Source of the DNA: Patescibacteria group bacterium
GTDB taxonomy: Bacteria; Patescibacteriota; Gracilibacteria; UM-FILTER-43-11
Assembly: GCA_018825145.1 (NCBI GenBank)
Contig: JAHJFD010000046.1
Coordinates: 1-36,254, forward strand
Length of the DNA stretch: 36,254 nucleotides
Reading direction: 5' to 3'
Shown here: positions 1 to 36,254 of the stretch, one piece after another
Layout of the letters: every line of letters starts with the position of its first letter
Position numbering within the stretch: position 1 is the first letter of the stretch
Made by a program: the position numbers and the translations under genes
The notes under the pieces: model-generated
The model's input: the letters and a program-made list of their open reading frames with translations, nothing else
Told to the model about the DNA's origin: nothing
Databases searched by the model: none

Positions 1-5
1 ATTTC

Positions 6-617
6 ATGGATATCATATATCTGTTAATCGCTCTGGCGGTTTGTGTTACGGTACATGAAGCGGCCCATGCCTGGGTGGCCTTTAAACTTGGTGATCCTAC
101 CGCTAAAATGGAGGGTCGTGTTTCGCTGAATCCCATGAAGCATCTGGATATTCTGGGGACGATCATGATTTTTATCGCTCATTTTGGCTGGGGCAAACCT
201 GTGCCGTTCAATTATAATAATCTAAAACACCCGCGTCGTGATGCGGCGCTGATTTCGGTGGCCGGTCCTATGACCAATCTTCTGACGGCTGTTGTAATCG
301 CGATTATGTTCAAGTACCTGCCTCTGCCGGGACTTGTTTCGGAAATACTACGGGCGATTTATTCTCTTAGTCTGATTCTTTTTCTGTTCAACCTGATTCC
401 GATTGCTCCGCTGGATGGATCCAAGCTAATTGGACTATTGATTCCGAGGTCTAGGGAAGATTGGTATCAGCGTTTTTTGTCTCAGGGGCCCGTTTATATC
501 ATTTTGCTGATTATCGCTGATCGTCTGATCGCGGAGGTTTCCGGTTTCTCATTCTTCGGAACATACCTGCAGTTTGGCTACGACCTTATTACGGCTGGAA
601 TTATGATTGCGACGTGA
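6..617 (+). CDS. M50 family (site-2 protease-like) membrane metalloprotease
   Basis: This is a small intramembrane zinc protease of the M50 (site-2 protease) family, which cleaves substrates within or near the membrane. The zinc motif HEAAH lies at residues 17-21 inside the first hydrophobic segment. A later segment carries NLIPIAPLDG, matching the NPDG-type motif that supplies the third zinc ligand (the Asp). At 203 residues with several membrane segments and no PDZ domain, it resembles the short bacterial and archaeal 'YwhC/Rip' subgroup rather than RseP. The substrate is unknown. The start is taken as the ATG at base 6; because the window begins there, an upstream start cannot be excluded, although the zinc motif sits at the usual distance from this ATG. 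Family assignment is firm and function is inferred. Confidence 0.88.
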   Translation: MDIIYLLIALAVCVTVHEAAHAWVAFKLGDPTAKMEGRVSLNPMKHLDILGTIMIFIAHFGWGKPVPFNYNNLKHPRRDAALISVAGPMTNLLTAVVIAIMFKYLPLPGLVSEILRAIYSLSLILFLFNLIPIAPLDGSKLIGLLIPRSREDWYQRFLSQGPVYIILLIIADRLIAEVSGFSFFGTYLQFGYDLITAGIMIAT

Positions 618-645
618 TGCTTTGTGACGGCTGAGCTTGGACTAT

Positions 646-676
646 ATCGAAAAAACCCTATATTGGGATTTTTGAT
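646..676. terminator. possible weak AT-rich terminator hairpin
   Basis: An imperfect inverted repeat (ATCGAAAAAACCC, loop TATATT, GGGATTTTTGAT) lies 29 bases after the M50 gene stop and ends in a T run on the plus strand. The stem is short in GC pairs, so it is a weak candidate for an intrinsic terminator. Confidence 0.3.
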
Positions 677-715
677 ACGCATTGGAACATGAAATATCAG
701 GCATCAGTAGGATAT

Positions 716-769
716 GTGCAAATATGGCATGTTCAAAATATGGTCAAAATATGTACAAATATTGAACAT
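716..769. repeat. 11-bp direct repeats inside an inverted repeat
   Basis: Three tandem 11-mers start at 734, 745 and 756 (CAAAATATGGT, CAAAATATGTA, CAAATATTGAA). A related CAAATATGG lies at 719-727. The array is bounded by a perfect 8-bp inverted repeat, ATGTTCAA at 729-736 and TTGAACAT at 762-769. A period of 11 places the units on one face of the helix, as in arrays of operator sites. It lies 66 bases before the -35 box of the next promoter. The role is unknown; regulation of the 884 gene is an inference from position. Confidence 0.55.
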
Positions 770-834
770 CACTATTTTCAGTGTACCGGTAAGAGTCAGA
801 ATTAGGAGGGTGTGAGCAGTTACTAACTTGGGAC

Positions 835-863
835 TTGCTTTGGGGTAAATAATAGGGTATAAT
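835..863 (+). promoter_or_regulatory. sigma70-type promoter of the 884 lipoprotein gene
   Basis: TTGCTT at 835-840 and a perfect TATAAT at 858-863 are separated by exactly 17 bases. Transcription would start near 870, giving a leader of about 14 bases before the ATG at 884. Confidence 0.75.
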
Positions 864-883
864 AGTAAATCAGGATTAATCCC

Positions 884-1552
884 ATGAAATACCCAAGTCT
901 CATCATCTTTTCAATCTTAGTTCTTGCGTCTTGCGGGGGCGATCAGCCAGCGGATTTTGCGGATACGGCGAAGACGGACGTGAAAACATTGGTCCAGGCA
1001 GATGTGATGGGGGCAACCGATTCTGCGGATTTGCATGCGGATTACGCTAAAGTGGACGAGATTCTGGCTGATATATCGGCGCAGATGAACCAGCCGAATA
1101 TACTCAAATCTGATATTCTTCGGGGCTGGTACCTTGGAGGAAAGAGTGATAAGAAATATGGCACGCCCGATACCTGGATTTTTGTGGATGACGGCGAGAA
1201 TTCCAAATGGATGAGTCCGAATATTCTGGAGGAAGAGGATTTGATAGACAGCCGTCAGTTTTGCAGAAAAACGGCCGGAACCTACATTGCTTCCTGTCTG
1301 AATACTTCCGATCCCGATTGCGAGTATGTTGATGAGAGCTCCTGTGAGTGTCTGGCCGGGAGTAAATGGATGGAGGGGCAGGGATGTTTGCTCGTCACCG
1401 AGCGGGGCAGTTATGTTTCCGTCAATAACTCCGAGCTTGAAAAGGGCTGGTATTTTGGCCTTCCCAACGAAAAAAAGCTCAATACTCCCGCTGACTGGAT
1501 TTGGGTTGAGAAAGGCCGTCAATCGGTGTGGCAAAGACCGGATCAAACCTAA
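884..1552 (+). CDS. lipoprotein with two GWY repeat modules, function unknown
   Basis: A 222-residue predicted lipoprotein: a hydrophobic N-terminus ends in the lipobox LASC with the modified Cys at residue 17. The C-terminal part carries a duplicated module of about 32 residues, at 81-112 and 188-219. Both copies follow the pattern GWY-G-xxxKK-xTPxxW-x-V-xxG-xxxW-xxP. Between them lies a Cys-rich stretch with Cys 127, 138, 146, 154, 156 and 168, suggesting disulfides or a small metal-bound fold outside the membrane. I do not recognise the family. It has its own promoter and is the first gene of a same-strand run leading into the VanW-domain gene 20 bases downstream. Being real is well supported by the signal sequence, repeats and promoter; the function is unknown. 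Confidence 0.8.
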   Translation: MKYPSLIIFSILVLASCGGDQPADFADTAKTDVKTLVQADVMGATDSADLHADYAKVDEILADISAQMNQPNILKSDILRGWYLGGKSDKKYGTPDTWIFVDDGENSKWMSPNILEEEDLIDSRQFCRKTAGTYIASCLNTSDPDCEYVDESSCECLAGSKWMEGQGCLLVTERGSYVSVNNSELEKGWYFGLPNEKKLNTPADWIWVEKGRQSVWQRPDQT

Positions 1553-1572
1553 TCAGAGAACTGAAAACAAAA

Positions 1573-2898
1573 ATGAAAATAACACCCTCCCATCGTCTGG
1601 CTACCATGATTCTTCTGACCTTTCTGCTTCTGCCTTTTTCGGTGAATGAGGCAAAGGCCAGTTCAACTGATTACGGGCGTGAATTCGGATTACTTGTGCA
1701 TCAGGTAAATGAGAATCTGGCTGTTCCCAAAGCGAAAGGGCAGCAGGTTCTGGAGAGTTATTTTTACGGAAGTCCTTTAAAAGCCAGTGCTTATGAAGCC
1801 AAACAGTTTATGAGCCAGCGCGATTTTCTGCTGGGCTTCGAGAAGCTCCGTTTGGAAGCTGCGGGAGAAAAAACAATATTGGGCGACGGTCTGCTTTATC
1901 CGCTTACCTGGCTGAATGTCAGACGTAATAACTGGCTTCCGGATACCAGGCTGACCTATAAAACGATGCGGGAATTCTTATACCGTTATTCGGTTTCGCA
2001 GAAGCATGGCGGTATTCCTTATTTTGAAGGGCTTGTGCTTGATAAAGACGAAATCAACACAGGCAATTACACTTCAATAAATCAGGTGCGCGATATCAAC
2101 GGCAACCTTTCCAGGCGGATGTCAGAACTCAGAAGACTTGTGAGGCCAACGAAGGATCAAAAATTACTGCTTGCATCACTTGTTGATTACGCCGCTTCAT
2201 TTGAGCAGCTTGGGGATGAGCTTCGCGCGCTTTATCATCCGCTGAACATTCTTCCGGATTTGCCGGATGATATCCGACAGAAAATTACGGAGTATGATTT
2301 AAACAATGTCCTGGATCAGATCAGTTACAATTATTCCCGTAACAACGCGAACCGCATTCATAATCTGATCACGGGCGCCATGCAGCTTAACGGCAGGGTT
2401 TTCCAGCCGGATGAAGTGATTGATATGGAGCAGGAACTTGGTAGGGACGGATGGGGAATTTACAAATATGGCTGGGTGATTTTGGGTGGTCTTGAATCCT
2501 GGCAATTCGGGGGCGGGCTTTGCGGCAGTGCCACGATTACCTTTACTCCGTCCTGGAGGGCCGGACTTGAAATAGTAAAGCGGTTCCCTCATAGTGTTTA
2601 TTACAGAAGTCTTTATCCGGAGGAATCGCTTGGGCTTGACGCCACTGTCTATCGCGGTGGTAAGAACCTTATTATTAAGAATACCACAGGGTCACCATTG
2701 CTTTATTATGTGAAAAACGATCCCGAAAAAAAGGAGATCACGATGTATCTGATCGGCAATTCGCCTTATAGGAATATTGATATTGAAGGTCCTATCCAGA
2801 CCGCGTGGGGCACTTACAAATGGATTCGACGAATGGAAGGCTTTGATGGTACAGTAGTCGAGGACGAACTCGTTACGAGATACGGCCTCATGCACTAA
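1573..2898 (+). CDS. secreted protein with C-terminal VanW-like domain
   Basis: A 441-residue exported protein. The open frame extends back to 1528, but the ATG at 1573 directly precedes a classic signal peptide (hydrophobic core TMILLTFLLLP), so I chose it. The N-terminal two thirds is helical and unrecognised. The C-terminal part, roughly residues 275-375, resembles the VanW family. It has a PDEV-type entry motif, then GGGLCG at 313-318 where VanW proteins have GGGICQ, then AGLEIVKRFPHS, LDATV and NTTGSPLLYYV, all in VanW order. VanW domains occur in cell-envelope proteins of Gram-positive bacteria and CPR; their biochemical activity is not established. It lies between two lipoprotein genes, so an envelope role is likely. 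The domain call is from motif recognition, not a search. Confidence 0.72.
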   Translation: MKITPSHRLATMILLTFLLLPFSVNEAKASSTDYGREFGLLVHQVNENLAVPKAKGQQVLESYFYGSPLKASAYEAKQFMSQRDFLLGFEKLRLEAAGEKTILGDGLLYPLTWLNVRRNNWLPDTRLTYKTMREFLYRYSVSQKHGGIPYFEGLVLDKDEINTGNYTSINQVRDINGNLSRRMSELRRLVRPTKDQKLLLASLVDYAASFEQLGDELRALYHPLNILPDLPDDIRQKITEYDLNNVLDQISYNYSRNNANRIHNLITGAMQLNGRVFQPDEVIDMEQELGRDGWGIYKYGWVILGGLESWQFGGGLCGSATITFTPSWRAGLEIVKRFPHSVYYRSLYPEESLGLDATVYRGGKNLIIKNTTGSPLLYYVKNDPEKKEITMYLIGNSPYRNIDIEGPIQTAWGTYKWIRRMEGFDGTVVEDELVTRYGLMH

Positions 2899-2909
2899 AC
2901 AACGCCATC

Positions 2910-3050
2910 ATGAAACGACTAGCAATACTCTTTCTTCTCATTCTTTTTATCTTGCCCGGCTGTGAAAAAAAGAAGAATGACATCGAGATTCCACTTCCAA
3001 CCGAGCCGCCTAATCCGGAGGAGATTAGACCAACTGGTCCGCCTTTTTAA
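2910..3050 (+). CDS. 46-aa lipoprotein
   Basis: A short frame of 46 residues starting 11 bases after the VanW gene. The N-terminus is two basic residues followed by a hydrophobic run and the lipobox LPGC, with Cys at residue 18. A Lys/Glu stretch and a Pro-rich tail (PLPTEPPNPEE and so on) follow. This is the shape of a minimal lipid-anchored peptide, similar in form to entericidin-like or other small lipoproteins, though no homology is claimed. The perfect lipobox and the tight fit between two genes support it as real. The function is unknown. Confidence 0.6.
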   Translation: MKRLAILFLLILFILPGCEKKKNDIEIPLPTEPPNPEEIRPTGPPF

Positions 3051-3078
3051 AGCGCCAATTTACAAACTCTAAATTCCA

Positions 3079-3780
3079 ATGACTTTTGTAAGACTGAACA
3101 AATATCTGTCGGAGCAGGGGATTGCTTCCCGGCGCGAAGCGGATCGGCTTATTGCAGCAGGTATGGTTAAGGTAAACGGAAAAACGGTCACCGAAATGGG
3201 TATTAAAGTGGATCCTGAAACGGATAAAGTCGAAGTGGATGAGGTGCGCGTCAAAGAAGATCGCCGGCTGGTTTATATCGTGCTGAATAAACCGAAGGGT
3301 TATGTGTGTTCTATGAAACCGACCCGCGAAGATCCTGATATTGTGACGGACCTGATTGATGTGGGTGAGCGTGTTTACCCCGTGGGACGATTGGATAAGG
3401 AGACCACGGGCCTTTTACTTTTAACAAATGACGGAACTCTGGTGAACCGTATCATTCACCCGTCCGCCGAGTCCGAGAAGGAATATGAAGTTACTTTTTA
3501 TGTGCAGATTCCCGAGGGGGTGCTGGATAGACTGAGGGCCGGTGTAAAGCTTGCCGGTGAAAGCACCCTGCCCACCAGAGTTAAGAAGGTGGGGCCGGCT
3601 AAAATTCGTATTGTTCTGCGCGAAGGGAAAAATCGACAAATTCGCCGGGTTTGTCAGAAGGTCGGCTTTCCGGTAAAAACCCTGAAGCGCACCCGCATCA
3701 AAAATCTGCATTTGGGGGATCTGCCTCTTGGCAGATGGCGCCATCTTACTGAGGGTGAAGTGTCCGCCCTGAAAAGTTAG
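3079..3780 (+). CDS. rluB: RluB/RsuA-family rRNA pseudouridine synthase
   Basis: Converts uridine to pseudouridine in ribosomal RNA. An S4 RNA-binding domain occupies about residues 3-50 (LNKYLSEQGIASRREADRLI). The catalytic domain contains the family signature GRLDKETTGLLLLTNDG with the catalytic Asp at residue 106, and ends with the conserved GKNRQIRRVCQKVGFPVKTLKR block. At 233 residues it is a normal length for the RsuA/RluB/RluE group. The particular target (23S position 2605 for RluB, 16S 516 for RsuA) cannot be fixed from sequence reading; rluB is the commonest single paralogue in bacteria of this kind. It has no Shine-Dalgarno; the ATG is preceded by an AT-rich spacer with a rough 7-base periodicity. 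It is followed by rsmG and rlmE, forming an rRNA-modification run. Confidence 0.88.
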   Translation: MTFVRLNKYLSEQGIASRREADRLIAAGMVKVNGKTVTEMGIKVDPETDKVEVDEVRVKEDRRLVYIVLNKPKGYVCSMKPTREDPDIVTDLIDVGERVYPVGRLDKETTGLLLLTNDGTLVNRIIHPSAESEKEYEVTFYVQIPEGVLDRLRAGVKLAGESTLPTRVKKVGPAKIRIVLREGKNRQIRRVCQKVGFPVKTLKRTRIKNLHLGDLPLGRWRHLTEGEVSALKS

Positions 3781-3880
3781 AATTTTATTAATCTTCAATT
3801 CCGAATTCGCAATGATGTTTTATTTTGAACGCCGACGGCTGATTGAATCGCTTGCCGGCACTCTCAGGGGGATGCTGGCC

Positions 3881-4588
3881 ATGCATGAAAGCTTTAAAGG
3901 CTGGATGGAAGAGGTCGGGGTTTCGATGACAGAAGAGCAGTTTTCGAAGCTGGCAAAGTATCTTCAGTTACTAAAAGAAAAGAATGAAGAATTAAATCTG
4001 ACACGGATTACCGATAACCGTGAAGCCTGGATTAAGCATATTCTTGACTCACTGATGGCGGCGCCGTTTTTTGAGAAGCCCGGTATGCGCGTGGTGGATA
4101 TCGGCACGGGTGGAGGTCTTCCCGGTATTCCACTGGCCATTATGTTTCCTTCCGCCAAATTCACCCTTATTGATTCCACCGAAAAGAAGATGGCGGCGGT
4201 GGCGGAATTCTGCCACAAACTAAACCTGCCTAATGTGCACTGTATTGCCGGCCGCATTGAGGCTCTGGCCCATGAGCCCGGACACCGCGAGGACTACGAT
4301 TTGGCTCTTGCGCGCGCCGTGGCTCCGCTTCGCACCCTGCTGGAACTGGCCATTCCTCTCATTCATCCTTATGGTTACGTGGTGACTTATAAGGGACCCG
4401 AATATATTTCCGAATTAGCTCTTGCCGGAAACACCATCGAAAAATTGCGCTGTGAAGCGCCCCGTGTCTTCCGGTACAGTCTGCCTGAAGAAATGGGAGA
4501 GCGGACTTTGCTTCGCTTCACCAAAAAAACAGTCACCTCCGATATCTACCCGCGCCGTGATGGCATTCCGACAAAGAGACCACTGTAG
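3881..4588 (+). CDS. rsmG: 16S rRNA m7G527 methyltransferase RsmG (GidB)
   Basis: Methylates N7 of G527 in 16S rRNA using S-adenosylmethionine. The Rossmann SAM-binding loop reads VVDIGTGGGLPGIPLAI, preceded by the family block NEELNLTRITDN...IKHILDSL and followed by LARAVAPL and VTYKG. The frame is open back to an ATG at 3812. That would add 23 basic residues not found in the family, and the ATG at 3881 aligns with the normal RsmG start. It also has an AGGGGG sequence at 3866-3871, nine bases upstream, one of the few good Shine-Dalgarno sites here. This gives 235 residues, the usual length. The longer 258-residue form remains possible. Loss of RsmG gives low-level streptomycin resistance in model bacteria. 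Confidence 0.88.
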   Translation: MHESFKGWMEEVGVSMTEEQFSKLAKYLQLLKEKNEELNLTRITDNREAWIKHILDSLMAAPFFEKPGMRVVDIGTGGGLPGIPLAIMFPSAKFTLIDSTEKKMAAVAEFCHKLNLPNVHCIAGRIEALAHEPGHREDYDLALARAVAPLRTLLELAIPLIHPYGYVVTYKGPEYISELALAGNTIEKLRCEAPRVFRYSLPEEMGERTLLRFTKKTVTSDIYPRRDGIPTKRPL

Positions 4589-4600
4589 TTTTTGGGGCAC

Positions 4601-4648
4601 ATTGACCCACTATTGACCCACCATTGGTGGAGCATTGATCTATCAATG
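4601..4648. promoter_or_regulatory. cluster of direct repeats and two perfect palindromes before rlmE
   Basis: The 74-base rsmG-rlmE gap holds ATTGACCCA twice (4601-4609 and 4612-4620, period 11). A perfect palindrome follows, CCACCA-T-TGGTGG (4618-4630), then a second one, CATTGAT-CT-ATCAATG (4633-4648). It is operator-like or could fold as two hairpins in the rlmE leader. No matching -35/-10 pair is evident for rlmE. Confidence 0.5.
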
Positions 4649-4662
4649 TTACTAAAATCCGT

Positions 4663-5259
4663 ATGACCAAGTATCAGTCTCAAGACAAATTCTTCAAAAA
4701 AGCAAAGGAGGAAGGTTATCGTGCCCGGAGTGTTTTTAAGCTTCAGGCGATCGATGAACGGTATCATCTTTTGAGACCCGGAATGAAGGTGCTTGATCTG
4801 GGGGCGGCACCCGGAAGCTTTTTGCAGTACATCGGTGAGAAAATTGGCGAAAGGGGAGTTGGTATTGGAATCGATTTGCAGAAGATTGAGGATTTGAAGT
4901 TAGTAAATGTGAAGACTTATCAGGGTGATATTTTTGACGAAGAGCTGTATAAAAAAATTGTTCGGGAAAATGGCTTAGATAAGTTTGATCTCATTACTTC
5001 TGACTTAGCCCCAAAGACTACCGGAATTCCTTTTGTGGATGGCGGAGCGTCGCTTGACCTGAACCTGCAAGTGTTGGAAGTGGTTGCGAAATACCTGAGA
5101 AGGGGTGGGGGACTGGTAATGAAAATTCTTCCCGGATTCAATGAGGGGGACCTGATAGGCGAGGCGCGAAAAATATTTAGAGTCATCAGAAAATACCGTC
5201 CGCAGGCTGTCCGCAAAAGCAGCGGAGAGAGTTATATTGTCTGTCTTAAAAAAAGTTAA
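4663..5259 (+). CDS. rlmE: 23S rRNA 2'-O-methyltransferase RlmE (FtsJ/RrmJ)
   Basis: Methylates the 2'-OH of U2552 in the 23S A-loop during late 50S assembly. The 198-residue protein has the family fold and all four catalytic residues of the K-D-K-E tetrad: Lys26 in SVFKLQAI, Asp114 in SDLAPKTTG, Lys154 in LVMKILPG and Glu189 in SGESYIV. The SAM-binding loop is LDLGAAPGSF at 45-54. Length is normal for RlmE (about 200 residues). It follows rsmG after a spacer rich in palindromes and lacks a Shine-Dalgarno. It is convergent with the next gene, with only two bases between the stops. Confidence 0.93.
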   Translation: MTKYQSQDKFFKKAKEEGYRARSVFKLQAIDERYHLLRPGMKVLDLGAAPGSFLQYIGEKIGERGVGIGIDLQKIEDLKLVNVKTYQGDIFDEELYKKIVRENGLDKFDLITSDLAPKTTGIPFVDGGASLDLNLQVLEVVAKYLRRGGGLVMKILPGFNEGDLIGEARKIFRVIRKYRPQAVRKSSGESYIVCLKKS

Positions 5260-5261
5260 CC

Positions 5262-5885
5262 CTATTCCGGGCTACCCGGCAATTTAGGTTTAGACGGCGT
5301 GTCTTCGTCCGACGTTTCCCCGGACAGATCTTCCGGAAGTTCTTCAATTAATTCTTCGGCTTCCTCCAGTGCTTCTGTCACGTCGGTTTCGATTTCCGTA
5401 TCTTCTGTTGCATCAAAATATTCATCTTCCGTGACACCGAACACGTTGGTACTCACGTCCACGTCCGTTTTGTCGTTCCAGCCGGTTTCCGGCAGTACGC
5501 GTGTACCCAGATAGAAAAGCAGTCCCACGCCAATGGCGATGATGATAAGGGAAATTATCAGGTGAAGGATCGCTTTGCCTACTGATAGTTCATAAATTTT
5601 GACTATCGCGAACAGGATGACCACAAAATAGAAAACGAGAGAAATAATTCCGGGAATCAGCAATCCGGACAGAACGGTGGCGAGTATGGCATTTAACAAT
5701 GTGCAAACCGCCCCTATCACAAGCATGGCGCCAAGTAACGTAAAAGCGCTTGTCACCTCATCGTTGATACTGTCGGTCATTTTGCCCGCAATATAAAAAG
5801 CCAGTATCTGAAAAACCATAAGAATCAATACAAATCCTACGACAAACATGAAGCCGTAGGCCAGAATGGTGGTAAAGATCTCCAT
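5262..5885 (-). CDS. four-helix membrane protein with acidic C-terminal tail
   Basis: A 207-residue protein with four predicted membrane segments at about residues 5-33, 44-70, 74-96 and 103-124. An extra-membrane tail of about 75 residues follows, strongly acidic (Asp/Glu-rich around residues 140-190) and ending in a Lys/Pro-rich stretch. No family is recognised. It lies 27 bases downstream of pyrG on the same strand and is probably co-transcribed with trpS and pyrG. The acidic tail is low-complexity, so composition rather than sequence may matter. The coding call is supported by clean membrane periodicity and tight gene packing on both sides. Confidence 0.75.
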   Translation of the reverse strand: MEIFTTILAYGFMFVVGFVLILMVFQILAFYIAGKMTDSINDEVTSAFTLLGAMLVIGAVCTLLNAILATVLSGLLIPGIISLVFYFVVILFAIVKIYELSVGKAILHLIISLIIIAIGVGLLFYLGTRVLPETGWNDKTDVDVSTNVFGVTEDEYFDATEDTEIETDVTEALEEAEELIEELPEDLSGETSDEDTPSKPKLPGSPE

Positions 5886-5912
5886 CTTAGTAAATGTTAA
5901 AAAATATTTGCT

Positions 5913-7508
5913 CTAAAGAGCTGCTTTTATAAATTCGCGGAACAGCGGATGTGGCCTGTTGGGCCGGCTTTTGAATTCGGGATGAAACTGTGATCCGATC
6001 ATGAATGGGTGTTTTTTCAATTCAACGATTTCCATCAGTTCGCGATCGGGCGAAACCCCTGAGAATATCAGGCCTTTTTTTTCAAGTTCAGATTTGAACT
6101 TGTTGTTGAATTCATAGCGATGACGATGTCTTTCGTCGATATGCGTCACGCCGTAACATTTATAAGCCAGTGTTCCCTTTTTGATGGTGCAGGGCCAGGA
6201 GCCAAGCCTGAGGGTGCCGCCTTTGGCGCGTTTTTCGTGCTGACCTGGCAAAAAGTGAACAACTTTGTTTTTGGCTTTTGGTGAAAATTCCTCCGAAGTG
6301 GCGTTTTTGATGCCAGCTACGTTTCGCGCGAATTCAATGGCCATCAGCTGAGAGCCTAAGCATAAGCCCAGATAAGGGATCTTCTCCTCGCGGCAGTACT
6401 GGGCGACCAGGATCTTGCCTTCCGTGCCTCTGCTGCCGAAGCCGCCGGGCACCACGACGCCGTCCACTTTATGCAGCTTCTTCCATTCGTTTTTGTCTCC
6501 GGCTTCGATCTTCTCCGCATCGATCCAGACAATTCTTGCTTTTCGCTTCTGCAGGTAACTGGCTGCTTTGATCGCTTCGATTACTGAAATGTAGGCATCG
6601 TCGAGGTCATTATATTTGCCTGCCAGGCCGATATGGAGTTCCTCTTTGGATTCAAAGATTCTTTTGATCATGTGTTCCCATTCGTTCAGGTTTGGCTTTT
6701 TGTATCGCAGATTGAATCGCCTACAAATAGTCTGGACGATATTGTATTTGTGAAAGTTCAATGGGACTTCGTAAATCGATTTAACAGTGGGTGCCGGAAT
6801 GACAGCTTCGAATGGGACGTCACAGAAGCTGGAAACTTTGAGCATATGCTTCTTCTCTATTTTGGAATCGGCCCGAAGCATGATCATGTCCGGGTGAATA
6901 CCCATTCCCTGAAGGGTCTTAACTGAAAGTTGGGTGGGTTTTGTTTTCAGTTCGTTCGATGATTTCAGGTAGGGGAGCAGGGTCAGGTGAATAAACATGA
7001 CATTTTCTTTGCCTTCCTCATTTCTCATCTGCCTCAGGGCTTCCAGAAAGGGCTGGCCTTCTATGTCCCCGACAGTGCCGCCGATTTCGCACAGAATGAT
7101 GTCGCATTTCGATTTTCTGGCAGCCTCTTTGATCCGATTTTTTATTTCATCCGTGATATGCGGAATGATCTGAATGGTACCACCCAAAAAGTCTCCTTTT
7201 CGTTCTTTGTCGAGGACCTTTTGATATACCTGCCCTGTCGAGAAACTGCTCAGTTTTGAAAGCGGAACGTCGATAAACCTTTCGTAATGTCCCAGATCGA
7301 GGTCTGTTTCGGCGCCGTCGTCGGTCACAAATACCTCTCCGTGCTGGAAGGGGCTCATGGTGCCGGGATCCACATTCAGGTAAGGGTCAAGTTTTTGCGT
7401 GAACACGCTGAATCCTGAGGCCTTGAGCAGATTGCCTATTGCTGAGGAAGCGATCCCTTTTCCGAGCGATGAGCACACGCCACCCGTGACGAATATGTAT
7501 TTGGCCAT
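5913..7508 (-). CDS. pyrG: CTP synthase
   Basis: Makes CTP from UTP, ATP and glutamine, the last step of de novo pyrimidine nucleotide synthesis. The N-terminal synthetase domain (about 1-266) begins with the near-invariant [20 protein letters not shown]. It also contains [20 protein letters not shown] and [15 protein letters not shown]. The C-terminal class I glutamine amidotransferase domain has the catalytic Cys383 in LGLCLGSQ and the His/Glu pair in QFHPEF near the end. At 531 residues it is full length. It is the middle gene of a minus-strand run trpS-pyrG-membrane protein, 39 bases after trpS, and has no clear Shine-Dalgarno. Confidence 0.97.
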
Positions 7509-7516
7509 GTCTTTTT

Positions 7517-7544
7517 AATTACGAAATACTAATTACGAATAATG
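7517..7544. repeat. two tandem 14-mers in the trpS-pyrG spacer
   Basis: Two adjacent 14-base units, AATTACGAAATACT and AATTACGAATAATG, share their first nine bases. Each can be read as two 7-mers of the type AATTACG. The block fills most of the 39-base spacer upstream of pyrG (minus strand). A similar 7-base quasi-period is seen in other spacers of this window. Confidence 0.5.
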
Positions 7545-7547
7545 AAT

Positions 7548-8519
7548 TTAATATCTGAGTCCGGTTGCAGTGCGAACCTGTTCAAGTGTCTTTAGGGTAA
7601 TTTTGCGGACTTTTTCGGCTCCTTCCTCCAGAATTCTTTCAACTTCCTTCGGACGTGCGGTAAGCTCAGCGCGTTTTTTCTGAAAAGGCTCAAAAGTATT
7701 CTGAATTCTTTCCAGAAGGGCTTTTTTCGCGTCACCGTAGCCGATTTTTCCCTTGCGGTATTCACCGGCCATGCTAGTGCGTTCTTCGGCGGTGGCAAAC
7801 AATTTATAAAGAGCGAATACATGACACTTTTCAGGGGCCTTCGGCGCGTCGACCCCTTTGCTATCGGTGACAATGCCCATAACCGCTTTTTTGATAACAG
7901 ATGGTTCGTCAAAAATGGGAATGGTATTACCATAGGACTTGGACATCTTCTGGCCATCCGTGCCCGGTACGACAGCGACATCTTCAAGAATATCAGGTTC
8001 CGGAATGGTGAACACGTCGCCAAACTGGTTATTGAATTTGATGGCGATGTCCCTGGCCATTTCCACATGCTGCTTCTGATCTTTTCCAACCGGAATAACT
8101 TCTGACTGATTGATAAGAATGTCCGCGGTCATCAGGGCAGGGTAACAAAAAAGCCCAAGATTTGGCTTTATTCCCTTGGCGATTTTGTCTTTAAAGCTAT
8201 GTGCCCTTTCCATCAGACCCATAGGCGTTATGCATGAAAGGATCCAGGTGAGTTCGGCCACTTCCGGTACATCGGACTGCACCCAGAAATGGCATTTACA
8301 CGGATCAATCCCAAGAGCCAGCAGGTCGGTAGCCGCTTCCAGGGTCATCGTTTTCATACGGTCTTTGTCCTGGAGCGTGGTCAGCGAGTGAAGGTTGGCT
8401 ATAAATAAAAAGAGGTCACTGGATTCCTGGTACTCGACCATTCTTTTAATCATTCCGAAGTAATTTCCAATATGGAGCTTACCGGAAGGTTGAATTCCAG
8501 ACAGGACCTTTTTTTTCAT
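7548..8519 (-). CDS. trpS: tryptophanyl-tRNA synthetase
   Basis: Charges tRNA-Trp with tryptophan. It is a class I synthetase with the HIGH-type motif in PSGKLHIGNYFG (His16-Ile17-Gly18-Asn19) and the second signature KMSKS at 191-195 in GTDGQKMSKSYGN. The tryptophan-site region SDVPEVAELTWILSC and the PALMTADIL block are also present. At 323 residues it is the typical compact bacterial length. It is the first gene of the trpS-pyrG run, and a TTGACC/GATAAT promoter lies 23-50 bases upstream. No Shine-Dalgarno is seen before the ATG. Confidence 0.96.
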   Translation of the reverse strand: MKKKVLSGIQPSGKLHIGNYFGMIKRMVEYQESSDLFLFIANLHSLTTLQDKDRMKTMTLEAATDLLALGIDPCKCHFWVQSDVPEVAELTWILSCITPMGLMERAHSFKDKIAKGIKPNLGLFCYPALMTADILINQSEVIPVGKDQKQHVEMARDIAIKFNNQFGDVFTIPEPDILEDVAVVPGTDGQKMSKSYGNTIPIFDEPSVIKKAVMGIVTDSKGVDAPKAPEKCHVFALYKLFATAEERTSMAGEYRKGKIGYGDAKKALLERIQNTFEPFQKKRAELTARPKEVERILEEGAEKVRKITLKTLEQVRTATGLRY

Positions 8520-8541
8520 TAAGTTTTGTATTTATAACCAG

Positions 8542-8569
8542 ATTATCAGACGCGGAAGACTATGGTCAA
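8542..8569 (-). promoter_or_regulatory. promoter of trpS
   Basis: On the minus strand TTGACC (8569-8564) and GATAAT (8547-8542) are 16 bases apart. Transcription would begin near 8535, leaving a leader of about 15 bases before the trpS ATG. Confidence 0.6.
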
Positions 8570-8578
8570 ATCCAAATG

Positions 8579-8606
8579 TCCGATGTATGATTTCTGATGT
8601 CTGATT
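8579..8606. repeat. tandem 7-mer repeat, consensus TCTGATK
   Basis: Four heptamers in a row, TCCGATG TATGATT TCTGATG TCTGATT, equal two 14-mers with 12 of 14 bases identical. They lie between the divergent trpS promoter and the 8619 gene. Confidence 0.55.
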
Positions 8607-8618
8607 GGCTGTTCGATA

Positions 8619-10130
8619 ATGACAAACCACTACATCTTTAGCTATGGGTCCCTGGCTCACAAAGAAGTGGCCGGAATAAGCGGTAGAACGCTGGATTTTT
8701 TGCCTGCCGTACTCAAGGGGTTTAAAAGAAATTTTCGGGTGCTCGCCAAATCCAGCGGTTTCGCGGCTGCCGGAATTGAAGAAGACAGGGAATCTGAAAT
8801 ACTGGGAATGATGGTTCAGGTGCCTGAATCGGAACTTCCAAAGTTTGATGAAAGAGAGAGCCTTTATGATCGCATCGAAATCAGGAAGCAACAGCTTAAT
8901 TTACTTTCTGGCGAACCGGTTCCGGAAGGGCATTATTATTTATATGTTCCAAAAAATCCTCAGCCGCCCACCGAACAAATTCCGCTGGCCCAGAGCTATA
9001 TTGATGTGATGTTAGCGCCTTTTATTATCCTGAATCCCAATTGGGCGATAACGCTGGTGAAAACAATGGGTGATTTAGACAAACCATGGGTAAATGACCG
9101 AAAAATGCCTATGTATTCCAGATATCCTGTTGGCATTGACGGCGACGCTGTCGATAGGCTGTTGATGCAGACAGTCCCGGATAAATTTGCTGAAAGACGT
9201 GATGCTGAGGATTTGCGGGTGAAGCCGGAACTGGTAAGGTCAATCCTATCCACGATTCGTTTTTTTGATATTTTTGATTACCCTCTGACTGCCGAGGAAG
9301 TAATAAACTATCTTTATAAGTATAAGAAACCTTTGCATATTAAAGAGCTGAAGGCCACGCTTGATCATCTTGTGGATAGCGGGGAACTTGTTGAAATCAA
9401 GGGGTATTTTGTCTTATCGGGCCGCGAATCAACGGTTGAAACCCGGAAGACCCGGAAGTTTATTGCAGAGAAGTTCTGGAATCGAGCGAAGTTATACGGT
9501 CAATATATGCGCTCGGTCCCTTTTACCAAAATGATTGCGGTTTGTAATAATTTGGCTTACAACAATCCCAGCGAACAGTCTGATATCGATCTTTTCATTG
9601 TGGTGAAGCCCGGACGCATGTGGCTGGCCAGGTTCCTGATTACCCTGATTCTTCATTTTTACGGTGTCAGACGTTATGGCAACAAGGTGGCCGGACGTTT
9701 TTGCCTAAGTTTTTTTGTAACCAGCGATAAAACAGATATGCGGGAGTTTGAATTGCCTGGTGAGGATCCATATTTGGCTTATTGGGCCAAGAATCTGCGA
9801 CCAATCTTTGGTGAGAAGGATTATCTTAAGTTTCGGGAGCAGAATAAGGAATGGTTGGCGCAATACGGGCTTTCTTTTGATGATTCTTATAAAAAGCATA
9901 TGTATCATTATGAGGAAGGCCCCTTGAAGAAATTCTCCGAGTGGCTCCTTGGCGGGTTTTTGGGTGATCAGTTTGAGAAGCTACTGAAAGCTACGCTAAA
10001 AAAGAAAACCCTTCGGTCGATGAATAATCTTGGTGTGAATGCTAATGTGATCGTGACAGATGAGATCCTTAAATTCCACAATTACGACCGGCGTCAGGAG
10101 TATTTAGAGCGGTGGCGGAAGAATGTTTAG
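8619..10130 (+). CDS. fusion of GGCT-like domain, winged helix and nucleotidyltransferase-like domain
   Basis: A 503-residue three-part protein. Residues 1-135 resemble the gamma-glutamylcyclotransferase-like fold. They have the entry motif FSYGSL (7-12) and an acidic residue in FDERESLYDRIE (Glu80) where the family's catalytic Glu sits. Residues 205-270 look like a winged helix (RFFDIFDYPLTAEEV...LVDSGELVEIKGYFVLSGRE). Residues 290-380 match a DNA-polymerase-beta-type nucleotidyltransferase, with SDIDLFIVV (Asp322, Asp324) as the metal-binding pair. The preceding glycine-serine motif of active enzymes is replaced by Asn310-Asn311 in AVCNNLAYNN, so catalytic activity is doubtful. Winged-helix plus nucleotidyltransferase proteins are common hypotheticals in CPR; the N-terminal GGCT-like part is the unusual addition. 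The role is unknown. The start is the only sensible ATG before FSYGSL. Confidence 0.72.
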   Translation: MTNHYIFSYGSLAHKEVAGISGRTLDFLPAVLKGFKRNFRVLAKSSGFAAAGIEEDRESEILGMMVQVPESELPKFDERESLYDRIEIRKQQLNLLSGEPVPEGHYYLYVPKNPQPPTEQIPLAQSYIDVMLAPFIILNPNWAITLVKTMGDLDKPWVNDRKMPMYSRYPVGIDGDAVDRLLMQTVPDKFAERRDAEDLRVKPELVRSILSTIRFFDIFDYPLTAEEVINYLYKYKKPLHIKELKATLDHLVDSGELVEIKGYFVLSGRESTVETRKTRKFIAEKFWNRAKLYGQYMRSVPFTKMIAVCNNLAYNNPSEQSDIDLFIVVKPGRMWLARFLITLILHFYGVRRYGNKVAGRFCLSFFVTSDKTDMREFELPGEDPYLAYWAKNLRPIFGEKDYLKFREQNKEWLAQYGLSFDDSYKKHMYHYEEGPLKKFSEWLLGGFLGDQFEKLLKATLKKKTLRSMNNLGVNANVIVTDEILKFHNYDRRQEYLERWRKNV

Positions 10131-10140
10131 TTATCGTTTT

Positions 10141-10491
10141 TTATTTGCTCAGAGCTTCTTCCGGTGTGGCGTAATAAGAAATGATGTTGGTGAGGCCGAC
10201 CAGGGTAATGACGTCCATAACGGGCTGGGAGGCTCCCGTCATCATCATGGAACGGCCATCTTTGGCCAAATGTGTATGAACTGAAACCAAATAGCCGATC
10301 CCTTTACTGTTGATAAAGTCCAGTTTGGTGAAATCAAAAATCAGCTGATGAAGGCTGTCGTCCGCCAGAATCGGGTCAAGGTAACCTTTGAGCTGTTCGA
10401 CAGTGACTTCATCAAGTTCACCCGTAAGATGCACCACTTTGACACTGGCGCTTTGTCCATCGGTAATGTCTACCGCAAATTCAGATGCCAT
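10141..10491 (-). CDS. STAS-domain protein (anti-sigma factor antagonist type)
   Basis: A single STAS domain of 116 residues, the SpoIIAA/RsbV type. These bind a kinase/anti-sigma factor and are switched by phosphorylation of one Ser. The signature loop reads FDFTKLDFINSKGIGYLV. The likely phosphoacceptor is Ser62; the usual Asp before it is Asn61. No kinase, phosphatase or sigma factor lies nearby, so partners must be elsewhere. It could instead serve a chemotaxis-like or transporter-linked switch. Its own promoter overlaps the end of the dus gene 46 bases upstream. It is convergent with the 8619 gene. Confidence 0.88.
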   Translation of the reverse strand: MASEFAVDITDGQSASVKVVHLTGELDEVTVEQLKGYLDPILADDSLHQLIFDFTKLDFINSKGIGYLVSVHTHLAKDGRSMMMTGASQPVMDVITLVGLTNIISYYATPEEALSK

Positions 10492-10519
10492 AATTGATTT
10501 TATTATTTGTATTGTCTGT

Positions 10520-10548
10520 ATTTTAAACAGCGATTCTTATTTTTGCAA
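10520..10548 (-). promoter_or_regulatory. promoter of the STAS gene
   Basis: On the minus strand TTGCAA (10548-10543, inside the last codons of dus) and TAAAAT (10525-10520) are 17 bases apart. The predicted leader is about 22 bases. Confidence 0.6.
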
Positions 10549-11568
10549 TAAGATTGCCTCTACTTCATCCGAACTGTTTGACTGCATCAGTTTCACGCGG
10601 GTTTCACGGGCGCCGTCGAACCCCCGGCAGTACCATGACAGGTGTTTGCGCATGGCGAAGAATGCGTGATCCATATGCTTTTCCTCGAAATATCTGGAGT
10701 GTTCAATGGCTACCTGAAAGCGTTCTTCCTGAGTCGGCTCGTGTTTGCCGAAGAACCAGGGGTTTCCCATCGTTGACCGGCCGACGAGTACGCCGTCTAC
10801 GCCGTATGTCTTGATTTTAGTTTTGGCATCTTCCATGCTCCGCACGTCACCGTTGCCAAGTAAAGTAATACCCGCTTGCCGGCAGATTTTGGCGGCTTTG
10901 GCGATTTCATCCCAATTCGCTTCACCCAAGTACATTTGCCTGAAAGTTCGGCCGTGAAGGGTGATGTTGGCCGGCTGTTCTTCTGCCAGGGTGCTGATCC
11001 ATTTTTCCGTGACAATTTCGTCGTAACCAATGCGGGTTTTCACAGATACCGGTAAGAGGCGTCTTTTTGGTTCGTTGGTTCTGATTTTCTGGAGGGCCGT
11101 TATGATTTTGGTTCTGATACCGGCTTCTTCTAAGTCAATTCCGTCGGCCCAGTCCTGAGCGGCGCGTTTGACGGTCTGAATCACTTTTCGGGCGTGATCG
11201 GGCATTTTGATCATGCCGGCTCCGGAACCGCGCCTCGCAACTTTGTTGGCCGGACATCCCATGTTTATATCGATACCGTCGAAATCCAGATAACAGCACA
11301 TAAGGGCCACTTTGTAAAAACTGTCCAGCTCGACTCCGTAAATCTGAGCGACAATTGGGCGTTCCATTTCGCTATACAGGAATTCCTTTAGCATACTGAC
11401 CGCGCCACGGGCCAGACCTTCCACGTTACAGAACTCGGTCATCACTAAACTCGGTTTGGAATACTTGCAGATCATATGACGGTATGGTGCGTCGGTGACG
11501 CCGTCCATGGGACTAAGGCCGATGATGGGGGATTTCAGGTTTCCCCAGAATCCTTTAAAAGGCATCAT
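10537..11568 (-). CDS. dus: tRNA-dihydrouridine synthase
   Basis: Reduces uridine to dihydrouridine in the D-loop of tRNA with FMN and NADPH. The flavin-binding start is GLSPMDGVTDAPYR. The catalytic Cys105 sits in INMGCPANKV. VSVKTRIGYDE, ITLHGRT, LLGNGDV and GVLVGRSTMGNPW follow in the order expected of the Dus TIM barrel. At 343 residues it is normal length. I cannot decide between DusA, DusB and DusC classes, so the generic symbol is given. It is transcribed from an extended -10 promoter back to back with that of the 11681 gene, and lies upstream of the STAS gene on the same strand. Confidence 0.92.
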   Translation of the reverse strand: MMPFKGFWGNLKSPIIGLSPMDGVTDAPYRHMICKYSKPSLVMTEFCNVEGLARGAVSMLKEFLYSEMERPIVAQIYGVELDSFYKVALMCCYLDFDGIDINMGCPANKVARRGSGAGMIKMPDHARKVIQTVKRAAQDWADGIDLEEAGIRTKIITALQKIRTNEPKRRLLPVSVKTRIGYDEIVTEKWISTLAEEQPANITLHGRTFRQMYLGEANWDEIAKAAKICRQAGITLLGNGDVRSMEDAKTKIKTYGVDGVLVGRSTMGNPWFFGKHEPTQEERFQVAIEHSRYFEEKHMDHAFFAMRKHLSWYCRGFDGARETRVKLMQSNSSDEVEAILLQK

Positions 11569-11594
11569 TTGTACGTGAGGATAAAAGCTGGCTT

Positions 11595-11624
11595 ATTTTA
11601 GCAAACAGAAGCGAAATAGTCCAA
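11595..11624 (-). promoter_or_regulatory. promoter of dus
   Basis: On the minus strand TTGGAC (11624-11619), an 18-base spacer, then TGC-TAAAAT with the -10 box at 11600-11595. The TGC makes it an extended -10. The leader is about 20 bases. Confidence 0.6.
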
Positions 11625-11631
11625 GAAGAAT

Positions 11632-11660
11632 TTGACACATACTATTTTATTATGTAAGAA
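11632..11660 (+). promoter_or_regulatory. promoter of the 11681 gene
   Basis: A perfect TTGACA at 11632-11637, a 17-base spacer, and TAAGAA (followed by T) at 11655-11660. It points away from the dus promoter, with 7 bases between the two -35 boxes. Confidence 0.6.
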
Positions 11661-11680
11661 TACTTGTAAAGTTGTTTCCA

Positions 11681-12493
11681 ATGAAAAACAAAAGCGAACA
11701 ATGTCTGACAGCACAGGAGTTAACCGAAGTGCAGGCGAATGTTCCTGTTCCTGAGGAATCCCACGTCCGGCTTTCTCCCAGAGTGGCGCTTGGAGAAGAT
11801 GCTCGAAAGGGTATAGCCAGCCTTTTAGGAGGCCGTTTTTCGGGAATGTATGAACTTAGCAAAAAAACTCATGAACGTTTTGGACTTCATCAGGTCGGCG
11901 TGCCGGGGCAGGCACCTGGGTTTCCAGGCATTGAACAGGCGGCAAGATCTTTTACCCCTGATGATTTTGTGCTTGCGTCAGAGTATCAGAAACCCGCTTT
12001 ACTTATTAGCCCCCCCGATAAAACGCGTGAACAGCTGTTTGCCGCCATATCGGCGCATCATAATCCCGGAGCCAGGAAGTGGCCAAAAATCTATGAAGCT
12101 GATCATGCGGGCTGTCAGCCTGAAGATCAGTATCGGGGCTACATTGTCGAAGGTGCAAGCAGAATATTAATCAGGCCCGATGATGATGATTCTTTGGTAT
12201 TGCCGCTTATTCAGCGTATTGTACGTAAGCAGGAAAGGCGTGAGTCAAATGAATGGGGAATGACCGGTGATCTTTATGCCCTTCTTGCCATGCAGTCTAT
12301 TGTACGTGGTCAGATGATTGACAGGGAAACTTTCACTGTATTTGATGGTGAGCCTGTTGTTGCGAATTGTTTTGTGCCTGTCGGTCATTGCAGGAATGAA
12401 AAACCAGCCATGGAATGGCTGCCTTCCAATATCGGCAAAATGGGTCACGGAAGATTTCGCCGGGTACTCGGTGGCAGGCCAATTGACGTTTAG
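11681..12493 (+). CDS. hypothetical protein, 270 aa
   Basis: I do not recognise this protein. From the ATG at 11681 it has 270 residues; a TTG nine bases earlier is in frame but less likely. There is no signal peptide or membrane segment, so it is probably cytoplasmic. It has a Gly/Pro-rich middle (VGVPGQAPGFPGIEQAARSF) and a His/Cys-containing patch (SAHHNPGARKW and DHAGC). The C-terminus has an aromatic/Gly-rich stretch ending GRFRRVLGGRP. The block NEWGMTGDLYALLAMQ may be a helical region common to hypotheticals of this lineage, but that is from memory. It has its own TTGACA promoter and is convergent with the 12627 lipoprotein gene across a strong hairpin. Confidence 0.7.
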   Translation: MKNKSEQCLTAQELTEVQANVPVPEESHVRLSPRVALGEDARKGIASLLGGRFSGMYELSKKTHERFGLHQVGVPGQAPGFPGIEQAARSFTPDDFVLASEYQKPALLISPPDKTREQLFAAISAHHNPGARKWPKIYEADHAGCQPEDQYRGYIVEGASRILIRPDDDDSLVLPLIQRIVRKQERRESNEWGMTGDLYALLAMQSIVRGQMIDRETFTVFDGEPVVANCFVPVGHCRNEKPAMEWLPSNIGKMGHGRFRRVLGGRPIDV

Positions 12494-12526
12494 CCTACTT
12501 AGGTTTTACTAATCAGGGTGATGCGA

Positions 12527-12591
12527 AAGGCCGTCCGTGTGTTTGAAAACGGGGCGGCCTTCGGCCCAATGCACCAAGGGACCAAGTCCCT
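12527..12591. terminator. two strong hairpins between convergent genes, no T run
   Basis: AAGGCCG at 12527-12533 pairs with CGGCCTT at 12555-12561, and three further base pairs including a G-T extend the stem. A competing hairpin GGCC-TTC-GGCC uses 12556-12566. A third perfect hairpin, AGGGAC-CAA-GTCCCT, lies at 12577-12591. They sit between the stops of two convergent genes, where a terminator is expected, but neither strand has the T run of an intrinsic terminator. Confidence 0.45.
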
Positions 12592-12626
12592 CGAAAGGAA
12601 CAAAATGCCAATTAGTGCAAGGTCAA

Positions 12627-13205
12627 CTACTTGCGGACGCCAAGGAAGCCAGCCTTGAAGAAAAAGGAACCTTCGAACGACCACAGGTTCAGGCGGAGTT
12701 CTGCATCGTACTTTATACCGAAGCGACCAAGAACCACTGCGTAGGGACGGTTACCCTTACAAGCAGCGTGCGGTGCGACGAGTAGATGCCACTTCCAGTA
12801 CAGTTCTGACTGATCTGCATTAAGCGCTAGGAGTTCCCACAATGTGGCTGGGCGGTAACCCGCTTTGTTCATCTTGGGAATCACTTCCTCTGCCTGAAGG
12901 GTCATATAGTCACTCTTGATATCGAGGACGTGAACATCGACCAGCCCCTCCTTGCAGTCGGCAGCTGGAAAGTTTTCCTCGGTGATTTCTTTGTCGACAC
13001 GCATGAACTTTCCGTTGCCAATGGCGGTCTGTAGGTCACAGGTGACCTTCACTCTAAAGACATTATTTTCGCGTGCGATAGACGCGGCGATTTCGGATGC
13101 ATCAGGTTCCTGCGTCTGGGGCATTGTGAATTGATGTTCAAGAGTAGGTGAAGCGTTGCAATTGACGAGTAAAATCGCGACAAACGCGGAAATGAGTTGT
13201 TTCAT
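12627..13205 (-). CDS. lipoprotein of a CPR-type 'GYRPATLWELL' family
   Basis: A 192-residue predicted lipoprotein. It has a hydrophobic leader with Cys16 in LLVNC, an N-terminal extension, then a domain with KAGYRPATLWELLALN, HLLVAPHAACKGNRPYAVVLGRF and a C-terminal FFFKAGFLGVRK. I recall short proteins with the same GYRPAT-x-xELL core and terminal aVRK in many CPR genomes, always without a known function; this is memory, not a search. It is one of the few genes here with a strong ribosome-binding site: the minus strand reads GAGAAGGAAAGAGGA directly before the ATG. That suggests efficient translation. A 14-bp stem hairpin lies 63-100 bases upstream. Confidence 0.75.
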   Translation of the reverse strand: MKQLISAFVAILLVNCNASPTLEHQFTMPQTQEPDASEIAASIARENNVFRVKVTCDLQTAIGNGKFMRVDKEITEENFPAADCKEGLVDVHVLDIKSDYMTLQAEEVIPKMNKAGYRPATLWELLALNADQSELYWKWHLLVAPHAACKGNRPYAVVLGRFGIKYDAELRLNLWSFEGSFFFKAGFLGVRK

Positions 13206-13267
13206 TCCTCTTTCCTTCTCTTGATGAGTTCGTTACGTAAGCAAGTAGTGTTAAGTACCATACTCAG

Positions 13268-13305
13268 TCCTGGTTCCACCCCACGTAAAATGGGAGGAGC
13301 CAGGA
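13268..13305. other. 14-bp stem hairpin between divergent genes
   Basis: TCCTGGTTCCACCC (13268-13281) pairs with GGGAGGAGCCAGGA (13292-13305) with one mismatch and one G-T pair around a 10-base loop. It would lie in the 5' leader of the minus-strand lipoprotein mRNA, or simply between the two divergent promoters. There is no T run, so it is not an intrinsic terminator. Confidence 0.55.
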
Positions 13306-13380
13306 ATGGGTCGGATGGTAAAACTACACTATTTATGGCAGTATGTCAAACTTGCGGTTTCGTTTTGCCGCATCCTGATT

Positions 13381-13386
13381 TATAAT
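13381..13386 (+). promoter_or_regulatory. -10 box of uvrC, predicted leaderless transcript
   Basis: A perfect TATAAT ends six bases before the uvrC ATG at 13393, so RNA would start at or within a base or two of the initiation codon. The -35 region (TTTCGT at 13358-13363, 17-base spacing) is poor. Confidence 0.5.
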
Positions 13387-13392
13387 CTTGTC

Positions 13393-15720
13393 ATGAATCC
13401 GAAGTTATCCAAGCTGGTTGCCAAATCGCCGACAGGCCCCGGAGTTTATAAGTTCCTCGATGAAAAAGGGACGGTTCTTTATGTAGGAAAGGCCAAGAGT
13501 CTGCGCAAGCGATTGCAGTCTTATGTGCGGCCATCTGCTAAACATGCCGTTAAAACCAAGTCGATGCTTGAGGCGGCGGAGTCGGTCGAGTGGGCTCTGA
13601 CCAATTCGGAACTGGAGGCGCTGATTCTGGAAGACAATCTTATCAAGGAGCTTCAGCCTAAGTACAACATTCTTTTTAAGGATGATAAGACTTTTCAGTA
13701 TATCAAGATCACGGTGCAGAAAGACTACCCTGAGGTGCTGACAGTCCGGCGGATCGAAAAAGACGGGGCCAAATACTTCGGCCCCAAAACCAGCGGGCTG
13801 GATGTGCAGAGAATCATGGAATCAGTACAGCGGATTTTTAAGTTATGCAGTCAACGAAACATCACCCTTGATCCTAAAGGTACCCCGATGCATGGTTCGA
13901 AAGTGGCGGTGAAGGTTGGCGGAGTGAGTTCCAAGCGTCCTTGTCTTGATTATCATATCAAGCGCTGCAGCGGCCCCTGCGTCGGTATGGTAACTCCCGG
14001 GGAATACGGCGTGCAGATTCAGGCGGCTATGAGATTTTTGTCGGGTGACTTCAAACCCGCGATTGAGTCGCTTAAAAAACAGATGCAGGATTTTGCGGTT
14101 TCTAAGAAGTTTGAAAGGGCGGCGGCCATGCGCGATCAGATCGCGGCCATCGAACGCTCTGCCCAGAAACAGATTATTACGGACACACTGCTGACAGATA
14201 GGGACGTGGTGGCGTATGTGGAAGATCTTGGTAAGAACTTTTTTGTTCTGTTCCAGATCCGCGGGGGTAAGCTGATTGCCCAGGAAAAGTTTATTTCCGA
14301 GGGAGGGGAGTCACCTGCCGAGGTCATGGAGGCGTTTTTGACTGATTATTATTCACGGGCGGCCGACATACCCAAAGAGGTGATTATTTCGATTGAAGTC
14401 GAAAATAAGAAAGTGATGGAGGACTATGTTTCGAGCCATACGGATCACAAGGTGAGGCTGATTGCCCCCAAGGCAGGTCATAAAGACAAGCTGATTGGGC
14501 TGGCCGAGAAGAATGCCCGCAGCTTTGCTCAACAATCGAGAGCGAGGTGGATGGCGGACGCGAAGGGCGAGCACGCGCTGGAGGATCTGGCAAAAGCTCT
14601 CAAACTCAGTGAGCCGCCAAAACGAATCGAATGTTACGACATCAGTCATTTGGGCGGCACGGAAACGATCGGAAGTATGGTGGTTTTCAAAAAAGGTGAA
14701 GCAGTTAAGGCTGAATATCGTCAGTTCCGACTTCGAAGTACAGCGTTTTTGAATGATGATTACAAGAGTTTGACTGAGGTGATGAACCGCCGACTGAATT
14801 ATTTGCCCGCCAAGCTTCCGGCTGAGTATGAAATTCGACAGGCGAGGAAGAAGGATTATGATTTTATTGAGAACATATGTATGACAGAGTCAATAAATCA
14901 TCATAACTTGGACGTTAAACAGTTTTATGTCGTAGAGAAGGCTAAAAAGATTGTCGGATTTTGCCGATTGGTAGCTTTAGATGAAAAAATAGATGATATT
15001 AGTTCACTTTGGGTAGACTCAAAGGAGCGAGGGGCGAAACTTGGTTATCACTTACTGCAGAAGGTCATATATTCATCAAAACATAAACGTGTTTATATGG
15101 ACTGCGTAAGACAGCTTAAGGATTATTATCTAAAATTTGGCTTTGAAGAAATCCATCAGCCTCCAAAACCACTTATAGATAAAATTGATCGTTTCAGGAA
15201 GGACAGTTGCGCTGTTAAAAAGGCTCAGAAAGCCCATGGTAAGGTTATTGATGTCGTTTACTTTGCCTACCAAAAAAAGAAGAAGGACTTATCTTTTACG
15301 TCGGTACCCGATCTGATTGTGATTGACGGTGGCAAGGGTCAGCTGGGAGCGGCGCACGATGTGCTGTTTAGCAAAGGGCTGAATATTCCGATGATCAGTT
15401 TAGCGAAGAAGCTCGAAGAGGTCTTCGTGCCGGGTCGGTCCGAGCCAATTGAACTTCCGGCCAATACAGAGGCCAGTTATCTTTTGCAGAGACTGAGGGA
15501 CGAGGCGCACCGTTTTGCGATTGAGGCGAACCGCGGATCTCGGGATAAAAGCATGACAAAATCGGCTCTCGATTCGATTCCGGGGCTCGGGCCAAAAGCC
15601 AAGAAAAAACTGCTGACCTATTTTGGCTCAGTTCACAAAATTCAGGAAGCTTCTCAGGTTCAGCTTGAGCAGGTGGTGGGCGAAAAACTGGCGGCCGGCA
15701 TTAAGACACATCTCGTTTGA
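13393..15720 (+). CDS. uvrC: UvrABC excinuclease subunit C with inserted GNAT-like domain
   Basis: UvrC makes both cuts around a lesion during nucleotide excision repair. The ATG at 13393 gives 775 residues and begins at the family's normal N-terminus; the frame is open further upstream but the extra residues do not fit. Domains in order: GIY-YIG nuclease (about 15-95, GVYKF and YVGKAKSLRKRL); Cys-rich region (PCLDYHIKRCSGPC); UvrB-binding UVR motif (about 222-257); RNase H-like nuclease with Asp416 in CYDISH, Asp645 in IDGGKGQ and His706 in EAHRF; C-terminal helix-hairpin-helix (SIPGLGPKAKKKLL). All expected catalytic residues are present. Residues about 474-632 are an extra block resembling a GNAT acetyltransferase (SSLWVDSKERGAKLGYHLL, then YYLKFGFEEI), placed between the two halves of the RNase H-like domain. 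Normal UvrC proteins are about 600 residues. The insert keeps the frame, so the gene looks functional. Confidence 0.95.
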   Translation: MNPKLSKLVAKSPTGPGVYKFLDEKGTVLYVGKAKSLRKRLQSYVRPSAKHAVKTKSMLEAAESVEWALTNSELEALILEDNLIKELQPKYNILFKDDKTFQYIKITVQKDYPEVLTVRRIEKDGAKYFGPKTSGLDVQRIMESVQRIFKLCSQRNITLDPKGTPMHGSKVAVKVGGVSSKRPCLDYHIKRCSGPCVGMVTPGEYGVQIQAAMRFLSGDFKPAIESLKKQMQDFAVSKKFERAAAMRDQIAAIERSAQKQIITDTLLTDRDVVAYVEDLGKNFFVLFQIRGGKLIAQEKFISEGGESPAEVMEAFLTDYYSRAADIPKEVIISIEVENKKVMEDYVSSHTDHKVRLIAPKAGHKDKLIGLAEKNARSFAQQSRARWMADAKGEHALEDLAKALKLSEPPKRIECYDISHLGGTETIGSMVVFKKGEAVKAEYRQFRLRSTAFLNDDYKSLTEVMNRRLNYLPAKLPAEYEIRQARKKDYDFIENICMTESINHHNLDVKQFYVVEKAKKIVGFCRLVALDEKIDDISSLWVDSKERGAKLGYHLLQKVIYSSKHKRVYMDCVRQLKDYYLKFGFEEIHQPPKPLIDKIDRFRKDSCAVKKAQKAHGKVIDVVYFAYQKKKKDLSFTSVPDLIVIDGGKGQLGAAHDVLFSKGLNIPMISLAKKLEEVFVPGRSEPIELPANTEASYLLQRLRDEAHRFAIEANRGSRDKSMTKSALDSIPGLGPKAKKKLLTYFGSVHKIQEASQVQLEQVVGEKLAAGIKTHLV

Positions 15721-15756
15721 TGTATATGCGTAAAGCACATATAATCAGTGTATAAT
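15717..15756 (+). promoter_or_regulatory. promoter region of the DJ-1/PfpI gene, two TATAAT boxes
   Basis: TTGATG (15717-15722, overlapping the uvrC stop) and TATAAT (15740-15745) are 17 bases apart. A second perfect TATAAT follows at 15751-15756, 11 bases further on. TATATG (15723-15728) and CATATA (15738-15743) form an inverted repeat overlapping the first -10 box. Confidence 0.65.
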
Positions 15757-15795
15757 TGTATATGTATTCACGCACATTGACTAAAAGAGATACCT

Positions 15796-16296
15796 ATGGC
15801 TAAGGTCTTATCTATTGTTGCTCACGAAAAGTTTCAGCAAGTTGAATATTTAGAGTCTAAAAGGGCCATTGAAGAAAAAGGGCATGAAGTTGTTACCGCT
15901 AGTACTCACCAAATAGCTTTTGACAAACTTGATCAGAGTTACAAGGTTGATATTCTTCTGGATGAAGTGATGGAGGGTGACTTTGATGCCGTTTTATTTG
16001 TGGGTGGGCCTGGATCACATGCTCATTTTGATGATGAGGATTTTCATGCAATAGCGAGAGCTTTTTTTGAAGCTGGGAAACCTACCACGGCCATTTGCGC
16101 GGCGCCGGTGATTTTGGGTCGGGCCGGGCTTTTAAAGGGAAAAAAGGTGACCTGTTTTCCGTCGCAGTCAGAGGATCTGATACGGTCCGGAGCTGAATAT
16201 ACCGGGGAACATGTTGAAAGAGACGGTCTGATCATTACGGCTGACGGTCCCGCGTCGGCTTATGACTTTGGTCTGGCGGTTGCTGAAGCTCTGTAG
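15796..16296 (+). CDS. DJ-1/PfpI family protein
   Basis: A 166-residue single-domain member of the DJ-1/ThiJ/PfpI superfamily of Cys-dependent hydrolases, glyoxalases and chaperones. The nucleophile elbow is TTAICAAPVIL with Cys101. The conserved acidic partner is Glu17 (FQQVEYLE). The FVGGPGSH and ADGPASAYDFGLAVAEAL segments complete the family pattern. The His that follows the Cys in PfpI proteases (AICHG) is Ala here, so it is nearer the DJ-1/YajL type; a stress or carbonyl-repair role is likely but not shown. It starts 75 bases after uvrC with its own promoter, and is convergent with the amidohydrolase gene. Confidence 0.9.
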   Translation: MAKVLSIVAHEKFQQVEYLESKRAIEEKGHEVVTASTHQIAFDKLDQSYKVDILLDEVMEGDFDAVLFVGGPGSHAHFDDEDFHAIARAFFEAGKPTTAICAAPVILGRAGLLKGKKVTCFPSQSEDLIRSGAEYTGEHVERDGLIITADGPASAYDFGLAVAEAL

Positions 16297-16300
16297 GCGG

Positions 16301-17395
16301 CTATTGATTGGCGTTTAAAAAACGATTTGGGTTTTTCCAGTAGATCGCTTCAAGTACGGATGGACTTAAGACCATCCCGTTCAGGCTTATGACTTCATTT
16401 AATCTTTTTTCCGATAGGTCCGTTTTTGCCTTGAGTGACCCGCAATAATCACCTGATTTGGGTTCACATTCCGTGTATCTGGTTTTTTTTTCTTCAAAGA
16501 CTTTTTTGTAGTAATCGATGACACGTCCGCATTTAAATTGCCTTTTTTCCAGCATATTCCTGTAACAGGCAAGAGTTTCATCGATAAAGGTCAGATCCTT
16601 TTTATCTGACTGGCTAAGTACCATATCGGTGCCAAAAAGGATTCGGTCTTTGTATTCGTTTATAAAGTTGCTGTACTTTCCGGGGTCTTTGCTGATCCGT
16701 CTGAAGCCGGCTGCCATAAATTCAGGTGAGCCAAAGCTTACATCGGTGTACAGGTTAGGGTATTTATCAAGAAGTAAAGTTACCTTATCAAGTTCAATAC
16801 TGGATACCATAAAATGCGGAACGGAAACGACCATATCCGGGTGGGCATCAAGCACGCGTTCCAGTTCTTTTCCGTAATTGGTTATATTAATATGATAGAG
16901 AACGGGTATTTTATTCCTTTCAGCGAAAGCATAAATCGGCTCCATGCGCGGAGAGTCAAGCGGAATACCGAAAATAGCGTAATAATAGGAGTGTCCGTTA
17001 TACAGTTTCAGTCCTTTGCCTCCGCGTTTAAAGCAACTTTGTAGATATTCGAGCGCGTCCGAATCCAGCGGGTTCACCGTGCAGAATGGCAGGAAACGGT
17101 TCGGATATTTTTCAGCAATTCTAAAAATTTCCTCCGTATTTTCACGATATTCCGTAAAGCTCTTGTGGCCGTTCAGGGTAAGCGTTTCAATCGGAGAGGC
17201 AAGAAGAATTGTTTTTTTTATACTGTTTGCTTCATCTGCCTTCAGCAATAAATCGGCTTTGGAAATAAGTTCAACATGTTCATGCGTATCGATTATCGAC
17301 GAATGAAAAGAATTCTGGCGGCAGGCAACCCATACGATGGCAATAAAAATGAAGGAACCAATCAGGTATGTCCTTTTGCAGCTGTGTTTTTTCAT
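16301..17395 (-). CDS. membrane-anchored amidohydrolase-family protein
   Basis: A 364-residue amidohydrolase-2-type TIM-barrel metal hydrolase. Metal ligands are in place: His38 and His40 in DTHEH, His168 in LYHIN, His194 in VPHF and Asp257 in FGTDM. The N-terminus is a hydrophobic segment ending in VWVAC (Cys25) that may be a lipobox, though Trp at -3 is unusual; otherwise it is a membrane anchor. Most relatives are cytoplasmic, so surface location is notable. After the catalytic Asp comes a segment with Cys residues (KCGRVID, TECEPKSGDYC) not typical of the family. The frame is open to 17434, but a TATAAT promoter lies within that extension, so the ATG at 17395 is preferred. The substrate is unknown. 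It is convergent with the DJ-1 gene, leaving four bases between stops. Confidence 0.82.
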   Translation of the reverse strand: MKKHSCKRTYLIGSFIFIAIVWVACRQNSFHSSIIDTHEHVELISKADLLLKADEANSIKKTILLASPIETLTLNGHKSFTEYRENTEEIFRIAEKYPNRFLPFCTVNPLDSDALEYLQSCFKRGGKGLKLYNGHSYYYAIFGIPLDSPRMEPIYAFAERNKIPVLYHINITNYGKELERVLDAHPDMVVSVPHFMVSSIELDKVTLLLDKYPNLYTDVSFGSPEFMAAGFRRISKDPGKYSNFINEYKDRILFGTDMVLSQSDKKDLTFIDETLACYRNMLEKRQFKCGRVIDYYKKVFEEKKTRYTECEPKSGDYCGSLKAKTDLSEKRLNEVISLNGMVLSPSVLEAIYWKNPNRFLNANQ

Positions 17396-17419
17396 TGCTT
17401 TCGGGTTTGGATCACACAA

Positions 17420-17448
17420 ATTATACATGTTCATTCCTTGATATAGAA
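17420..17448 (-). promoter_or_regulatory. promoter of the amidohydrolase gene
   Basis: On the minus strand a perfect TATAAT (17425-17420) lies 25 bases before the ATG at 17395. The -35 candidate TTCTAT (17448-17443) is weak but spaced 17 bases. It overlaps the -35 box of the divergent YtxH promoter. Confidence 0.5.
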
Positions 17449-17466
17449 ATATCTTTTTGCTATGCT
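17438..17466 (+). promoter_or_regulatory. promoter of the YtxH-like gene
   Basis: TTGATA (17438-17443), a 17-base spacer and TATGCT (17461-17466). Transcription would start near 17473, about 24 bases before the ATG. Confidence 0.5.
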
Positions 17467-17496
17467 ACTTTCATAATAAAACTTAATTCAAAAAAC

Positions 17497-17970
17497 ATGA
17501 AATTGGGACGCTATATTATCGGACTGATATCGGGTCTGACTTTTGGTATGCTTTTTGCTCCAAAAAAAGGAAAGAAATTGCGAGATGAACTCTTTAAAAA
17601 AGGCAGTGAATCAAAGCAGGATGCCTTGATGGCTCTTTTTCATGCGTTCAAAGATGCCGGAATGGATGCGGTCGATGAGATGAAAAAACTTTCCGAAAGT
17701 GAACAGCTTCAATCAGCTCTGAGTATGTCCAAGGAAAAAATGCGCGAGTATTTATCGGAACTTGAAGAGAGCGGTTACGATATCGCGTCACGCGCGCAGG
17801 AAAAAGCGGAAGAGATTTCCGATATGGCTGTAGCGGCCGGGGCTGAATTTAGGAAACGTGCGGTCAAGAAACAAACGGCTATTAAGAAGGCTGTCAAAGC
17901 CCGTGTCAAAAAGACTGCCTCAAAAAGAAAAACAACTACCAGAAAGAAGGCCGCTTCAAAGAAGAAATAG
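17497..17970 (+). CDS. YtxH-family protein with Lys-rich histone-like tail
   Basis: A 157-residue protein. It begins with a short membrane segment and the YtxH hallmark (GLISGLTFGMLFAPKKGKKLRDEL), continues as a long amphipathic helix (about 35-115), and ends in a Lys/Ala/Thr/Arg-rich tail of about 35 residues (KKAVKARVKKTASKRKTTTR and so on). YtxH proteins are small membrane-associated proteins of unknown or stress-related function in Gram-positive bacteria. The tail resembles eukaryotic histone H1 or bacterial H1-like DNA-binding tails, which would let the protein touch DNA or RNA at the membrane; that is inference. I chose the ATG at 17497 because it opens the YtxH motif and has a promoter just upstream; the longer open frame contains that promoter. 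Confidence 0.8.
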   Translation: MKLGRYIIGLISGLTFGMLFAPKKGKKLRDELFKKGSESKQDALMALFHAFKDAGMDAVDEMKKLSESEQLQSALSMSKEKMREYLSELEESGYDIASRAQEKAEEISDMAVAAGAEFRKRAVKKQTAIKKAVKARVKKTASKRKTTTRKKAASKKK

Positions 17971-18022
17971 CGTCTGCATATCTTGCTATTTTTTGTGCGT
18001 GCGTTAGAATCCTTACGCTTTT

Positions 18023-18028
18023 TATAAT
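18023..18028 (+). promoter_or_regulatory. -10 box of hppA
   Basis: A perfect TATAAT lies 25 bases before the ATG. No good -35 box is spaced correctly (TGCGTT at 18000-18005 is the 17-base candidate). AAGAAG directly before the ATG may act as a poor ribosome-binding site. Confidence 0.45.
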
Positions 18029-18053
18029 TTATTTTTTATAACGAAATAAGAAG

Positions 18054-20075
18054 ATGACAGCACTTTATGTTCCTTTTTTGATTGCCTTACTGGCCCTGGC
18101 TTATGCCGGATATAACACTTTCCGGGTACTTTCGCGTGACAGCGGAACAGAGAAGATGATAAATATCGCGAAGGCGATTCAGGATGGAGCCATGGCATAC
18201 ATGCATCGCCAATTTAAAACCATTGGGATTTTTGCCGTGATCATCGCGGCCCTTATGGCTTATCTGCTTGGCTGGCACATCGCTTTAAGCTTTGTGGCCG
18301 GCGCCCTTTTCTCCGCCCTGGCGGGGTACATTGGCATGAATGTTTCCGTGCGTGCCAATGTGCGCACGGCGGCCGCTGCAAAAAACGGGCTTCCTGCCGC
18401 GCTCGATGTGGCTTTTCGCGGGGGATCTGTAACGGGTATGGCCGTTGTGGGCTTATCGTTGCTTGGCGTGACCGGACTTTATCTGGGTTTTTTGCAAATG
18501 GGCATCGAAAGTGGTGAAATTCCTCATCTTCTGATCGGTTTTGGTTTTGGTGCGTCACTTATTTCACTTTTTGCCCGTTTGGGGGGAGGCATCTTCACGA
18601 AGGCGGCTGACGTGGGAGCCGATTTGGTGGGTAAAGTCGAAGCGGGTATTCCCGAGGATGATCCACGAAATCCCGCGACTATTGCCGATAACGTTGGAGA
18701 TAATGTGGGTGACTGTGCCGGTATGGGTGCTGACCTTTTTGAAACTTACGCTGTAACCCTTGTGGCCGCTATGGTTCTGGCTGTGGCCGAAGGTTTTAGT
18801 GAGAGCTACGTACTTTATCCGATCGCACTGGGGGCAGTAGCAATTCTGGCGTCTATCATAGGCTCAAATTTTGTCAGAACCAAAACTAAAACAAGAATAA
18901 TGGCGGCTCTTTACAAGGGTATGTTTGTCACCCAGATTCTTGCGCTCATCGGATTTTATTTTGTTACCAAGTGGATGATTCCCGCTTCCGGCAGTCCTAT
19001 GAATTTTTTCTGGACGACGGTTGTTGGCGCCGTTCTTACAGTGCTTATCATCATGATTACCGAATATTATACTTCTACCAAATACAGGCCGGTTCGCTCG
19101 GTTGCTCAGGCTTCTGAAACAGGTGCCGGAACAAATATTATTATCGGCTTGGCTGCCGGACTGGAAAGTACAATTTTGGTTGTTCTCGCGATCGTGGCGG
19201 CTATTTTAGCTTCTTACAGTTTGGGTGGTCTTTATGGTATAGCGATTGCGGCGACCAGTATGCTTTCCACAACGGGCATGATCATAGCGATGGACTCATA
19301 CGGACCTATTACTGATAACGCAGGTGGAATTGCTGAAATGGCGGGTCTGCCCGAAGATGTCAGGAACGTGACGGACGCGCTGGATGCCGTTGGCAACACC
19401 ACCAAAGCGGTTACCAAGGGCTATGCAATCGGTTCTGCCGCTCTGGCCGCTCTGGTTCTTTTTCAGGATTACAACGGCGCGCTTTTAAAGGCGGGTCAGA
19501 ATCTGATTTTCGATATTACAGATCACAAGGTGCTCGTTGGCTTATTCCTTGGAGGACTTATTCCTTATGCTTTCTCTGCAGTAACTATGCGTGCTGTCGG
19601 AAAAACCGCCCATTCTGTCGTAACCGAGGTTCGCAGACAGTTTAAACAGATTAAAGGCATTATGACCGGCAAAGGAAAACCTGATTACAAGCGGTGTGTG
19701 GATATTGTGACCAAGGCCGCTCTGATTGAAATGATTGTGCCGGCTCTGATTGCCGTCCTCAGTCCGATTGTAGTCGGTTTTCTATTCGGACCTAAGGCCC
19801 TTGGAGGACTTTTGATAGGTGTAATCATCTCCGGGCTTCTGATGGCTATTTCGATGGCCAACGGCGGTGCCACCTGGGACAACGCTAAAAAATACATTGA
19901 AGACGGACATCATGGCGGAAAAGGTTCCGATGCTCACAAAGCCGCGGTGGTGGGGGATACCGTGGGTGATCCTTACAAGGACACTGCTGGTCCGGCTTTA
20001 AATGCCCTGATCAAGGTGATCAATATGATCGCCCTTCTGATTGCCGCTGGTGTGGCCAGCTGGAGCGTTTTCTAG
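18054..20075 (+). CDS. hppA: membrane-bound proton-pumping pyrophosphatase, K+-independent type
   Basis: Hydrolyses pyrophosphate and pumps ions out of the cytoplasm, energising the membrane. It is a 673-residue protein with about 16 membrane helices. The pyrophosphate-binding signature is intact: [18 protein letters not shown], then [19 protein letters not shown] at about 202-222, and the C-terminal [17 protein letters not shown]. The ion-type switch reads GNTTKA at 447-452. Lys451 marks the K+-independent class, which pumps protons, whereas K+-dependent enzymes have Ala there. It has its own promoter and ends at a strong terminator shared with the convergent PEP synthase gene. In a fermentative small-genome bacterium it would recover energy from biosynthetic pyrophosphate (inference). 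Confidence 0.97.
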
Positions 20076-20090
20076 ATTTATTTTAAGAAA

Positions 20091-20118
20091 AAGCCCCGAT
20101 GTATGTCGGGGCTTTTTT
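20091..20118. terminator. bidirectional intrinsic terminator between hppA and ppsA
   Basis: AAGCCCCGA (20091-20099), a 6-base loop, TCGGGGCTT (20106-20114), then a T run to 20118. On the other strand the hairpin is followed by TTTTTC, so it can serve both convergent genes. Confidence 0.9.
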
Positions 20119-20133
20119 GATTACGGGTTTTAC

Positions 20134-22563
20134 TTAACTTTTCTTAGTCGTAAGATCAAGCGTGGTCTTGATCACGGTATCCGGATTCAGGGACATACTG
20201 TCTATACCTTCTTTATCAAGGAAACGCGCGAATTCGGGGAAGTCACTGGGGGCCTGACCGCAGATACCGACCTTGCGGTTTTTCTTTTTGCCGATGCGTA
20301 TGATCTGGCGAATCAGTTCCATGACTGCTCCATTCCGTTCGTCATACACGTGGCGAACGAGTTCTGAATCGCGATCCACGCCCAGCGTAAGCTGGGTCAG
20401 GTCGTTGGAGCCAATCGAGAAGCCGTCAAAAATCTTGCAGAACTCTTCGCCCAGAATCACATTGCTGGGAATTTCACACATCACATATACCTGTAACCCT
20501 TTATCTCCGCGAACGAGGCTGTTCTTTTTCATCTCAGCCAGCACTTTTTCACCTTCGGTAATAGTCCGGCAGAAGGGGATCATAAGCTTGAGGTTATGGA
20601 GCCCCATCACGTCGCGTACTTTCTTCATGGCTTTGCATTCCAGGGCGAAGGCATCCCGGTATTTTGGATCGTAGTAACGGCTGGCACCGCGCCATCCGAT
20701 CATAGGGTTGTCCTCATGGGGTTCGTAAGCGGTACCACCTATAAGGTTGGCATATTCGTTGGATTTGAAATCGCTGAGGCGTACGATGACGTCTTTGGGG
20801 TAGAAGGCCGCCGCGATGGTGGCGACGCCTTGGGCGAGCTTATCCACAAAGAACTCCGCTTTGTCGTCATACCCATGAGTTATCTCATCAATTTGTGAAA
20901 TTACGGTGGGATCCGTGAGTTTTTTATAGTTCAAAAGGGCGAGAGGATGGATCTTGATGTAGGAGTTTATGATGAATTCAAGTCTGGCCAGACCAACACC
21001 GTCATTCGGGATGAAGGAGGTTTCAAAGGCCATATCCGGGTCGGCAAGGTTCATCATAATCTTGGTCTTTGGTCTTTTCAGGTTCTTGATATTTGTCTTC
21101 TTAACTTTGTACCTCAGGACACCGTCGTACACATTTCCGGACTCACCCTGGCAGGCAACGGTGATTTTTTTACCGTTCTTGATGACCTTGGTGGCGTCAT
21201 TGGTGCCAACCACACAAGGAATTCCAAGTTCACGGGAAACTATGGCCGCGTGACAGGTCCGTCCGCCGCGGTTGGTCACGATTGCGGCTGCAATCTTCAT
21301 GACCGGAACCCAGTCGGGATCCGTCATATCCGTAATAAGGATGTCACCTTTTTTGAAATCCTTGATCTGTTCCGCGTGCTGAATGACACTGGCTTTTCCG
21401 TTGGCAATTTTTGAGCCTACAGGCGCTCCTTTGGCCAGGATTTTTGTGGGCTTGTCGATTAAGATGTAGTCTTCCAGAACAGAATAGTCTTTTTGGGACT
21501 GAACGGTTTCCGGGCGGGCCTGCACGATGTAAAGATCACCTGTTTCACCGTCTTTTGCCCATTCCATGTCCATAGGCTTGAAGTAGCCGGCTTCTTTACT
21601 GTAATGATCTTCGATAATCGCAGCCCATCTGGCCAGCTGAAGTACTTCCTCGTCATTTATGCAGAAAACTTTTCTCATATTCTTATCGACGGGTACGTTG
21701 CGGGTAGGGGATTTGGATCCGCCCTCGGAGTAGATCATCTTGATACCCTTCTCACCGAGTCTCTTGGTCAGGATGGGTTTGTAACCTTCCTTGAGAGTTG
21801 GTTTGAAAACGTAGAATTCATCCGGATTGACCGCCCCCTGAACCACGTTCTCGCCAAGACCATATGCGGCATTGATTAGCACGGCGTCTTTAAATCCGCT
21901 TTCGGTATCGATGGAAAACATGACCCCGCTTGACGCGATGTCCGAGCGGACCATCTTCTGTACTGCGATGGAAAGTCCAATCGTGAAATGGTCGTAGCCC
22001 TTTTCTTCACGGTAGGCGATGGCGCGGTCGGTAAAAAGTGAAGCGAAACATTTTTTGCAGGCCTCCAGAAGGTCGTGGTCGCCGCGGATATTCAGGAAGG
22101 TCTCTTGTTGTCCGGCAAAGGAAGCATCAGGCAGATCCTCGGCGGTAGCTGAAGAGCGAACGGCCGTGTCACAGTGTTTTCCGTACATTCTTTCCATCTG
22201 ACGGTAAGCCTTGATGATCGCTTCATTCAGATCTTCGGGGAAAGTGGCGTTCAGAATTGTCTGACGAACTTTGTGCCCTTTATCCTGTAAATCGGAAATG
22301 TCTTGCGGGTTAAGCCCTTTGAGGATCCGTTTAATGTCATCTTTAATTCCCGCCTTTTCGGTAAAGTAGTGGTAAGCATAAGCCGTTATCGCGAAGCCAT
22401 TCGGGATTCTTACTTTTTTCTTTGTCAGCTTCTGAAACATTTCACCCAGTGAAGCGTTCTTGCCGCCCACCAGCGGGACATCTTTAATACCAAGCTCCTT
22501 AAACCAAAGGACGAGCTCCGTATTCCTGGCACGCTTTTTTATAGTAAACAGCTTTTTAATCAT
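20134..22563 (-). CDS. ppsA: phosphoenolpyruvate synthase
   Basis: Makes PEP, AMP and phosphate from pyruvate and ATP, opening gluconeogenesis. The N-terminal ATP-grasp domain has LVGGKNASLGEM and VAVRSSATAEDLP-type sequence (AVRSSATAEDLPDASFAGQQ). The swivelling phosphohistidine domain has GGRTCHAAIVSRELGIPCVVG with His438. The C-terminal PEP/pyruvate barrel has GLARLEF, MVPFCRT-type and IGSNDLTQ blocks, with the active-site Cys in ICGQAPSD. At 809 residues from the ATG at 22563 it is full length. A longer frame to 22611 adds a stretch encoded by an AT-rich inverted repeat and is less likely. It is oriented toward hppA; the PEP synthase reaction does not need pyrophosphate, so pyruvate phosphate dikinase was considered and disfavoured by length and sequence order. 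Confidence 0.94.
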   Translation of the reverse strand: MIKKLFTIKKRARNTELVLWFKELGIKDVPLVGGKNASLGEMFQKLTKKKVRIPNGFAITAYAYHYFTEKAGIKDDIKRILKGLNPQDISDLQDKGHKVRQTILNATFPEDLNEAIIKAYRQMERMYGKHCDTAVRSSATAEDLPDASFAGQQETFLNIRGDHDLLEACKKCFASLFTDRAIAYREEKGYDHFTIGLSIAVQKMVRSDIASSGVMFSIDTESGFKDAVLINAAYGLGENVVQGAVNPDEFYVFKPTLKEGYKPILTKRLGEKGIKMIYSEGGSKSPTRNVPVDKNMRKVFCINDEEVLQLARWAAIIEDHYSKEAGYFKPMDMEWAKDGETGDLYIVQARPETVQSQKDYSVLEDYILIDKPTKILAKGAPVGSKIANGKASVIQHAEQIKDFKKGDILITDMTDPDWVPVMKIAAAIVTNRGGRTCHAAIVSRELGIPCVVGTNDATKVIKNGKKITVACQGESGNVYDGVLRYKVKKTNIKNLKRPKTKIMMNLADPDMAFETSFIPNDGVGLARLEFIINSYIKIHPLALLNYKKLTDPTVISQIDEITHGYDDKAEFFVDKLAQGVATIAAAFYPKDVIVRLSDFKSNEYANLIGGTAYEPHEDNPMIGWRGASRYYDPKYRDAFALECKAMKKVRDVMGLHNLKLMIPFCRTITEGEKVLAEMKKNSLVRGDKGLQVYVMCEIPSNVILGEEFCKIFDGFSIGSNDLTQLTLGVDRDSELVRHVYDERNGAVMELIRQIIRIGKKKNRKVGICGQAPSDFPEFARFLDKEGIDSMSLNPDTVIKTTLDLTTKKS

Positions 22564-22574
22564 TTTGTTTCTGT

Positions 22575-22607
22575 TAAGATTTATTTTTTTGTTCAAAAAA
22601 AATCTTA
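22575..22607. repeat. AT-rich inverted repeat in the ppsA leader
   Basis: TAAGATTTATTTTTTT (22575-22590), loop GTTC, AAAAAAAATCTTA (22595-22607). On the minus strand the far arm contains TGGTAAGAT, a possible extended -10 box for ppsA, so the hairpin and promoter overlap. As a terminator for the upstream SLH gene it has almost no GC pairs and would be weak. Confidence 0.4.
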
Positions 22608-22644
22608 CCATAAGACATGCTTTATGAGAAGAGTTTTTTACCCC

Positions 22645-24924
22645 TTAATTCTGGTAAGTTACCAGGTTGTGGTCCTGAATATATTTTAATCGGTAAATCG
22701 TTTCAGCCACGTCGCCGCGGGTCATACCGCTGCCGGCGCTCAGGCGGTCATTACTAACGCTGAGCAAATTCATTTTGTTGGTAAGGTAGGCGTATGGAGC
22801 GTACCATGCGTCTTTTGGTACATCGTTGTAGGGATTTGCTGCCAGATTTTCGCCGGGCGAAATACCGCCGGTCAGGAAGATCATTTTTAGATATTCAGCC
22901 TTATTCACGGTATTAGCCGGCCTGAAAGTGCCGTCGTCATACCCTTTTACAATTGCTTTTTCAAGGGCTGTGGCAAGTGTACCGGCGTACCAGGCCGAAT
23001 CGTCCGTATCGCTGAAAGGCAATGCGCCGCCCGGTCCTGCCTGAAGATCGAAGGCGAGCATCAGCATTTTTAGCGCCTCTGCGCGGTTGACTGTATTACC
23101 GGGCTTAAAAGTACCATCAGAGTATCCGCTAATAATGCCTTGCTCCTGTAAGTATTTGATTGCTTCATAGTTGGCATGCGATTTATTGACGTCAGCGAAT
23201 TGCTGTCTGTCTTCCCGGTAGATCGTATCGCTTATTCCGACGATAGCGCCATTTTGGGCACGTATGACTATTGGGTCTTCCGTCTGACTTATCATTCGGA
23301 TTTCGGCCACGCCGTTTCTAAAGTCATTAGCGGACAATTGATTGGGCGTAAATTCCGCATGCCCCTGCTTGGTTGTCACATTGATGCTGCCGCTGAAGTT
23401 TACAACCGGTGTGGGACTACCATCCTGATCGAGAGCTACAAGCTTTATAACTTCAACCTGTCCCTTCTGGTGATTTCCGTCGCTTTCCACACGAAGACTG
23501 CTGACAGGCTGAACCTGTTCGATAAAACCGACTTCGTGTACGGTTTTTCCGACTTCCACCTTGGCGGTGCCTGTTTCGGAGCTGTTGACGATGAATTGTA
23601 TGCTGTTATTTTTGAAATCTGCCTTTCTGAAGGATTTTTTTGAAAGTCGCCCGACTCCATAGACGTTTACGGGAACTTCGTCGTTGTCCGACATTCTGGC
23701 GATCTGCCCCAGCTTGTCGGTCGCCGTGATGGTCACGCCGTTATTTATCATGCTGACCGATTCACCGGTGATACTGAAGGCAAAAAGGCTGGTATCGACT
23801 TTTGAGCTTTCGTTTCCGGGCTGAACCACTTCAACAGTGGTTTCTTCTACCGGTTTTTTATTAGTGTCCGGTGGATTTTTCTCCGTGTTCTTCTTACCAT
23901 CCTGCTGAGAATCGTTACCAGATACACCATTGTTATCATCTGCAAAATCGTCAGCCCCGCTATCGACATTGCTACCACTGTAGTTAAGATATTTTGATAC
24001 ATATAGCATTGGGTTGATTGTATATTGTTTTGCATTGGAAAGGCCGAGTCCGGCGTTCACAGCTTCGAAGAAGCTCAGACCCGCAGTCTGGGATTCAGCC
24101 GATGTAAATGGCCAGTATGGATGCCATGGGGCCGTGTCACGATCGATCTGGAAATGCAGGTGCGGAGTGGTCGCCGTTCCGGTGTCTCCGCTGGTTCCGA
24201 TCAGCTGTCCTTTGCCCACTGTCTGCCCCTCGCTCACATGAATCTCATCCATGTGGTTGTAGGCTGAATAAATGGTGACTTTCTTGTTGGGATCGCTTAT
24301 ATCGGGAACATTGCGATGTTCGATTACCACATGATGTCCGAAACCGGAATTCTGCATTGATACTTTCACGACGCGTCCGTTCGCGATGCTTTTTATCGGT
24401 GTTCCGATAGGCATCTTGATGTCGACGGCCGGATGTGAACCGCTGTATTCCTGATGATCCAGCTGGTAATTTCCTAAATAAACGACCGGATAAGTAATTT
24501 TTGCGTTTCTGATTTTGTCGTGAGACGAATTACCCCATTGTAAATTAGTGTCCGGGAATTGCATCTGCTGTAGGTCATAGCTTGGCAGGGCCACCAGCAG
24601 ATTGGCGCTGACAGAACTGTAGATTGTTGTGTTATTGTTTCCGCCCCAGTTAGTCCAGTCCGGCACTTTATCGACAGGGGAAACTGTTCCGGTGAAAGGC
24701 GTGGGAGCCTCAAGAACGCTCGCCTTAAACAAATAGCCGCCAGTTTGCTGAAAGTAATAGACGAAGAGGGATGCCAGGATTACCAGAATAACCAGGGCGG
24801 CGTGCCTGAAATGCTGATCGTACTGATGGATCCAGTGTTTTACCTTTCGCAGGAAGCCTGGCTCCTGAGACTTTTTTCGTCTATTTATTTTACTAATCTG
24901 AAAGGCGTTTTTTCTTTTTGACAT
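22645..24924 (-). CDS. cell-surface M23 peptidase-like protein with three SLH repeats
   Basis: A 759-residue envelope protein. A basic cytoplasmic N-terminus is followed by one membrane helix (about 42-61, HAALVILVILASLFVYYF). An M23/LytM peptidase domain (about 140-270) has the zinc ligands His164 and Asp168 in GSHPAVD and His255/His257 in PHLHFQID, with an additional His in SAYNHMDE. This suggests an active peptidoglycan endopeptidase. A low-complexity Asn/Lys linker and a beta-rich, Ig-like region (about 370-570) follow. Three SLH repeats end the protein (about 576-627, 637-688 and 698-752; GYSDGTFKPGNTVNRAEALK is typical). SLH repeats bind pyruvylated cell-wall polymers. It shares a mirror-image promoter with recF. 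AGGA lies about ten bases before the ATG. Confidence 0.9.
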   Translation of the reverse strand: MSKRKNAFQISKINRRKKSQEPGFLRKVKHWIHQYDQHFRHAALVILVILASLFVYYFQQTGGYLFKASVLEAPTPFTGTVSPVDKVPDWTNWGGNNNTTIYSSVSANLLVALPSYDLQQMQFPDTNLQWGNSSHDKIRNAKITYPVVYLGNYQLDHQEYSGSHPAVDIKMPIGTPIKSIANGRVVKVSMQNSGFGHHVVIEHRNVPDISDPNKKVTIYSAYNHMDEIHVSEGQTVGKGQLIGTSGDTGTATTPHLHFQIDRDTAPWHPYWPFTSAESQTAGLSFFEAVNAGLGLSNAKQYTINPMLYVSKYLNYSGSNVDSGADDFADDNNGVSGNDSQQDGKKNTEKNPPDTNKKPVEETTVEVVQPGNESSKVDTSLFAFSITGESVSMINNGVTITATDKLGQIARMSDNDEVPVNVYGVGRLSKKSFRKADFKNNSIQFIVNSSETGTAKVEVGKTVHEVGFIEQVQPVSSLRVESDGNHQKGQVEVIKLVALDQDGSPTPVVNFSGSINVTTKQGHAEFTPNQLSANDFRNGVAEIRMISQTEDPIVIRAQNGAIVGISDTIYREDRQQFADVNKSHANYEAIKYLQEQGIISGYSDGTFKPGNTVNRAEALKMLMLAFDLQAGPGGALPFSDTDDSAWYAGTLATALEKAIVKGYDDGTFRPANTVNKAEYLKMIFLTGGISPGENLAANPYNDVPKDAWYAPYAYLTNKMNLLSVSNDRLSAGSGMTRGDVAETIYRLKYIQDHNLVTYQN

Positions 24925-24929
24925 TTGTT

Positions 24930-24985
24930 TTGATTCCTGACTAAGAAAATCCTATAATTATAGCAAAGTTTAGCGAAAAAATCAA
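24930..24985. promoter_or_regulatory. face-to-face overlapping promoters for recF and the M23-SLH gene
   Basis: Plus strand: TTGATT (24930-24935), 17 bases, TATAAT (24953-24958). Minus strand: TTGATT (24985-24980), 17 bases, TATAAT (24962-24957). The two -10 boxes overlap in the palindrome TATAATTATA. The -35 hexamers are identical, and the predicted leaders are about 26 bases in both directions. Confidence 0.8.
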
Positions 24986-24991
24986 CCTTGT

Positions 24992-26074
24992 ATGAGGATT
25001 CAGGGCATCAAAATCAAAGGTTTCCGTAATCTTAAGGTGGTGGATCTCACTTTTGAAGAGGGTGTTCCGATTCACGCTTTTGTTGGGTCTAACGGGCAGG
25101 GAAAGACAAATATTCTGGAGGCGATTTACCTCTGCAGTCTCTCCAAGTCTTTTCGTACCCGAACCAATTCAGATTTAGTTGGTTTTGAAGAGGAATTTTC
25201 CAGCGTAAAGGTTGACACGGACAATGAAAAATTGGAAGTGATCGTCACGGCGAGACCCGCCCAGAAGGTCCTTAAAGTGAATGGCCTCAAAAAGTCGGCG
25301 CCTGAGTTTATAGGGAACATGAGGGCGGTGTTTTTTTCGCCGGATGATCTGGCTTCTATGTCTTTTGCACCCAAACTGCGCCGGCGTTATCTTGACATCG
25401 TTCTTTCCCAGCTCAATCGGGGCTACCTGGATAAGCTGATGGACTATAATGATGCCTGCCGGCAGCGCAATTCTTTACTGAAGGCAATAGCGGAAGGCAG
25501 AGCCGATACCGATGAACTTGAGTTCTGGGATGAAAAGCTCGCTCAGCTTGGATCTTTTATCGCGCAGGAACGGGAAGATCTGATTAATCACTTGCAGGAA
25601 TTGGTCAGACGGCACTACCGTGAGATTTCAAAGTCCGATGCCGAGGTGACAATCGTTTATGAATCCGAAGTTCGCGGCGTTAAACCCAAAGAACTCGGGG
25701 ATTTATATAGGAACGGCCGAAGGCGTGATCTTGCCGTCTGTCAGACGCGTCTGGGACCGCACCGCGATGATCTGAAATTCCTATTGGGCGGAAAAGATAT
25801 GGCTTTTTTTGCTTCCCGCGGCGAATGGAGAAGCCTGGTTTTAGCCCTTAAATTCGCGGAAATCGACCTGATCAGGGAGCGTACCGGTGATGACCCGATT
25901 CTGCTTTTGGATGACGTGTTCTCGGAACTGGATGCGGAACGTCAGAAGTATCTGTTTAACGCCACTGGAAAAAGTCAGACTTTTCTGACAACAACGCATA
26001 GGGAATTTATTGACGCATTGCCCGCGGCGCATACAGTTTACAGGGTTGATGGCGGTTTAATTGTTAGCAGCTAG
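24992..26074 (+). CDS. recF: DNA replication/repair protein RecF
   Basis: RecF is an SMC-like ATPase that helps load RecA at single-strand gaps with RecO and RecR. The Walker A motif is GSNGQGKT at 32-39. The signature region contains FFSPDDLASMSFAP and RRRYLDIVLSQL. The Walker B/D-loop is ILLLDDVFSELD, followed by FLTTTH. At 360 residues it is normal. In many bacteria recF lies beside dnaA/dnaN/gyrB; here it is instead between an SLH surface protein and ribosomal protein S1. No Shine-Dalgarno is seen. Confidence 0.95.
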   Translation: MRIQGIKIKGFRNLKVVDLTFEEGVPIHAFVGSNGQGKTNILEAIYLCSLSKSFRTRTNSDLVGFEEEFSSVKVDTDNEKLEVIVTARPAQKVLKVNGLKKSAPEFIGNMRAVFFSPDDLASMSFAPKLRRRYLDIVLSQLNRGYLDKLMDYNDACRQRNSLLKAIAEGRADTDELEFWDEKLAQLGSFIAQEREDLINHLQELVRRHYREISKSDAEVTIVYESEVRGVKPKELGDLYRNGRRRDLAVCQTRLGPHRDDLKFLLGGKDMAFFASRGEWRSLVLALKFAEIDLIRERTGDDPILLLDDVFSELDAERQKYLFNATGKSQTFLTTTHREFIDALPAAHTVYRVDGGLIVSS

Positions 26075-26077
26075 ATG

Positions 26078-26105
26078 TTGACTTCTATAAATAAAGCGGT
26101 AAAAT
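26078..26105 (+). promoter_or_regulatory. promoter of rpsA
   Basis: TTGACT (26078-26083), a 16-base spacer and TAAAAT (26100-26105). The predicted start near 26112 leaves a leader of about 80 bases, much longer than other leaders in the window. Confidence 0.6.
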
Positions 26106-26122
26106 GGTCTGGCAATGTGGAT

Positions 26123-26151
26123 GCTTCCTCTTTATGCAGAGAGTAAGAAGC
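26123..26151 (+). other. possible hairpin in the rpsA 5' leader
   Basis: GCTTC (26123-26127) can pair with GAAGC (26147-26151), and inside it CTCT (26128-26131) with AGAG (26138-26141), leaving an asymmetric bulge. S1 genes of other bacteria are autoregulated through structured leaders, but no homology to those leaders is seen. Confidence 0.3.
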
Positions 26152-26193
26152 CGCCTTGCGATTAATATTAACCAGACTGCTTAATTTTTGCTT

Positions 26194-27519
26194 ATGTTTA
26201 AAATAACCGACGACAATATTTCTATGGAAGATCTGCTGAACAGTTCAGTGGATTTTGAAAAGCCCAAACTTGGTGCTGTTATCACCGGCAAGGTGGTCAG
26301 TGTTGCGAAAAACCGATTGGTAGTTGACCTTAATGGAGTGGCGGTTGGTATCTCCAGCGGCCGTGAGACGCATGACAGCAGTGACACGATCAGTGATCTG
26401 AAAGAGGGTGATGAAGTAAAAACGGTTGTGATTGAAGAAGAGAACGAAGATGGCATGGTAGTCCTTTCTTTAAAACGCGCCGCTCAAACGACTACCTGGG
26501 ATCGTTTTGATAAGGCTTATAAAGACGGCGATATTATTGATGTCACTATCGCGGAAGCCAACAAAGGGGGCCTTATGATTGACGTTGACGGCATAAAGGG
26601 CTTTATTCCTGTTTCTCAGCTGGCACCAGCTCATTACCCGAGAGTGGAGGATGCGAACAGCACCCAAATTCTTTCCAGACTTCAGAAATTGGTCGGGATC
26701 AAGCTTAATGTCAAGATTATCAATCTGGATCGCGGTACAGGCAAGATGATACTCTCTGAGCGCGCCGCTCAGCAGGGCAAAGCTAAGGCTTCTCTTGGCG
26801 AGCTTAAAGTCGGAGACCGCGTTAAGGGGCGTGTTTCCGGCGTGGTTAAGTTCGGTATATTTGTTACCTTTGACGGCCTTGAAGGACTGGTCCATATTTC
26901 GGAGATTGCCTGGGGACATGTTTCCAATCCTCACCAGTATGCCAAAGTCGGTGATGAGGTGGAGGTTGAGATCATCGGTATCGAAAATGAGAAGTTATCG
27001 CTTTCTATGAAGCGTCTGATTCCTGATCCCTGGTCCGTGATTGAAGAGAAATATCCTATCGGTTCCAAAGTCAAAGGAACCATCAACCGCTTTTCGCCTT
27101 TTGGCGCTTTTGTACAGTTGGAGGACGATATCAACGGCTTAATACATCTTTCTGAGATTTCCGATCAGAAAGTTGAAGATCCTGCAGACTTTTTGGATGT
27201 CGGTCAGGAAGTCGAAGCTGAAGTTATTAACATCGACCGCGACGAACATCGTATCGGTCTTTCTCTGAAGAGCGGCAAAAGCAAAGCCGCTAAGAAGAAG
27301 AGTGTGAAGGCTGAAGAGAAAATTACAGAGAAAGAAGAGGAAAAGGCTGCTGTTGCAGAGGTGAAGGAAGAAGCCGAAGAGAAACCAAAGAAGAAGGCTG
27401 CGGCCAAGAAAGAAAAGGTGGAGAAATTAGAGGAAGAAGTCGAAGAGAAGGAGGAGAAGCCTAAGAAGAAACCTGCTGCCAAGAAGAAGGCTCCTGCTAA
27501 AAAGAAGGCAGACAAATAG
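26194..27519 (+). CDS. rpsA: 30S ribosomal protein S1 (four S1 domains)
   Basis: Binds mRNA and helps place it on the 30S subunit. Four S1 OB-fold repeats can be seen at about residues 25-95, 111-191, 205-274 and 289-359. The third and fourth carry the best consensus (GRVSGVVKFGIFVTFDGLEG and FSPFGAFVQLEDDINGLIHL). Many Gram-negative S1 proteins have six repeats; four is usual in Gram-positives and related groups. The last 80 residues are a Lys/Glu/Ala-rich, low-complexity tail of alternating charge. The ATG at 26194 is chosen over an in-frame TTG two codons upstream. It has its own promoter and an 80-base leader without a Shine-Dalgarno. S1 is of interest because most genes here lack a Shine-Dalgarno and would rely on S1 or leaderless initiation. 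Confidence 0.92.
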   Translation: MFKITDDNISMEDLLNSSVDFEKPKLGAVITGKVVSVAKNRLVVDLNGVAVGISSGRETHDSSDTISDLKEGDEVKTVVIEEENEDGMVVLSLKRAAQTTTWDRFDKAYKDGDIIDVTIAEANKGGLMIDVDGIKGFIPVSQLAPAHYPRVEDANSTQILSRLQKLVGIKLNVKIINLDRGTGKMILSERAAQQGKAKASLGELKVGDRVKGRVSGVVKFGIFVTFDGLEGLVHISEIAWGHVSNPHQYAKVGDEVEVEIIGIENEKLSLSMKRLIPDPWSVIEEKYPIGSKVKGTINRFSPFGAFVQLEDDINGLIHLSEISDQKVEDPADFLDVGQEVEAEVINIDRDEHRIGLSLKSGKSKAAKKKSVKAEEKITEKEEEKAAVAEVKEEAEEKPKKKAAAKKEKVEKLEEEVEEKEEKPKKKPAAKKKAPAKKKADK

Positions 27520-27543
27520 ACTTCGGGCTAGTATCATGTCTGC

Positions 27544-30402
27544 GTGATTGAACTCAATGACGCACAGAAGCAGGCAGTCGAACATAAGGACGGACCCATG
27601 CTGGTAATAGCGGGTGCGGGGACTGGTAAAACCCGTGTTATTACTGAACGGATAGCGCATTTAATTGAACAAAAAAGTTGTTCACCAAATGCGATACTGG
27701 CCCTGACTTTTACTGAAAAGGCGGCCGGTGAAATGGAGGCCCGTCTGGATGAACGAATGCCTATCGGCTACGAGTCTATTCAGGTTTCGACTTTTCATTC
27801 TTTCTGCGAAAAGATTTTGCGCCAGTACGGTATCGATATCGGCCTTTCACCAGGCTTTAAACTGCTTGAGGGCGTGAACCAGTGGAAGTTTTTAAAGGAG
27901 CATCTTTTTGACTTTGAACTCAGTTATTACCTTCCGTCCGGCAACCCGACCAAATTTATCGAAAGTCTGGTCAAATTTTTCGGGCGCATCAAAGACGAGG
28001 TTATTACCGTGGAAGACTTCCGCCATTTTGCCTCCGAAAAGGCTCTGAAAGCGCAGAATGATGAGGAAAAACTGGATGCCCGTAAGATGCTGGAACTGGC
28101 TGGCGCCTATGAAAAACACCAGTCGCTGATGGCCAAAAACGATTTCCTTGATTTTGCCGATCTGCAGTTTAAGGTGATCGAGCTTTTGAACGGCCGTCCG
28201 AACATCCTGAAATACCTCCGGCAGAAATACCTCTATATATTGGTAGACGAGTATCAGGACACCAATATCGCCCAGAATCATATTGTTGATCTCATTGCCG
28301 GGAAGCACCGGAATCTAATGGTAGTGGGGGACGACGACCAATCCATTTACAAGTTCCGCGGAGCCGCCATTTCGAACATCTTGCAGTTTGAGGAAAAGTA
28401 TCCTGATTTAAAAAAGGTGGTCATTACCCGGAACTACCGGTCGAACCAGAAAATCCTCGATCTGGCCTACGCCTCGATTCAGAACAACAACCCCGACCGC
28501 CTGGAGGTGAAGTCAAAAATCAATAAGCAACTGAAGGCCCAGTCGGAAGGGAAGGATGACAGCGTGAAGCTGGTTCACTGCACCACCGTAGATCAGGAAG
28601 TGGCTTACGTGCTGGAAGAGATCAAGCTGGCCACTTGCCCTCTTTCGCAGATCGCCATACTGGTTCGCGCGAACGCCTACTCTAAGCCTTTTGTCGACGC
28701 CCTGAAGAAAGAGAACATTCCGTACCAGTTCCTGTCCGAACGCGGGCTTTACGGCAAAGACGAGGTCAAAGAGCTGATCAGCCTGCTTCGCGTTGTCGCG
28801 AACCCAACTGATGATATTTCGTTTTTCCGGGTACTTCGGATGGATTACTGGAAACTACACATGCAGAGCATCGTAAACCTGATCGACCAGAGCAAAAAGA
28901 AGTTCCAGAGCCTGTGGTCGCTGGTCAAAAACAGCTCCGAGACCAAACATCTCGCCAAAATTCTGAGCGAACTCATTGAATATTCCAAAGAGCACACGGC
29001 CGGCGAAGTCCTTTTTAAGTTTACGCAGGACTGCGGGCTCTATGAAACCCTGCTTTCCAAAAACACGATCGAGGCCGAGGAAAAGATCACCAATATCGCA
29101 TCATTTTTCGGGCGTATCCATCAGTTTGAACGCGAAAGCGAGGATGCTACTGTGGTCAGCTTTGTGGAGTACCTGAATCTGGCCGAGGAAGCGGGCGAGA
29201 ACCCCGCCGCGCGATTCGACATTGGCGGAATTGACGGCGTTCAGATCAGTACGGTGCATGGGGCCAAAGGCCTTGAATTTCATACAGTCTTTTTGCCCAG
29301 CCTGGCCGCCCGCCGATTCCCATCGGACAACCGCGGGGATACGATTGAAGTGCCGCCCGAGCTTATTTCCGAAATCCTGACGGAAAGGGACTTCCATCTG
29401 GAGGAGGAACGCCGGCTGTTTTACGTGGCCGTAACTCGCGCCAAAGAAAACCTGCACCTTTTATACAGCGACTTTTATTCCTCCTCAAATTCCCAGAACC
29501 CGCGGCCCAAAAAGCCGAGTGTGTTTGTACAGGAGATCGCTGACCGGATTCCCGTAAAAATCGAAAAGACGGCTGAGGGCGTCCAGCGCTTCCTCAAGCC
29601 CGAATCCGTCGACCTCCCCTTAAGCGCCCAGCTGGAACACCGCGAACCACTGACCCGATTCAGTTACTCCGCCCTTTCCAGTTTTGAAGACTGCCCCCGG
29701 AAGTTTGAATACAATTACCTATTAAAAATCCCTCAGCCCCCGAATGGCGCCACGAGCTTCGGTTCCAGCCTTCATAACACCCTTAACGAGTTCTATACGC
29801 TGGTTACCCAGAGCAAACAGGCTTCGTTGTTTGAAGCTTACGAGGAAGACCTAACCCTTTATAAACTCCTGAAGATTTTTGACGAGAAATGGATTCCGGC
29901 GGGCTATGAATCCAAGGCCCACATGGAAACTCTGAAGAAGCGCGGAAAGGAAATCCTGACGAAGTTCCACGAGCATTTCAAAAACGAGGTCAGCCGCATT
30001 GAATTTCTGGAAAAAGGCTTCAAGCTGAAGATGGGGGATTATACGATTACCGGCCGTATTGACCGCGCTGACCGCCTGCCGGACGGGACGCTGGAAGTAA
30101 TCGATTATAAGTCCGGCAAGTCCAAAAGCCAGAAGGATGTGGATAAAGACCAACAACTGATGATCTATGCTCTGGCGGCCCGTGACTGTTTTGGCCTGCC
30201 GGCCAGCAAACTGACCCTTTATTTTCTCGACGATGACCTAAAAGTGTCGACGGAACCCGATTCTGAGAAGCTGGATAAAATGAAGGGTGATATCATCGAA
30301 ACCGCCGACCAGATCAACAAGTCCGACTTCGCTCCCACGCCGTCAAAATTCGTGTGCGGGTTCTGTCCGTACAACAAGATATGTGACAGAGCGGAGGTGT
30401 AG
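27544..30402 (+). CDS. UvrD/PcrA-type helicase fused to RecB-like nuclease with Fe-S cysteines
   Basis: A 952-residue superfamily 1A DNA helicase-nuclease. Helicase motifs: Walker A GAGTGKT at 24-30, LVDEYQDTN, GDDDQSIYKFRGA, ISTVHGAKGLEF, and FYVAVTRAKENLHL. The C-terminal 250 residues are a PD-(D/E)XK nuclease of the RecB/AddB/Cas4 type, with Asp840 in GRID and Asp854-x-Lys856 in VIDYKSGK. Four Cys are arranged as in AddB and Cas4 Fe-S nucleases: Cys717 in EDCPRKF and Cys938, 941 and 947 in CGFCPYNKIC. This resembles AdnA/AddA-like end-processing machines, and a role in double-strand break repair or in degrading foreign DNA is likely. The start is GTG at 27544, 24 bases after rpsA. The last 41 codons are repeated at 32651-32773. 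Confidence 0.92.
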   Translation: MIELNDAQKQAVEHKDGPMLVIAGAGTGKTRVITERIAHLIEQKSCSPNAILALTFTEKAAGEMEARLDERMPIGYESIQVSTFHSFCEKILRQYGIDIGLSPGFKLLEGVNQWKFLKEHLFDFELSYYLPSGNPTKFIESLVKFFGRIKDEVITVEDFRHFASEKALKAQNDEEKLDARKMLELAGAYEKHQSLMAKNDFLDFADLQFKVIELLNGRPNILKYLRQKYLYILVDEYQDTNIAQNHIVDLIAGKHRNLMVVGDDDQSIYKFRGAAISNILQFEEKYPDLKKVVITRNYRSNQKILDLAYASIQNNNPDRLEVKSKINKQLKAQSEGKDDSVKLVHCTTVDQEVAYVLEEIKLATCPLSQIAILVRANAYSKPFVDALKKENIPYQFLSERGLYGKDEVKELISLLRVVANPTDDISFFRVLRMDYWKLHMQSIVNLIDQSKKKFQSLWSLVKNSSETKHLAKILSELIEYSKEHTAGEVLFKFTQDCGLYETLLSKNTIEAEEKITNIASFFGRIHQFERESEDATVVSFVEYLNLAEEAGENPAARFDIGGIDGVQISTVHGAKGLEFHTVFLPSLAARRFPSDNRGDTIEVPPELISEILTERDFHLEEERRLFYVAVTRAKENLHLLYSDFYSSSNSQNPRPKKPSVFVQEIADRIPVKIEKTAEGVQRFLKPESVDLPLSAQLEHREPLTRFSYSALSSFEDCPRKFEYNYLLKIPQPPNGATSFGSSLHNTLNEFYTLVTQSKQASLFEAYEEDLTLYKLLKIFDEKWIPAGYESKAHMETLKKRGKEILTKFHEHFKNEVSRIEFLEKGFKLKMGDYTITGRIDRADRLPDGTLEVIDYKSGKSKSQKDVDKDQQLMIYALAARDCFGLPASKLTLYFLDDDLKVSTEPDSEKLDKMKGDIIETADQINKSDFAPTPSKFVCGFCPYNKICDRAEV

Positions 30403-30502
30403 CGTAAAATATATATGGATTTTACTGCATCTCAAATAAGGAAGATCAAAAAATAGAAAGGTACATATGTTAGAATTTAAACTGAATTTTAACGACTAAG
30501 TG

Positions 30503-31084
30503 ATGACTCAATTCTCCCAAAAAAAGCTCTTGGCTTTGATACATAAAGCATTTTCCCAATTAAGAAGTACATTGGCTGTTATTTTGTGTATCCTTATAAT
30601 CCTTTACACCACGATGAATTTTTTTGCGGAATCGATCGGGGAAGTTGTGAACCGTTCGGAATTTCTGCATTTTGGTTTCTGGGCGTTAGCACAATTGTTC
30701 TTTTTTCCGTCGGCTCTACTGATTATTCTGGTTGCTACGATATTCTATTCGATCCGACCGGTAAGGCGTTTACGGGATTTGTTGTACCCTATTCTGATCT
30801 CAACATCTGCAATTTCATTGGCGTATTGGCTTTATATTTTCGCTACATCAAAGGAGCGGGGGCCTATTCTTTTCCTCATATATATCGCAATCTGGACTGC
30901 CTATTTCGCTTCCGTTCCACAGGCCTTTGTCCATCTCATTCTACCTGACGGTAAACCGCAGAAGACGATCTGGCGCAAGTTATTCTATGTTATTACAAGA
31001 TTTGTGATCGCATCTGTTGTCCTTTTTTTGATGTTGGAGGCTCATTCAATACTCGGGCGAATGTTTGGTGTTACGCCGGATTAA
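30503..31084 (+). CDS. hypothetical membrane protein, about five helices
   Basis: A 193-residue protein with five predicted membrane segments (about residues 22-44, 58-84, 94-114, 119-143 and 160-181) and short charged loops. No family is recognised. A GTG one codon earlier (30500) is an alternative start. It is the first gene of the block between the helicase-nuclease and the duplicated copy of its tail, and may have arrived with that block. An AT-rich hairpin (GTAAAAT at 30404-30410 with ATTTTAC at 30419-30425) lies in the 100-base spacer before it. The hydrophobic pattern supports it as real. Confidence 0.6.
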   Translation: MTQFSQKKLLALIHKAFSQLRSTLAVILCILIILYTTMNFFAESIGEVVNRSEFLHFGFWALAQLFFFPSALLIILVATIFYSIRPVRRLRDLLYPILISTSAISLAYWLYIFATSKERGPILFLIYIAIWTAYFASVPQAFVHLILPDGKPQKTIWRKLFYVITRFVIASVVLFLMLEAHSILGRMFGVTPD

Positions 31085-31240
31085 ATTCGCTATTTGTAAT
31101 AAGCAATAATCATCAATCTCTCAACTTTCATCAAAGACTTCCGCGATCTTTACCTCAAGTCGCCCCAGTGCGGGTCATGGACGCGGGCGAGCGAGAACTG
31201 TGATTACGGTGACATCATTACGGTCTCCAGAGACTGTTAT

Positions 31241-32356
31241 ATGTGCTTCAATTCCGGCAATTGCCGGGACACGTACTACTGCGAAGATAGCCGGGCTCTG
31301 ACAAACTCGGTGGATTGCGCTTTTTGTGAGTCCTGCGAACTGTGTTACGAGTGCGTGGACTGCCTGAACTGCTATAATTCCAACTTCTCTCAGGATTGCA
31401 CGAACTGCGAGGATATCCATTTCTCTTACGATTTACGGCGGTGCCGGCATTGTATCGGCTGTGTCGGCCTGCGGGACAAGGAATACTGCATCTTCAACCA
31501 GCAGAAGACAGAAGAAGAGTACGAGAAGGCTCTTCAGACGCTAGATACCTCTAAGCCCGAAATCATCACTCTATTGGATCAACGATTAGAGGAATTAAAG
31601 CGGAAAGTTCCACGGATGTTTGTTCACCAGTTCGACACGCAGGACTGCTCGGGGGATTACATTTACCACAGCAAAAACTGTTACCGGTGTTTTGATACGC
31701 GCCATTCGGAAGACAGCGGTTATATTTTTCAGGCCAACCTCGATAAAGGCACGACCGACAGCTGGGACTGCGGGCCGGTACCCACAGGTCTTGAGCTTTG
31801 TTACGACGTCTGCCTCGCGCATTACTCCTTCAACTGCAGGCACCTGTACTGGTGTGGCTACCTCAAAGACTGCCAGTACACTACCAACTCTTTTAATTCG
31901 AAGAACCTGTTCGGGTGTCATTACCTGGATAAAAAGGAAGACGGTTACTATATTTTGAACCAGAAGGTGGAGGAGGGATTTTATCGGGAGACGACAAAAA
32001 AGATCAGCGAGGATCTGAAAAGTAGGGGAATCTACTCAATCTACGACCTTTTAAACAAGAATCCTGATGAGGAGCCGATCTTCTGTCCGAAGACCCAGCG
32101 GGCCCGTCAGTGTGTGGTTTGTGGCGAGGGCTTTGAGCTGGTCGATGCCGAGGTCAAATTTTATGACGAAATGGATATCATGTATCCCGTTAAGTGTCCC
32201 GAGTGCCGTAATATGCAGCGCACCCGCCTCCGCAACGATCGTACCATGTACAAACGAAAGTGTGACAGCTGCAAAAGTACACTTATTTCCACGTACCCTC
32301 CGGACAGCCCATACATCGTTTACTGTCTGGACTGTTACTGGAAACATATCGGTTAA
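31241..32356 (+). CDS. Cys-rich zinc-ribbon protein, CPR 'CaiB/BaiF-like' type, probably 5'-truncated
   Basis: A 371-residue protein packed with Cys pairs (CYECVDCLNCYNSNFSQDC and similar). It ends in a treble-clef-like zinc ribbon (about 285-368: CVVCGEGFEL, CPECRNMQRTRLRNDRTMYKRKC). Such proteins are abundant in CPR genomes, often mislabelled CaiB/BaiF, and the function is unknown. In those I remember, a zinc ribbon comes first and the Cys repeats follow; here the ribbon is at the C-terminus. Coding sequence clearly continues upstream of the ATG at 31241. The same frame is open from 31103 and encodes FIKDFRDLYLKSPQCGSW and further Cys residues, but contains no ATG, GTG or TTG. The true product therefore either uses a rare start codon or is a truncated remnant. 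It is followed by a paralogous ribbon gene. Confidence 0.7.
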   Translation: MCFNSGNCRDTYYCEDSRALTNSVDCAFCESCELCYECVDCLNCYNSNFSQDCTNCEDIHFSYDLRRCRHCIGCVGLRDKEYCIFNQQKTEEEYEKALQTLDTSKPEIITLLDQRLEELKRKVPRMFVHQFDTQDCSGDYIYHSKNCYRCFDTRHSEDSGYIFQANLDKGTTDSWDCGPVPTGLELCYDVCLAHYSFNCRHLYWCGYLKDCQYTTNSFNSKNLFGCHYLDKKEDGYYILNQKVEEGFYRETTKKISEDLKSRGIYSIYDLLNKNPDEEPIFCPKTQRARQCVVCGEGFELVDAEVKFYDEMDIMYPVKCPECRNMQRTRLRNDRTMYKRKCDSCKSTLISTYPPDSPYIVYCLDCYWKHIG

Positions 32357-32366
32357 TCTTTTAAGA

Positions 32367-32639
32367 ATGCCTGAATCGATCACTAAATCATGCAAGAAAT
32401 GTAAGAAGACCTTTCTGATCATCCCTCAGGAGGCGGCCTTCTATGCTACCAAACATCTCCCCACGCCCGACCACTGTCACGAGTGCCGCAGGAATCGGCG
32501 AAAAGGGCTCAGGAACGAGCATAAACTGTACAATCGGAAATGTGCCAAATGCGGTACTGGCTTCAAGACTACTTACTCCGAAAGCTCCCCGTACATTATC
32601 TATTGTGAGAAGTGTTATTTTGAAGCAATTGCCGATTGA
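32367..32639 (+). CDS. small zinc-ribbon protein, 90 aa
   Basis: A 90-residue protein with four CxxC pairs (CKKC, CHEC, CAKC, CEKC). It is a paralogue of the C-terminal ribbon of the preceding gene: both share the order CxxC, CPEC/CHEC, R-N-(D/E)-x-x-(M/L)-Y-x-R-KC and (P/S)SPYI(V/I)YC. The ATG at 32367 is 10 bases after the previous stop. An open frame extends upstream to 32067 but that part is antiparallel noise over the Cys-rich gene. Zinc binding is strongly suggested; a nucleic-acid role is plausible but not shown. Confidence 0.75.
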   Translation: MPESITKSCKKCKKTFLIIPQEAAFYATKHLPTPDHCHECRRNRRKGLRNEHKLYNRKCAKCGTGFKTTYSESSPYIIYCEKCYFEAIAD

Positions 32640-32773
32640 ATCTTGACGGAATGAAGAGTGAACTTATCGAAACGGCCGACAAAATCAATAAATCCGACTT
32701 CGCTCCCACGCCGTCAAAATTCGTGTGCGGGTTCTGTCCTTACAACAAGATTTGTGATCGGGCGGAGGTGTGA
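32640..32773 (+). pseudogene. truncated second copy of the helicase-nuclease 3' end
   Basis: Bases 32651-32773 align without gaps to 30280-30402, the last 41 codons of the helicase-nuclease gene. I count 107 of 123 identical bases, with an identical core of 47 bases (32693-32739). Weaker similarity runs back to the stop of the zinc-ribbon gene at 32639. Translated from ATG 32651 it gives 40 residues ending KFVCGFCPYNKICDRAEV and a TGA stop. Only four amino acids differ, all near the N-terminal end, so most differences are silent. It keeps three of the four Fe-S Cys but no helicase or nuclease catalytic residues. It is either the relic of a second, related helicase-nuclease allele or a small conserved ORF. 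Confidence 0.8.
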
Positions 32774-32833
32774 GGGGTTCGAGTAATTACCAGCCACTGT
32801 GATAGCGGGGAATTAACCGAGTAGGGCTCTGTC

Positions 32834-32947
32834 GTGAGTTCCCGATTTGAATGGTATATGCTTTCCTGGTCAGTCATCATCGCAGGGCCGGCATTTCTTA
32901 TAGGAATTTTATTTTTGATTACCTGGTTTAAAAAAAGAAAAATATAG
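32834..32947 (+). CDS. possible small single-helix membrane protein
   Basis: An open frame of 37 residues from GTG 32834 (29 residues if the ATG at 32858 is used). It consists of one clean membrane helix (VIIAGPAFLIGILFLITWF) followed by the basic end KKRKI, the normal inside-positive layout. AGGG lies seven bases before the GTG. It fills most of the 207-base gap between the duplicated tail and the next lipoprotein. Small ORFs of this size occur by chance, so confidence is low. Confidence 0.35.
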   Translation: MSSRFEWYMLSWSVIIAGPAFLIGILFLITWFKKRKI

Positions 32948-32960
32948 CGTAGTATGTTTT

Positions 32961-32969
32961 TGTTATAAC
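32961..32969 (+). promoter_or_regulatory. extended -10 promoter of the 32980 lipoprotein gene
   Basis: TGT followed by TATAAC (TG-n-TATAAC) at 32961-32969. RNA would begin about four bases before the ATG, nearly leaderless. Confidence 0.45.
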
Positions 32970-32979
32970 CAACATTAAT

Positions 32980-33360
32980 ATGAAAAATAAAATACTTTCA
33001 ATTGCCTTTATTACCGGCACCTTGTTTTTGGCAGGGTGTAAAACAGTTGATAAGCTTCCTGGGCCGCCGTCACTGCCAGCTCGGGTCATACCACCAACGA
33101 CTAATACAACAATTCCAACGAGTGTGCAGGTTGTTGGTTCCGTGTTGACCGAGTCAGAGGCTAAACAGATCGCGGAAAGCGAGTGCATAAAGGGCGGAGA
33201 GACCCTTGAGTCCGGCTTTTACAACGAAAACAGCAAAACCTGGTGGTTCGACGCCAATCTGAACACCGTGAAAGAAGGCTGTAATCCGGCCTGCGTGGTG
33301 TCCGAAGACGGCTCCACTGAAATCAACTGGCGTTGCACGGGCCTCCGTCTGGATGAATAG
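32980..33360 (+). CDS. small lipoprotein with C-terminal Cys-containing domain
   Basis: A 126-residue lipoprotein with lipobox LAGC (Cys20). A Pro/Thr-rich linker of about 35 residues follows. The C-terminal domain begins LTESEAKQIAESECIKGGE and continues GFYNENSKTWWFDAN, CNPACVV and INWRCTG. Four Cys in this domain probably form two disulfides outside the cell. I recall the same domain as a frequent uncharacterised surface domain in CPR proteins, but name no family. It lies directly downstream of the duplicated helicase-nuclease tail, with its own near-leaderless promoter. Confidence 0.78.
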   Translation: MKNKILSIAFITGTLFLAGCKTVDKLPGPPSLPARVIPPTTNTTIPTSVQVVGSVLTESEAKQIAESECIKGGETLESGFYNENSKTWWFDANLNTVKEGCNPACVVSEDGSTEINWRCTGLRLDE

Positions 33361-33372
33361 TTTGCGGAAGTG

Positions 33373-33381
33373 TGTTAAAAT
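33373..33381 (+). promoter_or_regulatory. extended -10 promoter of the 33418 gene
   Basis: TGT-TAAAAT at 33373-33381 fits an extended -10 element. The leader would be about 30 bases. No good -35 box is seen. Confidence 0.4.
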
Positions 33382-33417
33382 ACTTCTCCTATCTATTAAC
33401 CAGAATCTTGTTTAGGT

Positions 33418-33771
33418 ATGAGTAACTGCGATATAAAGCCTATTCCCGACAATGTTTTGCGGTGGAGCGGTGACAGGCGAAGGCTGCTGGACAGAGTTGA
33501 ACTGAGAGAAGAGTATCAGCGTCGTCTGGTGCGCGCTGTGTTCACGTACACGGACTCGGAGGGTGAGACTACCCGCACGCTCAGCCGGGACACATCGACG
33601 AATCAGTATTATCTTGAGAAACAGCTTAGTAACAGAGATGCCATAATAAGGGTACTTAGCTTGTGGGAAGTAATGATGCATCCGTCTGATTTCACCTTAA
33701 TGAAAGAACAGCTTGGTGTTTCCGAGGCAACAAGAGATGCGGTGGACCAAAGTATTGCCGGGCATAAATGA
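33418..33771 (+). CDS. hypothetical protein, 117 aa
   Basis: I do not recognise this 117-residue protein. It is hydrophilic, without signal peptide or membrane segment. It has an Arg-rich first half (WSGDRRRLLDRVELREEYQR), a short beta-like middle (VRAVFTYTDSEGETTRTL) and a helical C-terminal half. The arginines suggest nucleic-acid or protein contact, but no motif is diagnostic. It has AGG close to the start (TTTAGGTATG) and an extended -10 promoter. It sits between the lipoprotein and rmuC genes, each with its own promoter. Confidence 0.6.
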   Translation: MSNCDIKPIPDNVLRWSGDRRRLLDRVELREEYQRRLVRAVFTYTDSEGETTRTLSRDTSTNQYYLEKQLSNRDAIIRVLSLWEVMMHPSDFTLMKEQLGVSEATRDAVDQSIAGHK

Positions 33772-33772
33772 T

Positions 33773-33801
33773 TTGACAGGTAAACAAACGTTCACTAAAA
33801 T
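33773..33801 (+). promoter_or_regulatory. promoter of rmuC
   Basis: A perfect TTGACA (33773-33778), a 17-base spacer and TAAAAT (33796-33801), giving a leader of about 39 bases. A second extended -10 candidate, TGT-TAAATT (33831-33839), would give a leaderless GTG-start transcript. Confidence 0.7.
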
Positions 33802-33846
33802 GAGTTTACAATGAATTCATCCCGTATTTGTGTTAAATTATAAAAA

Positions 33847-35004
33847 GTGGATCTGAATACTATACTTCTCATCATCGGCCTCGGCGCTATCGCCTACATC
33901 GGCTACAGGATTCTTCATCGGCTTGAAAAACCGAAAGAAGATCAGGCAATGGAAATGCTGCAGAAGCACCTCTTCGAGATTCAGAAGGGGATTCAGGCTC
34001 AGGACAGGACGCTTAATGAGCAGCTCAATAAGAGCCGTGACGTTCTTTCCGAGTCACTTCAAAAGCAGTTCGCGACGACCGTGAAAATGGTAAAAGACGT
34101 TCAGGACGGGAGTAAGGCCGTTGCCGAGAGCTTAACCAAAATGGAAGCTACCAGCAAGCAGGTTCTTGGTTTTACGGAACAGATGAAGAGTCTCGAGAAT
34201 ATTCTGAAGAACCCAAAACAGCGGGGGATTCTGGGCGAGTTTTTTCTGGAAAATCTGCTTTCCAACCAACTGCCGCCCACTCATTTTAAAATGCAGTACG
34301 GGTTTAAGAACGGCGAAGTGGTGGACGCGGCAATTTTTGTGCGCGACAAGGTCATTCCGGTCGACGCCAAGTTTTCACTGGAGAATTACAATGCCATGAT
34401 GGAAGAAAAGTCTGAAGCTCAAAGGGAAAAACTTGAAAAGGAATTTAAGTCGGATCTGAAAAAGCGCATCGACGAAACAAGCAAATACGTCCGGCTGGAC
34501 GAGAACACGACAGACTTCGCCTTTATGTTTATTCCGGCTGATGGGGTGTTTTACAATCTTTTAAGCCAAAAAATCGGCACGCTGGACGTAAACACGCATG
34601 ATCTGATTGAATACGCCTTTAAAAAACATGTGATCCTGGTTTCGCCCATGACTTTTTACGCTTATCTGCAGACGGTGATGCAGGCGCTAAAGGCGCTAAC
34701 CATTGAAAAGCAGGCTGTTGAAATTCAGAAAAGAGTAGGGGAACTGGGCCGGCATCTGAATGCTTATCAGGACCACATGAATAAGGTGGGAAGCCACCTG
34801 TCCACTACTGTGAATGCCTACAACAATGCCGGAAAAGAGTACGGTAAAATCGATAAGGACGTGATCCGCATAACCGAGGGCGGAGTGGCGGTGGAGGCTG
34901 ATATCCCTGTTATCGACCGGCCGGGAAGCTTTTCGGAGCCCGGTGGCGAGCTTAAGCTGAAGCTCGGTGAACCCGTTAAAAGAATGATTGCCCAGGAGGA
35001 CTAG
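33847..35004 (+). CDS. rmuC: RmuC-family DNA recombination protein
   Basis: A 385-residue RmuC protein. It has an N-terminal membrane helix (about 4-22), a long coiled coil (about 30-120), then the RmuC nuclease-like domain. That domain opens with NPKQRGILGE (Glu131) and contains VVDAAIF (Asp160) and VIPVDAKF (Asp173-x-Lys175), the PD-(D/E)XK-type active site. RmuC limits DNA inversion at short inverted repeats in E. coli and has been linked to restriction of foreign DNA; its exact activity is unsettled. The start is GTG at 33847, the only good start before the membrane helix, preceded by a strong promoter. Together with uvrC, recF and the helicase-nuclease it adds to the repair content of the window. 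Confidence 0.92.
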   Translation: MDLNTILLIIGLGAIAYIGYRILHRLEKPKEDQAMEMLQKHLFEIQKGIQAQDRTLNEQLNKSRDVLSESLQKQFATTVKMVKDVQDGSKAVAESLTKMEATSKQVLGFTEQMKSLENILKNPKQRGILGEFFLENLLSNQLPPTHFKMQYGFKNGEVVDAAIFVRDKVIPVDAKFSLENYNAMMEEKSEAQREKLEKEFKSDLKKRIDETSKYVRLDENTTDFAFMFIPADGVFYNLLSQKIGTLDVNTHDLIEYAFKKHVILVSPMTFYAYLQTVMQALKALTIEKQAVEIQKRVGELGRHLNAYQDHMNKVGSHLSTTVNAYNNAGKEYGKIDKDVIRITEGGVAVEADIPVIDRPGSFSEPGGELKLKLGEPVKRMIAQED

Positions 35005-35040
35005 TTTTGATAAGCTGAAAGCGTAAAAAAATAAAAATAC

Positions 35041-35481
35041 ATGCTTAAAAAGATAATGATCGCTTTGGTGCTGATAATCGGGCTTCAGGTAATGCCTGTG
35101 TGTTTTTTGTCATATGTACCTGTTACCTATGCTGAAGACTCAGAGCCGGGAGAAACCATTGATGACCCCAGCTTTATGTTCGATCTGGGCGCGATCACAC
35201 ACGAGGGAATTAAGGGGACGACGCGGCAGGGCTGGATCCGTCAGGGTATCAATTATTTCTTCGAAAAAATTATCGGTTTTCTGGCCGCGGTAATCGGGTC
35301 ACTGGCTGTCCTTATGCTTTCTGTGGGCGGCTTTATGATGCTGGCTTCCGGCGGAGACGAAAATATGTACAATAAGGGAAAGGGCTTCGCGAAATTTTCG
35401 CTGATCGGCTTAACGATTACCCTGCTTGCTTATATCTTAGTGGCGCTGGTTCAGCTGCTTATTACCAGTATTTATGGTTAA
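35041..35481 (+). CDS. VirB2/TrbC-like pilin-type membrane protein
   Basis: A 146-residue exported protein. The signal peptide ends near Ala31 (VTYA). Two membrane helices follow at about 75-103 and 118-143, with the loop GGFMMLASGGDENMYNKGKG between them. This architecture (leader, two helices, Gly-rich turn with a charged loop) is that of VirB2/TrbC pilins of type IV secretion systems and of related two-helix proteins often found in CPR. Sequence identity to true VirB2 cannot be judged by eye. The next gene overlaps it by eight bases and has the same two-helix module, so they are probably translated together. Confidence 0.68.
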   Translation: MLKKIMIALVLIIGLQVMPVCFLSYVPVTYAEDSEPGETIDDPSFMFDLGAITHEGIKGTTRQGWIRQGINYFFEKIIGFLAAVIGSLAVLMLSVGGFMMLASGGDENMYNKGKGFAKFSLIGLTITLLAYILVALVQLLITSIYG

Positions 35482-36193
35482 GTCTTTTTTAAAAAAATCA
35501 GGTCTTGCGCTTATTACTATTTTGCTGGTGCAGGCGGTTGCGTATGGCAGTGAGCCCAATAGCCCCTCTGAGGCCAGCTTTAAAAGCCGCTGCGCGCCTG
35601 AGAACACCAAGGACCTGGGCTTTCCGCCATGCGCGGACTCGCCATCCGAGTGCGAGTCTGGCTCACCGGAAGAAAGCCCCTGCCGTAATACCCCTTTTAA
35701 TTGTCTTTTCCTGCAGGAACCGATAGGCGGAAAGCCGGGATATGATCTTTTTAAAGTGAGTTGTTCGCCTAATCCTAATGCAGGTGCGAAGGGTGACTCA
35801 AAAGAGCAGGCGGAACAGAAGGCTAAAGCTAATAAATGTCCAAGTAAGACAGTGCTTTGTGAAACTACCCTTTGGTACGGAGAGGCAATTGTCGGCGATG
35901 ATCAGGGTCCGTTTCAGGCAATTTTGGCCTACGAGGAAGGAAAGGAGACTCAGGGGCCATTCGGTATTGTATATAATTACCTGGGCCTGGTTTATAATTT
36001 CCTGTCAGGGCTGATTGTTGCTTTTGTGGTTCTGGTAGCCATTATCGGCGGAATCCGTATGTCCACGTCCGCCGGTTCCGACAAATACACGGAGGGCAAG
36101 AATATGATTATAAAGGCGCTGGTCGGTATGATCTTATGGTTCACAGCCTCGGTGATTCTTTACACGATTAACCCGACTTTTTTCACATTTTAA
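35474..36193 (+). CDS. exported Cys-rich protein with C-terminal pilin-like two-helix module
   Basis: A 239-residue protein. The signal peptide ends near residue 24 (AVAYG). The extracellular part contains eight Cys (40, 53, 60, 70, 77, 97, 122, 129). It ends in two membrane helices (about 167-195 and 212-232) with the turn GGIRMSTSAGSDKYTEGKN. This module matches that of the preceding gene (GG-x-xM-x-x-S-x-G-D-x-x-Y-x-x-GK), so the two are diverged paralogues, the second with an added Cys-rich ectodomain. It overlaps the preceding gene by eight bases (ATG at 35474), indicating translational coupling. A surface or pilus-like assembly is the likely setting; the function is inferred. Confidence 0.66.
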   Translation: MVKSFLKKSGLALITILLVQAVAYGSEPNSPSEASFKSRCAPENTKDLGFPPCADSPSECESGSPEESPCRNTPFNCLFLQEPIGGKPGYDLFKVSCSPNPNAGAKGDSKEQAEQKAKANKCPSKTVLCETTLWYGEAIVGDDQGPFQAILAYEEGKETQGPFGIVYNYLGLVYNFLSGLIVAFVVLVAIIGGIRMSTSAGSDKYTEGKNMIIKALVGMILWFTASVILYTINPTFFTF

Positions 36194-36201
36194 TTTTATT
36201 T

Positions 36202-36254
36202 ATGATGACCTTCTTAACGCGTATGATTCCCACGGCACTCGGGGCTCCGCCTAC
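36202..36254 (+). CDS. start of the next gene, cut by the window end
   Basis: ATG ATG at 36202/36205, eight bases after the preceding stop, opens a frame (MMTFLTRMIPTALGAPP) that runs to the end of the window. It is too short to identify. Its position suggests a further member of the pilin-like cluster. Confidence 0.4.
   Translation, partial: MMTFLTRMIPTALGAPP

Follow-up and report, generated by a model that had tools for sequence, protein, structure and literature searches.

UvrC, a near-universal bacterial repair protein, is treated as a nuclease of fixed architecture. The UvrC described here resembles known ones (TIGR00194; structures 2nrr/2nrt, 3c65, 8b0q and 1ycz) in having GIY-YIG, UVR, RNase H-like and helix-hairpin-helix (HhH) regions, as well as all catalytic residues, a single gene copy and a UvrB encoded in the same genome. 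It differs from them by a domain of 170 residues, placed in the loop that joins helix A of the RNase H-like domain to its catalytic strand; in the crystal construct from T. maritima, only a few residues lie at the equivalent place, between the matched stretches. The closest structural matches of this domain are the GNAT domains of N-acetylglutamate synthase (NAGS)/ArgA (2r8v, 5yo2 and 5yge; TM 0.63-0.69), with the CoA loop in a like position. Their sequence identity to it is, however, 13-19%, and the present domain is embedded in a nuclease. Glucosamine-6-phosphate N-acetyltransferase GNA1 (4ag7, 1i12) is a known enzyme that carries a Lys at position 4 of the R/QxxGxG loop, as the insert does, but it is free-standing and matches the insert weakly in sequence (E 0.002). 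Finally, the entry of unrelated domains and of repeat-flanked DUF559 elements into one loop, in frame, recalls domain-insertion hotspots and in-frame mobile palindromic elements; here, though, the target is a DNA-repair nuclease, and one domain type is found across most of a class. A survey of the GIY-YIG family from 2006 makes no mention of acetyltransferases (PMC1564403). Our full-text literature search found no description of an acetyltransferase insert in UvrC, which is not proof of absence.

The window, i.e. the whole stretch of 36,254 nucleotides that was analysed, lies on one contig of a Patescibacteria genome of 1.16 Mb in 67 contigs. Its open reading frame at 13306-15720 on the forward strand is identified as UvrC by TIGR00194 (E 2.5e-154) and is the only UvrC gene of the genome. 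Taking the second Met (13393) as the start gives a product of 775 residues, in agreement with relatives; all UvrC residue numbers below are counted from it. The profile match is full-length and the domains follow one another in the order expected for UvrC (Table 1). Residues D416, D645, H706, Y19, Y30, R40, E75 and N92 are all invariant among 50 UvrC sequences. The RNase H-like model PF08459 is nevertheless split in two, at 14593-14805 and 15253-15522, with GNAT models in between.

Table 1 Features of the window's uvrC gene and of its insert.
Feature	Position	Strand	Basis or remark
uvrC, 775 aa from second Met	13393..15720	+	ORF opens at 13306
GIY-YIG nuclease domain (3' incision)	13441..13668	+	PF01541; Tyr/Arg/Glu/Asn invariant, n=50 UvrCs
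UVR motif (UvrB contact)	14062..14157	+	PF02151
RNase H-like domain, first part	14593..14796	+	PF08459 part 1
Catalytic Asp of CYDISH (D416)	codon 14638-14640	+	Invariant, n=50
GNAT acetyltransferase-like insert, ~170 aa	14797..15306	+	Pfam, alignment, AlphaFold pLDDT 92.6, Foldseek NAGS/ArgA
Segment exchanged with L003-related donor	14961..15297	+	Statistical bounds; true exchange may span whole insert
Predicted acetyl-CoA pyrophosphate loop RGAKLG, R/Q-x-x-[K]-x-G	15028..15045	+	Sequence and conservation
Tyr at GNAT general-acid position, second Tyr of YYLKFGF	15127..15129	+	Y111, nearly invariant in alignment A4
RNase H-like domain, second part	15307..15522	+	PF08459 part 2
Catalytic Asp of IDGGKGQ (D645)	15325-15327	+	Invariant, n=50
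Catalytic His of DEAHRFA (H706)	15508-15510	+	Invariant, n=50
Helix-hairpin-helix DNA-binding domain	15565..15705	+	PF14520

We located the insertion site in 144 UvrC proteins from the class and the phylum, 100 of them inserted and 44 uninserted. With flanks placed by profile, the insert always follows a helix ending in E-V-x-x-R-R-[LFM] and precedes P-D-L-I-x-I-D-G-G-K-G-Q; in the window, it sits between the RNase H helix ending in EVMNRRL and the catalytic strand PDLIVIDGGKGQ. The gap between the flanks measures 107-317 residues (median 161.5) in inserted proteins and 7-48 (median 15.5) in uninserted ones. This alignment upholds the surface-loop position that a sequence-only reading of the window had proposed, with one catalytic Asp segment of the RNase H-like domain on either side. 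The same reading had drawn the bounds at 14812-15288: the insert stands, but its exact ends do not, the alignment giving a slightly wider interval of about 14797-15306; as residues 474-632, counted from the second Met, the range was nearly exact. In the AlphaFold model of the whole protein (pLDDT 86.4) the RNase H fold is kept, and superposition with 2nrr yields a TM of 0.90 over 317 columns for 139 residues, i.e. around one long gap. The catalytic residues and the UvrC fold are thus preserved around the insert. In RNase H folds, the loop from helix A to strand 4 meets the strand at its N-terminal end, away from the Asp at the far end.

The insert is a real GNAT fold, as had been supposed from the sequence and as Pfam, AlphaFold and Foldseek all attest. 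Three GNAT models match it (PF13508, E 2.6e-9; PF00583, 6.2e-8; PF13673, 2.3e-7), with a best E-value of 2.6e-9 to 2.6e-10, and all 39 inserts of alignment A4 match GNAT families. Modelled in isolation, it is predicted with a pLDDT of 92.6 and a pTM of 0.85, its strands and helices in the order of a GNAT. The best Foldseek matches are acetyl-CoA-bound GNAT domains of NAGS/ArgA (E 5e-9 to 5e-8). Scores against the corresponding families fall well short of their cut-offs (NF003641, 20 against 344 bits; TIGR01890, 13 against 203; NF005840, 36 against 154; NF005921, 29 against 180), so we call the insert a GNAT and not an ArgA. At least two further GNAT genes occur in the genome, and the one in UvrC is therefore not the cell's sole GNAT.

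Compared with the (Q/R)xxGx(G/A) motif, the RGAKLG loop keeps the first Arg and the last Gly, and its middle Gly is replaced by Lys, just as first read. The Lys is the norm of the family, present in 35 of the 57 intact loops, and the GNA1 structure 4ag7 reads RRQKLG with Lys at the same position; it is thus not a sign of decay, which rules out a GNAT degenerate on this account. The Tyr before GF in YYLKFGF is present, and Y111 is conserved in at least 90% of the alignment.

In a class-wide sample of 72 genomes with UvrC, read for the RNase H domain, 48 of the 55 that use the standard code and have the domain complete carry a domain-sized insert; none of the 16 whose UvrC contains in-frame TGA does. 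These TGA codons suggest that the class is the one to which Gracilibacteria and Absconditabacteria belong. The main GNAT family occupies the same site in 19 families, 18 of the class and one outside it (f27, with genomes G019 and G057); elsewhere outside the class, no domain-sized insert occurs at the site among the genomes searched. The scan of genome contigs for relatives covered close relatives, within Patescibacteria. Mapped onto a tree of the UvrC core with 134 rows, GNAT presence requires 7 changes, against 41 when shuffled. The simplest reading of this unrooted tree would be one ancient origin followed by several losses, which are seen in f4, f133, f140 and the code-25 families. A one-off foreign GNAT is ruled out by the class-wide occurrence. 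The sequence-only reading had also considered a misassembly at the edges of the insert, and an AT-rich block with sharp borders might well look like a GNAT gene misassembled into uvrC. As the origin of the insert this is ruled out, since a homologous domain lies in frame at the identical site in tens of independent assemblies.

The A/T-richness noted earlier is confirmed: GC content is 37% in the insert and 51% in the flanks, and GC3 is 38% against 58%, the largest gap of the 64 UvrCs measured. Part of this bias is general, as insert GC3 lies slightly below that of the flanks in 76% of copies. Compared with L039 and L042, of its own genus, the window UvrC shows 87% identity over the left flank and 82-89% over the right one, but 51-56% over the insert. 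The more distant L003, whose native GC3 is 30%, is 74% identical to it in the left flank, 73% in the insert and 75% in the right flank. The core data reject a clade of the window with L003 (AU p 3e-37) and the insert data reject one with L039 and L042 (p 1e-4); both clades were picked after the identities had been seen, so that the p values are optimistic and the effect size carries the point. Donor-like informative sites amount to 37 of 49 within the exchanged segment and 39 of 234 outside it, and the log-likelihood ratio for such a segment is 31.9, compared with at most 10.8 in 200 shuffles.

The gene order around uvrC is common to L003, L005 and G301, which makes homologous recombination with an AT-rich relative the simplest account of how the window's GNAT was recently replaced by a homologous copy, in the direction from an L003-like donor to the window. 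Such an exchange accounts for the AT-richness of the insert. The proposal of a separate origin therefore survives in part: the odd composition is real and points to a recent replacement of one GNAT by another, but the one-off foreign block gives way to an apparently ancient, class-wide insertion. Could the exchanged copy, too, be an artefact of assembly? Donor and recipient flanks are only ~74% identical in protein, making a chimeric joining in a shared k-mer unlikely, and we regard misassembly of either kind as highly improbable.

In relatives, the same loop holds other domains. That of L083 (G291:C66:17500-20900) contains a serine hydrolase (PF06821, 7.6e-12), an alpha/beta hydrolase with a THSIGG motif; that of L082 (G046:C14:62500-65900), a nucleotidyltransferase-like domain (PF10706, 1.7e-6); and that of L094 (G333:C60:7500-10800), a DUF559 nuclease domain in frame (1.2e-33). 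The DUF559 coding segment of L094 is flanked by 34-nt inverted repeats, 377 nt apart, and looks like an in-frame mobile element; the repeats, at 1023-1056 and 1434-1467, translate as LPLLLGEGGGE and SPHPDPLPEGEG. Pfam searches detect no DUF559 domain in the window's insert, ruling out an element of this type there. A second DUF559-like element, in frame and with similar repeat peptides, occurs in a different UvrC loop of L120 (G389:C1:77500-80400), where it precedes the PCLDFHIKKCSGPC region and the usual loop is empty. Short UvrC linkers of other Patescibacteria (L024, L026 and L111) also hold peptides, VIASEAKQS...RND among them, that resemble translated palindromic repeats and seem to have entered the usual loop in frame.

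GNATs unlike the main family occupy the loop in L074, L092, L119, L121 and L122. Family f4 alone has a nucleotidyltransferase, DUF559 and two types of GNAT at the site, and in eight of its genomes no domain is present. Its GNATs score 11-45 bits against the main family, matching only the range of its eroded members, when most intact members score 100-208; profile-profile comparison (hhalign) aligns the middle only (probability 95.5), and the D-x-S-F tail common to the main family is missing. We therefore reject them as plain main-family members; they are probably separate acquisitions, although this is not proven. The f142 inserts, at first unlabelled, resemble the main family by profile comparison (probability 92.5) and are probably eroded GNATs, and those of f143 and f150 remain without a domain assignment. 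The 317-residue insert of L127 (G402:C23:2600-6300) contains a tandem of GNAT-like stretches, of which the second seems worn. No recognised domain was found in the UvrC inserts of L085 (163 residues) and L135 (115 residues). With such varied whole domains at one site, the loop accepts them repeatedly and is an insertion hotspot.

A permissive loop of this kind might simply collect passengers: domains that drop in, are tolerated and drift, with no role related to repair. The variety of its occupants, the losses listed above and the presence of eroding copies are consistent with this, but pure drift is argued against by the spread of the main family over 19 families, by the correlated retention of its motifs and by the purifying selection on the insert. 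In close pairs with intact inserts, dN/dS is 0.02-0.23, compared with 0.26-0.41 in eroded inserts where dS is unsaturated; the values are rough, with dS near saturation in many pairs. We consider mere passengers quite unlikely.

Loop and Tyr are both kept in 53 of 86 copies, both lost in 13, and one of them is lost in 20; they tend to be lost together (Fisher p 7e-5). Among 13 independent pairs with differing loop states, the Tyr changes along with the loop in an average of 6.0 pairs and in the opposite sense in 0.3 (median p 0.03). Such a pattern agrees with an enzyme that most lineages have kept and others have given up. A less probable, though conceivable, alternative is a pseudo-enzyme that transfers no acetyl group and whose GNAT fold would serve for docking or for sensing acetyl-CoA, either regulating UvrC or making contact with UvrB or DNA. 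Indeed, the domain is retained after loss of the loop in 28 of 83 copies, with at least 16 loop changes on the tree; many of these broken-loop copies, about one third in all, still have the length of a folded domain, and the insert evolves fast, its dN being mostly 1-7 times that of the UvrC core. Yet the CoA loop and the Tyr are kept in most copies and lost jointly, as expected of an enzyme.

We now propose, with a probability of about 0.55, that the insert is a tethered acetyl-CoA-dependent acetyltransferase in UvrC, ancient, accessory to incision, partly decayed, lost or replaced, and exchanged in the window. The ancestral UvrC of this class of Patescibacteria would have gained a GNAT where helix A leads into the strand of the second catalytic Asp, in a loop that tolerates insertions; the nuclease would operate as usual around it. 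We infer that the GNAT would bind acetyl-CoA and, as a tethered N-acetyltransferase, modify a protein amine or a small amine that the repair complex would bring near; the sequence-only reading had thought of UvrC itself, UvrB or a lesion as targets. Most likely, it is a predicted acetyltransferase dispensable for incision. As an accessory activity outside incision, it could be left to decay, be lost or be replaced in some lineages; in that of the window, it was replaced, most simply through recombination with the homologous copy of an AT-rich relative. Since relatives carry other domain types in the loop, no GNAT-specific role in repair is required. More speculatively, and with considerable doubt on our part, the loop could be a modular docking slot in which different enzymes (a GNAT, serine hydrolase, nucleotidyltransferase or nuclease) have been installed and exchanged in the course of the history of the class. 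Each would lend the repair nuclease a second, tethered activity, in most cases dependent on acetyl-CoA, by which the repair machinery or the damaged site is modified.

Altogether, the observation of a GNAT inside UvrC is confirmed, and its interpretation is partly supported and widened to an ancient clade-wide architecture, with a hotspot and a recent in-locus exchange. A class-wide acetyltransferase within the catalytic domain of UvrC would be a new architecture for this protein, and makes it directly testable whether nucleotide excision repair is linked to acetyl-CoA. Tags could be placed in UvrC at this permissive insertion site, and the intact, eroded, exchanged and lost copies form a natural series in which the persistence of inserted domains in reduced genomes can be studied.
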